Source: Tetraselmis striata
Lineage: Eukaryota; Chlorophyta; Chlorodendrophyceae; Chlorodendrales; Chlorodendraceae
Reading direction: 5' to 3'
Length of the DNA stretch: 64,000 nt
Assembly (NCBI GenBank): GCA_006384855.1
Contig: VCJN01000760.1
Coordinates: 1 to 64,000 of the forward strand
The stretch's first letter is position 1. Each line of letters starts with the position of its first letter. The position numbers and the translations under genes were made by a program. Shown one piece after another: positions 1-64,000 of this stretch. Under the pieces are notes generated by a model. The model was not told where the DNA came from. It ran no database searches and worked only from the letters and a program-made list of their open reading frames with translations.

Positions 1-1260
1 GGGGGGGGGGGGGGCTGAGAGTTGGGGTGGATGTAGCCCACCACCGGCAGGCAGCACAGATGCGAGTGCGCGGCTGTCCACGCTTGGTTCAGCGGTGAGC
101 GGCGGTGATCGACTGACCGTCACGCGACCCCGTACTTCATGCGCGTGCTGGGGTGTTACACAATCATCAGCACTTAGGGCGGCTGCATTTAAACGCGCAC
201 CTACGAACACCACCTACCGCCTAGCACCTACCGTACCACCTACATCCGCCCACACCTCCGCCCGTCGTGCCGCACAACGCTGCACAACGTGCCGCACATC
301 GCGCGCACATACGTCGTGCGGGCGCGTGCGCGGCACGGCACCAGGTCGTCACGGCGGCATCCACTGGCCCAGCGCCTCCGCAACACCGGCCCACGCCTCC
401 GCCGGGACTGCCGCGCAAGCCATGATCGCATGCCGGCAGCCTGCGATCATGGTTTGCCCGGCACTCCCGGCACCATGCCGGCACATGCATACGATGCTGC
501 GATGCTACGCGCGAACTAAGCACCAATGTTGTGCGGGCACAGGCTTCGCGAGAGTCGGCCGCCACACTGTGCCAATACTTATCGTGATTACTCCTTGGCA
601 TGTGCCGGGGGCGCGGCCCGCCAGCGTGGCGCACCGCAACGCTAGCGACCCCGCGTTGTGCAGCGATGTGCGGCGATGTGCAACGAGTACGTGCAGCCGC
701 CTGTACTTAGCCCGGGTGCTCCGCGTCGGCGCACGACACGCGAGCCCGCGTGCGCATATCAATTTGATGAAATTATCGAAAGGAGAAATTCATATAGTAC
801 TTTACACGTCGCGCGAGATAGTCGTCGCTACTCGGTATGAAATCCACCTCGTACGTCCCGTATCGTCCCCGTATGTCGTCGTTCGTCACCAGTAGGGGAC
901 ATTTACGTCACATCTGAATATCACAGTGTAATCAGCTCCGACGCACAACGATGGGCATGCATAAGAAGGCTCGAAAGACCCCTCCAGCATCCCTCGCCCT
1001 CCGGGCCGAACAACGCCCAATCTACACTCTCATCATGCAGCTGACCGCCCACCACCACATCATCATCGGTGGCACCCGCGCAACTGACATGATATAGCAG
1101 TGGCGTAAGACAGTCTCGACGGCGAGCGGGAAGATCAAGGCCGCGCCATCTCAAGCACCGGCAGAGGGGCGATATGCGGGCATAGCACCGACACCATCAC
1201 CATCCAGCCCAGCCCGACCAACACAAACAACGACCCCAACAGCGCCCAGGCCGAGCCTCA
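1..1260. other. No supported gene; G-tract at the window edge
   Basis: The window opens with a run of 14 G. The rest is GC-rich with overlapping open frames on both strands. These are rich in Arg, Ala, Cys and His and show no recognisable domain, so they look like composition-driven shadows. No RNA gene or repeat boundary is visible. Confidence 0.5.
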
Positions 1261-1307
1261 GGTCACCGACACTCCCCCCCCCCCCCCCCCCCCCTGGATC
1301 CGAGCAC

Positions 1308-1571
1308 ATGATACAAAGGCGAGTGGCGGTCGTTACTGCCGTCGCAACTATCGGCCAACGCCGAATAACACCGGAGCCCGCCCCCGGAGCAGCCCGCCCA
1401 ACCCATGCGCCCACTGCCACAGCCCCGATGGCGAACGCAATGACGGGAGCCAAGGCAAACGAGGAGGGCGAACTCGAACTGAACTACAAGGAGAACGACA
1501 GCACCATGGATGTGGATACCGCCATCGCGGAGCAGCGAAGGTACCATGTCTGGCCGACGTTTCCGTCGACG

Positions 1572-1604
<33 letters not shown>

Positions 1605-2159
1605 CGCACTCTCTAGCGCAGCGCACATTCCGCAAGGGCACACTTGGCGGCACCACAGAAACAACTTGTTGAGCTTCAGCACCTCACCGCCGAGACCGCC
1701 GAGCTTCTTGCGCTGTCCTCCCCAGCCGGACAACCTGCACTCGCGGCCGAACTCGCCCGACTCGCAGCGGAGTTACGTCGCCTGCGAAACACCAACGCCA
1801 CTCGATCCATCTCGAGCAACGCCCCCGCCAGCCCCTCCCGGCAGGCAACGGCAAGGCAGCCGCATCTGTCAAGCACAAGAAGAAGCATCCCAGGAGTCGT
1901 AGCCGCTCAGGCGGCACCACCCGCAACCGCAACGAGAGCAAGCCGCGCCTCTCTTGCACTCACGACTCCGACAGCGAATGGGAAACGGACGACGAAGCAG
2001 CCCAGCCATCTGGCAGCTCGCATCAGTAACCGCCGCGCGATCCACCGCAGCAACAAGCATACCAGCTGCCTCAAAAACACAGGGCCACTACTAACCCCTG
2101 TGCCCGGCGCAGCTACTGATATATCACACAATCATGACAACACCGCCCAAAACACATGA
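1308..2159 (+). CDS. Possible broken coding region with a coiled-coil segment
   Basis: Two stretches lie in the same frame, separated by a single TAG at 1614-1616 just after a 32-base C tract (1572-1603). Part one (1308-1616) has an acidic segment and ends in polyproline from the C tract. Part two (from about 1644) has a heptad-like Leu/Ala-rich helix of roughly 50 residues followed by a basic Ser/Thr/Arg-rich tail. This layout (acidic, Pro-rich linker, coiled coil, basic tail) could be a retrotransposon ORF1 or a host protein. No family is recognised. C-tract length errors or polymorphism could explain the stop. Confidence 0.3.
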
Positions 2160-2217
2160 CATCCCCATGATCGCTGATTACCACAACCCGCCACATACAT
2201 GAAATACTCACTGTCGT

Positions 2218-2490
2218 TAAGGAGGGCATCGCAGCCCCCACTAATCCTACTAGCCGGCTCAGCGGTGGATAAGTAATGAGCAACACTTAGCTATTCCGGT
2301 CAGCCTCCTTCCCCCATCTCACCTTAGTAGCTTTAGGCGGGACGCTTCGGCTGCCTAAGCTTACATGCTGGGCTTTGAGTGGGATAGGCCTGACTTAGGT
2401 CGGGACAGCATGGGGGCGCTGCTGTCCTAGCTGCATATCGCTGGAGGGAGGAGGGGCTTGGACACACAAGAGGTGGACGGCTAGTATAGT
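2218..2490 (-). repeat. Dispersed repeat, copy 1 (inverted relative to 59715-59981)
   Basis: The reverse complement of this segment matches 59715-59981 over most of its length, sharing blocks such as AGCCCCTCCTCC, ACCTAAGTCAG, GCGTCCCGCCT and ACCGGAATAGCTA. No ORF is evident. The size and lack of coding suggest a non-autonomous element (SINE or MITE), but no target duplication was identified. Confidence 0.7.
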
Positions 2491-2595
2491 GTAAAGCTAT
2501 GATTACACCTAGTGTTCCCTACCATGGTTAAAGATATCAGGCGCAAAGAACAACTTAGTCTGAGCCAATGGGAGCAATATATTAGCAATTGTAAT

Positions 2596-2692
2596 TAATT
2601 TCAATTTCAATTTCATTTTCATTTTCAATTTCAATTTCAATTTCAATTTCAATTTCAATTTCAATTTCAATTTCAATTTCAATTTCAATTTC
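2596..2692. repeat. Hexanucleotide microsatellite (CAATTT)n
   Basis: About 16 tandem units of a CAATTT hexamer, with a few CATTTT variants at the left. Open frames through it encode artificial KL, IE or NF dipeptide runs and are not genes. It directly abuts a CTGCAG-rich repeat. Confidence 0.95.
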
Positions 2693-2696
2693 AGTG

Positions 2697-2815
2697 CTAC
2701 TGCAGCCTGCACTGCAGCCTGTTGACTGCAAGCAAGCTGCACTGCATGCTGTAATGCAGCCAGCAGTACTGCACTGCATCTTGCAGTATTGGAAAGTGGA
2801 CTGCAGCCCAACGCT
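2697..2815 (-). repeat. CTGCAG-rich repeat, copy 1
   Basis: The segment is dense in CTGCAG, GCAGTACTGC and related imperfect palindromes. Its reverse complement matches 23155-23295 (shared start GTTGGGCTGCAGTCCACTTT), so it is a member of a dispersed family rather than local simple sequence. Confidence 0.7.
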
Positions 2816-2965
2816 GGTACCTACTACCCTGGAAGGGCACCAAAGACCTACCGTGCCTGCGATCGTCAACACGCTTGCGCTCCTCCATCTAGGCAGTCAA
2901 CTTGGCCTACAAAACATCAAACTTGGCCGTGTCAGGCTCACCGTTCAGGTTTCTCACGAAAAATA

Positions 2966-4420
2966 TTATATGTCAGGATGGTTGGCAAATAGGGTGTAGC
3001 TGGCCATAGTAGCCGCCTTGTCAGTGCCATCGAGGGACAACTTCCCTCTGGTGAGGTACTCGAACACGGCTTTCGCTTCTGCCTTGCTAGACACGAGCGA
3101 CGGCTTCAACACGTATGCGAAGTAGGCCAACTTCGTTGCCATGCTACATTGCACCTCAAATGTAGCATGTAGCTTGGTGCTAAGCACGTTCGAGCGATTC
3201 ACCATGTCCGCCCTACCCGCCTATGCGGGCCCGCGAGGGGGTACCTTCTAGATATGGTGCAGCGCGAGTCCAACTCGGCTCTCCTCATAATGCCAAGTTT
3301 ACAACATGAACGGGCTGGACGACCCCTTTCTCATAGCCTTGAGAAAGTCAAACCGGGAGTATTTCCGCATGTCGCGGAGGAACTATGTCACTCCATTGGG
3401 TTGTATATGTCGGTATGCTCGAGCAGCGCGTGCGTCTAGGCGGGCGAGACGGGCGGGTGGTGGCTTGTTCGTGTGCCTCTCGAAGAGGTTCTTGCTCACA
3501 TGGGGTTTCGCAATATGGGCCAGGAAGGCTGTGCATTGTTGCATGCCTAGTGACTTGTGGGAGCACTCGGTTGCGGTAGGCCTCGGCTGATTGTGATACA
3601 TCCCACATGCGGGGGCACATGGTCATCCACTTCTCTCGTACGCCTCACTTATTGCCTATGATAGCGAACGCTTTCTCGAACGAAACACGGTGGCACGTAT
3701 GCGTGTCTCGATCTGCTCACCCTTTCCCTTCGTGCTTTCGGCCGAACAACTGCTCGTGCGCTCGGCGTGCGGCGGTAGTCAAACGGCGAAGTTGGCGAAG
3801 TCTATGCGTTAGGGCGGTAGCACGGGCGGGGATAGTCTACATTTCTATAAACGGTCCGTAGACGGGGGGGGGGGGGGGGGGGTTAGGGTGCATGGCCACT
3901 TGCATGCGTTCGCTGTGCTTGGGAGGCCCTCCAGATAGGGCCGGTGACCTGGAACATTCCGGTCGTAAACGCGTTCATGTTGAACGGGATGGCGTGGGTG
4001 GCCACCTCGGCGGTAGTCCACCCAACTTGAAGCTTCTCGAAGTAGTTAAGCAAATCGTTATGCAGCCGGTGCTCAGCGGTCATTCTTTTGAAGTCGCGAC
4101 GATGGGGGCAAACAAAACACGTCGGGACTATGCGCAGCGTAAAGCCCATCGAACGCGTTTAATACTAGGGATAGGTTTCCACGTCAAGGTTGTTCCGGCT
4201 CTTTGACATGAATCTTGAAGATGAACTTGTTGGTTGGCATCAAGGATGGGCAATTTTCGACCGGGTGATGCAGCACGTCCGTGAAATCCATCGTGCCCGT
4301 CCTCACCCGCATCTTCTTCGAGTAGATAGTTATCTCAAGGCGACACATGCATCGAGTCATGATGCAGCACCGCCACCTTCATCGAAATCTGCTCTACCTT
4401 GCTAGCGAAATCTGCTCGGC
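2966..4420 (-). pseudogene. Decayed minus-strand coding region, family unknown
   Basis: Several minus-strand stretches in changing frames have protein-like composition. They lie at about 4360-4200, 4149-3883, 3600-3383 and 3205-2966. They are separated by stops and by a 19-base G tract at 3864-3882. The 4149-3883 piece has a CxxC pair followed by a charged helical stretch. The pattern fits an old transposon or pseudogene interrupted by indels. No family signature is recognised, and exons of a real gene cannot be excluded. Confidence 0.3.
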
Positions 4421-4879
4421 TAGCGTGGGCAACAGGGTCGCCCCGTTCGGAGCAGCTGCGACTGTAATCCTCAGCGAGTCTATGCAATCGTTGTTCTCTA
4501 CCCATTCCTGGGTGCTCAGGAGTAGCTAATACGTCTCCCCATGGGCTTTGTCGTTCCTCCTAACAGAAACGCGGAGCCTGTGCAGAGGCACCGCCGCTAG
4601 TCGTGACGACGACGCCATGGCAATGCGTAGGCGCTGGTATGTGAGAGTGGGTGGCTAGCATATAGGCTGCTGGCGGTTCTTGGAAGTGTGATTAGGGGAC
4701 GTAGGAGGCGTACTGGAAGGTAACTAGGTTTGCATGCGGGCGCGAGCAGCGGCAGCAGCGGCGGCGGCGCATGATATGATATCCCAATATTTATACGAGT
4801 ACATGCCATGCACAGGGGCGCTGGTAGGCTGGACACCGCTTAAAGTACATATTAGGATTTTTTCGCAATTTACGGAAAT

Positions 4880-4913
<34 letters not shown>

Positions 4914-5030
4914 CTCACTCGGTTTCCAGGGCGGATAATACTGACTGACCAAAACCAGGTCATTCTGTCGGGATGGCCTAATAAGTCCTTTTCATGCCAG
5001 AGTTCCACGGACCACTAGTCGCTATGGGAT
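4421..5030. other. No supported gene; 32-base C tract
   Basis: The interval contains a GCA/GCG-rich stretch near 4745-4770 and a pure C run at 4881-4912. Open frames across these encode only poly-Ala, poly-Pro or poly-Gly and are not credible genes. Confidence 0.6.
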
Positions 5031-5036
5031 GATACC

Positions 5037-5214
5037 CTCGTACTAGTGTGAATTACGAAAAGGCCTGCAGTAAGAGATCCACAGAAGTACTTATAAATTT
5101 TTTACATTAGGGCTTTCACAAATGCGCACTTCATCAGAAGTACTGCTGCTTTTCTACCTTGAAAAGCAGTAGTAAAAGATCAACAGAAGCCGCCTAAAAG
5201 CGGGCCACATCCCG
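5037..5214 (+). repeat. Short dispersed element (ACTGGTGTGAATTAC family), diverged copy
   Basis: It starts with ACTAGTGTGAATTAC, continues through an AAAAGGCCTGCAGTAA-like block and AAAAGCAGTAGTAAAAGATC, and ends with GCCGCCTAAAAGCGGG followed by a CATCCCGC-like tail. The same ordered blocks recur near 8.06, 37.8, 38.0, 38.2 and 43.6 kb. No ORF is present. The terminal GCCGC/GCGGC stem-loop is conserved between copies. Confidence 0.65.
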
Positions 5215-5720
5215 CATCAAGAGGTGATGCGGGATGGATGAATGATGCGATTCCGGAGCAGAGTCCGAGCCACGCACGCGCGCACGTGAGTGCGAGGGTG
5301 ATCCACGGATGCGCTGTGCAGTTTCGGCCACGGGACGGCGGACGAATCTGCGCCGTCTGATTAGGCAGCGAGCACGCTCTCGAGCCGCCACGAAGGTGAG
5401 GACCTCGAGGAAATCTTGCGAGTATGGCCTCCTGGTGAGCCCGGGTGGTGCAGCGAGTGCCCCGCTATGAGAGATAGAGAGGGCGCCCCGATCCGCCGCC
5501 ACAATGCGACAGCGCGCACCGTGCGGCGCACCCCCTCGCGCACCTGTACTGGTGTGAATTAAGGATTACAACAAGGCCAATAACTAAAGGCCATACCAGC
5601 ATATGCCCTCGTATGGGGGTCGATGCACCTGCCCCCGCCGTGTACATCGTAATTTCGACTACCGTCCGCCTACGCGACCTGGTTTGCTGCATTTCAAAAG
5701 CGCAAGCAACCAAGGATTAA

Positions 5721-6638
5721 CCCCCGTCCTATCCTAACCAAATAGCGATCCTGACTAATTTGGTAACCCGTACATTAAAAAGATCGTGGCCGTAGGATCC
5801 TTGATGGCGTCAGTACTCGGTAATCGTACTGTCCAGATCCCATACTGAGTTGGGAAACCAAATCGCTATTTGGTCCTCGCGGGTGTTCGGATTGGTGGTC
5901 AAATCACGAGGCTCCAGTAATTCGGACCTCAGCGAGTGACGAAATCACTCGCGTTTCCTATTTGGTCGCGTAACGGTCGGTACGTCACAGAGGCTGGATG
6001 GACGGCGCACAGGCGCCCATCGTTCATCGCACGGCTCGCAGCTGTCGTGTGTAACGAACTCGCCGCCGCCCACGGGTGGCCCACCTGCGGCCCGCGCCCC
6101 ACCCGTGGCACACCCACCAGTCCACCACCCGACCGCCATTACCCGTCTACTGCGTGTTCGGCCGCCTACGTCGAGGCGACCGCCCCAACCCGAAAGTCAG
6201 TCAACGTTCCTCGCCTAGGGGCTATGGCTAGCGTACAGAAAGAGGACAGTCTCTTCGCTCTCATCCCAAGCGATGACGACGAGGAACAAACGGCGCCATG
6301 GCGGGCGGCGCGCAATCGGACGCGCCCGCCGTGTGTGCGCCAGTCTGAGCGGCGCCATGGTGGTAGGCGGGTGCCACATATGTAGGCGGCGCAATGCGAT
6401 ATACCTTAAGTGAGTACGGACACAATGCGCACGGGCGGGGTTCCGAGCCGCTACCCACAGCGGCGGGCGCGGGGGGGAGCGGCTACCGTTACGGGCGCGG
6501 ATGGCGTCATCAGTTGAAATCGCGAGATATGCAAACACGGTCGCTATTTGGTCAGGATAGGATGCATTCCTGCATGCTATTCTCGTAGGGGCAAAAGCAG
6601 GTTTCCAAATCAGTGATTTGGTTTGGATAGGACGGCGG
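5721..6638. mobile_element. 918-bp TIR DNA transposon with TAA target duplication
   Basis: The left end CCCCCGTCCTATCCTAACC and the reverse complement of the right end CCGCCGTCCTATCCAAACC form terminal inverted repeats of about 24 bp with few mismatches. Both ends are flanked by TAA (5718-5720 and 6639-6641). A further copy of the terminal motif lies inside the right end (about 6541-6562). A 3-bp TWA duplication is typical of PIF/Harbinger elements, so assignment to that group is an inference. One internal open frame (5936-6385, plus) contains an acidic DDDEE segment but no transposase domain, so the element appears non-autonomous. Confidence 0.75.
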
Positions 6639-6953
6639 TAAGGGTCACTTCATACCACGGGCCGCGTGCCGCCCCAGCCGCGTGCCGCCCTAACGATACA
6701 CGATATCGTGCTGCCACGTAGCCGGTGGCATTGAGCGAATAAGCGCACGCGTACCGCCGCAAAATACAGCATTTCATACATACGCGCAGCGGCGGAAACG
6801 CGGTGCATATGTCCCCCGCGCCCGCAGCCCGCCTCTCCACCTCCCGCCATAATGCGTCCTCCCCGTCTTCATCATCCCCACCCCGAGGCGCCCGGTTTAG
6901 CACGACTGTACTCTACCGCGTACCCGGACTCGGACTCCGACGGCGAGTGGGAC

Positions 6954-7194
6954 TGCCGTCGCATGAGGCTAGGGCCGCGTGAAGCCCTAGAGTGAAGGCT
7001 AGGGCCTCCGGGGCCCTAGCGTGTGCAAAAACTCCCACGCTGGGGGGAGAACCTTCAACCACCTCCTTATGGTATCTTAGGTTTTTGTGACGTCACAACT
7101 CCCCTCGTGGTGGGGGTTTTTGCACACGCTAGGGCCCCGGAAGCCCTAGCCTTCACTATAGGGCTTCACGCGGCCCTAGCCTCATGCGACGGCA
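6954..7194. mobile_element. Near-perfect 241-bp palindromic element
   Basis: Arms 6954-7033 and 7115-7194 are inverted copies of about 80 bp with only a few mismatches. They begin TGCCGTCGCATGAGGCTAGG on both strands and contain repeated GCCCTAGC motifs. The ~80-bp loop has no ORF. This is the form of a MITE or fold-back element. It sits immediately next to the truncated reverse transcriptase at 7195-8077. No clear target duplication was found. Confidence 0.8.
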
Positions 7195-8077
7195 CCTCCA
7201 CCTCGAACGGAAGACAATTGCGGAGCCAATACCCCGCCTTGTGTTGCATGCAATGCTTGAGCATGGCCCATGCGTGGTGATGCATGGCGTACCGACGGCT
7301 GGGCTTGGCAGATAGGAGCTTGCTCAGGCTAGCGTCCACCTCTCTCGTAGCTCCTCCGCCTTGCCGCGCATGTACGCCTGCACATACTATGACGATCCGA
7401 GCGGCACGTTGAGGACCGCGATGCCGTGATGGCCATCTAGCTCGGGCCACTCGATGTCGGCCGGAGCCTCACGCCGTGCGGCCTCCTTGTCTGCGCTGTA
7501 CGCCTGCATTTTGTCGAAGCGCACCTCAAGCCCCACGGACGCCTTGATGGACGTGCGGAAGGCGTGAAGAGCCGGCCAGAGGTGCTCCGGAAGGCCCACC
7601 AGAAACCCATCATCGGCGTTGAAGCGCGCCGCCCCGTCATTGACCTCCAACGTGCTGACACACTGCTGCACCACACACACTGATTCATTGTGACACACAC
7701 TGATTCACTTCGGGGTGAATCGCGACGCAAAAGGAAGTCGTGGCCAACGGTGCGCCTTGTTGCACGCCGTCCTCCGACCGCAGAGGGGCGGACCGGTCGT
7801 TCACGACCAGATACGAATCCGTGGAGAGGGAGGCTTGGAGCGCAGGGATGACATGGTGTAGTGGAGAGCAATCGATGTGGCGTTGGATGATGGTGCGGCG
7901 CCATGCCTCGTTGTATGCGTAGTTGCGAAGGTCGGTGTGAACGATGACGGCACGTGGGCCAAGCTTCTCGGCGATGACCCGGACGCCGTGGATAAGCATA
8001 GAGTCGCCCGCGGGAATGCCAACGCCGACCCATACCGCTACCGGGCGGGCGGGCATAGAACTGGTGTGAATTACCAA
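7195..8077 (-). pseudogene. Truncated reverse transcriptase fragment
   Basis: Two minus-strand frames together give an RT palm. The first (8077-7685) has a VGVGIPAGDS-like block, an HTDLRNYAYNEAWRR segment (D-x-x-N-A-[FY]-N type) and GVQQGAPL. The second (7698-7387) has FNADDGFLVG, corresponding to the catalytic x-ADD motif, then a GLEVRFDKMQ-type helix. Thumb-like sequence (a helix with HAWAMLKHC, then RNCLPFEV) runs to about 7200, where the palindrome begins. The frame shift between the parts coincides with a duplicated ~19-bp unit around 7670-7705 (TGATTCA...CACACAC). N-terminal and C-terminal domains are missing. It is non-LTR-like, but the clade is uncertain. Confidence 0.7.
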
Positions 8078-8110
8078 AAGGACAGTAACAAATCCACCTA
8101 CTGCTAAAAG
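8058..8110 (+). repeat. Short dispersed element (ACTGGTGTGAATTAC family), 5' fragment
   Basis: CTGGTGTGAATTACC followed by an AAAAGGACAGTAACAAATCC block and CTACTGCTAAAAGTAGTA matches the first third of the family seen at 37.8-38.3 and 43.6 kb. The 3' GCCGCC stem-loop is not present here. Confidence 0.6.
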
Positions 8111-9058
8111 TAGTACAAAAAATGGTACTGGTACCTAGTACCGTCCAATTACAGACCTTCCACTTTTTATATGGGCCAACTTTTGTCCGGGCACGTTCGT
8201 GATGCTAACGGGGATGTTGGCATAAAAAACTACCCCTAAGACGACGGCCTTCCACACCCGCGGGTTTCATGCACGTACCATCGCGAACTGGTACGTCGCG
8301 CGGCCCTCGGCTCCCTCGGCGTGCGGCTGCCTCAGTCGGCGTGGCCTCACCATGCGCATCGTGCCGACAAGCTTCTCCAAGCCGTGGCCGGACTTGACGT
8401 GAAGCATAGGCAGCTTCGTAGCATGTTGCGGGCCGGATCGGTGGTCGCCTGACTCGTCGGTACGCTGACCAACGTTAGACGGTTCGAGTACGGGGCGGCC
8501 GACGAGCCCGCTGGTGTTGCTGATGTTGTTCGACATCGGCGCACCGAGGACCGCCCATGCGGTTGCGGGATTCGCGAACGGCGTGGATCGCTGCTCCTCC
8601 ATGGCTCTAGCGCCTGTCTCGACGGCCTGTAGGGCATAGGAGGCCGGAGTAGGTAAAGTGACTGGTCGCGACGGCTGGCTGAGGCGTGTGATGGCTGCGC
8701 AATCTGAATTCGGGCGGTCAGCGCGTGCTGCCATCCTGCCGGGCGACAGTGTCTCCGCTGGCATTTCGGCTGCCCTGTAATCGACGCGGAACTATACAAG
8801 CAACGCGAAAATCATTCAGGCAGAAACTTGGTCCTTGAGCCGTGGTGGGAAAACGTACCGCCAAGGACCAGTTTATGGGGCAGTTTTTGTACGAGGAAAC
8901 TAGTCCTTGGGCCGCGGCCGCACATGAAGGACCAGTTTTTTACGAGTACGTTAGATACCCGTTACGACTACGAACCGAAACGTTGGTCCTTCTTTTTTGC
9001 GAGTGGAAGGTCCCTATTACAGACGGTCGTCCGTGGATATACCTGTAATTGTATAAAC
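8111..9058. other. No confident gene
   Basis: A minus-strand frame (8764-8267) is open for 165 codons but has no recognised motif. It could be upstream sequence of the neighbouring RT element. Between 8820 and 9000 there are several short repeats around GGTCCTT/AAGGACC in both orientations. No RNA gene is visible before the SINE. Confidence 0.4.
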
Positions 9059-9070
9059 ACAAGGATTTTG

Positions 9071-9319
9071 CCTTGTCCGCTCGGTAGAGCGGTCATCTCG
9101 TATGCGAGAGACCCGGGTTCGATTCTTGGCCGATGCATTTCGGCAATATCGGCCCGGCGTGTCCCGGGTTTACCCGGTTGATTTATCAGCCCTTCGGGGT
9201 TCGAATGAGGCAATGGTCTACGGGCTACGCCAGACCTACGACTGCAGTTGGCGCGCGAGGTCAAGTGCTGGGGCGGCTTCGGCCGATGTCCCGGGGCGAA
9301 CTTTACGTTACTTTACTTT
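9071..9319 (+). mobile_element. Complete tRNA-derived SINE with 12-bp target duplications
   Basis: The element is flanked by identical ACAAGGATTTTG duplications (9059-9070 and 9320-9331). Its head has a polymerase III promoter: an A-box-like CTCGGTAGAGC and a perfect B box GGTTCGATTC at about 9117-9126. The head resembles a tRNA with loop CTCGTAT (CGT anticodon, Thr-like), but the anticodon stem does not pair, so it is not a working tRNA gene. A unique body of about 170 bp follows (from 9150), ending in a CTTTA-rich tail. A 5'-truncated relative lies at 9885-10070. Confidence 0.88.
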
Positions 9320-9518
9320 ACAAGGATTTTGACCCACCCCCGCTAACCGGGATAAACTACTGAAGAGAGAAATAATAAAGATTACATATCGATTACATCA
9401 CGAACACTACGATGGAAGATGCGGCAAAACAATTCACTGTTTTTTGGACCCGCGCGCGGCGTGCCTTAAATGCCGATATCGGGTTTTCCTCGTAAACGCC
9501 GCGAAGTCTGTTTAGTAT

Positions 9519-9809
9519 TTGGTGCAGTACATGACAATTATCGAAATTAGAAGCGAAAATTGGAAATCCGGCTCGGTCTGGGTCCTAGTCAACGACGACA
9601 AATTCTATGGGGACAAGTTTGTGTCGGGCAAGATCGGCGCCGGAATCCCCTCTCATCTCTGCGCTACTGAGTACGCGACTAACAATACATTGCGCATTCT
9701 ATCTGGCGACGAGAATCGGAGGACCGTCGGAAACGGCACGAAAGATCTGAAAATAACGGCATCCCGGAAGATTTTACCGGGGCTAGAGCTTCCCCGTGTG
9801 GCTTTCTAA
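9519..9809 (+). CDS. Small hypothetical ORF between two SINE copies
   Basis: The frame encodes 96 residues with a composition unlike the GC-driven shadows around it. It is rich in Ile, Lys, Asn, Asp and aromatic residues and alternates short hydrophobic strands. The local base composition is lower in GC than its surroundings. No signal peptide, membrane segment or known motif is seen. It may be an exon, a captured gene piece, or chance. Confidence 0.3.
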   Translation: MVQYMTIIEIRSENWKSGSVWVLVNDDKFYGDKFVSGKIGAGIPSHLCATEYATNNTLRILSGDENRRTVGNGTKDLKITASRKILPGLELPRVAF

Positions 9810-9884
9810 TTTCTGGTGAAATTCGAGGTGCTGCAGCACTTATTACGCTGATCTATCGTACACGATTACGGCGCGCCCGTTATC

Positions 9885-10070
9885 GGCCGGTCGTCGGGAG
9901 CGTCGTGGCGTGTCCTGGGTTTCCCCGGTTGATGCATTAGCCCGTTCGAATGGGGCAATGGTCTGCGGGCTGTGCCAGACCTACGACTGCAGTTGGCGCA
10001 AGAGGTCAAGTGTTGGGGCGGCTTCGGCCGACGTCCCGGGGCGAACTTTACTGTTACTTTTACATTTTAC
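9885..10070 (+). mobile_element. 5'-truncated SINE copy
   Basis: It matches the body of the 9071-9319 SINE from about 9148 onward, including the block GCCAGACCTACGACTGCAGT and the GGGGCGGCTTCGGCCGA stretch, and ends in a similar CTTTACTGTTACTTTTAC tail. The tRNA-like head is missing. Identity is high, with scattered substitutions and small indels. Confidence 0.85.
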
Positions 10071-11520
10071 GTCGTGGCGCGGCGGCGGGCGGGGCGGACC
10101 GCATATGTAATATATATTTCATTGTACTTTACAGGTACTAGCATTACTAGTAGGGACTACCCGCTACTACTCCGACCATCTCAAAGCTGCCCGTTAGTAT
10201 CTTGTGCACTACGCTGGCACACCCCAAGCCAAGTTGCACTTCCCGAATCTCGACGCACCCAAGGCCTTGACGGCCATCTGGGACCCTATGAAGGTGGTGA
10301 GATGGCGGACGTGGTCCTAGGCGGGCATGGTCGGTCATATTATGGGCCCGGCAGAGTCGGGTCGGTCCAACGTATGTAACACATCGCACCCCGCTTTTGC
10401 AGCGCGACATGCAGGCCGGCGACATAGCGACCACGGCCCACATGCTGCCCCCACGACCACCAAACTGCCGATGTGATACATACAATAGGCCCTCGAGACG
10501 TTAGATGCCCCGCGGCAAGCTGCCCCGACGCTTAAGTGGCCGCCGGTGCCTGCGATAATTCAATCGTTTGCCGGCGCGGGGCGGCCGGCGCGGCCCGTTG
10601 GTTAGCGTAGATAACGAGGTCGCACGTTGGTGGACCACAGCTTGACTCCCATTTTTCGGCACATCTATGAGCGGCCCCCGGGAACCAGTGCCCGACCCCG
10701 ATGCCGCGATGCTCCCCGCACCTGCCCTAGGCCCTAAGAAAAGGCCCCGAGTGGAGGCTGTGATACCATTTGTGCGACAGTCGCCGCTCAGGAGCTCTAC
10801 AGGCGTGGCCCAGCGTATGTAGTAGGCCGAGTGCGATACCCATCGACTAGTACCCATGACAGTACAACGGGTACCCGGTACCACTTACTTTTAGTCATTG
10901 TATTGGCAACCTATAACGAGCTATAGCACCTATCAGCTTGGAGGAACCCGCACGGTCGACACGACACCCATGCTCTACCTGTAAGAGACAAATTTGGCTC
11001 ACAACTTCGGTCTAGAGGTGGCCGTCCCGGCGATTTTCACCCGCGGGTCAATCACGTCGTTGTGGGGTTGATAATGATGATGGGTTGAATCGTTAAAAAA
11101 CACTAATAGTTCGTACCGTATATGCACGAGGTTATGAAACTGTTGCTGGGAGTACCGCGGGGCGCTCTCGCGCTTCTTTGGGCGGCCCAATGGTGCCCAC
11201 CAGCTAGCCCACTCCGACCCCGCGCCCGTCCTTGAGCCAGCTCTGTGCACTAGTGGAAAGGTGCATGGGTGTCACATAATAAGCAGAACCTAGACCCGAG
11301 AACTCAAACATCATCCATGTCAGTGGGTCTCATTCTGCCCGTGTTGCTGGCAAGACGGGCTCATGGCGGGGCGGCGGTCGGGTGGCCTAGTTCGCGCGAC
11401 TACAAAAGTGTTGCTGAAAGTACTGCGGGACGCTCTCCACTCGTCGAAACGTGGTCCGCTTAACCGCGCTTACCAAATAGTAAGCTCGAGTAAGCGCATG
11501 TATGTAGCAAGCTTAACCCA
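10071..11520. other. No supported gene; contains a dispersed repeat (11160-11345)
   Basis: Open frames on both strands show no recognised domain. The part at about 11160-11345 resembles 23690-23830 in the same orientation, sharing TGCCCACCAG, CCCACTCC, CTTGA-CCA, GTGCAC and later GAGA-CTCAAA blocks. It is therefore a diverged dispersed repeat. A second internal similarity (CTGTTGCTG and GTACYGCGG followed by CGCTCTC) links about 11140 with 11410. Confidence 0.45.
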
Positions 11521-12129
11521 TGCTTAACGTTAAGCGCTGCAATACTTTATTTGAGGCTGGAGACATGTGTACGGCAGCGATGTCTTGCACTGAGGACTAG
11601 AGAACAGCGTGACGAGTAGCGCCACGAGCAGTCGCGAGTCATCACTATTATATAGGGCACCAACACTACCAGTAGTCGCGAGTCATCACTATAAGAGACG
11701 GCGGGAGTGGCACGAGTACAATACTTTGCGATACTATAGAAAAATACAAAAGCGCGGCAGTAAGCGCGACTACTCGCGAGTAGTTGCGGGGGCTCAAACA
11801 TAACGGGCGGGAGCTGCATTACTGTTCGCCACATACCGACAACGTGATGAAGACAGCGGAAATGAAATTCACGCGGGTGGCGGATGGTTTGAGGTTTTAT
11901 CAGAGCAGAATCGCCAGGCTGGATGTTGCCAACCCAACAGCCAATGAAAGTGGAGCTTATAACTGTAGTTAAGCGCATTTAAGCACGCCTAATCCTATCT
12001 GGCAAATTTCACAAGTGAGTATCGGTCACTTTCAGTTTTATGCAGGTGGGATCGGACACTGTGCGAAAGTACTGGGAAACATACCAGAAAATGTAATTAC
12101 ATGGGACCCCTTGTGGGCTGGTGTTGTCT

Positions 12130-13070
12130 ATTACCATGCCTGCCATTGCATCTGCTGCCCACGGCTAAGGTGCTGGCTGCTCGTGGGCTGCTTACCCGTT
12201 GCTGCCGCTCGCAGATGCGCATGCTTTTGTTGACGCCGCGCTTGCATCCTCGCCGTATCAACGAAGTTGGAGGTCACACGCACACGCCCAACTGAAGCCG
12301 TTTGCATGTTGGTCGTATCATGCACCGGGGGGGGGGGGGGGGGGGGGGCTCGAGTAGCACGGGAAACGGGAGCTGGACGACTGAAAGGGAGAGAAGGGCT
12401 GGAGCCGGTAGATTGCTCCTGCAATTGGTTGCCGTTCATGTCGCTGCCGGACCTAATTTAGAATAACAAAAGACAAGTAATTCAGTCGTTGTGACGTCGT
12501 CACCACATGCATAAGGCAGCACGCGTGCAAGCAGCCGGCACAAACTGCACTAAAATCTCGGACTCACCTTTCCACGGTGGGGGTTCTGGTAGGGTTGACA
12601 TCGCCTTTCTCCGCCGGGGAGAGAGCACTGCTGATCAAAGCGGCAGCCTCCTCGGCCTCGGTCAAGTAGGGGGGTGCTGGAACCTATTGCCGGCAGCAAA
12701 GCGAAACTCAGCTGCCACCGGATGTTCCTTACCCCAGTAGGTGGCACACGGAACGTGCTTCGTAGCCCTCGTCCGAGTATTCAGCGTCCTCCAGGCACGT
12801 GTACATGTTCATGCCTTGCATTGCCTCGCGTTCGGTGTTGTTGAAAGCGCATAGGCGTGCACGAGTCAACGGCCCGCCTTCCTTGACCTCGGCATCCTCG
12901 ACTGACGACAACCTTGCGCACGGCACATAGTGGAGGAGGGTCGGCCCCTGCGGTAGGGGAAGGTCCTGAGGCGGCCCATACTCCGGGATGGGGGGGGGGA
13001 AGGGGGGGGGAGGGGGGCGCTGTCTCCGCCGGCGGAGAGAAAAGCTGTGCCTCTAGACGTCGTCATGGTG
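12130..13070 (-). CDS. Possible exons of an unresolved minus-strand gene
   Basis: Three protein-like segments have plausible splice sites on the minus strand. The first is about 12926-12735 (acidic and Cys-containing, ending at GTAAGG). The second is about 12690-12570, with an acceptor after GGCAATAG, an Ala/Glu-rich helix and a GTGAGT donor. The third is about 12335-12200, a basic Gln/Arg helix ending at GTAAGCAG. Phases do not all agree, and C/G tracts lie between them, so the model is incomplete. No family is recognised. Confidence 0.3.
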
Positions 13071-13074
13071 GCGC

Positions 13075-13117
13075 GGGGGGGGGGGGGGGGGGGGTGGGTT
13101 GGGGGGGGGGGGGGGGG
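13075..13117. repeat. Interrupted G tract
   Basis: Runs of 20 and 17 G are separated by TGGGTT. Together with 12327-12348 and the G-rich stretch at 12990-13015, this makes the most G-clustered part of the window. Such sequence has strong potential to fold into G-quadruplexes. Confidence 0.9.
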
Positions 13118-14460
13118 CGATGGTGCGGAAGTGCTGGCGGACTCATCCAGCAGGTCGTGCGACGACTACGGGCGGTATACCAGTCAATACTATTGTTGTT
13201 GTCATTATCGCTTAGGGACTTCGTGATATGGAACCCGGCAAGAAGTGATGCGGTGTAGTATTACTGTATTGTATATCAATACCTTATTATGATTACGGTA
13301 CGTAATACCGGAAAAAGGGCGATTATTGAGTCAAAATGGGCACATTTCGGGACTCAAAATTACCCCCCCGTTAACTCAAAATTGTACCCCTTTTGGGGGG
13401 TGCAAATTTGAGTTACGCCTAATGCTGTACGAATGTACTGTGGAACTGGGCTTTGACACATTCCACTTCTTGCCAACAGTGCACGAGGTACTATTCAGTG
13501 AAATGAACCTGCACCATGTACTACACGCATGTCAACCGCCCTTTGACGAGATGCGTCGCTACCTTCCATGCTAACCGTTTCTTCTGGCCTCGAATGCTAC
13601 GCCGTCACTGTGTTTTTCACTCATCTACCACTCGCAAGCTCCCTTGCGCTTGTATTATTTCAGGCATCTTAACGCTTCTCGGTGCACAAAAGCATGGCAG
13701 GCCGTCATGGCAGAGCAAAACGCACATCTGCCCGCTTGCATAGTCTGGCGGGAGTATCCGCGGCTGCACTTGGCTTTGATCCCACGAGCATGGCTCTCGA
13801 CACACTGCTAGTGACCCCCATGGCGCAAGATTCTCCGCAGATGCACTTGCGTTCGGGTAGGAGGGCGTCCCGGGCGCCCATACCCACGACTCAGCCCATG
13901 AGGCCCCTGCAGCCGAGCGGTGGGGCAACATGGAAGCGGACCGCTATGACATGGGGCCGGAGATTCGCAGCCTTCGCCTCACCGCGAGCCTCAGCCTGAC
14001 CCTAAGCCTCAAGGTGTGCCACCTTTGGACCCTCTCCCATGAGCGACTCCAACGGTACGCGGACTCGCATCTTCGCTCGCATCTCTCATAAGGTCGTTGT
14101 TGGCTGTGTTACGCGCACCTCGCCGTTGCGCATCTCACGGATCTCTAGTCACCCAAAACGATGATGACCGGTCTCAAGCCGGCCAAGGTGAACACTTGGC
14201 CACGATCCGTGAGGAAGAGCATTGCCATGAGTAGGAGGAGGTGGAGGAGGTGGAGGAGGAGGAGGAGGAGGGGCCCAATAGAGTCGGGGGCGGTCCGCCT
14301 TGGCAAACGAGCCCCGCCACAAGCGCCAGAAGTGGGAGCAAAATGATAACCCCTCGCCCCTTCCCAGATCAACCTCAATTGTGCTGTGTGAGGGCAAAGA
14401 TTCTCACACGCTGCCTCCTCTTCCCTACATAGAGCCTCTCCTCGACACCATTTGAACAAG
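13118..14460. other. No confident gene; GACTCAAAA/TTTTGAGTC motif region
   Basis: Around 13325-13410 there are paired GACTCAAAA and TTTGAGT motifs with GGGGGGTGCA. A similar arrangement with GGGGGCACATTTTTGAGTCC recurs at about 19337-19395. A plus-strand frame (13682-13999) and an acidic or Pro-rich stretch near 14230-14280 have no recognised domain. A possible intron acceptor (TATTATTTCAG) lies near 13665. Confidence 0.35.
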
Positions 14461-14462
14461 GA

Positions 14463-15458
14463 ATGCCACTTGTCGACCCAATCCTCGGCGAGTGGAACTA
14501 CTATGAGCAGGACTTCCCTGCGTACTTCGCCACTTGGCCCGAACCACAGGACGGGCATCCCATTTCCTACAAGGAGCATCACGTGCTCTTGACAAGAGTC
14601 ATCGGCAACGTGGTCAACATGTCGCCCAACTCGAGCTGGATGTTCTTGCCCTGCCTCCACGCCATCGCGGAGCTCTTCCCTTGCCCAAAAGGTATGGAGC
14701 TCCGGGTGCCCCTCTCGGTCTATAACGAGCGTCACAGTGGCCAAGATGTCGCGAATACGTTGAAGACCATCTTCCCCAGATTTTTCAGGAAGACATACCG
14801 CGTTCCCGAAAGGGGCAAGCTCGTCGTCTGGATGGACATCGTGAGGACTCCGGGGCACTTCGCATGCGGTGTCTGGCAGTCGCGAGATGGCGCCTTGGTC
14901 GCCCATGTCTTCATCTACGACTCCTGCGTCCCAGTCAAGATGCTCACCCGCACCCGCCCCTACCTCGGTTGGCAAGCTGTATGGCTGAAGATTGCTAGGC
15001 CTGCCTCCCCGAGTGTGTGGAACCCCCCACCCCCTCGCCACGGCTTCTTCCACGGGGTCATCACGCAACAAAGAGACGCTATCACCTGCTGGGCGAGATG
15101 CGTGCTTGCTGCCAGCGCCATCGCCACATTCTTCTTGTGGAAGATATTCGTGAAGATGCATGTATGGTCCAAGCCAAAGCGGTGTCACCGAACTCCCCGA
15201 ACTGCTCGTTGGCGACGACGACGTCGCCACAATGGCCAACGTGTGGGGCCCCTTCTTCGACTGTGCGCACATCTCGGAGAACACCTCCTTCAACGCCGCG
15301 GACCGGTCGAAGGTCTTTCACCCGCATCTCCAGGGCAAGCTCACGAGATTCCCAATCGAGTTCTTCCCTTTGACCACAAATTCTGCCTGCTTCACGGAGG
15401 GGAACGTGGCGCAAATTCTGTCCTATCACGTCCCCGGCATGTCTGCCTTCCTGCTTGA
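14463..15458 (+). CDS. Ulp1/C48-like cysteine protease domain
   Basis: The first ~225 residues carry the order and spacing of a C48 (Ulp1/SENP) peptidase: His132 in TPGHFACGVW, Asp153 in FIYDSC, Gln203 in ITQQRD and Cys209 in AITCWARC. The His-Asp spacing is 21 residues, and Gln precedes Cys by six, as in Ulp1. C48 enzymes cleave SUMO-like modifiers in cells, and related domains occur in many transposons. After about residue 225 the frame becomes Arg-rich and implausible. Protein-like sequence continues in another frame from about 15160, so a splice or frameshift lies near 15120-15180. The ORF runs into tandem repeats, which suggests a transposon-linked gene. The long minus-strand frame opposite is its shadow. 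Confidence 0.6.
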   Translation: MPLVDPILGEWNYYEQDFPAYFATWPEPQDGHPISYKEHHVLLTRVIGNVVNMSPNSSWMFLPCLHAIAELFPCPKGMELRVPLSVYNERHSGQDVANTLKTIFPRFFRKTYRVPERGKLVVWMDIVRTPGHFACGVWQSRDGALVAHVFIYDSCVPVKMLTRTRPYLGWQAVWLKIARPASPSVWNPPPPRHGFFHGVITQQRDAITCWARCVLAASAIATFFLWKIFVKMHVWSKPKRCHRTPRTARWRRRRRHNGQRVGPLLRLCAHLGEHLLQRRGPVEGLSPASPGQAHEIPNRVLPFDHKFCLLHGGERGANSVLSRPRHVCLPA

Positions 15459-15654
15459 AGTCGACCACGAGGACGAGGCCCGCCGTCGCAAGCACGAGAC
15501 AGCGAGAACCATGGCGGCGGCGAAAGAGATGCGGCACTGGAACCCGGAGGCCCACATTGGGGACGACGAGTACATCCTATCCCCGCGGACGTCAAAGCAG
15601 CGGTGGCTGAGGCCACCGCTGGCAAGACCGACGAGCAAGAGATGCGGAGGGTAG
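15160..15654 (+). CDS. Downstream segment of the protease-region gene
   Basis: This frame continues protein-like sequence after the Ulp1-like domain. It has an acidic start, then a block centred on RFPIEFFPLTT and a charged helical part, and ends inside the first tandem repeat. The RFPIEFFPLTT block recurs in the frame at 17825-18172, so part of this gene is duplicated about 2.6 kb downstream. It is probably an exon or frameshifted continuation of the 14463 ORF. Function is unknown. Confidence 0.4.
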   Translation: MYGPSQSGVTELPELLVGDDDVATMANVWGPFFDCAHISENTSFNAADRSKVFHPHLQGKLTRFPIEFFPLTTNSACFTEGNVAQILSYHVPGMSAFLLEVDHEDEARRRKHETARTMAAAKEMRHWNPEAHIGDDEYILSPRTSKQRWLRPPLARPTSKRCGG

Positions 15655-17290
15655 AGAGAATTAATCGTGAAGGGTGGGATTACCCGCATCTCCGCAGTGG
15701 GGGCAGGTGAACGCCCGCATCTCTCGCGTAAAACCTCGTGTACTGTCGCTCCTATCTTTTGTAACGCTGCCATGTGCAAGGAGCCCTTTGTCGTTGTCAC
15801 GTTGCCTTGGTTCACTCACTTGGATTTGCTCCTACCGATGCGCATGCATGCTGGCTGCGTCCACGGCGGAAATCTCTTGCGTGCAAATTCCGAGCACCTA
15901 CTTGACGCAAGGGCCCCTCCCACGAATGGACTACCTCGACAGTCTGTTGACAGCAGGTCGTGTACTTATCATCGCGTCAAACCACCCAAGAAACCCCGAC
16001 ACCAACAGACGCGCCTTGTGGTTGGTGGTCGGAAGAGATTCGGCGACTTTAACGGCGCATCTCTCGGAGGACCTCGGCAAGCCACGTGGGCTCGTGTATG
16101 CGAGACAGCGAGAACCATGGCGGCGGCGAAAGAGATGCGGCACTGGAACCCGGAGGCCCACATTGGGGACGACGGGTACATCCTATCCCCGCGGACGTCA
16201 AAGCAGCGGTGGCTGAGGCCACCGCTGACAAAACTGACAAGCAAGAGAAGCGGAGGGTAGAGAGAATTAATCGTGAAAGGGTGTAATCACCCGCATCTCC
16301 GCAGTGGGGGCAGGTGAACGCCCGCATCTCTCGCGTAAAACCTCGTGTACTGTCGCTCCTATCTTTTGTAACGCTGCCATGTGCAAGGAGCCCTTTGTCG
16401 TTGTCACGTTGCCTTGTTTCACTCACTTGGATTTGCTCCTACCGATGCGCATGCTGGCTGCGTCCACGGCGGAAATCTCTTGCGTGCAAATTCCGAGCAC
16501 CTACTTGACGCAAGGGCCCCTCCCACGAATGGACTACCTCGACAGTCTGTTGACAGCAGGTCGTGTACTTATCATCGCGTCAAACCACCCAAGAAACCCC
16601 GACACCAACAGACGCGCCTTGTGGTTGGTGGTCGGAAGAGATTCGGCGACTTTAACGGCGCATCTCTCGGAGGACCTCGGCAAGCAACGTGGGCTCGTGT
16701 ATGCGAGACAGCGAGAACCACGGCGGCGGCGAAAGAGATGCGGCACTGGAACCCGGAGGCCCACATTGGGGACGACGGGTACATCCTATCCCCGCGGACG
16801 TCAAAGCAGCGGTGGCTGAGGCCACCGCTGGCAAGACCGACAAGCAAGAGATGCGGAGGGTGGAGAGAATTAACCGTAAAAGGTGGGATTACCCGCATCT
16901 CCGCAGTGGGGGCAGGTGAACGCCCGCATCTCTCGCGTAAAACCTCGTGTACTGTCGCTCCTATCTTTTGTAACGCTGCCATGTGCAAGGAGCCCTTTGT
17001 CGTTGTCACGTTGCCTTGGTTCACTCACTTGGATTTGCTCCTACCGATGCGCATGCATGCTGGCGGCGTCCACGGCGGAAATCTCTTGCGTGCAAATTCC
17101 GAGCACCTACTTGACGCAAGGGCCCCTCGAATGGACTACCTCGACAGCCTGTTGACAGCGGGTCGTGTACTTATAATCGCGTCAAACCACCCAAGAAACC
17201 ACCGCCTTGTGGTTGGTGGTCGGAAGAGATTCGGCGACTTTAACGGCGCATCTCTCGGTGGACCTCGGCAAGCAACGTGGGTTCGAGTAT
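15496..17290 (+). repeat. Three tandem ~0.6-kb repeats
   Basis: Units begin with GAGACAGCGAGAACC at 15496, 16102 and 16705, giving periods of 606 and 603 bp. The third unit (to about 17290) is shortened by small deletions, one near 17130 and one near 17200. Units are nearly identical, with a few substitutions and indels (for example ATGCATGC against ATGC). The first unit overlaps the 3' part of the 15160-15654 frame, so the array arose by tandem duplication of the gene's end plus flanking sequence. Long frames running through the array are products of the repeat. Confidence 0.95.
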
Positions 17291-17796
17291 GCCCCGTGAC
17301 ATGGGATTCATGCAGCTTTAGCTTCGCCGCCATAGCTCACTGGGCAATACCCCATTAATCATAATCAACGATCATAACAAATCATTTCGACCGCAGTCAA
17401 GAGTTTAATCAACTCATGTCCGTCGATTTTACAAACCGCACTTCCTTTGCTAGCGCGGCCGGGGCCGCGGGGCGCCAACGCGCCGCGGCCGGGGATCATG
17501 TTGGTGATTCATGCAACTCCGCATACAAAATGGTTTGCAGCCATCTATGCAATTAAAGCATGCCTAAAGGAAGCATCTGCGGTGCAGCACTGCAACAATC
17601 TGCGGCGTGCCTCCAGCAAATATCAGGTATTAGAGGTACTGCCTTGCAATTTGTATGGTATTGTAAAGCATATGCGCAATTAAATTCCCTTTTTGTCATA
17701 TAAATCCGCATACCGAAAAGTTGGCAGCCATCTATTAGGCCGCTATAGCCTGCCTAAAGGCAGCAATATGCAATTCAGCGCAGTAGCAATCAATGT

Positions 17797-19106
17797 GTGA
17801 ACGTCGACTGGCATCCCATCGCTCGTGTCGACGAGTTTAGGGTTTCCATGCCTCCATCCCAAGGAGGCATGGATCGTCTTCATCCACAAGGTCAGCTTTC
17901 TCCGCCTCCGGAACATTGCACAGTCACGATTGCCGAGAGATTGCACATACTGGCCCACGAAGCTCATGAGATTCCCCATCGAGTTCTTCCCTTTGACCAC
18001 AAAGTCTACCTGCTTCATGGTGGGCAACTTGGCGCAAACTGTGAGGCACTTTGGCTTCTCCGACACAGCCGCGAACAAGATTGCGTCGGCTCTCGACATG
18101 GTGCCGACAAAAGTATTCTCTCACACTGCTCCAAGTGGAGTTCGGAAGCTTGTGGGTGCGTGTGCTCCCTGACCCTGTCAACGAGCACGCGTACGCCGAC
18201 CGCAAGCACGCACTCCAAGACTCCAAATAATGGCATCTAGGGAGCCTGGCCGGTGGCATCTTGGCAACATGCCATGGAGTCCGTCCTCTTCGTGGAGTGC
18301 CAAAGCAAGATTGTGAAACACTGTGGCTACTCGATTCGCAGCGTGCACGAATGGCACAACGACAACGAGATGTGGCGCGGCATTCAACACATCAAGAACC
18401 GCCAACGCTACACGAAGTCCACCAACACCTACCAGCCATGCCGAGCCGGCTCTCGACCCCCACCGTCTTGGTCGACGACCGCAACTACCAGGTCGTAGCG
18501 GCGCCGCGTCAGGCTGGCGGGTCCTCCAAGCCCGCATCTCAACCACCGCCAGCGGGGTCTGGCGGAGATGGCTCCCAAAACGGCGCCGCAGCATGTCTCT
18601 TGGAGCTTCGAGCAGCTCCGCCCCCTCCGCCGAGGAGGCTTGGTTCCTCGGAGACTGTCAAGCCGCCGACTGAGCCTCAACCTTCGAGTGCGACGAAGCG
18701 CCCGCACGGTGCGTTGAGCACGGGAGGCAAGAGCACCTTGTCGCCCATTAAGCTGCGTGGGAAGCATTCCAAGAAGCGCGGGCCGAATCCTCCTTTAAAG
18801 ATGGCGAAAGAGTTGGAGGACGACGACCCTTTCCAGGCGCCTACGCCGAAACGCGAAGCCACATCAAGCCGTCAGGCGCCTTCGGGTGCCGCTGGTGGGA
18901 GTCGCATGGCCATATCTTCCCGTGGCGGTGCCCCAGCTCCGCCTCCCCGACCCGGATCTCCGCCTAAGGAGCCCTCATCTCGGGACACGAAGCCCGCACC
19001 GCCGCATGCGCCGACATCTCGCCCCAACGCCGCGTCGCTGTCTTCAGGTAGCATCTCGTTGAGACGAACACAATCTCTGAGGTCGGCGATGGACTCGTAC
19101 CGGTAG
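17797..19106 (+). pseudogene. Frame-broken coding region with duplicated block and disordered tail
   Basis: A frame at 17825-18172 repeats the RFPIEFFPLTT block of the upstream gene, followed by a helical part. A second frame (about 18270-18430) has an aromatic, His-rich stretch. The frame at 18430-19106 is a long low-complexity tail rich in Pro, Ser, Arg and Lys with basic clusters such as KHSKKRG. The frame changes could be introns or decay. No enzymatic domain is visible. Composition of the tail suggests a disordered, nucleic-acid-binding or nuclear protein. Confidence 0.35.
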
Positions 19107-19960
19107 GCCCGGTGCCCCTTCTCTGCGCGAGTGAGGCTCATTCCGGCCCGGGCTGTAAACGTCAGTCGCCACGCCCTCGCGTCCGCAATCTTCCTAGGTG
19201 AGGCGGATCGTACTTTACGCGACTGAGGGCGCGAAGAGGACACGCCGATTTGCCAGTTTTAGTACTATCGTATAGTATTGCATTGCAGCTGAAACGTGCC
19301 CAAAAAGTGGGTACATATCCCAGCCTAAGCGATCACGTGGGGGCACATTTTTGAGTCCAGGAATAGGACCGGTTTGACTCAAAAATGCCCCCTGTACCAC
19401 CTGGTACCTGGGTACCCGTGCCGACACTCAGTCATGCATACTGACGCACAATACCACAACCCCTAAATAATGCTGTGAACTACTAGCAATATGGAGATGC
19501 ATCAACACACGATCAAAACAATCATGGCATGACAGGAAATGATCAATCATGCAGAGTACATGTACATATATGCTTGTTTGGTTATAACGCTCGGTGATGT
19601 ATGATATTACGCTCTATCGCGGCACCCGGGATGTCAACGCACATTGCGCGGCATGATGTCTCATGTATGACATGCCTGAAAAAACAGTAATGATGCAGAT
19701 GTAAATGAATGCAATTGGCAGACAAGATTTGGGAAAGAAATATGTCTTTCCGTTACAGTTGGAAACCCCAGACCCACCCGGCGCCTATATTTATATTTCC
19801 TGCGCCAGCCATATTATTCTACGTGAACATACTGCGGAGCAACTTGATGTACTAACACTCATGACTTTAGCATATACCCTGCGCTGCCATGCCCCCAAAG
19901 ACATTTAAAGCGCTAATCATGCATGCTTATGAGCCGCAATGCATGCTGAATAAACACGCG
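19107..19960. other. Intergenic; no supported gene
   Basis: The interval is more AT-rich than its neighbours. It holds the GAGTC/GACTCAAAAATG motif pair at about 19337-19395. A small plus frame (19705-19908) has no recognised features. Confidence 0.45.
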
Positions 19961-19967
19961 GACGTTG

Positions 19968-22920
19968 TTACGGCTGCTCTGCAGCGCCGCCATCGCCATC
20001 GTCCATATCATTGTGGCAAACGGCCGTGTCCTTGGCATGAGAGTGCTTCACATAGGAAGCCCACCTGGTGAAAGCAAAATCAACAATATCATGTCAGTGT
20101 CCAAACAAAACATGAGATAACTGAAAGGGCAGTTGCAGCGCGTTGCTGACATACCTCATTATCTGCATGGGCGCAGCATCAGCAACGGCCATCTCGCGCC
20201 GCCGACCCTTGCCAGCAGTGCTGGCGGAAATCGCCTCTGTCTGGGTGTATGTAACCAGCCTCCCTTGCGCGATGATGAGTGGGAAGACGAAATCCGGCCG
20301 GAAGACTGCATTCACTGCGCCGTCCCAGATCCTGGTGCTGATTGGGGCTGATGGAAGCCGACTCCCACGGTTAACGTCTTCAACTGCGAAGACAATTGGA
20401 GGCGGAGCCAGGGGGCTGTCTAAAGCGTAGCACTTTGCCGCAACGAAATAGCTTACCTCAACCCGGAAGATCTCCTGGAACCTATCATGGTTCTCTCCCT
20501 CGGCAGCGGGCCCCAGTTGGCCCAAAGTCCACAATGGCTCTCGGTTGAGTAGTTTGCAGTATGTAATGGTCCACGGGTCGAAGGGCTGCACCCCAGTTCT
20601 CCCACCGCCGGGCTGTGTACACCCATACATAGCCCTTCGGCCAGCGGCTGTACGCGCGCGAGCAATATATATATTGTAGGATTCCTGGTCCGGCTTCATT
20701 GCCATCATCCGGCCATAGTACGTCAACCTGTAGCAGTCCGGCGGATGATCGATGTAAGTGTGCTTTTAATGCTGCTATACTATCACACAAGGAATACATG
20801 CATGCGGGCAGGAATCTAAAGCACTTACTTGATGTTCGCCGTATCGGCAATCAGTTGTTGTACCCGCAGCCCATCGGGGGCATACTCATCAAAGTACTGT
20901 TTGAAGAGAGCGGCATTGTGGTCCTGCACATTGACGCCCTTGTCCGCGCAAAAAGCTCCCTCAACCACCTTCGCGCTGACTACTGCGCGACCCACTGCAT
21001 CTTGCCGTTCGTGGCGATTCTTCGCCCCTGCAGATCCCCTCACACTGCCCCGATCCCGCCGCATGCTGACGAGCAAATCATTAAAGAGGAGCTCGAAGTC
21101 CTCCAATCCCATCTGTCCGCGCCAACAGCTAGGAGTGAGAAAGCGTTTGATGCGATTACATACGACTAGTGGGCCAATGCACAAAGGAAAGGGGGGGGGG
21201 ACACCTGCTTCACGACATCGACAGCAATAGCCCTCTCCGGATCCTTGCTGCACTTGCCGACAATGGTCTTCCAGAAGAACCTAACCTACACACAGACAAT
21301 ATAGAAGGATTATATGAGATGCTGAATGGATGCAAAAGATGCCTCGTTTGAGGCACAGGGTGTGTGGAAGGGGGGTGGGGGGCTCACCCCCCTCTCGAGG
21401 CACATCTCCACCTCACGCGTTGTGCAGCTACGCCTCTCCTGAGCCGACCACCTACAAACCAGCACGTGTAGATTGCTACACATCAGGCGATTACCATCGC
21501 ACATATGCTCACATGTCTTGGCGATAGGCAGCTCGTAGTTCGCCTTGAAGCAAAGCGGGTGGACGAGCGCAGCCCCGATGCTCGGACGCTTCTGGGGCGG
21601 CTTACCCAACAACTCGTGAGAGAAGCAGTCCGGCAGTAGCGCCCTTCGTAGCGCCCTTCGTAGCGCTTGTCATCATGGTACCATGCTATCTCAGGCTCGC
21701 CGCCACTACCCTTAGAAGAGCTCACAGTAACACCACAGTTAGCAACAAGTAGACGGAATAGGGTTATGTCCAAGTGCACCTTGGTGAAGGCGCGCGCTGT
21801 GAATAGCAACAAACGTGTAATACGGCTTATCTCTTTGGCACAGCCTTCAACAGGGCCTTGAAGGCGCGGTTCCCGTTCCTCCTCTCCCTCATGTCCCTCC
21901 TCCTCTTCCCCCGTATCGTCCTTGTCGGTGCCGTTGAGGCTAGAGAGAAATCCAGTCGGTTCGCGTTCTTCATCATCGCCCTCCCAAAAGGCATCGCCGT
22001 CAGAAATAGCCATACCCCGATCCGCCCTCTTCTCATCACTGTCCGCCCGGTCCTTCGTTAAAGGACTGCCAAGCATGCTCTGGGCCATGCCCCTGTCGCT
22101 GCCAGCCGTATCGTCGATGTCTATATCGCTGCCAGAACCATCCGAGGTACTGTCTAATTTCCGGAAACACCGACGAATTTCTACGTCGCGCAACAAGCGA
22201 CAGTTGCATCTCGCGCGTATACTGTAACAGAGCGGAGGACACATCACATGGTTAGTTGGTTACCTATTGGTGAAGAGATGTGCTGGGTGGGAGGCGACAC
22301 ATTTAGGTGGGATGGCGCAAATAAGCATGTGTGTATGGAATTTCAGTCTCAGTGAGAAAGCAGCATGGCATTTATTTGCCGTCGTGATGTCGCACCCTAA
22401 CCTTGTTGCCAGGGAGCATGGCTGTGCCGACAACCTCGGAGTGATGAGACGACAAGAACAACACACCGACCCATTGTCCTTCATTATTTCGTAGGTCGGG
22501 AGCGTTCCGCTGTTTTTCGCGCATGCGGGGTCGACGCAAACGTCGGGTAGCCGGTGCGGCGGGTGGTGAGGGCGGGGTAGTCGGTTCGGGCGAAGACGGG
22601 ACAGGCAGCACTACTACGGGTTGCGATGCGGTGGTGGTCTTCAACTGCGTGAAGGGGGGGGGGGGGGCGTTATGGCAAGCGTCGGTTAAGATTGCCATGG
22701 CAAGCTGGAATCCGCACACTCGCAGGCACTCACCGACAGTATGCGGGCTTGCTCCACCGTCGTTAGCTGGGTGTCTGAGGTGTTGTACTTTGAAGTGGCG
22801 GCTATTCCCAACGAGGTGACTTTTGCATACACGGCACTGGACCGTAAGGTGGCCGCTCGGATTATCGCATACATCGAAGACGCTCTTCTTGCCGCATGAT
22901 ATCGCTTTGCCGCGAGGCAT
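19968..22920 (-). CDS. Multi-exon gene of unknown function, BED-like zinc finger at N-terminus
   Basis: Spliced frames are supported by consistent GT-AG sites and phases at the 3' end. The exons are 21388 and upward, 21285-21205, 21112-20829, 20727-20155 and 20064-19968 (stop). From the start at 22920, an early segment has CRVCKSHL followed by His residues (C-x2-C...H...H, BED/C2H2-like). An intron starts at AAG/GTTAGG near 22397 and ends at CTGTTACAG near 22229. A middle region is strongly acidic (Asp/Glu/Ser-rich). Between about 22150 and 21650 the reading frame changes twice, which requires very short introns or indels. The C-terminal ~300 residues have globular composition but match no family I recognise. 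A domesticated transposase is possible because of the zinc finger, but this is inference. Confidence 0.6.
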
Positions 22921-23152
22921 CGCGACGAGGGTGCGCTGAGGGGGGCGGCTGTGGGATAACGAGTGGTCAAATTATGGGTAGAGAGCGGCGGATGATAAGC
23001 ATGTCAGACAAGGGATGATAAAGGTAGTCGCTCCGCGGCCGCGTGCGCATCAGTAACGTCATGCCCGCCGCGCGGTTGCTCGCCATGGCGAAGTACGCTT
23101 GCGTGGGCCGGCGGGAGGGGCATCACTTACCGTTTCACGTACGGGTACTGCT

Positions 23153-23480
23153 GTGGCGTTGGGCTGCAGTCCACTTTCCAGTACTGCAGGCTGCAGTGCA
23201 GTACTGAAGGCTGCAGGCAGGCTTCAGTGCATGCTGCCGTGCAAGATGCAGTCAACATGCTACAGTACTGCATGTTGCAGTGCAGGCTGAAGTAGCACCG
23301 AAACTATTGATTATAGGGAAGGGCGGGATAGTGAAGGGCAAATATTTGGGGAACTTTGGGTAACTGCACTGCAGCCCCTTTCGGGAAGTACAACAGGCTG
23401 CAGTGCAGTAGCTTAACTGCAAGCTGCAGTTTCTGCAGTCTGCAGTCTGCAGTAGATACTGCAGTCCAACCCTGGTTGAG
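23153..23480 (+). repeat. CTGCAG-rich repeat, copy 2
   Basis: The left part (23155-23295) matches the reverse complement of 2697-2820. The right part (23360-23480) is again dense in CTGCAG and ends with ACTGCAGTCCAACCCTGG, an inverted version of the left end's GTTGGGCTGCAGT. The unit therefore has inverted-repeat-like ends about 310 bp apart and may be a short mobile element. Confidence 0.6.
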
Positions 23481-24350
23481 ACCTCGCGGCGCATGTACTG
23501 GTGGCATGCATGGATAAGCGCGGATAAGCGCGGATCAGCTCAAGTTAAGCGGGAGTAGTCGCCAGGGTATACGAAATACGGTACTTGTACAGTAAAAATG
23601 AGTACGAATACAGTAGAAGTACCGTATTTAGCGCGGTTAAGCGGATCCCGTTTCGACAAGGGTTGCACGTCTCTGGCGCAACCCGCGGGTGCCCACCAGA
23701 GCCCACTCCCGTATCTGCGCCCCGCTACTCCTTGAACCATCTTGGTGCACAATTGGTATCCCATAACAGCCCATAACCGAGAGCTCAAAACCTAGCCATT
23801 ATGTCGGTGATCCCCTACAACATGTGCTGCTAGTCATACGGACTCGTGGCGGGGTCGCTGTTGGTAGGCATTCAGGCTAGCGCAAAGTTGCGCGGACCTA
23901 GGGGTCTTTCTAACCGCAAAGTCGACCGCAACATGCCCACCCCGCCTTACTCCGCACGCCATATGTGTCTCGCGGCTAAGCAGCTTGTTAGACGCAGCAA
24001 TGTGCCCGATGGCCGTGGTGGGGTGCCTCCCCTCGCCGTTGTGTTGCTCAGAGCGTTAATTCGCTTTCCCACTGTCCTCGGAAAGGACACATAGATGCAT
24101 AGGGCCCACATGACCCATAGGACCGCTTGGGTCAGACACCGCCTAAGCCCACTCTCCCAAACATTTGGAAGGGTTAGGACAAGACCTTCGAGGCCTTGAG
24201 TTGGACCTTGTCAACCCCTGGGATGGTGGTCCAGGGCCGACCAGGCGAAAACGTAACAGCTTGGTAGTGGTTGGTCCCGGGTGTACTATTACTAATTTTA
24301 ACTAAAACAAATACCCGTACGGCTGCATGCATGGTCGATAGATACCTGGG
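23481..24350. other. No supported gene; diverged repeat at 23690-23830
   Basis: The segment 23690-23830 resembles 11160-11345. GGATAAGCGC motifs are repeated near 23510-23535, and CGGTACTTGTACAGTA with TACAGTAGAAGTACCG near 23578-23622 forms an imperfect hairpin. No coding signal is convincing. Confidence 0.4.
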
Positions 24351-24359
24351 TTGCGCTGA

Positions 24360-24520
24360 AGTACCCCCTGGAGGTATTCAGTTCAGCCTGAACGGAATTC
24401 AGCTGAATTCATCTGACAGACTTCAGCCTGAATTCAGGCCCTGAATTCAAAATGAACTCTGCTCGGTTCAGATATGCAGGTATCCGGACTGAATTCAGCC
24501 CCCCCCCCCCCCCCCCCCCC
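24360..24520. repeat. TTCAG/GAATTC palindromic cluster and 22-base C tract
   Basis: Repeated TTCAGCCTGAA and GAATTCAG motifs run from 24375 to 24500 and end in a pure C run at 24499-24520. A similar TTCAG-rich cluster lies at about 37655-37740. The two may be ends or cores of one short element family. Confidence 0.55.
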
Positions 24521-24980
24521 ACACACACCACCACCAACAGCGGCGCAGAGCAGTGGCATTTGTTGTGCGGTTGAACAGATTGTTACATGTGTGACACCCA
24601 CGGGACCGCCGGTATGGGGAACGGAATGAATAGGCGCGGTAGGGAACCGGGATGAGTCACGGCGGTTAGCATGGGGGCGGGCGGCGGCACGGCCGCGGGG
24701 TGATGCCGCCGCCGCGCTGGTCGTGCGCTGAGCCCCTCCCGATGACACCGGAACGCCACCCTCGTCGGCGTTCGCGACTGCAGGATCCGCGGGTGGCTCC
24801 GCAGCATCCACGCTCGTTGGTATCGTGAGGGAAGAGTGTATGGTTTGGTGAGGCGAAAGTGGTGTGCGTGGCAGTGTGTGATGTGCCTTGCGGATCTCCT
24901 TCCAGCATCGTGGCGTCCGGCAGCCGTCGGCAGGGAAGCAAGGTCATTAGCGCCAAAGATAACATAACGATTATACCAAA

Positions 24981-26213
24981 CTGTCAAAGCGTACAGCGTT
25001 TCAGCGTACGCATGCGCGCGCGTACGAGGACGTGCTTACTTGGCATACCGTCAAATACTCGTCGCCTGTCAGACGGGTATCACTTTTAGTAATGGCAGTA
25101 CTTCTTTGTATGTGTATGCCTGATGTCCACGCAAGCAGTCACCTGTGGGGCAACAACCAACTGTATGTCGCTCAGCTCTCACACCTAAAACCACCGACAG
25201 ACCTAGGGCCCGTACCAACGGCTAACTGCCGCCAACCACGGTGCCCTTACATACCAATAGCGCGTGAGAAGGCCTAGGGGCTTAGTCGGCTCGCGCGCCC
25301 GCGGGATGCCTTTAGCATCCTGTCAGCGCGCTGCCCGCCCACTCTTTGGCTTTCTATACGTCGCATGCCCACCCATCTTGTAACCACGCTACTACACCAC
25401 AAACACCTCGGATCTGTGCACATCACACCTGCACGTGCCTCGAGCGTTGCTGTCCTTTAGGGGCGGTACAACATGTTGTCGAGCTGCGAGTGATATCGCG
25501 TAGCAAGAAACGGTGGTGAGTTGCGGTTACGCCTGTGTTGTTGTGTCGTGACGCCCGTCTTGCTTTTACCTCCTGTGAACCCGTTGTACCGACTGCCTGG
25601 ACTTGTCGACCGACCGACCGACCGATTAGCGTACCGAACTTGCCTGATCAGCACTGACTTGCTTGTTGCCATACGCGAGCAGTCGGTACTGCGCGTCGTC
25701 GTCGAGTCATGTCATTATACCGTATGCGTGCGCATATGCGCGCGTGCGGGCACTCATAGTCCATTCGCGAGAGGCATGTCGTGCGGCACATGGTTTGTGG
25801 TGTAGTAGCGTGGTTACAAGATGGGTGGGCATGCGACGTATAGAAAGCCAAAGAGTGGGCGGGCAGCGCGCCGACATGATGCTAAAGGCATCCCGCGGGC
25901 GCGCGAGCCGACTAAGCCCCTAGGCCTTCTCACGCGCTATTGGTCTATACGGGCACCGTGGTTGGCGGCAGTTAGCCGTTGGTACGGGCCCTAGGTCTGT
26001 CGGTGGTTCTAGGTGTGAGCTAAGCGACAGACAGCTGGTTGTTGCGCCACAGGTGACTGCTTGCTTGGACATCAGGCATACACATACAAAGCAGTACTGC
26101 CATTACTAAAAGTGATACCGGTATGACAGGCGACGAGTATTTGACGGTATGCCAAGTAAGCACGTCCTCGTACGCGCGCATGCGTACGCTGAAACGTTGC
26201 ACGTTGTGACAAG
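24981..26213. mobile_element. Fold-back element with ~420-bp inverted arms
   Basis: Arms 24981-25404 and 25793-26213 are inverted copies with high identity, separated by a 388-bp loop. Both arms contain the blocks ACTTGGCATACCGTCAAATA, AGACCTAGGGCCCGTACC and CTTTGGCTTTCTATACGTCG. Frames in each arm encode the same short hydrophobic peptide, which is a by-product of the repeat. No transposase is visible. The right arm ends exactly where the Ty3/gypsy terminus begins (26213/26214). Confidence 0.85.
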
Positions 26214-26402
26214 TGTCGTGGGAAAAAGAGAAATGGGATGGTGATGGTAAACTGTCGGCGCCGCACTGCATACTCCCCCCCACTCAACGCCACGGGTGTT
26301 GAGTCCAAGACGGAAGTGCGCGGCCGACGACATGAAGAAAAGATGATGTTGGCTGACGATTTGAAGATGGCTTGTCTAAAGGTAGCATATCATGCTGCGG
26401 CG

Positions 26403-27311
26403 TCAGCGGCGTAGTGGCGGCGCGCAGTCCGGGCACAGCCACTCCTCGCCATGATGTAAGTCTGCCTTGGCGCACGCCACATGCCACATGGCTTGGCACT
26501 TGTCGCAGATGAGTCGTGGGGCTGCAATGTTGTCGCTGCCACAACCTTTGCATGCTGGCATGCCGCGCGCCCGTACCGTGCCGGGACAAGGTTGGACAAG
26601 TGGCACGGCGCGCAATCGTCCATGTGCACATGAATCTCGTTGCCATCGGATCCGGACAAACGCAACCATCCGGACTCAAGATCTCCACAACACGCAGGCT
26701 GGTGCAGGCGGTACGGACGTCCAGGGTGTTGAGCGGGGGCTGCGCCACATAGACGTAGCTGCAGACTCGAAGCGGTAGCGCCGAGGTTGCACATCGCCAC
26801 GCCGGACCTTGTGGTAGCGCACCACATCGCGTTGTTGAGCTTGCAATGCCCTCTCGAATGCCTTGGGCATGGCAACCCTCAGCATATCGGCTCACTGTGT
26901 GATGGGGTTGATGACTGCAATGTCGTTGTCCATGTCGACCGGCTCCTCCAGCAGCGCGCAAACCTGGTCCGGCGCGACATGATCACGGCCAAACAAAAAG
27001 TGCCAAGAGGCAGTGCCGAGGGTTGGCACAACTTTCCGAAGTGCCACCTTCAAGACTTGAACGATGCGATCGGCCATGCCACTGGCTTGGGGATGCCCCG
27101 GCGGAATGTCCACGGGCTGAATGCCATGGCGCTCCAACTGCTCGCGGAACGCGCCTTGACATTCAATGCAATTGTCTGTGACGACCTCTACGGGTGCTCC
27201 ATGACGGGCCAACACGCGCTCATGGAGCGCCTTGGCAGTCGTAGACGCCTCGAGGTCGCGGACATGCACCAGCTCGATCCACTTGCTGAAGTGCTCCGCG
27301 ATGACGATCAC
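26403..27311 (-). pseudogene. Integrase core, C-terminal domain and PHD finger
   Basis: The core frame (27311-26892) has the second catalytic Asp in VVTDN. The position of the catalytic Glu reads GMADRI, where the plus-strand relative has GMTERI, so Glu is replaced by Asp. About 24 codons present in the relative (between GTASWH and LFGRDH) are deleted. A stop at 26890 precedes the C-terminal frame (26885-26403). The C-terminus has a full C4HC3 pattern: CKGC, CDKC, a His in MWHVAC, and CPDC with the usual Trp two residues before it. This is a PHD finger, a histone-tail reader fold. It occupies the place of the chromodomain in chromoviruses and may direct integration to marked chromatin. Confidence 0.8.
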
Positions 27312-28367
27312 CTACTTGCGGCCCTCGGTGCTAGTCGGCAGCGGTCCGGCTGAGTCCACGCTGAAGCGATAGAAGAGCCCAAACAATGGCATGTGCTTGA
27401 GACGATCGTGCTCATGGTTGAACGATGCTTTGACGCGATCGTAGGCGCGGCACTGCTTGACAATGGCGCCGACGTCTTCGTGCATGCCCGGCCACACAAA
27501 GTGGCGGGCCAAAACTTGGTAAGTGCGGTCCCAGCCAAGGTGACCGATGCAGGCGTGCACTCGGCAAATCGCGTCTGGTCGCTCTTCAGGCTTGGGCACC
27601 TCACGGGCAGTGTCTCTAGTGTGCAACCACACCTTGTCGTTGTGCAAGCTGTACTTGGCGCAGCGGCGCACAAGCTGCTGCCACACCTCCACTGACACGT
27701 CGGCTGGCGTGGTCTCACCTCGCATGTAAGAGATAGCCACGGAGCTGCTCCACATGTCCCGGGTAGGCCAATGAAGCTCTTGGCTAGCGTAGACACCTGC
27801 CGTGAAGGCCATTGCGATACACTGTATTTCAAACGCTGCGTGTGCATAGGGTAGCGCGGGCGTCCTTCCAAGGCACTTGCTGGGTGTGCAGCCACCAAAC
27901 ATAGCCGACGCATTTGCCAACGTGACTGGCGACCTCCTCTGAGTGGCGATTGGAGTGGTGATGCCGGCGGCGTCTGAGGTGGCCCTTACTGGCCCCGATG
28001 GCATTGGACGCCGACTGAGCAGGTCCGGCACGGTGTTGTCCTTGCCCGGACGATGCTTGATACTGAAGTCGTACTCCGCAAGGATGAGGCTGCACCTAGC
28101 AAGCTTGCCTCGCAGCCTTGCTGTCGTCCGCAGCCACCCCATGGCCTTGCAGTCAGTGATGAGCTGGAAGTGGTAGCCATACATGTAGTAGCGGAAGCGT
28201 TGAACAACCCACACGACCGCACCGACCTCTCCCTCGTAGCTAGACAGGTCTGCCTCCACTGGGGTGTTCATGCGCGACGCAAAAGACACGGCATACTCCA
28301 CGCCATTGTCATCCACCTGCGAAAGGCACGCTCCTACTCCAGCTCGAGACCAATCGGTGTGAATCAC
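27312..28367 (-). CDS. RNase H and integrase zinc-binding region
   Basis: The 351-residue frame starts with the gypsy RNase H: Asp in HTDWSRAGVG, Glu in SSYEGEVGA and Asp in LITDCKAM, then KHRPGKDNTVPDLLSR, which marks the end of RNase H in this superfamily. After a linker comes integrase N-terminal sequence with HLGWDRTYQVL and a degenerate Cys pair (QCRAYDRV). The core then begins with the first catalytic Asp in SVDSAGPLPT. The frame is open throughout and belongs to the polyprotein of the 26214-35610 element. Confidence 0.85.
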   Translation of the reverse strand: MIHTDWSRAGVGACLSQVDDNGVEYAVSFASRMNTPVEADLSSYEGEVGAVVWVVQRFRYYMYGYHFQLITDCKAMGWLRTTARLRGKLARCSLILAEYDFSIKHRPGKDNTVPDLLSRRPMPSGPVRATSDAAGITTPIATQRRSPVTLANASAMFGGCTPSKCLGRTPALPYAHAAFEIQCIAMAFTAGVYASQELHWPTRDMWSSSVAISYMRGETTPADVSVEVWQQLVRRCAKYSLHNDKVWLHTRDTAREVPKPEERPDAICRVHACIGHLGWDRTYQVLARHFVWPGMHEDVGAIVKQCRAYDRVKASFNHEHDRLKHMPLFGLFYRFSVDSAGPLPTSTEGRK

Positions 28368-28439
28368 AAACGGGCGACGCTAATCATGATTGCGCAGCAC
28401 CGGCGCCGAAACTAGCATAGCCTTGATGGCGTCGAAGGA

Positions 28440-29546
28440 TTACTGCTCGGCTGCGCCCCATTTCCACGGCGCATCCTTCTTGGTCAAAGTTGTCAAGGGT
28501 GCCTTCACAAGCGAGAAGCTCTCCAAGAAACGGCAGCAGTAGGTGGCCATCCCGAGGAAATGGCGCACATCACTGACATTCTTCGGCGCCGGAAGAGAGT
28601 TGATGGCCTCCGCCTTGTCAGCCATAGGCTCCACGCCTGCTCCGCTGACAATATGACCAAGAAAGTTCACTCGTGACAGTCCGAGAGCTGTCTTGGGTGG
28701 AGAGACCTGCACTCCCGGGGCCTTGAGTCGATCAAACACAATGCGCACACGACGCATGTGCTCCTGCTCATCGTCATGACTGAAGATCAGCACATCGTCT
28801 GCGAAGGCGACTGCAAAGTCCAAACCAGCGAGCGCTTGATCCACAATGCGCTGCCATGCTGCCACACAATTCTTGTGTCCGAAGGGCATGCGTTTGAAGG
28901 TTAGCAGCCGATTGCCTGCATGGAACGCGAGGCGTTGCTGCGCTGACAATCCATCGGGTCGGGACAGCTTGTCCGCCACTTGGCGCTGATGAAACGCCTT
29001 TGTGCAATCAGTCGCGGTGAATCGTGAAGCTCCCTCCATGCGCGTCATGAGCTCGTCCGCTGTCGGACACGGGTATTGATCGCGGATGGTACGCTCGGTG
29101 AGCCCACGATAGTCCACTGCATAGCGAAGATCGGTCCAAGCGCCATGCTCGTCCTTCTTTGGCGCCACGATGACTGGTGCAGCCTAAGGGCTCTCAATCT
29201 CGCCCACGATGCGTGCCTTCTCCAACTTCTTCACCCAATTGTTAGCCCACTCTTGCTCTCGATGGGCAAGGTGATATTGGCGCTTGAAGACTGGGTTGTA
29301 GTCGACCAGCTGGAAGTCATAGGGCTCGGCGTCAACGGCACGCAAGTCGTCCAGACCCCACGCGTACCACTCCGAATCCGAGTCCGTCAGTGTTGCGAAG
29401 CCCTCCTTGTCCTTCTTGTCTTCCGATATCGCCCAGTGATGATGCTGCTTGGAGTCCTTGGGGTTGATGAGCTTGCTCGTTACCTTCACCGTTGGTGATT
29501 CCTTACCGAGATGCTTCTCGTTGGCGTATGCGGCATAGTACTTCAC
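28440..29546 (-). CDS. Ty3/gypsy reverse transcriptase
   Basis: The frame 29546-29184 has the N-terminal approach to RT, and 29168-28440 has the palm. Visible features are YAVDYRGLTERTIRDQYPCP, the catalytic Asp in FTATDCTKAFHQ, the RMPFGHKNC block, and FADDVLIFS with the catalytic Asp pair. NFLGHIVSGAGVEP and a ...DVRHFLGMATYCCRF connection follow. One stop (29181-29183) separates the two parts. About 245 codons of palm and thumb are uninterrupted. Confidence 0.9.
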
Positions 29547-29595
29547 GAGAGCTGCCTGGCTGCGTCAACTCCATCCGTCCGCTGCAGCTTTGTCG

Positions 29596-31364
29596 TCAAC
29601 ACCGCCCACATGTGATGTGGCCCATGCAGGACGCTCTTGCGCTCCACCGAAGACATTTACCATCAGCCCAGCGCCAGCACGCACGCGAACCGACGCCAGC
29701 GGCGACGAAGCACACGGGGCCCGAAAGGGCTAGCCACATCAGAAGTGTCAACGCCGCACTGACAGTCTTGCGTCCGGTAGCAGCTCTACCACGACGGGGT
29801 CTTGGTTTGGCAGCCTTGTGATCGCCGGCAACGACTCGAGTTGTGTGGTCAGCTGCCACCACTCGGCGCCGAGCCTTGGCGACCGCCCGCTCCGTCGCTC
29901 GAGTCGCTTGGCGCGCCGCTCCTCCAGCCAACGGCGCCCCGCCTTGGTCACTCGCGCTGTTGTGCGTGGGTTGTCAGGAGGTTTCGCCCTAGTGCCTTGC
30001 TTGAGTGTAGCCATGTTGATGACATGCTCCATCTCCGCCTCCATGGCGGCAGTAGTTGAGCGGCGGAGCTCGTGCTGTGCGGCGCGCAGCTCTTACGTGT
30101 TGACCGAATGATAATCAACTGCTGCGGCGGCAGGGGCGTCCTCCTCAATCGTCGCTGCCGCACAAACAGCTTGCAACATATGTTGATGTCTGCGCTCCTG
30201 CGCGTAGGGGACAGCACACCGGTTCATGACCGACACCGATGTCGGCGCACAAACATTCCCGATGGCAATCACCATCTCCTCCTCAGTCAAGCCTAGCTCA
30301 TGCCGGGTGTAGAAGCCAGCATAGTCTCTGTCGAGAAGACACGCGTCACGCATGACGGCTGATGACGGACGGTATTGCGGCGGGTCGATGCCGACAACCT
30401 CCATCATTCCTGAGCCGGGCGCCCCCTCAGGTCGGAGGCGTTGCGTGCGCGTGTTGGGCGTGCTGACTGACTTGGGCGCGTAAATCATGCGCCGACCGGG
30501 AACGTTGAGTCCCCCCAGCATTGTGCATGGGGGTGTGGGCGTTGCCACTTGAGCGCGAAGCAGCCCACCGTTGCAACGCTCCACAATCTGCGCGTAGGTC
30601 CCGCGCGGCGGCCGCTCAACTCTTGTTGCACAGCCTGGTAGTAGTGATGTGTGAAGGTGTTGGTCCGCCACAAGGCATAGCGAAGAGAGGCGTCTCCATA
30701 TTTGTCGGCATGATGCGCGTTGGGCTCGCCAAAGACACGGGCCATGAAGTCGATGAACTCCTGCACCTCAGGGCTGCGTCGGCTCGACGCGGCCGGTATC
30801 ACGTTCTCGATCACGTATTCATACTGTGCCGGAGCAGCCCATTACTCCTTGACGCCTCGTGCCTTGGCCAACATGCAGTTGAGATCGCTCATCGCCTCTG
30901 CCAACGGGCTATCACTCCAGTAGGCGCACCACGTAGTCCTTCATGCTGAGTGCCCATCGATGACACGTCATGACAGGGAGGCTCAGCGCGTAGCTCGTCC
31001 AGCTCCGGCAGGTGCCTCGGGATGGCTGTTGTTGTGATGTGCTCCACGTCATGCTCCAACTCGTCGCTAAGAGAAAAACACTTCTCGAACGCATTGCGAG
31101 GAAGTTGCACGGGCCACCGCTGATGCATCCGCTCGAGCTGTTGCAGCATGCGCTGCCAATGAGCCGCGCTCCGGCTCCACGATCCACGATCTGTATCAGC
31201 TCATAGTGGTACCCGTCGACGAGGTTGGTGAACAACACCGACAGCATGCCAGCGAACAAGAAGAGCCCTTGCTTGGCACGTCCCTCCTTGCCTGCGGTCC
31301 GGTCGAGGTCGATGATGTAGGTCAGCTCCGGCGTCGAATGCGGCACGGCGCGCACGATTGCCAA
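29596..31364 (-). other. Gag-like or linker sequence of the gypsy region
   Basis: Several minus-strand frames (31364-30912, 30814-30485, 30671-30093, 30044-29748) have helical, charged composition. The 30814-30485 frame starts with a block (EVQEFIDFMARVF, then DASLRYALWR) that could be capsid-like. Frames are broken and no zinc knuckle is visible. It lies between the protease and RT regions, an odd place for Gag, so it may derive from a second element. Confidence 0.35.
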
Positions 31365-31707
31365 ATGTAAGTACTCGTGGCAGTACTTAGTGAAGCATGG
31401 CTCTTACTCGTAGCGTTTGACGAATTGAGTTGGTTGCTGAATGTAATCTCTCACAACATGCTGGTGGCATTGGATATTTATCCTATAGCGGTCCGACTGG
31501 GCACCGCGGACAGGCAGCTAGTAGCGCTATCCTGATGATTTACGAGTTGTAGCGCGTACTGTATTTATGTAACAAGGAATATTACTGGCGCCTGGTTGTG
31601 GCCGTACCAGTAAATAATACGCGTGCTGAAATATCAGCAGTACAACAGTATGATTACTTGGCCATAAAACGTCGCAGGTGGTATTAGGGTAGTCGCTAGG
31701 CGCAACC

Positions 31708-33192
31708 CTAACACAAACGCTGCAGTGTGTGGCCACTCAAGTGCAGCCGTCCGGCAGCTTGACGCTGCCTCCGGAGCTCCCTCCAGTCCGGTATCTCGTC
31801 CTCATGTCTCAATGGCATTACAGTGCCGTCCTCCAGCTCCTCATCGTCTGATGGGCGGTCCGGCTCTTGCAGATTGTCGGCGCTGGGGTCCTCCGCGCGC
31901 ATGGCGTAACATGCGCCCGCGGCCAGTGGTTCGCTATCAAGCGCTGCCTCGACCTCCGGCTCCGTCTGTGTGATGATGGTGAGCTCCTCATTGACATCGT
32001 CATCATCGATGGAGTCCTCCATCAGGCCCGGCAGCTCCTCATCGCCACCATGGTCGGCGTCCATGGGACTGGCGCGCAGGGTGAAGCATGACGCAATGGC
32101 GTTGGCAACATGGTCGGCCACGTCCTCCTCCCAACATGGCACAAAGTCCTCCTCGTCATCAGAGTCGGCTACAAGCTCTGGTAGCTCAGCTTCGCTCGCC
32201 TCATCGTCTTGCTGCTGTGGCTGCACTGCAGCGTCGGCGCGCACGTTGTCCGGCTGCAGCTCGGTCCGGCTGTTGAAGGAGAATGAAGAGGTCGGGTTGG
32301 CTGCGGAATCGGGCTCCCCCCCCCCCCCCCCCCCCCCCAAACTCCTGGCGGCAGTCCGGGAGATGGGCGCCGTCCGATGCCAACACGGTAAGCGCCGCGT
32401 GCGGCAGCCTGCGCGGGACTTGGAGCTTCGGCATGTTGTAATGCTTAGCATCACAGCGACGTGGTGGCTGAGATCCTGAGGATCTGGGCGGTATGAGGCA
32501 AAATGCCCCCCCCCCCCCCCCCCACATCGATGACCCATGCCTAGGTGTGCCATGACGGATGTGCACAAGACGACATCTGGAAGATGATCGCCTTCAAGAA
32601 TGGCGAAAGATGGCCACTCAAACTTGCGCTCCCAATCAGTGTCCAGGTTGATCACGTAGGAAATGCGCCCCACAAGGCGCTGCATCTCCCTCTTGCCGCC
32701 GATACCTTGCATGCACATGGATTGCAATGTGGCGTCCATCTCGCCCGGCTTCATGCGATCCACGACGCGCCGGTGCACACCGCTGTACTCGCAGCCGGTG
32801 TCTAACAAGGCCATCAAGATGCGCACGCCGCCAATGACGATGACGGTCAACTTGCAGTCCACGTAGAAAGCACTGTGGCGGTCATACTCCGGGTAGTCAG
32901 GGTATGCGCTGCGCTGCACCTCTCGTATCTGCTGAAGTTCCGAAGATGTCGCTGACAGCCGGCGCCGAGACTCCAGAGGCTTGACGCCATGTTGCACCAC
33001 GTCCACTGGATGAATACTGGCTTGAGGCTCCACTGATGGCAAGGACGGCGGCGGGACACTGACGCGTGGGAGAGACAGACCATAGACGCTCTGCACGGCT
33101 GCGGCAAAGACGCGTGTCAAGTCTAGGTGTGTGTAGTCAACCCAGGTGAGCCGCGATGTCGCCTCGAAGCGATGGACGGCATGCTGAAGCAC
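31708..33192 (-). CDS. Aspartic protease region of gypsy element
   Basis: A 494-residue frame has the retropepsin-type active site ALLDTGCEYSGVH near residue 155, followed by strand-rich sequence and a PDVVLCTSVMAHLGMG block. The middle carries two polyglycine runs encoded by C tracts. The C-terminal ~150 residues are strongly acidic (Asp/Glu-rich). The N-terminal part is Pro/Ser-rich. The ORF is open despite the tracts. Confidence 0.75.
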   Translation of the reverse strand: MLQHAVHRFEATSRLTWVDYTHLDLTRVFAAAVQSVYGLSLPRVSVPPPSLPSVEPQASIHPVDVVQHGVKPLESRRRLSATSSELQQIREVQRSAYPDYPEYDRHSAFYVDCKLTVIVIGGVRILMALLDTGCEYSGVHRRVVDRMKPGEMDATLQSMCMQGIGGKREMQRLVGRISYVINLDTDWERKFEWPSFAILEGDHLPDVVLCTSVMAHLGMGHRCGGGGGGHFASYRPDPQDLSHHVAVMLSITTCRSSKSRAGCRTRRLPCWHRTAPISRTAARSLGGGGGGGEPDSAANPTSSFSFNSRTELQPDNVRADAAVQPQQQDDEASEAELPELVADSDDEEDFVPCWEEDVADHVANAIASCFTLRASPMDADHGGDEELPGLMEDSIDDDDVNEELTIITQTEPEVEAALDSEPLAAGACYAMRAEDPSADNLQEPDRPSDDEELEDGTVMPLRHEDEIPDWRELRRQRQAAGRLHLSGHTLQRLC

Positions 33193-33529
33193 CGTCTTTC
33201 ATGCCACGGCCATGTGGTCACGAGAGTCAAGCCCTCCACGCAGTGCAGTGTCGCGTGCGTCCAACCACATTGCAACATGCTCAGGTGTCATGTCCAATAC
33301 TACAGCAACAGGTAGACCATGCAACTTGGCGTGCTGTAGCGCCGTGCGTAGGTGCTGCAGGAGCTGCTGATTGCGGATGTCCAACATGTCCGAGGTGATC
33401 GATCCTCCTCCACGGCGACCCTCGTAGGACGCACGAGCCTCCTGCTCGACTGCCGGCTCAAAGCCTTGGGGCCGCCGCTTGGTGAGTTGCTCGCGTTGGG
33501 CGTCCCATCCGGGTTGGCGCATGCGAAGT

Positions 33530-35610
33530 TCAGGGTTCCGCGCTGATTTCGGGGGGCAGCACTGCCGGGCATCCACGCGGTCTTGGTACATTTGACTCCG
33601 GCGTCCGGTCAGCCCCCACAGGTTGCGCACGACCCGGAGCTCCAAAGAAGACTTCACGCAACTCACGCATGGGCAGCTCCACGCACGACGCTCCATGTAG
33701 CAAAGTGCCGTGATCGTCGGTGTTAACGCAATCCAGAAAGGGGTCCGGCACCTCGACGGCCAAGCGCATGGCACCCGCAGCACCATGGGCAGCTTGAGAC
33801 TTCTCGAGGATGCGAGCGAACATGGCCTCTAGGTCAGCCATTGTTGATGACGTCGCTGCTCCGTCGGCACGGGCGTCGTGTTGCCCGGTGAGCATGTGTC
33901 CGACTTTCCTCGCCAAGTCCATCTCGAGCTTGGAGATTCCGCTCTCCACGTCCATAGTCCATCTGCGTTGCTGTCCATAGTTAAGGCGACGCTCTCGCTC
34001 CCGCTGGTTGCGCTTCGGTCGTGCGATGAGCGTAGGGTCAGTGATTGGCTTGTCGCACTCAGTAAAGTTGTGAGCGCTGTCGCACCCAGCGTTCTAGCAC
34101 GGTCCTCGTCCGCCTCCGGGTGCGCCTCCATCGCCGCGTCCACCGCCATGACCACCACGGACACCTCGGCCTGCGCCTCGGCCGCCTCCACGGCCGCCAC
34201 GGCCTCCAGCGGCGTCGTTGACGTACATGGTCGAGCCGAACTTGTTGGAACACTCTCGGTAGTTGGCGCCGTGAAAGATGTGATGTCCACGCGCCTTCGT
34301 GCAAGCCTCGCACAACGGGCGGATCTGAAGGGTGCCCTTCACGACGACAAGTTGCGCTCGCACACGACATCCGTTGACCATGGTCCATGTGAGGACCGGT
34401 TCTTGAGTGCTGGTGCCGTGCTGCCGTAGTCCCCCACCAGCTGCCGGCACCGATGCTCCAGACAGTTCTGCGAAGTGTTGGGCAGCCGTCAAGGCCTCCG
34501 CCATTCGAACCTCATCCTTCCTCACGATGTCCTCATAGAGCTCCACCTCCGCAGCTATCTCGTCCAAGCGGTCCTCATGAGGCTCACGTAGAACAGCGAC
34601 GTCCTTTTGCGGATGGAAGTCAGCATCGAGGGACTGCTTGAGCCCCGGAATAGAGCGCCACACAGAGGTCATGACGTCGCCAGGTGAGGTCTGGTAGATG
34701 TGCATTGAGCTCGCCAAGAGTCATCGCCAAGCTGGCATGGGTCTCACGGAAGCCCTCACGGGTGTAGGCGTCGTACCTAGTGCGCATCTTCGGCGCCTCG
34801 TTGAACTTGGTATCAAAGAGCTCCACGTAGCGTCGATAACGAAACTTGTGAAAGGCGTCCGCATCCTCGCGCGATGACACTCTAATGCGTCCGGGTGCAC
34901 GGTCGAAGCGGAGAGTTTGTTGTTGATAGCGTTGAGTGTCCTTCTGCCATTGATCGATGACGGGCATGGTGACGGCGTTGATCTCGACGTACTCTTGAAG
35001 AAGTTGAAGGGAGTCCGCCGGGCTGAGCACGCATTCCGGTCCGGTGCTCTCGCCCTCCGATGAACCAGCTCCGTCAGCCCTCAGGGTTGGTCTAGGTGGC
35101 GCTTTGGCAAGCGCGTATGGCACCAACACGTTGGCGTTGTATGAGTTGAACCACTCCGTCCATATCGAGGTAGCGCCGTCGAAGCGCTCATGGCGTGGTG
35201 TTGTCTCCTTGCGTAGACCACCGGCGATTGTCCGCGCGTCTTCTCGCTCCTTGTAGATGCGCCCCTCCGCTGCACTCTGGTCACCCATGATCTGATTGGG
35301 CGCGTAGTGCTGATTGCCATGTGGTCGTCATCTTGATGCTGTTCCATATCCTACGGCGCTGGGATCTCCACCGCGCTGCGCCATGGCGTCACGGAGCGCT
35401 TGACGCAAGACACACTCCGGCTCCGATAAAGGTGCTGCCACAGGTGCTCCGGTACTCCTCGTGAAGCGTCGGCTGAGTTGGCGCGGGCTCTCTCCCTCTA
35501 ACATGCGCCTTGCTCAGTGATTGCTTCCTCCCAATTGGCGCGCCGAAGTCTGGACTGAACATGTTGATGAAGCGGTTGCCGACGAACGCGCTCCAAGCTG
35601 AGGTAACCAC
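33530..35610 (-). pseudogene. Gag-like region with Gly/Arg-rich tail
   Basis: Frames 35610-35389, 35288-34620, 34717-34094 and 33955-33530 together read as a Gag. An N-terminal block (FINMFSPDFG) is followed by a helical capsid-like region. The frame shifts near 34690, where two frames overlap. A Cys/His cluster (CEACTKARGHHIFHG...C) may be a modified zinc knuckle, and an RGG-type run (GGRGGRGGGRGAGRG) suggests RNA binding. A coiled-coil-like helix follows in the last frame. Decay or sequencing indels explain the shifts. Confidence 0.55.
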
Positions 35611-35805
35611 CGCTACACGCGGCTCCTCTCAGTTCGCTGCACGCGTTGTAAGTGTAGGCATTGCCTCCTACGCGCCTTGCACAATGCCTTGCCAACAAAA
35701 GCGCAGAAGATCGGCGCCGATGAACGTTGCACTGTGATGACTTGCTCCCTCCACTTGTGAAGACCTGGCTGACTGCATGAGGTGAGGGCGTCCCCTGAAC
35801 AACAT

Positions 35806-36166
35806 CGAGGTCAACATCTAAGTGGGGGTATCGGGATGTGGGCGTTCAAGACCACTTATCCACGGGCTGAATGCCATGGCGCTACAACTGCTCGCGGAAC
35901 GCGACTTGATATTCAGTGCAATTGTCTGTGACAACCTCTACGGGTGCTCCATAACGGGCCAACACGCGCTCGTGGAACGCCTTGGCAGTCGAAGACGCCT
36001 CGAGGTTCTTAGGCAGGTGGTCCTATGTACGTGTCCTGGCCCCTAAGTCTTTGTCTAAGAGTATGTTAGGCGGTCGTTTGGAAAGCCAAAGAGTGGTAAG
36101 TTGTTCCTAAGTGGTCTTAGTCCTGAACGCCCACATCCCAATACCCCCAGTTAGACGTTGACCTCG
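35806..36166. mobile_element. 361-bp TIR element carrying an integrase fragment
   Basis: Arms 35806-35860 and 36108-36166 are inverted repeats, with matching ends CGAGGTCAAC and the shared block GGGATGTGGGCGTTCA. Between them, 35862-36006 is a piece of the gypsy integrase gene in the minus orientation, homologous to 27250-27110 and to the inverted copy just outside (from 36166). The element has either captured retroelement DNA or formed by rearrangement during insertion. Confidence 0.65.
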
Positions 36167-37286
36167 AGGCGTCTACGACTGCCAAGGCGTTCCATGAGCG
36201 CGTGTTGGCCCGTTATGGAGCACCGGTAGTGGTCGTCACAGACAATTGCATTTATTGAGTATCAAGGCGCGTTCCGCGACCAGTTGGAGCGCCATGGCAT
36301 TCAACCCGTGGACATTCCGCCGGGGCATCCCCAAGCCAATGGCATGACCGAGCGCATCGTTCAAGTCTTGAAGGTGGCACTTCGGAAAGTTGTGCCAACC
36401 CTCGGCACTGCCTCTTGGCACTCGTGGATGCCAGTCATCGAGTTTGGCTATCGCGTCAGCAAGCAAGCAACGACCGGCTACAGCCCGTACTTTCTTTTGT
36501 TTGGCCGTGATCATGTGGCGCCGGACCAGGTTCGCGCGCTGCTGGAGGAGCCGGTCGACATGGACAACGACATTGCAGTCATCAACCTCATCACACAGTG
36601 AGCCGATATGCTGAGGGCTGCCATGCCTAAGGCATTCGAGAGGGCGCTGCAAGCTCAACAACGCGATGTGGTGCGCTACCACAAGGTCCGGCGTGGCGAT
36701 GTGCAACCTCGGCGCCACCGCTTCGAGACCGGCAGCTACGTCTATGTGGCGCAGCCCCCGCTCAACACCATGGACGTCCGTACCGCCTGCACCATCCTGC
36801 GTGTTGTGGAGATCTTGGAGTCCGGATGGTTGCGTTTATTGTCCGGATCCGATGGCAACGAGATTCAGGTGCACATGGACAACTGCGCGCCGTGCCACTT
36901 GTCCAACCTTGTGCCGGCACGGTACGGCCGCGCGGCATGCCAGCATGCAAAGGTTGTGGCAGCGACAACATTGCAGCCCCACGACTCATTTGCGCCAAGT
37001 GCCAAGCCATGTGGCATGTGGCGTGCGCCAAGGCAGACTTACATCCTGACGAGGAGTGGCTATGCCCGGACTTCGCGCCGCCGCTACGCCGCTGACGCCG
37101 CAGCATGATATGATGCCTCCAGACAAGCCATCTTCAAATCATCAGCCAACATCATCTTTTCTTCATGTCGTCGGCCGCGCACTTCCGTCTTGGACTCAAC
37201 ACCCGTGGCGTTGAGTGGGGGGAGTATGCATCACTGCGGCGCCGACAGTTTACCATCACCATCCCATTTCTCATTTTCCTACGACA
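36166..37286 (+). pseudogene. Inverted fragment of the PHD-integrase gypsy element
   Basis: This plus-strand copy starts inside the integrase core and runs to the same terminus (ACGACA at 37281-37286) as the minus-strand element. It keeps the catalytic-type Glu (GMTERI) and the ~24 codons lost from the other copy. However, a small insertion after VVTDNC creates a stop. Its PHD finger has lost ligands: CDKC reads CAKC (spacing kept) and the last CPDC reads CPDF. The two copies therefore decayed independently and together allow the ancestral structure to be inferred. Confidence 0.85.
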
Positions 37287-37796
37287 AAACCAATAATAAC
37301 ATGTTATGATACGAATTCAAATCGTTTTGCCCCGGCCGTACATATATTGCAAATTCTCACGTCAATACTAGCTAATCTACTGATAGGGGCTATTCAATAC
37401 TATCCTCCACACATCTGGGCCATATTCGGCTAAGCCACGTAGGACACCCTAATGGGCGGCAGGGAACAATATCTCTACGGATTCCGACCATTCAGAGGTA
37501 GTCAGTCCTGATACATCGCCTTCTGCAGCCCAGGTATTGTAAACATATTCAGAGGTACTGTAGTAAGTCCTTTAGCCGGGCCCCAGACTTAGAACTCGTA
37601 TTTTTAAGGGACTGCAGGTAAGGGGTAGTGGGATACTCAGGCCATTTCCGGGAGGTATTCAGGCTGATCTGAATTCAGCTGAAGTTGGTAGTACTTCAGG
37701 CTGAAGTACCCTGAACTGCAGGCCCTTCAGGGCAGCCCTGGTAGATAATGATTACATGTGCTGGTGGGTAATGGTAGTGAAGATTACTTGAGTACT
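37287..37796. other. No gene; TTCAG-rich cluster
   Basis: AT-richer sequence follows the retroelement end. At 37655-37740 repeated TTCAGGCTGAA-type motifs resemble 24375-24500. No coding signal is present. Confidence 0.5.
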
Positions 37797-38292
37797 GGTG
37801 TGGGTTACAAGGCCAGCAGTAACAAATCGACCCCTAAGGGCGTATCTTTATTCCAAAAAGATCAACAAACGCCGCTACTTTAAGGCCGCATCCCAGTAGT
37901 ACCCCGCGCATCCCGGTAAGGATTATATGCATTGTGGGAGTATCTCATACTGGTGTGAACTACACCAGGGGCAGTAACAAATCCGCCTACTGCTAAAATC
38001 AGGTACGAGTATTGGTGCCCGTAGTACTAAAAGATCAACACAGCAGCAAGCCGCCTAAATAAACGCGGCCTGCATCTCGTACTGGTGTGAATATTACAAA
38101 AGGCCAGTAACAAATCCATCGATAAAAGCAGCGGTATCCACCGCGCAATTGCTGTGGTGGACGTTTTCTATTGCCTTTTCGGTTGGTTTCCTGATCGCCT
38201 TTCGCAGGTAGCTCACGTAGCGACTAACTGTTAAAAGCAGCAGTAATAAAAGATCAACGCAGCAAGCCGCCTGCGAGCGGCCCGCATCCCAT
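37797..38292 (+). repeat. Cluster of three ACTGGTGTGAATTAC-family elements
   Basis: Copies start near 37797, 37957 and 38086. Each has the ACTGGTGTG start, a GCCAGTAACAAATC block and, in the better copies, a TAAAAGATCAAC block and a GCCGCCT...GCGGC stem followed by CCGCATCCC. The copies are tandem-like but diverged, so serial insertion or local duplication are both possible. Confidence 0.75.
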
Positions 38293-38873
38293 ACGCTACC
38301 ATCTGTGTGGCTAGTATCAGTACCAGGTACTGGTACGCGGGTATTTCATAAATGAACTTGATCGGCGCCAGTCGCTACTCGTACAGGAATAATACCTGCC
38401 TGCCACATACAGATAACAAACATCGTAAAAAATTATCAGTGTAAAAATCATGTCTCGAGCCAGGCTCGAGCTATTTTCTACCTGGCACGACAGACGATGA
38501 AGCAATCCTTAGTCGCTATATGCCCGTACCTGTATATGGAGATATGCGAACCTATTCACCGCGCTACCGGTGGTACGGTGTTCGTAGTCGCTAACTATGA
38601 ACGAACAGCATGAGTGCCAGCTAGCGAAAGACCAGCATACTAATCATGAATCCTTATCAATACTGGAATCATCAGCACCTCTGCAGGAATACAGACAGAA
38701 TCCGTATACTCTCCAACCAGGCCCAGTGTCGCTCCCATCGCCTGCTGTAACGTCAGTGACCCACTGCGCGTGGCTTCTCAGACCTCCGACTGTTTTACAG
38801 CAAAACCAAGTGACTCCCGAATTAGTAGGCCTCAGCGTTGCCGACCTGGTTGCTGGTCGCTCCTCTGACGACA

Positions 38874-39749
38874 ATGGCTACGGCGTACGACGAATGCGCG
38901 ACCACAAATCATGATGCTATCAATGAAACTTTGAGCAGGCTTCCGAACGGGAAACGGCATAGGGAGGCATCTTTCGCGGGAGAGCGGCCGTGCAAACAAG
39001 CTTGCACCACTTACCAGTTCCCGGAGGACAGCTTCTGTACTCGACACTCCCCTGTTGCGGTAAACTGTTCCCCCGAGACAATACCCCTGGGGCGTTATCT
39101 ATCTCTAGAACGTGAGCCAGCAGCGGCGCGGCTTGCCGACCACTATCCCGGAATTACCCACGGGAGGTGCACACCTGTCAGCGCTGGGCAGACGACTCGG
39201 TGTTTCGGTGCTCTCGACAGCGGCACAAGTTACAACAGCACCTGTATCGCCCACTTCGATGAGCTGTACGCTCCCTCGCAGTGGTGCGACACGGTTACAA
39301 ACACGTCAACAAATTTCTACTGCCCTGGCCAGCGCGTTCCGGACAGGAGTTTTTCGGAACAGCCAGCCTACCAGCCCGCAACTTCCCGTCGAAGCACGTG
39401 GCACGAAACAGGTGGTGGAGTAAGCGACCAGTCCCCACACGCCGCTGCTGTAGCCCAGGCTGTCGAACTTTGGCAAAGGCTTTTGTGTCTCCACGCAGCC
39501 GAAATAACTTCTCTGACCCTTCACATATGGCGACGCATCGAGAGTCGAGCCTTGTCTCAAAGCGTATTTCCCATGGAGGCGCTTGCCGCCGGCTGCTTCT
39601 GGGTGGCACTGAAGCTTTTCTTGTATCGACCCATGCTACCAAGAGCTAGCAAGCTGAGGCGAGTCCTCCAGCTGCCTGCGGTCAATTTCCAGAAAGCAGA
39701 GCTTGCTATCATGAACTGGGTGGACTGGTCGCCACTTCGAAACGACTGA
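38874..39749 (+). CDS. Cyclin-like protein (cyclin N-terminal box)
   Basis: The proposed start is MATAYDEC at 38874; an earlier in-frame Met lies at 38838. The first ~190 residues are Ser/Thr/Cys-rich and probably disordered, with a basic patch (PNGKRHREA) that could be a nuclear signal. The C-terminal ~100 residues form a cyclin-box-like helical unit: a Trp-containing first helix (AVELWQRLLCLHAAEI), FPMEALAAGCFWVALKLFL, a spacer, then FQKAELAIMNWVDWSP. Cyclin boxes share the A-x-x-C-x-x-x-A-x-K and E-x-x-I/L-x-x-L/V-x-W signatures seen here. A second cyclin fold is not seen, although a possible exon lies at about 40208-40277. The gene is convergent with the taxilin gene. Confidence 0.6.
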   Translation: MATAYDECATTNHDAINETLSRLPNGKRHREASFAGERPCKQACTTYQFPEDSFCTRHSPVAVNCSPETIPLGRYLSLEREPAAARLADHYPGITHGRCTPVSAGQTTRCFGALDSGTSYNSTCIAHFDELYAPSQWCDTVTNTSTNFYCPGQRVPDRSFSEQPAYQPATSRRSTWHETGGGVSDQSPHAAAVAQAVELWQRLLCLHAAEITSLTLHIWRRIESRALSQSVFPMEALAAGCFWVALKLFLYRPMLPRASKLRRVLQLPAVNFQKAELAIMNWVDWSPLRND

Positions 39750-40343
39750 CCAGCTGACATAGACCCGTGCCCTAAATCCCCGAGCGAGGATCCTGCCAGC
39801 ACAGCCTTGCTGTGGGGGTATCCTTATTGTCTCGTCGTTTTTTTGGCTTCCTGCCGAGGGTCCAGTCTGCACGTTTCTATGACCACTTCTATTACGTATC
39901 CTTCTCGCCTGTCCGGGCCCATAGAATAAGTAAACGTTCAAAACAATAAGGAAACGCTATACCGACCTCTTTACTTGTAATTTTGCCGCCGCTTTCGACC
40001 CAATCTCGTTCACAACACGTCGATGCACGGAGCACACATCGCATGATGGTCTGCAAGGCGTGCGATCATACACCCATTAAAAGAATCGCATTCATCTATC
40101 CGGCCAATATCATACATGCATGTGATGCTATGACAACGAACAATTTTACACACGCATGTGCGCTTTCGGCAAGCATCAAGTGCGCATATTTTGTATTGCA
40201 ATACAGCAATGAGGTTCCAGGCAAACTCCCAGTGGCCGAACTGGCCGTGCACCTCTGGCAGCTTTACTTGCAGCCGGCGGTAAGTTCAAGGAGTCTACCC
40301 TGCCAGCCTGTAGCCTGTCGCCTTGTCTGTTTCCTCCTGCACT

Positions 40344-42384
40344 TTATTCCATGGCCTCTGCGTCCACCACAGTGCTTACATTACTGCAATGGTCTGTTGC
40401 ATCGCTCTTCAGTTTCCGGCACAGCGATTCCAAGGCAGCTTTCTGAACGCCACAGCAGGAAGGGCCGTCAACAGCGCTTCATTGAACATTGAAGGACATT
40501 AAAACCACTGCGAAACATCATCACAACGTGCCACAGATGAATGCGCACCTGCCGCTTCAATTGCTCGGCTTCGTTGGCTTTCTCTAGAAGCGCAGAGGCC
40601 ACCTCATCATATTTTGTTTTCACACTGGCACGCTCCTTCTCAGACGCTCGCAGTTTTTTGTCAAGACTCTTCACCAGCTTGGTTTGCGAATCTGCATCTG
40701 CCTTGAGTTTACTGAACACCTGTCATACGGTGCAGGCAGCAATCTGAGTCACGGACACACATTTAGGAAACATATGGAACACGCATGCACATGTCATATT
40801 GGCATATATTCCAATGCGACACAGTCGGCACATGTTTATTCAGGGTGCCGTACCTCATTGCTCTTTGTCAGTGTCCCCTGAAACTCCTCAAACTTGGATC
40901 CATAGCTATCTAGCTGTGACTTCAGCTCGTTTTCTGTGGCCTTCATCAATTGAATCTGCTGCAAAAACTCTGAGGCCTTCTCCTCCAGCGCTTTGCTTAC
41001 CTGAGAATCACCATAGGGGACATTGGCATCAAACAGCCGCATAGCGCAGCAGCAATGACAGATCACGTATCAGCCCTGGGCTCAACCTGTTGCTCCTGCT
41101 TGAGCTTTGCTTCCGCAAGTTGGTTTTCCAGATCTTTGGCATGCAGCTGCTGCTCAGCATGCTTCTGAGTCAAGTCAAACTGGCCCAGCAATCCTTTCAG
41201 CTTCTGCCTGCAGGGAGAGGCAGGGGATGCAACAGGGGAGGAGTGTCATAACCTTTGCGGCAATTTACAAGACTACAGAAAGCGAGCGCCCTACTGATTG
41301 CGCGCATCCCATACCTGAGGTCGTCATTCTCCTCGGCAAGCTTCTCCCGCTCCACGGTGTGCTCATCCAGCCTGGCTGAGATGCCCTATTCATATGGAAA
41401 ACCGGTATGCTTGTCAGTGAGCTAGACACAGAAGAACATAGCAGCACCTTCACACAGCCACGGCAATTCGCACCTTCACACTCTCATCAAACTTGGCAGC
41501 CATTGCTTGGCGGCGTGCCTCCTCCAGCCGCGCCACCTCTTTGCTTTGATCAGCCACTTGCTTGTTCTGCTTCTGAAGCTCTCTGCACAGTTCCTGAAGC
41601 TTCCCTTGCACAACCTCGCCCTTCTGTACCTCTTGCCTGGCTGCAGGTGGTAGATGGCCACGGTGTTGGCGAACGCAGGCACCGATACGCCAGCCGGTAC
41701 AGCATCCTGGGTGCCCACAGACAAAATACTGGCGAGACCTGGGGTGCGTACCATGGCTGACCTCACTCTTGAGACTCTCGATTCGCTTTCCAGCTTTTGC
41801 TTCCTCCACTTGATGCCGGAAGTTCTCCTTGATCTATGCCAAAGTTTGATACATGTTACACCTATGCAGGCATCCAGCGCGCGACCGTTGGGCCGCCGCA
41901 CTCACTTTCGGTGGCTGTTTGAAGCTGAAAATGCTCTGCATGCACGGATGTTGAAATCCAGCATGCGCCTACCTCCTGGACACATTTCTCCATGAGGCGC
42001 TGGAGCTTCTCCTCAGTGGTCAACGCACCGTCCGCCACTAGCTTCCTTATCTCCCTGAACTTCTTTTTCTGCGTCTTTTCTGCCTCCTTCCGCTCAGCGC
42101 CGACTGCGCTTTCATCACACTGACTCTCGATTTGCGAGATCTTGACGAGCAGGTCCCGCATGTCCACCACCTCCTGCAAGCCAGTTAGCAAGTGGGCGAG
42201 GGGGCGGAATCCAAGACAGGCACGCCAGGTTTTCACCCCCAGGGCACGCCAAGTGCGCTGAGCTGTGCTGCTGAACGCCATACATATACTGATTGCCCTG
42301 CCTTCCGACGGGCGCAGCAAGCTCCAGCAGAGTGTCCACACACACAAATAGTGAGGGATGCCTTGCCTGGTCTGACGCTGTCAT
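40344..42384 (-). CDS. Taxilin family coiled-coil protein, nine exons
   Basis: Exons with matching phases are 42384-42367, 42173-41973, 41833-41767, 41640-41474, 41385-41315, 41207-41087, 41000-40854, 40719-40549 and 40442-40344 (stop). They give about 353 residues of almost continuous coiled coil. Family signatures are LQELCRELQKQNKQ, the KFEEFQGTLTKSNEVF block and a C-terminal LESLCRKL, which correspond to the conserved taxilin landmarks. Taxilins bind syntaxins and act in vesicle traffic. The protein is shorter than animal taxilins (about 400-550). All introns are GT-AG except the first, whose donor would be GC (CAG/GCAAGG). That makes the six-codon first exon the least certain part. Confidence 0.92.
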
Positions 42385-42399
42385 CGCGGCAGAGTAAGG

Positions 42400-43540
42400 G
42401 CGGGAGGAGGGCGACTCCAGCGGTCAACCTCACTGCAGGTCTGGTCGCTACGCCCAAACCAGGCACGGACCAGCAGTATCAAAGGTGGCAAAATTCGATC
42501 TTTGATGGGGATGCGTCCGTGCGCGGAAGGGGTCCTGATCGTTCAGCTTGAGCCGGCTGGTCGTTTGCTGTGGCAGTGCGCCTCGTTTAGAGTGATATTA
42601 GCGACTACTTCGTCGTGGGCTCGTGGCCACTACCGGATGCGGGCGGCGCCTATGTGGAGGCCGCGCCCGGTCGTCGTCGCGAAAAAATACGCCCGTACCA
42701 GTACCAGTACCGGATATCGGTCGCGGCATATGTACATAATCGCAAGCGCTAGTAGATCTCGGCATCTAGCCGCGGCGCCAGTGGTTCATATTTTCCAAGT
42801 ACAGCAATACCGATATAATATAAAGACTGCTAGTGCCTCGTCCCAGAGTGTTGCGTGTACACAACACATGTTCCCCTACCTCTTGGGTTGAGCGGAGGAA
42901 AAGGAGAGCCGCTACCGAAATCAAGTGGAATATGAGAGAATAAATACCGGTTGCAATACGGCTTTATGACGGATTTTTAGGCGTCCTCCGTCCTCCGTCC
43001 GCCCGTCCGTCCGTCCGTCCTCCGTCATAAGCGCTTCGCGTATGAACCGTCATACGTTCGGTTTTCGCTCGTTCGATTTCACGGTACTGGTACGTGTACG
43101 GAATGGTTCTGAATGGATGCGCGTGTATTCTAGCCCAGGCACGTCATATATCCGTCTGATACGCCAAAATAACGAAGTACCGCAGCGGGTTTTCACTGCT
43201 GAATCTTGCCCTTGAAAACTTGTCTGAAACTTGCCCTCTTTTATTGTTGCAGCGACTACTGTAATGGGTGAATTACATGAGCTAGCAGCAGAAGGCGATA
43301 CTGTAATCCTTATACGGTGGTCTGAGTATCTGCTGTAAAATGATGCTGTAAAAAGGGGTCGCCGCGGTGCGGGACTGCGGGGGCAGTCCGCCGACCCGGG
43401 GCCCGGCGTCCGTCGACGGACGGGCGACGGTCGAACGACGGCGTCCGACGTTCGGCGTCCGGTGCCGGTACAGGCGGCGGGCATGGCGATTCGCGCCGTG
43501 CCCGCCCCGTAGACCTGACGACCGGCCCGACCTGCGCGGC
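42400..43540. other. Intergenic; small CCGT repeat hairpin
   Basis: At 42960-43030, (CCGT/CCTCCGT)n repeats are enclosed by GCTTTATGACGGA and TCCGTCATAAGC, forming a short inverted repeat. Other open frames are GC shadows. The start of the taxilin gene lies at its left edge. Confidence 0.5.
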
Positions 43541-43544
43541 CTCG

Positions 43545-43693
43545 TGCGGGATGCGGGCCGCCTGTAGGCGGCTTGTACTGTATTGGTGATCTTGTAGTGC
43601 TGCTTTTTTTTGGGGGGGGGGGGGGGGGGGGGGTAATACTGCTTTTAGCGGTGGGTTGGGTACTGGCCTTTTTGTAATGCACACCAGTAGTCA
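43545..43693 (-). repeat. ACTGGTGTG-family element with internal C tract
   Basis: On the minus strand it reads ACTGGTGTGCATTAC, AAAAAGGCCAGTACCCAACC, CGCTAAAAGCAGTATTA, a 22-base C run, then AAGATCACC and GCCGCCTACAGGCGGCCCGC. This is the clearest full-length copy. It shows that a C tract lies inside the element in at least one copy. A partial plus-strand copy follows at 43780-43865. Confidence 0.75.
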
Positions 43694-43779
43694 GCGGCAA
43701 GCGTTTACGCGGCTTGTCGATTTAATCTGTTTTACAAAATAATACGTCTCTTAAAAAACAAATTACTGACAGATCTAAC

Positions 43780-43865
43780 GCTAAAAGCAGTATTACCCGG
43801 AAAAACACAGTATTACAATATCAACACTACAAGGCGGCTAAAAGCGGCCCGCATCCCGCACCAGG
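43780..43865 (+). repeat. ACTGGTGTG-family element, 3' part
   Basis: It has CGCTAAAAGCAGTATTACCC, ATATCAACACTAC and AAGGCGGCTAAAAGCGGCCC followed by GCATCCCGCACC. This is the second half of the family, in the opposite orientation to the neighbouring copy. Confidence 0.65.
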
Positions 43866-44053
43866 CTCAGCCCAATAGGGGCACCTCCACAAATCCCCGG
43901 CGCGGAGCGCCGCTTAGTTGTATATATACTACAGAAAGTAGGGGCCCAATACTATATAGGCAGAAATGGCATGATTACTTCCAGGGCGTCAGGGGGGGTC
44001 CACAAGCCCCCAACTAAGTTGGTCCGGGACCGGTCGGGTCGGCAATTCGGTCA

Positions 44054-44463
44054 TTGCAATGCGGCCACCATTCCCAACCCATCGATTTACTAGGAGACAA
44101 CCTATCTAGCTCAAAAGCCGTGTGGCCGCGCGCCCGTCATGGGCCATATCAAGCCCCCGCCCCCGGCAAACTACGCCCACAAAGGGCCATGCAATTTGGT
44201 GAAATCGTGGAGTCTGTCGCAAACAACACATTCCGCATCAGGTGGGACGACGACATCCACCGAGCCGTTCCCGTTGCCTCGTAGTAGCATCATAAACCTC
44301 CGTCGGCAAACGCCCCGGCAACGACAACGCCATCAAGTCCGCCCGCTGCACTCTATGCCGTGTTGAAGACAATAACGACAAGGTGGCTTGGACCTCGTTC
44401 ATGTGCCCGGAGTGTGACGTACCTATGTGCATCCCGAGCAGTAGGCGCAAGGGCGTCGCGTGA
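44054..44463 (+). pseudogene. Possible piggyBac-like transposase remnant (C-terminal zinc domain)
   Basis: The frame 44054-44284 ends with FGEIVESVANNTFRIRWDD, a strand-rich chromo/tudor-like stretch. After a frame change, about 44300-44463 encodes CTLCRVEDNNDKVAW, then CPECDVPMC and a stop. The C-x2-C...C-x2-C...C pattern near the C-terminus resembles the cysteine-rich C-terminal domain of piggyBac (DDE_Tnp_1_7) transposases. The catalytic core is not present. The assignment rests on the Cys pattern only. Confidence 0.4.
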
Positions 44464-45539
44464 TGGAGCCGGCCGCGCCGCCACATGACCGCCCAAGAGC
44501 TCGCGGCGTACGGGGTCCACCGCCGCGCGTACCAGGTCGCAGCCGGTCAGCCCTCCCCGTTACCAAACCCGACACTACAAAACTTTCCTTCCTGCCCGGT
44601 CGGCTACCGGCTGTTGGTTGCTCCTTCGCAGTGCCCTGTCCGGAACCGGTGGTGTGATGATGGTTCAGCGAGCTAGTAAGAGCATCTTAGAGGTCGTGGC
44701 GACAATTAGGTGCGCGACGCGATTAGAATTAGTAGTCTGTAATGTAGAATACGTTAATGACGCTGACGCGACCCGTGTTGTATACTCGTGTTGTATATAT
44801 GCCACACAACATATCCGGATGAAGCACTGGAAAACGGGAACGGTTGCGCGCACTTGTTGTAAACGTCAGAATTATACTAATTTTGATCACGAATATTTTC
44901 TGACGAGAAAGCAAGTCATTTGCGATCTAGTCCCTGAATCGATGTCACCGTGACAGGTAGGGTCGTGCTCATGAGCGCAACTTGCTTTTTGCATTATTTA
45001 CAGTAAAATCCAGTTTTAGCCTTCATTCGATCTGGGATAAGACAGTCGAATCTCGACACGCGTGCCATTGCGCCATTTGACGCGGATTATTTGGCCGACT
45101 TTCTAGTCCGTAATTTATTTTTCCGCTTCATTTTTCCGCAGGAAAAACGAGTTTGTTAAGGATACTCTACTCGAGTGTTCTAGCAACTCTTCTCGCCTCG
45201 TACATGTACGGGTACTGGTAACACGGTGGCACGTGGACGGCGCCTCGTGTGGCGGATGGATTGCACTTGCTTCGGGCAGGTAAGGTCAGAATCGTTTGTA
45301 CGTATTAACATGGTTTGTGCTCTTAATGTTTTCATGCCATGGCTGCGCATACACGCCTCTATGCATAGAGACATGTTGGTTCACAATAAGCTAAGGATGC
45401 AATTGTATGACTTCTGTTCTAATCTTGTTTATGGGGTTTCCTACTTTAGCTGAACCGCTTTTCATCCAGCTACCGTACTGCTCAGTGGTACGGGTTACTA
45501 GGCACATGTCGTTGCGCCCTTTTTCGGGTGCAACACGAG
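44464..45539. other. No supported gene
   Basis: Frames here (for example 44485-44676 and 45226-45453, plus) have no recognised features. Sequence is lower in GC from 44700 to 45200. The target site of the large LINE lies at its right edge. Confidence 0.5.
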
Positions 45540-46339
45540 TAGACACAAAAAGCAGCCATAACAATAGACCAAAAGAAAAGTAAGATACCATCCCTCCCAC
45601 TCCCCCCCTCCACCCGGGGGGAGGCGCCTCGGCCCCGCCCTACCCCACCGCCTTCGTGGTGGGCGCGGGAAGGAGCCGAGGCCCGGGTCCACACCTGCCC
45701 CCCGTGGGGGGCGATCGCGGCGACCCCGCGCATCTGAAGCCCCGCCCGCAATCGAGATGGGGGCCCGACCTGTATGCCGCTTGAAATTTGAATTTCGCAT
45801 GTTCTGCATAACTACTGCTCTGACGGAGGTGTCCATCTTGGACCGGCCGGCGACCGACACCCATCCCGACCCCCGTCCCTGTCCCACTGACCCCCTCGCC
45901 GTCCCGGCGCCGTACCTACAGGCACGACCACCGGCACGGGCCCGGTATACAAATAGTCACCGTCATGCCGCTACGCGGTTGCGCAGTGCGCCCCCTCGCG
46001 GTGGCCTAGGGCCACCGCTCTGCCAGCAGGGAGTACGCCGCGAGGCCCTCCCTGCCCCCCGATATGACCGCGGCTGGCTGGTGGCATCGCCCCACTGCCC
46101 GCGGTTTCCCCTACCGCGGACTGGAGTGCCCTGCCGCGCCGCGCTGAGTACTTTACCCGCTTATCAACCCCGTGCCGCCACACGGCTAATCCGCTGCCGT
46201 ACCGTCGGGCATCGCGGCACGCCTGTGAGCGCGTCGCGATCCCTCTGGACGGCTATTCTATTGCATCCCCCAGGAGCCGCCATCTTCTACCGCCTCTCGC
46301 TCCCTATCTGGATCTGCGCACCCCCCCCCCCCAGCACCG

Positions 46340-48867
46340 CCATGCCCGAAAAGGAGCACGACCGCAAGCGCGGCGACCGCGGTAGGCGAGGTGGCGGGGC
46401 GTCAGGCCGGCCCGCACACGCAGTGGTACACCGGACCGGCCGCCCTGTCCCCCCTGGTGCTGCACCGCGTCGAGGTGGTGCCCCTTCTGGTCCCAGGCAC
46501 GGTGGGCGTGGGCGCCCTGCTGCGCGCTCCGCCGCGGCCCTCCCCCTGCACCCCCTAGCAGCTGGCCAACGTGAGCCCCCCCACCCAGCCCATGCGCTAC
46601 TCGCTCCCGCTGGACTATGGGCCCAAGACAGCCCCCTCCGCTTCCCCAATCTGGGGAACATCGCGTCCCCTAGTGGGGCTGCTATCCACGCGGTGCACGT
46701 TACGTGCCGCGCTACGTCGGACGACGATGAATTTGTCTGCCTCCGCACGGGGCGCTCCCTCCGTTACCCCCGCCTAGTGGTGTGCCACATTAACTCCTTG
46801 ATACACGAGGCCGCTTCTAACCTTGGGGAGAGTCCCCGGTATCTAGAACTAGCGGAGCCCGACGTTGTGTTCCCCCCCGCGGAGAGCAAGGACCATCAGG
46901 CTGACGACCGCCACCAATCCCTTACGGTCCGCTTTTGCCAACGCCACCGGGCGCACCGCCTGGTGGCCCAGGGCATCCTTGGCGAGAGTACCCCTATCTA
47001 TTCCGGGCCCTTCCAGGATCACCAAGAGCCTGGGGCCTCTGATGGGCCTTGCCCACCCTCCCCGTCTAACCCCCCGGCGGCCTTCCGCCCGGCAGCTCTC
47101 CTGGACGGGACGACGCCCGCCCCCCTGGTATGGGCGGTGACGCACCCCGCGTGGGATGAGCCCACCGATGAGTCTGCCGCTGCAACAGTCTATGTCTCAG
47201 TCGACCGCCCGGATGGCCAGTCCCTGCTCGCGGGCCTCTCGCCGCACGGGACCCGCACCCTCTTAGCCATGCTTACCCTCCATGCTCATGTTGCGCTGGG
47301 GGGGCACCGGGACTCCGACGACCGCACCAACGGCTCGGTGTCTATGCTGCTAGAGTCCCTACACTTCACTCGGATCCACAAACGCCTGGATAAGTCATTC
47401 GCGGTGTGCGCGGTGCCTACGCTAGACATGGCAGCGGACCTCACGGAGTTTGGCTGCCTCTCCCTCACCGCCCCGGGCCTGGGCCCCATACTTGTCCGCT
47501 TCGACGACAATGCCCCCGCCCCGCCGGCCAACACGGCGGAGCAGAGGGCCCAGCAGGCGCTTCAGCGTAAGGCCCTCCTCGGCCCACACACCCTCCTCTT
47601 CCTGTCCCCGGGTATGGCCCTACCGCTCGAGATTCTGGAGGATCTAGTGGCTGTGTGCCTGGTGGTCATGGCTAGGGGTCATACCCTCGCTACTGTGGGC
47701 CGGCCGGATGCTACCCGCTCCCTCAGCGCCCCCCTCCGGGACGGACGCAATACTTCCCTCCTACAGCGGATCCGCGCCTCCCTGGTTGCCCGCTTCCCAA
47801 ATCCAGAGGCCACCCCCTGGCATGCCGTGGGCCTAGACTTCCCGGTGGCAGTCAATGTGCGTCGTGGCCTCGTTACACGGGACCCCCCCCCCCCCCGAGC
47901 GGCATCCCAGGTCTATGTCGTACCTGTGGCGGACGGTGGCCGCCAAGGTGTCTCCCATGCCTTCTTCCCTAGCTCGATCCTTGGAGAGCGGGTGGCCACC
48001 TCCTGCTCGGTCACCTGCATGGACAGGGCGGATTTTCTCACTATCCTGGCGGCACAGGATGAAGGGAAGTCTGTTTTCAGTTCTGACTTCCTGGCTAGCT
48101 TTGGTGCTGCAGCGCTTCGTGCAGGCCCCGCCCGCTATGCCCACTGGGAACCCCTGGTTTCTGGGAGCGTCCCCAGCAAGCCGGTGATATTGAGGGTGAC
48201 CCCGCACCCCAAAGCATTGGCCGCCCTCAGCAGAAGGCGGGCGCGTGGGGCGCCGCCTGTGTCCCTCCCCAGATACGCTAAGGCGCATCACCGCTCGAAC
48301 TTCATTCAAGCGGTGGGCAACCTTGAGTGGGACCCCACCCCCACGACGCTACCCACCCCGAGTCCCGGCGGAGAGACACCATACGCCAGTGACCCTTGGG
48401 TGCCCCCCCCCGCACCGCTGCACACATACCCCGACCACCCTGCGGGCCTCGTTGCAGCCCTCCTTGCCCGCCTCCTGCCCCAGACTGGGCACCAGGCTCC
48501 TGGCGCTGCCGCCAACCCTGGTGCGGGCCCTAATGCTGGTACTGTCATTGGCGGGGGTGCACCCCCTATGACGACTCCGGAGACGACTACTGGGCCTGAT
48601 GCCCCTGCGGCACGACCTGCATCCCCGCCCGCTCTCTCTGCCTCCTCTAAGCGGGATGCCAGGGAGATGGACGGCGGCGAGGAAGAAGAAAGTGCCCCCC
48701 GCCATCCCTCTGAGCGCCCCCCAGCCGTCGCTTCCGCTACCAATCCGCGTCAGGACCTGGATGATGACGAACTCGAGCTCGGTACCGCGGAGGACGAGAT
48801 GGAGGAGGATGACTCCCACATCGACGCCGCTAAGGCCTTGGACGATGTTCCGTGGCGGCGCGCATAG
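46340..48867 (+). CDS. LINE ORF1-like protein, unknown fold
   Basis: The frame is open from 45757, but the first ~190 codons look non-coding. MPEKEHDRKRGDRGRR at 46342 is a better start. Between about 46420 and 46560 the third frame reads more like protein (ending at a TAG), so an indel probably lies near 46600-46640. From 46640 on the frame is well behaved. It has a globular middle, a Pro-rich segment and a strongly acidic C-terminus (DLDDDELELG...EEDD). A C tract lies at 47883-47896. No zinc knuckle or RRM is visible. By position it should be the RNA-binding ORF1. Confidence 0.55.
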
Positions 48868-48889
48868 CGCCCCCCGGGCCCGTGACCCA

Positions 48890-50628
48890 ATGCCCACTCT
48901 CCACCCAACAATGCCCCGCCCAACCCCATTCGGCAGGTGCCCCGCAGTCCTCTCTGACTCGGGATGTAATACACCTGATGCCGCCCCTCTTGCCAGGGGG
49001 CAGAGTGCTCTAGGTTTCCCCCCGCTTCTTGCTACCGACACCCCCGAGGGGCCCCCGTCCCTCGGTTCTGTTCTCCCACCCCCTCCTCGCGGCGGTAGCG
49101 CTGTACCTACCCCGGCCGGTGAGGGGCACTGCCCACCGTGGGGTGCCCCCGGCTCCCCGGCGTCCGGAGCAGTCACGGACCACCTCGTAGTTGCGGATGC
49201 CCGGCCTATTACCCCACACATATGGTATGCGGACACGCCAGATACCCTGCCTACCTGGCTAGCCACGTGTGCACCTGACTCATGGGTTCGTCCCCCTGTG
49301 GGCCCGCCAGCCCGCATGGATGTCCTTAACCGGCACTACGCCGCCTGGGGCTCGTATTTGCCCGGCGAGGTGGCTGATGCCACCATCGAACACTGGTTAC
49401 TGAACACCACACTACCTCGGGTGGAAGGCATGGTACACATCCCCGCTTATAATTATATTGCTGGCCGCGTGGAACCGAACGGGAGGCCGCGGCCTGGCCG
49501 CGATACGGCCTCGACCACCCCCTAGCTGCCCCGGGAGGGGTGGTCCTCACCCTCTACTCCTCTAACCACTTCATGACGGCCCACCTCTCGGCCTCTGGCC
49601 TACGGTGGTGGGATGGTCTGGGCCTCCCGGTCCCTGACATGGCACATCGCTTTCTCTCTGTGATCCGGGACGCGTACACCCACCATGACCGGTGGCCGGC
49701 GCCCCTAGCGGACAAGATTATACTATGCCCTAGCCCGCGGCAGATTGATGTTGACGCTCACGGCCGGCCCGCCCCATGGTCCTGTGCAGTACACACGGGC
49801 TTATGCAAACTATGCGTCCTTGCTTGGGGACCGGATACGCCCCTCCGCTACACCCAGGAGGACGTGTATGCCCTCCATAACATCATCCTACGGTCCGCCC
49901 TTAGTGGTGTTCCGGGCACCGCTGACGTAGATGCCATGCTCCTCCGTATTGCGGCCCGCCCCTCCCTGCCCGCTGCACATTATGCCTGCGCCTCCGGCGG
50001 CTCCGTGCCCCTTCGCCACCTGGCCGCCCCCCCTCCTGCCGACGTCGTCCACGTATCGGACTCCGACTCTACACCCGCTTCCAGCCCCTGCTGCTCTCCG
50101 GCTCAACCCGTCCCCCCTCGGCAGACGCCACCCCGACAGTGGGATCTGCCACGCCGCAATGGCCAGCCTAGTGCGGGCTCCCCACCGCTCTGTGCACGCG
50201 AGGAACCGATACCTCGTGATTCTTCTACTCAGACCCAGCCCTCGCCCCGGCTCCATGCACATGCCGGGCAATGCCCACCCGAGCCCGAGTGCCTGCGGAC
50301 CCAGTCCCCGCAGGCCCCTGACCGGGTGTTAACCCGAAACCAGCGCCGCCGCCTAAGCCGCGCCAAGGCGGCTGAGACCAGGGCTCACAACAAGCGTGTT
50401 AAGGAGGGTCTTCGGCCGCTGAGCGACTACTACCCTGGCCTTCAGCCCTCTCGCGCCCCCGCCCCCCGCGCGGAGCCGACCCCTAAACGGACGTTCGTCC
50501 CGACCTCCTTACTCCACTACGGGGTCGCACCGATGCTGTCTCCTCCCCGGTCGGAGGACCCTCACCCTGGTTCCGACTATGACGACACGGACACCCCAAA
50601 CTCTCCGTGCCCTGCATGCCTCTGCTAG
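48890..50628 (+). CDS. LINE protease-like region (Ulp1-like)
   Basis: The frame to 49525 ends with a helix-rich block (YLPGEVADATIEHWLLN). After a frame change near 49500 it continues at 49540 with SSNHFMTAHLSASGLRWWDGL and then APWSCAVHTGLCKL. His10, Asp25 and Cys82 of the second frame are in the H-D-C order and spacing of C48 peptidases. The expected Gln six residues before Cys is not present, though a Gln lies 14 before. A cysteine protease is plausible and has been described in some large LINEs. The C-terminal part is Pro-rich, then basic (RNQRRRLSRAKAAE). Confidence 0.5.
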
Positions 50629-52360
50629 GACACCGCCTTCTCCGACTGAGGACCCCCACTCCGCCCATGGCACCCCCATTGACGTCCTGACATTGAACGT
50701 GGGGAAGATGGGCCCTGGCTCCTCTACACCGATGGACCTACATGCCCTCCTTGACGTCCCCACCCCACCGGCTGTCCTACTCCTCACTGAAGCCCCCCCA
50801 GAGGGACGCACCGCTGCGCTCACTGCACTAGTGAAACACTACGGATACACCGTGTACTTCCGCCCTTCCCCTCCCCCGGCGGACGATGACTCATATTTGC
50901 CACGACGTGCGCAGCGGTCTGCCCGGAAGCGGGGACACGGTGGCACGATGCTGGCGGTTCACCGCTCCCTGGCGCCAGCCGCCTTTGTTCGCCCCTGCCC
51001 TCCGCCCCCGGCCGCTGTTCGAGCAAGGGGCTATGCAGTGTTACTCACGGTGCCGCACTCCACCTCGGTCCTCCTGGCCTCCGTCTACTACCCCTTTGAG
51101 TCCTCGGGCCGCAAGGCCCTCACACAATGGATTGCCCAGCTCGAACAAACACATCCCGATGCTGATATCATTGTTGGCGGGGACTGGCAAGGTACTGACC
51201 GCCCGGTGGATACCGACCCCCTGCGCCCACTGGCGGAGCTGGGGTCGGTTGGCCCTACTTACTTTCCGTCGACGACGCCCCATATGGGCCGGTGCATAGA
51301 CTACTTTATCGGACGCCCGGCGCCGTTGTCATTAGATTGGCGGGGACAAGCTACTGCCCGAGCGCTGCCCACTGGCTTTGCTGACCACAGTGCAGCGCTC
51401 CTACGATGCCACCTCCCGAACTTCCACCCGCCATTGGCCGTAGATGCCCCCCGACCGACTCGGGCCGCGAAACCTAGCAAATTGGTGCAACCCATTCCGG
51501 CCCAGGCCCTCAAACAATGGCGAGCCAACGTTTCCCCCTCGATTCATGCCGCCACCGATGCCGTGACATCCGAATTGTGCTGGGTAGAGACCGCTTGGAC
51601 CCCTGGTGGAACGACCCCAGAATATGCAGCTGCCTCGGTAGAATTGGCGGCGGATACCCTTACCCGCGCACTAATAGATGCTCATGCCCAGGCCATGGTG
51701 GATCTCCCGCATACCGACAGACGCCCTGCTCCCTGCGGCGACTGCGAATCCTACCTCCCCAGGGTTGGCAAAATCAGACACCGACACATAGTGGGCGCCC
51801 GCGTTGCTGCCCAGGCCTTACGCACCGTTGGCCTCATCCATCCCCTCCCACTACGTGCGCCGTGCTACGCCCCCATCGTCCTCGATTGGGACGCCGCCAT
51901 GCGGGCGCACTGTGCAGCGCTGAGTATTGACCCCGACGACCCTGCTGCCTCTTTCCCTTCCCCTGCCGGTGAAGGGCAGAACCCGGAGACCGCCGTAGCT
52001 GCGGAGGGTCTGCTCGGAGTACTCCGGGTGCTAAAGTGTGCCGCTAAAAGCCTCGACCGCGACTTCTCCAAAATTCGGAGAGACCGCTTCAACTCCTACA
52101 TTAACAAAATGGCTGTCTCGCAGCCCGCCCGTGCCCTCTCGATTCTACAGCGCAGGGCCGGCCATCATGTCGCCCTTGCTGCAGTCCGAGACCCTGTCAC
52201 CGGCGTGGTACACACCACCCCCGATGCGGTTAAAGCTGAGGTCCACCGTGCACAGCAAACAGCCCTCGCTCCCAGCCCAGAGGTACACCCCTCAGCACCC
52301 TATCCATGGGAGTCCCCGGGGGCACCGGACCCCATCACGCTTCCTGGTCCGGCCTCCCCG
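50579..52360 (+). CDS. LINE apurinic-type endonuclease domain
   Basis: The frame has APE/exonuclease III landmarks in order: DVLTLNVG (Asn), LLLTEAPP (Glu), ASVYYPF (Tyr), IIVGGDWQGTDRP (Asp; the usual Asn of GDFN is Gln here), CIDYFIG and FADHSA (Asp-His). This enzyme nicks target DNA to prime reverse transcription. The domain covers roughly residues 35-275. A linker of ~300 residues follows, and the frame then changes near 52330 into the RT frame. The start overlaps the previous frame by about 50 bases. Confidence 0.85.
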
Positions 52361-55086
52361 GGCCGCTGCTGCGGGACGGGTACCAACTGTCTGTGTATAC
52401 GGATGCGGTCTCGCGCATCCCCAATAACAAAGCCGCGGGCCCCGACGAAGTCCCAAGAACTATCCTGCGCTGCATGCCACAGCCCTTCCACGATGCACTG
52501 GAGCTCCTGTTCCGGGCGATGCTGCTCAGCCAGCACACTCCCAACCCATGGCTACATAGCCATACCTGCCTCCTATATAAAAAGGGCGACCCGCTCCTCG
52601 TGGACAATTACCGTCCCATTAGCCTGGCCAATGCTATATACAAATTGTGGACGACTATCCTTACTGACCTCACCTCTGATCTGGTCACTAGGAAGGGCAT
52701 ACTATCCCCCCTCCAGGTTGGCTTCCAGAAAGGCAAAAATGGCGGGCAAGCCGTGACCACTCTCTCCCTAGTGCTAGATGATGCCATGGCAGGCAAAGGC
52801 GACGCCTACCTGGCGTACCTCGACTTTAAGGGGGCATTCCCCTCTGTTAACCACACCCAATTGATACGAGTTCTTAGAGACCTGGGACTTCCCCAAGACC
52901 TGATCTCTATAGTCCATACCATATATTCCGGCTCCCGGACCTCGTTTATAACCCCCTGGGGCTTAACGGATACGGTGCGGGTGGAGAGTGGCACCCTACA
53001 GGGTGATCCACTCTCCCCCCTGCTCTACCTCCTCATGACGGAACCTCTCTCCCTGTGGTTGGAGAATGGACTCCGGGGATACATTCCCGTAGCCACAGTG
53101 AACGACCCCGACTCGGACATCCCCCACGTCATGTACGCGGATGATACCACCCTCATTGCCAGTGACCTACAAAGCCTGCAGATCCAACTCAATAAACTCA
53201 ATGCCTTTTGCAACTGGTCCGGCATAAAGCCTAGCATATCTAAATGCGTCACTACCGCGTGGGTCACCGCCATAGCCCATCTGTCCATACGCGACCGTGA
53301 GGAGGCAGTCCGGAGCCGCCTGTCCCACCTCACGTTAGGCGGGCACGGCCTCCCTCCCATGGGACCCCACGGCTGCCTCAAAGGCGGATTTCTGGGGGTG
53401 CAGCTCCCTGCGGACCTGTCCCTAGATGCCGCAGTCGCCTGGGCCAAGACGGTGATGCAGGATGCCCTCTCCCTAGTACGGCACACCACGCTGCCAGACG
53501 GGGTGCGACATACTCTAGTTCAATATGCCACTAGGTCCAAGCTGCGCCATACCTGGGCCATCGCGCACCTTGCCCCCTCGGACATAGCGGCCATGGATGC
53601 AGCTATGGCTAGCCTGACCCGACGCATATTTAAACTCCCACGTAGCTTCCCTACCGCGGGTCTACATGCTCCCGCTGCGGAATTAGGCCTGGGCGTGCCC
53701 TCACTTATGTCGGACTACGTCGGCGCTCTGTCCACTTCCTACACCGATATCCTAAACAATACTGGCCCCATCGGCCGCCTCGCGACGGCCGTGCTCCGAG
53801 CCAGGGCCCCGTGCTACGCCCGGTGGCCGGCCAGTGCTGCCCACCTGAGTGAGGCTGGCCCCTTCTGCCGCGGTATCGCGATCCTACGCCAAGCGGGCGT
53901 TTATCTCGGAGGAGACGCGGACAGACTTTGGCAGGGCAACGATATTGCCCGGGAGCTTCTCTCCACCGCTACCACTGCCTTCCCTATGACATGTGTGGCC
54001 TCAGCTACGGCGCGGGCCGCAGCTCTCCCCCATGTTGAGCTGCTCCCGGCCCGCCTTGCGCCCCTTTGGGAGGCGGGCCTTACCACCTGGAAACAGCTAC
54101 TGACACCTTCGAAGTGTCCATCCCGCGTGCTCCATGTCACGATTAAAGGGTGGACAGATGCCCTCCTGGATGGTACCGTCCCGGCATGTGCCAACACCTT
54201 ACGTACGCGAAAGGCTTGGGTGTTTCTCCAGTCCCTTCTGCTCTCGGACTCTGAGCAGGCACGGACTGCCCTATTCCCCAGCCTCCTAAACGTACGAGCC
54301 GTTGATAGTCTCAGAATCCCCCCTAAAGTCCACTCACGGTGGAGACGGGGGCCTCTTCGACTTCCCTCCCTGGTCACCTGCCAACGGGACATGGCTGCAG
54401 CTGCGGTGTCCTCTAGCGCCCCAACCCCGCCAACACACCGTGACGATGTGTCTTCCAATCATGTTACACCTGACCGTATGGAATTCTACTTTCCCCCGAC
54501 CGTGAGGAGGCAGCTGGCCCGTACCCCGGTCCTACATCGGGCCCGCCGCACGAGGCCTTCCCCCCACCTAGGCTCTCCCCCTCGACGGAAGCGACGCCGC
54601 TCGCCGGAGACGCCGCCCTCCCCCCAGCAACCGGCCTCTCTGCCCCCCTCCCCGCCCCCTGGTATACCCCTCTCGGCCTCGCCCCAGGCTGAACACTACC
54701 CAGAACCATGTGACGTGACCAACCTACCACTACATGGCAGGGTCCGGCAGCGGCGTGGCAGGCGCTCCGCAGCGATCTGCCTGGCAAGGGCCAAACAGGC
54801 CCGATGCCGCGAAATATACGCCGCACGCCGTTTAGGGAGGACAGCTGTTCCCCGCCCGATACCCCTGCAGCCCCTCCCGGTCTACAGCCAACGGTTTAAT
54901 ATCGCCCTGAATCCTATAGATCCGGATCGGGACGCCCCGGCTACATGCCATTATGCGGCGTACACAGTACACACAGATGCTGGGCCCAGAGTCCGGATCT
55001 GTGACCCGGTGGGCCGGGCTGTGACCCAACGCACTCTCACCCCGGAACGGTATCGATTTGCCTGGCAGCACTACTGTCACCAGTGA
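52306..55086 (+). CDS. LINE reverse transcriptase
   Basis: The RT palm is complete: NNKAAGPDEVP, VDNYRPISLANAIYKL, LAYLDFKGAFPSVNH (catalytic Asp), SGTLQGDPLSPLLYLL and MYADDTTLIASD (catalytic Asp pair). A thumb region with NAFCNWSGIKPSISK-type helices follows. About 900 codons are open. After the thumb come ~300 residues of unknown function and a basic, Pro-rich stretch (PPRRKRRRSPETPP). A TGA at 55084-55086 closes the frame, and the methyltransferase frame begins 66 bases later in the same frame. Readthrough or a lost sense codon could join them. Confidence 0.92.
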   Translation: MGVPGGTGPHHASWSGLPGPLLRDGYQLSVYTDAVSRIPNNKAAGPDEVPRTILRCMPQPFHDALELLFRAMLLSQHTPNPWLHSHTCLLYKKGDPLLVDNYRPISLANAIYKLWTTILTDLTSDLVTRKGILSPLQVGFQKGKNGGQAVTTLSLVLDDAMAGKGDAYLAYLDFKGAFPSVNHTQLIRVLRDLGLPQDLISIVHTIYSGSRTSFITPWGLTDTVRVESGTLQGDPLSPLLYLLMTEPLSLWLENGLRGYIPVATVNDPDSDIPHVMYADDTTLIASDLQSLQIQLNKLNAFCNWSGIKPSISKCVTTAWVTAIAHLSIRDREEAVRSRLSHLTLGGHGLPPMGPHGCLKGGFLGVQLPADLSLDAAVAWAKTVMQDALSLVRHTTLPDGVRHTLVQYATRSKLRHTWAIAHLAPSDIAAMDAAMASLTRRIFKLPRSFPTAGLHAPAAELGLGVPSLMSDYVGALSTSYTDILNNTGPIGRLATAVLRARAPCYARWPASAAHLSEAGPFCRGIAILRQAGVYLGGDADRLWQGNDIARELLSTATTAFPMTCVASATARAAALPHVELLPARLAPLWEAGLTTWKQLLTPSKCPSRVLHVTIKGWTDALLDGTVPACANTLRTRKAWVFLQSLLLSDSEQARTALFPSLLNVRAVDSLRIPPKVHSRWRRGPLRLPSLVTCQRDMAAAAVSSSAPTPPTHRDDVSSNHVTPDRMEFYFPPTVRRQLARTPVLHRARRTRPSPHLGSPPRRKRRRSPETPPSPQQPASLPPSPPPGIPLSASPQAEHYPEPCDVTNLPLHGRVRQRRGRRSAAICLARAKQARCREIYAARRLGRTAVPRPIPLQPLPVYSQRFNIALNPIDPDRDAPATCHYAAYTVHTDAGPRVRICDPVGRAVTQRTLTPERYRFAWQHYCHQ

Positions 55087-55152
55087 GATCAGCCTCCTCA
55101 CACCTGGAGTACCCCATCTTTTCAAGCCTCCTACCTAACTGCCCTCAGCAGT

Positions 55153-56640
55153 ATGCTCCTCCGGTACTCAACTACAGCGCCTGAGGACCTCCCACAGGGG
55201 CGTAAACCGAATCTGCGCAACCACTGGGCTATACCACTGCCGGTGATGCAGGCCCTGCGGGACTGCTGCTCTACACGCACTGAGCTGTTTGCTAGCCCGC
55301 TTAACTGTCACATCTCTGCCAACTCTACGTATTGCTCTGCGTATGCGGAGGATAGTGCCTTTGGTGCCATACCAGATGCGTATGCCCACATATGGACCGG
55401 GTCCTGTATCGCCAACCCGGAATACGTCCCGGAAGATATGCGTGCGGCCATGCTCCATGCACTGCTCTCTTGTGATGCAGCGGGGCACACGCCCTTCCTA
55501 TGCGCACTCGTCCTTCCCCGATGGAAGGGTTCCCCCCACCTCCATGCCCAGATCACCTCCCACCCGGAAGTCCACCTCTTGTGCACCCTTCCCCGCAAGG
55601 CGTTCCACTTCATCCCCTCCGACCGCTCCCCAGAGGACCCGACCGCTGCCGAGAGCACCCCTGCAGCGAAATGGCATGTGGACATCTATTTGGTTGCTAA
55701 TCCCGCGGGCCTGGACACCTACTTTGACCTAACGCAGGCAGAAACTTCTCTAGCCACCGCTCTCCGCTCCATGAGCGGCCAGTTGGACCTACACGTCGAG
55801 ATGTTCCCCTCCGCCGCGACCCCTCCCTCCCGAATGGAGCCCCCCGCTCGAGCCGGGCAGCCTTCGGCTCTACACCTACGGGGCCTACCCCAGCGCTGGG
55901 CTGGACCGCAAAGCCTACACGATGACCGCATGCGCTCCCCACACTACCTCCCTAAAGACAGAGGGCTTGTGGTCCTGGAGCTGTGCGCCGGCATCGGCAC
56001 TGGCCTAGAGGCTCTCCTCCGAACTGGCTACCGTGTCTCTCGATACGTATGGGCCGATATTAACCCGGATGCACGTCAGGCTGTTAGCCACCGAATAAAA
56101 CGGCTACAGCACCGCTACCCGCAGCTCCTTTCCTCCCAGGCTGTGGAACGTTGGGATTCCTCCTTACCTGGGAATATAAACTCTATCACCCCAGAAATCT
56201 TACGTACTGCGCTCCCCCTGGGGGCAGATGTGGTGGTCGCTGGGCCTCCATGCCAGCCCTTTTCCGTCGCAGGGACGCGTAAAGGGCTAAGAGACGCCCG
56301 CAGCACTGCGCTGGGTAGCGCGGTGAATATAATATCCCACCTGATGTACACCCAACGGGATGGGGTGGCATATGTGCTCGAAAACGTCCCTGGTGCCGCG
56401 AAATACCCGGAAGTCCGCTCCCTTTTGGGAACCGGTATAGTGGTGAATGCCCCACCGTGCGGCTCTCACGCCGCCCGGAAGGCTATATTTTGGCACAACC
56501 TCGCATTGCCGGGAGCGTTGGAGAGTGCCTATGCGCGCCTCCCTCGTGCCCCGACACCTCGATCAATACTGCCCTACGGGCAGCAGGTATCTCGCTGTGG
56601 CAGACGCAAACACTACGATTGGGTTTCAATGTTACTGGTT
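55153..56640 (+). CDS. PCIF1-like domain fused to C5-cytosine DNA methyltransferase
   Basis: Residues 40-190 match the PCIF1 (cap-adjacent adenosine N6-methyltransferase) family: LFASPLNC, YCSAYAEDSAFG, TGSCIANPEY, an Ala/Leu helix, ALVLPRW and WHVDIYLVAN. The catalytic NPPF of that family reads NPEY (88-91). Residues 272-450 are a C5 methyltransferase: motif I LELCAGIGTGLEAL, ADINPDA, motif IV AGPPCQPFS with catalytic Cys367, motif VI VLENVP and a motif VIII-like AARKAIFWHNL. The last resembles DNMT3. The remaining motifs are in the next frame (from about 56640), so an indel splits the enzyme. It may methylate the element's DNA copies or RNA. Activity is unproven, and NPEY may be inactive. 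Confidence 0.85.
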
Positions 56641-59087
56641 GTGACCCGGTCAACGCAGCGGGCCGGGACCAGGTTGTACTACCTAAGTTTGTATGCTACC
56701 CAGGCTCCCATGCATATCGCGTACAGCCTAATGGCCGCCCCGCGCTGGGACTGATGCACCGAGGCCCCCTGCTAAGTCCCCTAGTGGAGCCTGATGCGGA
56801 TGTACGAGAGGCTATGATGGGGATGCACGTGGGGGATACTGCCCACCCTGACCTCTCTGAGCCTGCCCGTCGCCACCTCTTGGGGCAGTGCATAGATGTT
56901 AATCAACTCACCTGGATATTCTCCAACGCAGTCTCAACACCTGGCCCCGCATCAGACCGCTGTCGGGGTGACCCTCATACCGCTGCGACGCCGCGCCCTC
57001 CGCCCTCCGCCGTGGCCTGTGCGGGCACAAAGCCTCAGCATGTGACCGGATGGCTGCGGGCGACCTACCCCGCCCCCGACCGCCCTCGGGAGCCGCTCCC
57101 GGCCCCTGATGCCCCGTCCCAGCCGGTACCTCTCCCCCCGTCGGCCCCACCCTTTGTACACAGATGGGTTGCTAGCACATTTGCGTACACAGATGGCTCG
57201 AAACGAAAGGGGCACCGATTTCTGGGCGCCGCTGTTATACACGCGGACACGGGCCACTGCACCCGCTTAAATGCCACCGGAGTGGGGGTCAACAACACGA
57301 TCCTAAGGGCTGAACTTACCGCGATACATCAAGCGATACTGCTACACCCGCACAAGCCTCACCTGCGTATCCTCACGGACAGCCAAGTCTCCCTCCTGAA
57401 GGTGGCGGGGTTCTGTCGCCAGCCGGAAGCCTACAGGCTAGACATCCACCGCCCCCTCCTCCAGGCCGTCGCGCTGGCGGTGGGGCGCCACCTAGACACA
57501 CCGCACCACATGCTTACACTGGGAAAGGTACCGGCCCACGCCGATGTGCGAGGCAACGAACTGGCGAACGCAGCTGCAAAGTCTGTAGTAGCGGAGCTGC
57601 TAGAGGAGCAACCCCCTGACCATACATCCCCGATACTGGACTATGATGTTGGCAGGGTAGACTATCTGCCACGGTTCTGGCCCCGCATTGCCAGCTGCCC
57701 CTCAAGGTCCCACCCGCTGTCGGACGGCCCCGAGGCCCCGACCGCGGAGGACTCCCCCCCTCGCCCCGTCCCTACCCCGCGGGTAGTGGCAAAACTAACC
57801 CTCCCTCGGGTCTCTAGGTACTCGGCGGGACCCTCCCTCTATCGGTCCCTGATCGACCGCTCCTTGGGGGATGAGGGCCTGACAGCGCCTCACCTGGTTA
57901 GCCTCTTCCGCCAGCTCACCCGCATGCCCAAACCCGGTGACACAGGGGGCGGGCGGCTCCTCCTCAAATTCCTGCACGGGCAGTTTTACACTGGTAAACA
58001 CGCCAAGTTATACGGACACTGCGAAAGTGAGGCCTGCCCACATTGCGGGATGGACGACTCAAGCACCCACCTGGCTGGTGGGTGCCCTAGGTTTGCGGGG
58101 TTCTACATCGATCGGCATAACGCTATTGTCCGCCTTATTAGCTTAGCCCTCCAGCGCAGCTCCCCGAAAGGGGGGGAAGCTCACTGGGCTGGCTGCTTCA
58201 AGCTAGTGTCCTGTGATGCGGGCTGTAAAGATATACATCTGCCCACGGACGGGGAAGAATATGTACCAGTATCACCCTGCCAACCCCCTCCGGGACACGC
58301 ACAGCCCGATATTCGGCACTACGATGCGTGCCTTGACCTACATGACTACCCGGAGAGCCGCCCGGATGTGGCGGAGTGGCTGGGCGCGCCCGATGTGCCC
58401 CGGGACATCCCTCCCTGGGTCCTGCCAACAGCGGACCTTCTAACACTTCGAGACCAAGGCTGTGGGGCCCGCCCGGACATTGTATGTGCCCGGGGGGTCC
58501 CCGCGCTCCCCGACCCTAGGCCTGGCGCCGACTTCCACCCCCAGGACTGTGACCTCGTCCTGGTGGAAGTCGGCTGCTGCGCCTGCCTGAGATGCGCCGA
58601 TAAGAAAACAGCGAAAGAGGCTAAATATGAGCCCCTCCTATCCGCCCTCCGCACCCGCTGGCGCTCCGCCACGCTAGTGGTTGTCCCGGTGGGGGTAGCG
58701 GGGTGTCTACTTACCGAAACGGAGGCAGCCCTCAGCTCGCTGCTGGCGGCTGGCTCGACGCGCTCGGTGCGGACGCCGCTCCGAGGCCTCCTGCAGGATG
58801 TACGACGGGTTACATCGACCCGCCTGGTACAGCTGCTTAGCCATCGGAGCGCGCATAACAGACAAACCCTTACCTCCAAGCGTCAACAGATGAAGGCCTC
58901 GAAGACCCCAAGACCATCTCCCCCCGAAGCCCTTCCCCCCCCCGCCCCGCCTGGACCGCGTTGTGCCGAGACCCTGTGCAAGCGGAAGACGGACGCGACG
59001 AGAATGCGCCGCCCGCAGCAGAATAAACGTTCGGTTATACATCGGGACGGGCGCCCGCCCCGACCGGCCCGCCCTAAGCCGCCCTGA
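56457..59087 (+). CDS. C5-methyltransferase C-terminus, RNase H, zinc motif and restriction-like endonuclease
   Basis: From about 56640 the frame supplies the methyltransferase C-terminus (LPKFVCYPGSHAYRV, then LLGQCIDVNQLTWI, the motif X region). RNase H follows at about 57170-57590: YTDGSKRKG (Asp), LRAELTAIH (Glu), ILTDSQVSL (Asp). The fourth position reads GNELAN where GNE-x-AD is usual, so Asp is Asn. A zinc motif CESEACPHCGMDDSSTHLAG...C lies near 58020-58090. The C-terminus has restriction-like endonuclease features: RPDIVCARG, DLVLVEVGCC, a Lys-rich KKTAKEAKYEPLL and VVVPVGVAG. This PD-(D/E)xK fold occurs in R2-type and Dualen LINEs. The end is basic and Pro-rich. Confidence 0.88.
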   Translation: MRLSRRPEGYILAQPRIAGSVGECLCAPPSCPDTSINTALRAAGISLWQTQTLRLGFNVTGCDPVNAAGRDQVVLPKFVCYPGSHAYRVQPNGRPALGLMHRGPLLSPLVEPDADVREAMMGMHVGDTAHPDLSEPARRHLLGQCIDVNQLTWIFSNAVSTPGPASDRCRGDPHTAATPRPPPSAVACAGTKPQHVTGWLRATYPAPDRPREPLPAPDAPSQPVPLPPSAPPFVHRWVASTFAYTDGSKRKGHRFLGAAVIHADTGHCTRLNATGVGVNNTILRAELTAIHQAILLHPHKPHLRILTDSQVSLLKVAGFCRQPEAYRLDIHRPLLQAVALAVGRHLDTPHHMLTLGKVPAHADVRGNELANAAAKSVVAELLEEQPPDHTSPILDYDVGRVDYLPRFWPRIASCPSRSHPLSDGPEAPTAEDSPPRPVPTPRVVAKLTLPRVSRYSAGPSLYRSLIDRSLGDEGLTAPHLVSLFRQLTRMPKPGDTGGGRLLLKFLHGQFYTGKHAKLYGHCESEACPHCGMDDSSTHLAGGCPRFAGFYIDRHNAIVRLISLALQRSSPKGGEAHWAGCFKLVSCDAGCKDIHLPTDGEEYVPVSPCQPPPGHAQPDIRHYDACLDLHDYPESRPDVAEWLGAPDVPRDIPPWVLPTADLLTLRDQGCGARPDIVCARGVPALPDPRPGADFHPQDCDLVLVEVGCCACLRCADKKTAKEAKYEPLLSALRTRWRSATLVVVPVGVAGCLLTETEAALSSLLAAGSTRSVRTPLRGLLQDVRRVTSTRLVQLLSHRSAHNRQTLTSKRQQMKASKTPRPSPPEALPPPAPPGPRCAETLCKRKTDATRMRRPQQNKRSVIHRDGRPPRPARPKPP

Positions 59088-59128
59088 CCTTGTTCGTGTG
59101 AACGAGGTTAGGGCGCGCGACAGCTCGC

Positions 59129-59182
59129 ACGGGACAGTTCTGACCTGGCAGCCCTCTGTTATACAGAGCTTGGCTGTCCCGT
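59129..59182 (+). other. Structured hairpin in the LINE 3' UTR
   Basis: ACGGGACAG (59129-59137) pairs perfectly with CTGTCCCGT (59174-59182). An inner stem CTCTG/CAGAG around a TTATA loop stacks inside. It lies 42 bases after the last stop codon. LINE reverse transcriptases often recognise a 3' UTR structure, so this is a candidate template-recognition element. Confidence 0.6.
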
Positions 59183-59347
59183 AGTATCAGCTGCCCCCCG
59201 CCGGATAATTGTCCGTCGGTACATTTATTTATGGGTTTAGTTAGGGCTCTAGCGTCGGACCCGCGGGCCGCGTGATGCCCTTTAGCCACGCCAATTCATT
59301 TATGATTGTAATGTATCTCTCTCTCTCTCTCTAGACACAAAAAAGCA

Positions 59348-59714
59348 TCCATCTTCCGGTTTCGCTGCGTTACACGCAGCGATTAACTGTCTCGTAACAT
59401 GTTGCGAGCAAGGTCACCCCATGTTGTTCAAGACCACATCCGGCTCACCACCCGTGTGTGATATTCGCATCCGTACGTCCGTGCGTCATCATGTCAGATG
59501 GAGAAAAACCCCTCGTGGAGCCGACGCTTGACTCGCTACAAGCAAACATGAAGGCCCAGTCTACCTTGCGGCGCGAGCTTGCAACAAAAAATTGCAATTG
59601 CAATTGAAATTTGTTACAACGTCGAGTATGCTGCATCCACTCGCTAAGACTGAGTTGCTCTTAGGGCATGCTATCTCTAACCACAGTGGGGAACACGAAG
59701 TGTTATCACAGCTC
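59348..59714. other. No supported gene
   Basis: Unique sequence follows the LINE target duplication. ATTGCAATTGCAATTG near 59590-59606 is a short palindromic repeat. No coding or RNA feature is seen. Confidence 0.5.
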
Positions 59715-59981
59715 AAGCTACCGGCCATCCTCCACTGTTTCCTAGCCCCTCCTCCTTCCAGTGGGCTATAGCTAAGATTGCAGCGCCCCTCTGCTGTCCC
59801 TACCTAAGTCAGACCTATCCCATCCAGAGCTAAGCAGGCACGCTAAGGCAGCCAGAGGCGTCCCGCCTACTGCTACTGAGGTGTGATGGGGGAGGGGAGC
59901 CAACCGGAATAGCTATATGGTGCTCAGTATTTATGTACCGCTGAGCTGGCTAGCTTGGGGGGTGGGGGCTACAATGCCCTC
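59715..59981 (+). repeat. Dispersed repeat, copy 2
   Basis: It is homologous to the reverse complement of 2218-2490, from CTACCGGCCATCCTCC to GGGGGCTACAATGCCCTCC. Identity is moderate to high with small indels. No ORF or target duplication was recognised. Confidence 0.7.
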
Positions 59982-60175
59982 CATTTCTCAAATATATATT
60001 TTCCTTTTTGGCACAGTATATGTTCTGCGTTTAATGGCATGATGACTTCGTCTCGTGCCTGTACCGGTACCAAGCCCGCGGGTCGGGCGATACACTGTTT
60101 GTAATATACTTGCGGGGAATAGTGCGGTAAATTTGAAAAATGCATTCCGGGCATACCGGCTAGAAACGTCCGTAG

Positions 60176-61679
60176 TTATTGGGTGGCGGCGCTGATAGTC
60201 TCGGGCGTGCTTCCAGCTTGGGTTGGGTGCCTTGCCTGCGGAGCATCCGCATACCATCCACATGCGGCTGCAAGGGGGCCGTCCGGCGCGGGGGGCGGCG
60301 GGGGCGATGAGCCTCTGCCGCGAGCTGGGCCAGGCGGGACGCCTAGGCTGCATGGTGTGCTAGATGTGGGGGTATGCTCGAGGGGTTGGAGGCCTCTCTT
60401 GTCACGGTGGGGTCTTGGGCTGCGGCCGGTGGAGCCGGCTCGGGGTGCGGGGCTGGATCGACGCTTGTCGCCGGCTGCTCGACTGCCGGTGGCGAGTCGC
60501 TCGTCGCTGTCCATCTCCGTGGCTTGAGGGGCTGCCGCGGCCGGGTCGTGGGCAGCTTGTAGCTGGATAATTGGTGGTAGCTGGAGCTCCCGGGGGAGCT
60601 GGCCGTGGTGCATCGCCGACTGGTCGGCTGTATGCGGCGCCGGATGGTGAGCAATCGCGATCTTGTGGGTCTTGGGGGGTTCGGCTCTATCTGCCGCTGC
60701 GCGGCGCATCGATGGTGGCGCCGACCTCGGCTGCCTGGTGTTCCTCGGGTCTGTTGATGTTCTTGTTGGTTGTTGTGGTAGTCTCCTGCGGAGCCTGCTC
60801 TTCACGCCGCGGAGGGCGCTGGCCGTCAGTTAGCCTGGGGCGGGCAACCGGTGGAAGTCGGGTGCCTGCGATTTGTTCCGCACGGATGGCGGATCGGATC
60901 TTGGGAGGTTGGGTCGCACGGTTGCGGTTCGCCGGATTGCCGAATAGCAGGGCGACTTGCGTGGCACAGTCGGTATCAAGGGGAAGATCGATTGGGGGCT
61001 GGCGGGACTGGCGGCTCGAAACGCGGAGGGGGCTGCGGACAGCGGGTGGGAGGCGGGTGTATGTGAAGTTTTTCGCGGCAATGGTTTCTGGGTTCTTGGG
61101 GGGCACGGCTCTGCCGCTGCGCGGCGCGTCGATGGTGGCGCCGACCTCGGCCGCATGGTGTTCCTCGGGTATGTTGATGTTCATGTTCGCTGTTGTGGTA
61201 GTCTCCTGCGGAGCCTGCTCTTCACGCCGCGGAGGGCGGTTGGCCGTCAGTTAGCATGGGGCGGGCGGCCGGTGGAAGTCGGGTGCCTGCGATTTGTTCA
61301 GAGTGATGGCGGATCGGATCTTGGGAAGTTGGGTCTTGCCGCCGCGCGGCGCATCGAGAGCGGCGCCGACCGCGGCATTCTGTTGCTCCTCGGGTCTGTT
61401 GATCTGCATGGTGGATGTAGTGATGACCTCCTGTGGGGCATGTTTGGTGGTGGGTCGGCCGGTCGTCGGGCGGTCCACCGTTTCACAGGAGTACACTATC
61501 ATCACCAGTAGAGCCGCGCGCGCCGTCTCGCCCGGATTTAGTACATAGGCAGTACTCCGCCCGGTGTTAAGGGCCGGCCGGAAAGTGAGAAGTCTCAGCT
61601 TGCAACATCGTTGGCTCAGTTGAAGGCCCTTGGCCGTTTTGTCGGACACGGAGTACATGGCTCGAGTTCCAGGCAGCAC
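60176..61679 (-). CDS. Low-complexity repeat protein or retroelement-like coding region
   Basis: Minus-strand frames 61679-61251, 61184-60687 and 60805-60176 contain a repeated block of about 70 residues. It is built on RPEEHQAAEVGATIDAPRSG, then PKIRSAI, then TRLPPVARPRLTDGQRPP. On the DNA, direct repeats lie at 60698-60910, 61111-61333 and 61339-61460. The frame changes between units, which argues for decay. The remainder is Pro/Ala/Arg-rich and disordered. No domain is recognised. Plus-strand frames in the same place are probably shadows, but which strand codes is not certain. Confidence 0.35.
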
Positions 61680-61798
61680 GTCGCGGGACAGCCGATAGGC
61701 AGCGGGGGAACCGCAGAGCGCCCTGGCTTGCTAGAGCTAGATAGCCCAGAGCGGCCGTGTCGGAGCAAAATCCGTGAGTGATAAGGACGACTATCTTG

Positions 61799-62772
61799 CG
61801 GTGCTAGAGCTACTGTTATATACTCTACATTGCCGTACTATGTACTGCTGGAGCCAAAGGAGGAGCGAAGAACTGGCGACTGAGGCGTACGAGAACGAGT
61901 ACAAGCCAAGCGAAGTACAAGTACGCGCACAGCGAGTGCGAGTAGTACAAGCGAAGGCCGAATAGCCGTCTAGCCAAAGATAGTCCTAATGCAGCAGGAG
62001 CTGAGTCTGAGGGCCCATTGGATCGTTATTCCACACGTCTAGGAATAATGAGCGGAGATTTGGGAAAAGGGATTCTTACAGTACTGGAACTCGGTGACCT
62101 GGGTGACTAGCCCGGCTGTGGTTTTGCCGGCCTATTTATAGTCTCTGGTTTCCGTCATTCCGTGCGCTGCGTATTGATTCCAATTCCCGCCACTTGTGCT
62201 GCGTGTATCTACTAGACTAATACTAAAACCGACGTGCGCGGTAGGTCCTATCCCGCGGCCCGTCGCTATTTTAGTACCACAAGCCTAACTACAGACATGT
62301 TCCTAGCACCTTCGTCTGTCCGCAGCACAGCGTTAACTCACTCGCTATTTAGGCACACTCGAGAAGTTACTCGCACATGCTATAGCGTTTTAGATGGTTC
62401 TAGTAGGTTCTAGTACCTGTTGCTAAGACACTCTTAAGGCAGCGCTCTATCTAACGCTAGGTAATACCAGCGCGCACAACAATCGCGCTCCTGCTGGTAC
62501 GCATGCGTACGTACATGTTACTCGCACCCTAAGGGTACTCGTAATATTGTCTTGCACTTCCTGGTCGCCTCGTAGTTGCTCGTACTCTCGCCTCGTCGTC
62601 CTCGTACTAGTACGTACTTCGCCTTCGCTTTTACTACTCGCACTCGTTGTGCTCGTACTTGTACTTCGCTTGGCTTGCACTCGTTCTCCTATGCCTCAGT
62701 CGCCAGTTCTTCGCTCCTCCTTTGGCTCCAGCAGTACATAGTACAGCGGTGTAGAGTATATAACAGCTACTG
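61799..62772. mobile_element. Fold-back element with ~150-bp inverted arms
   Basis: Arms of about 61808-61959 and 62621-62772 are inverted copies sharing GTTATATACTCTACA, TACTATGTACTGCTGGAGCC and GGAGGAGCGAAGAACTGGCG. The arms are rich in GTACGAG-type steps. The ~660-bp interior has no convincing ORF. This resembles the 25-26 kb fold-back in form but not in sequence. Confidence 0.8.
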
Positions 62773-62872
62773 CAGCGAGCGGAGTCTGGTTACGAGGCCG
62801 TTCGACCGGTCAGCCGAGTGCCTGGGCTCTTTCCGCTGACCACCGACATGACGAACGAGTACCTCAAGCAGA

Positions 62873-63313
62873 ATGACCGGCGTCTTGGCCCGGGAGGAGT
62901 ATCTTTGGATGTCGTGTTTCAGAGCCGCATTCTTCGTAGCTCTCGACGAGCTGCTACTCTCCGTCCATACTGCCAATCAAGACTTCACCTCCTACCTCGC
63001 GCAAACTCGGAACCATGCCGAGACCATCGACAAAGCGTTTCGTTTTCGTCTAGCTTTCATGCGAAGGCTTAGCGAGGTCAGACGTGTGCACGGTGACCCA
63101 GGTGTTTTGGACGTACTACTACGAGCTCAGCATTTTCAGCTTGCTGTTGAGCATCTGGGCTCAGCGATTTTCGAGGACCCGATGAAGGACCTTCGAGGCG
63201 ACGGCCGCCCGCAGCGCGAAAGCTACCGCTACTGCTCGGGTGGCGGCTGCGGCTGCATGTCGCGGGCGTGGACGTGGGCGTGGCGGCGGTCGTGGGCGTG
63301 GCCGCGAAGGTGA
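62873..63313 (+). CDS. Helical Gag-like ORF with RG-rich end in another frame
   Basis: The first ~110 residues form a plausible helical domain (ALDELLLSVHTANQDFTSYL, then RLAFMRRLSEVRR and LLRAQHFQLAVEHLG). After about 63200 a neighbouring frame encodes an Ala-rich run followed by repeated RG (CRGRGRGRGGGRGRG), similar in style to the tail of the gypsy Gag at 34.1 kb. A one-base shift would join them. A retroelement Gag is the likeliest reading, but no capsid signature is certain. Confidence 0.4.
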   Translation: MTGVLAREEYLWMSCFRAAFFVALDELLLSVHTANQDFTSYLAQTRNHAETIDKAFRFRLAFMRRLSEVRRVHGDPGVLDVLLRAQHFQLAVEHLGSAIFEDPMKDLRGDGRPQRESYRYCSGGGCGCMSRAWTWAWRRSWAWPRR

Positions 63314-64000
63314 GCACGAGTGACGGTGTGGGGCGCCTTTCGTCGGAGTTGTTGGCGCTTTGCGAGGCCACCTTTCGGTGACCGCCGCACGGCGAACCCT
63401 AGCAGCTCAACGGCGAGATGAGCGTCTTGTAACCGGACACCCCCCCCCCCCACCTTACAGACTTCATTTAGACCTTCCTTGGTGCCGCGCTTCTCACAGC
63501 TACAGCCGAGTGCGGCTCAACCATCCGCACACATGCACATGGCGGCTCAACAACCCGACTCCCATACCATCTCATAATTGCGTCCGTCGGTTGTCACACT
63601 ACGTGTTACAACTGGTTCGCAACGACCAAGCTTCGCGCGTGTACGTTACGCGCGTGACATGCGCTACGAGCGCGAAATCCCTAAAAACGAAAATTCATAA
63701 GGAATTCCCGGGAAACCCGAAATTTCCAGAATTATTCCATCGGAATTTCCAACACCCTCAATAGGGATTCCCGGGAAAGACACTCTTATGAGTCATGAAA
63801 AGCTCATTCTAGATGTTTCACAAGCCCGCATGATTACCGTATTGTTTCTCACATGTATCCGCGGCGATTAAGCGCAACGAATTTAGTACAGACATGTGAA
63901 GAACACGGCGTTGTTATTCTGCCCCTATTCGAATCGATTTCAGATCACGGATTTATCATGCCAAACCCGGAATCTGTGATTTTTTGTATTCCAATAGATG
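63314..64000. other. No supported gene
   Basis: A 12-base C tract lies at 63440-63451. Around 63700-63780 the repeated GGGAATTCCCGGGAAA-like motif (AATTCCCGGGAAA and GATTCCCGGGAAAG) occurs twice. AT content rises to the window end. Confidence 0.5.

Follow-up and report, generated by a model that had tools for sequence, protein, structure and literature searches.

A dual-endonuclease LINE, whose ORF2 polyprotein holds a DNMT3-like C5-cytosine methyltransferase (DNMT) as a standing part in the order PCIF1-like domain, DNMT and RNase H, is recognized with high confidence in the window, i.e., the whole 64,000-nucleotide stretch of Tetraselmis striata DNA analyzed here. The function of the domain is a less certain matter: we tentatively propose that it acts in cis at insertion, and identity and cis mechanism, taken as one explanation, fall just short of an even call.

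Organization of the Element

The first-pass annotation had placed a C5 methyltransferase between the reverse transcriptase (RT) and RNase H of a LINE. Pfam confirms this arrangement, with the order APE, RT, PCIF1_WW, DNA_methylase and RNase H on the + strand (Table 1); the PF00145 match proposed there as a check lies at 56173-56403 (E 9.6e-10; 38.8 bits, cut-off 22). A sibling in the same genome (C2687) aligns with the window copy at 99.25% identity over 13,743 columns; its ORF2 is open across 3505 codons (3505 aa), and RT, PCIF1, DNMT and RNase H are all matched there by Pfam. The window ORF2 is damaged, its in-frame stop being situated at 55084-55086 and a one-base indel near 56548 cutting the DNMT domain itself. 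No match was found for ORF1 in a Pfam scan at E 0.01.

The element had also been described as bounded by a target-site duplication, which is exact in C2687, flanked on both sides by the 13-bp sequence ATTCCCTTATGTA, and imperfect in the window copy. Here the + strand has the word TAGACACAAAAA at two positions only, 45540 and 59332, at the two edges of the LINE, and the repeat has, by eye, one indel and one mismatch; 34 unrelated bp separate the 5′ duplication from the aligned start of the LINE. An ungapped 20-mer test gave 13/20 for this duplication, a value reached by 36 of 200 random pairs and thus not above random.

Table 1. Features of the LINE copy in the window (all coordinates refer to the 64,000-nucleotide stretch).
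Feature	Position	Strand	Basis or remark
5′ target-site duplication, imperfect	45540..45559	+	common word TAGACACAAAAA
ORF1, 1099 codons stop to stop	45568..48867	+	reading frame
LINE copy, ~13.74 kb, (TC)n tail at end	45594..59331	+	aligned to sibling C2687
ORF2, broken in window copy	48572..59084	+	four frame-shifting indels and one stop
Possible cysteine-protease-like stretch	49561..49815	+	H, D, Q, C spacing by eye only
APE endonuclease	50690..51337	+	PF03372, E 1.6e-6
Reverse transcriptase	52582..53268	+	PF00078, E 3.5e-26
PCIF1-like methyltransferase-fold domain	55129..55557	+	PF12237 (PCIF1_WW), E 4.3e-16
DNMT3-like C5-cytosine methyltransferase domain	55960..56945	+	PF00145, motif map from intact C2687
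RNase H	57180..57587	+	PF00075, E 1.7e-9
CCHC zinc knuckle, before restriction-like endonuclease	58035..58085	+	motif and A3 profile
Restriction-like endonuclease (R2 type), core PD..E stretch	58467..58592	+	A3 profile, motif map
3′ target-site duplication, imperfect	59332..59352	+	common word TAGACACAAAAA

Two endonuclease types are assigned to this single LINE because of its APE match and its R2-type C-terminus. Pfam at E 0.1 lists no APE in the long frame of C2687; the corresponding region is homologous to the relatives P0010, P0013 and P0014, and P0013 has PF03372. At the C-terminus, the CCHC knuckle and the PD...E pattern are kept in relatives, and a five-row profile of this region (A3) retrieved from the PDB the R2 retrotransposon proteins 9nl3 (E 1.7e-5) and 9dou (E 2.6e-5), the zinc knuckle matching 9nl3 more strongly and the restriction-like endonuclease (RLE) stretch matching it weakly on its own.

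This combination recalls the Dualen/RandI group of LINEs, for which Kojima and Fujiwara in 2005 are reportedly the source. A cysteine protease is a Dualen feature; Pfam scans of the window and C2687 gave no match over the protease-like stretch, and a Peptidase_C48 domain is present in P0033, a more distant relative. An upstream APE, a C-terminal R2-type RLE and RNase H are the Dualen/RandI features found in the window LINE, the likeness being the presence of APE and RLE in one element together with RT and RNase H, according to the part of the group definition available (PMC4640811). The window LINE adds DNMT3-like and PCIF1-like domains between RT and RNase H, neither being mentioned for Dualen/RandI in that part of the source (PMC4640811). 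Titles and abstract starts of the literature (most subscription papers lying outside reach) contained no dual-endonuclease LINE with a DNMT, and no PCIF1-like domain in LINEs.

The DNMT3-Like Domain

All the motifs read in the first-pass annotation could be placed within the domain: motif I (ELCAGIG, 55978-55998), IV (AGPPCQPF, 56239-56262), VI (LENVPG, 56377-56394), VIII (AARKAIFW, 56470-56493) and the C-terminal block (SNAVST, 56922-56939). The DNMT3-like type suggested there holds in part. The best sequence match of the DNMT profile (A1) is DNMT3A (E 4.9e-11), and the closest match of the fold predicted for the domain of the relative P0001 is DNMT3; motif IV, by contrast, reads PPCQP vs. 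SPCND in solved DNMT3A, and the PCN of DNMT3 is absent. A DNMT3-like fold with catalytic motifs is thus predicted.

In six pairwise comparisons among four elements, identity amounts to 44–51% for DNMT (only the first half of the domain in the case of P0010), 39–43% for RT, 38–45% for PCIF1 and 23–35% for the spacers, values that argue for long selection on the DNMT domain. Selection of this kind might concern a structural or nucleic-acid-binding module whose catalysis is now unimportant, as the lost catalytic cysteine of P0007, the departure of the PCIF1-like neighbor from NPPF, and the changed motif I of Copia relatives and, partly, of the LINE row P0004 might suggest. We consider this improbable, since the motif IV cysteine is kept in 10/11 LINE rows, ENV in 11/11, and motif I is near the DNMT3A form in nine of the ten LINE rows reaching it. 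In P0007 itself, the catalytic PPC reads PPG.

The PCIF1-Like Neighbor

Directly before the DNMT lies a PCIF1-like domain, which falls partly inside the interval of the first-pass annotation and went unseen there. PCIF1 is the cap-specific adenosine methyltransferase (CAPAM), NPPF being its catalytic motif. The LINE domain is akin to it in fold and sequence, but has NPEY instead (55414-55425), aligned with NPPF. NPEY is found in 16 of the 21 LINE rows with letters at this position, including all eight that bear a DNMT, and five farther rows differ; NPPF is retained in a host-like PCIF1 gene of the same genome (L044, C1756). These replacements suggest that catalysis has been changed or lost in the PCIF1-like domain of LINEs. 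A second PCIF1-like match with NPPF was observed at L045 (C2385; PF12237, 79.8 bits).

The adjacency raises the possibility that the DNMT acts jointly with the PCIF1-like domain on RNA, likeliest the element's own RNA or an RNA-DNA hybrid, to stabilize the RNA, to handle its cap or ends, or to mask it. The cap-specific activity of PCIF1 points in this direction, as do the copies, which show no DNA-methylation scar, and RNA methylation has been put forward for SymbioLINE in the accessible part of that work (de Mendoza 2018, PMC5890265). We nevertheless regard an RNA role as unlikely: DNMT3, which acts on DNA, is the closest in both sequence and fold, DNMT2 (tRNA C38) scoring lower by profile (best E 1e-8 vs. 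4.9e-11), and the two domains are not bound together, because PCIF1-like LINEs without a DNMT exist.

Copies in the Genome

A genome search with the 3′ end of the LINE gave four near-full matches and 27 places of only 46–126 bp. DNMT and PCIF1 matches are present in 4/4 long copies found; the DNMT is therefore not there by chance, a point that the first-pass annotation had proposed to judge from other copies. Two of the copies (C653 and C2172) have an identical internal start and flanks alike at 99.47% over 15.6 kb, and this common start point and surroundings identify them as allelic or duplicated forms of one insertion. At least three DNMT-bearing insertions are present in the genome, such counts being lower bounds, as 123 candidates out of 337 were scored in the PF00145 genome scan. 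The broken state of the window copy would fit a host gene that had landed by chance in a single LINE copy, or a misassembly; this reading is refuted by the domain in all long copies from three insertions, by related proteins from other sources at 40–52% identity and by the RT-tree branch described below, and its probability is negligible.

Among the 11 short 3′-end places inspected out of 27, L092, L093 and L095 look like recent, extremely truncated insertions, because they are 100% alike over 91–95 bp in different surroundings, with direct repeats at the ends of L093 and L095 (by eye). Two repeat families (L094, L097 and L098; L099-L102), each 89–97% alike over about 360–400 bp, contain the last 56–98 bp of the LINE and the TC tail at 83–86%, and may be SINEs or tails of other LINEs.

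Relatives and Origin of the Domain

Searches scoring the best 7999–8000 protein candidates by shared words found at least 12 proteins with a related DNMT, at least 10 of them LINE-like (P0001 and P0005-P0009, without an RT match, being called LINE through PCIF1, RNase H or endonuclease parts). P0002, P0003 and P0004 present the order RT, PHD, PCIF1 and DNMT, the PHD of P0002 and P0004 lying below the Pfam cut-off; a PHD finger was not detected in the LINE family of the window. In an RT tree of 36 rows, all unnamed relatives with no reference Dualen sequence and with three short rows (P0034, P0043, P0045) excluded, six rows labeled DNMT-bearing (P0014 only by equating it with P0008) and the truncated P0013, which ends soon after RT, form one branch (100/100) amid PCIF1-only LINEs, one of which by label, P0022, ends soon after PCIF1. 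The domain has thus been long conserved in one LINE clade. With a local profile, no DNMT was detected in the remaining listed RT relatives (P0013-P0131), some of them truncated. The T. striata genome also contains at least 11 loci where PCIF1 and RNase H are only 353–454 bp apart, vs. 1623 bp in C2687, and which therefore lack room for a DNMT (a lower bound, as the scan scored 59 and lists only C2687 among the four long copies). One of the DNMT-free elements, C1704, reads by sequence as RT, a PHD-like cysteine pattern (by eye), PCIF1 and RNase H. From these sequences, one gain of the DNMT between PCIF1 and RNase H is the simplest reading; losses may have occurred instead, depending on the root of the PCIF1 group. 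The RT relatives P0038 and P0041 have an N-terminal SET domain (PF00856, E 8.4e-6 and 2.6e-6), and therefore other chromatin-enzyme domains occur in the wider LINE group.

Homologous DNMT domains are also found in other retrotransposon orders. Three fully read Copia polyproteins of the same genome (C663, C444, C2193) have one, by reading, between the Gag knuckle and the integrase, and others occur elsewhere, in P0011, which Pfam assigns to Copia, and in P0012, assigned by Pfam to Gypsy (24% identity, E 6e-6). Long ORFs (1359–2483 aa) of Ty1/copia type by reading were observed at L015-L024 (C663, C444, C2193, C1051, C2518), and motif I is degenerate in several Copia-type DNMT domains of the genome. 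Of 12 further 1.5-kb pieces at PF00145 places (L029-L040), 11 strongly match the LINE DNMT.

A tree was obtained with 18 ordinary methyltransferases as outgroup, and the retrotransposon domains fall in one group (100/100), L029, L031, L033, L034, L036 and L040 being labeled Copia by likeness only. Since this tree does not extend to cellular DNMT3 and the branch of P0012 is very long, descent of the LINE, Copia and Gypsy domains from a common ancestor within transposons is suggested rather than proven. Two other sources were considered and rejected. For a prokaryotic or viral one, seven viral and 30 prokaryote loci match parts only (at most query residues 7-235, 25–61% identity) in pattern scans that need a conserved peptide and are not exhaustive; named viral fold matches are mostly cytosine methylases, with one Pithovirus PCIF1-like protein. 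For a free-standing cellular twin, a profile search of proteins of ~191–609 aa, a range below the longer cellular DNMT3 proteins, gave at least 10 close hits (E ≤2.4e-62), separated by a gap from the next at E 9.5e-9; among the close hits, P0140 has a Copia-type Pfam domain in common with P0011, and P0141 a protease-like stretch at its start (by reading).

Other C5 methyltransferases were also observed in the genome. L027 (C1993) and L028 (C2272) are Polinton-like by eye, with a PolB-like ORF of ~1200 aa, beside which C1993 has a bacterial-type C5 methyltransferase ORF of ~325 aa; the listed PF00145 matches include at least five others whose frames are 325 aa long. L025 (C2009), a 630-aa C5 methyltransferase ORF, bacterial-looking by eye, on a 134-kb contig, is a possible contamination or transfer. 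As to the host, the light-harvesting proteins of the genome belong to the chlorophyll a/b type (best match 9vfj), pointing to a probable alga whose plastid is green-type.

Related elements have been published, as far as the accessible parts of the sources go. SymbioLINE-Dnmt of Symbiodinium is likewise a LINE with a coding-region C5-cytosine methyltransferase and target-site duplications, but its enzyme is of an orphan class and located in ORF1 (de Mendoza 2018, PMC5890265), whereas that of the window LINE is DNMT3-like and placed in ORF2, after RT, in a dual-endonuclease element. SymbioDIRS-Dnmt3, KnitGypsy-Dnmt3 and Copia DNMT3 elements also have a DNMT3-like domain in a retrotransposon polyprotein, and belong to orders other than LINE (DIRS, Gypsy and Copia; PMC5890265; PMC12344493).

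Possible Role and Significance

In the mechanism we propose, the DNMT domain would act in cis while target-primed reverse transcription is under way or immediately afterwards. With the polyprotein still in position, it would methylate cytosines of the newly synthesized element and of the adjacent target. The new DNA would then resemble settled host DNA and may elicit less damage signaling, repair or attack, with later silencing as a possible price. In relatives, docking on chromatin would fall to the PHD finger, and the PCIF1-like domain, its active site being altered, would grip the ends of RNA or DNA instead of methylating. This cis role is held only tentatively because the genome's own copies are too young, with too few differences, for a dN/dS ratio, and no CpG decay was seen in them (nine of the 33 C>T singletons fall at CpG, vs. 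24.5% expected).

Silencing of transposons by cytosine methylation is known from many eukaryotes, and the domain might act in a self-limiting way or in trans, silencing its own new copies or competing elements with host damage blunted; slowed retrotransposition is among the ideas in the accessible part of de Mendoza 2018 (PMC5890265). The genome contains Copia elements with a DNMT side by side with LINEs that lack one, which argues against such silencing, and we judge it very improbable. Returning to the cis role, a wider picture, possible though speculative, would be a distinct DNMT3-like lineage moved among LINE, Copia and Gypsy elements, which, in one clade of dual-endonuclease LINEs, joined a polyprotein that already had PHD and PCIF1-like domains, so that the element would read and write marks at its landing site during insertion.

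DNA methylation is best known as a host weapon against transposons. That a LINE has retained a methyltransferase within the enzyme of its insertion across deep divergence suggests some step in which the element benefits from methylation. With the gain apparently single, in one RT clade, and related LINEs free of the DNMT found alongside, the genome offers a natural control for methylation with vs. without the domain. The relationship to the Copia and Gypsy domains also matters for the question whether DNMTs of retrotransposons have been taken repeatedly from hosts or passed among transposons. A LINE may thus chemically mark the DNA that it makes or that receives it.
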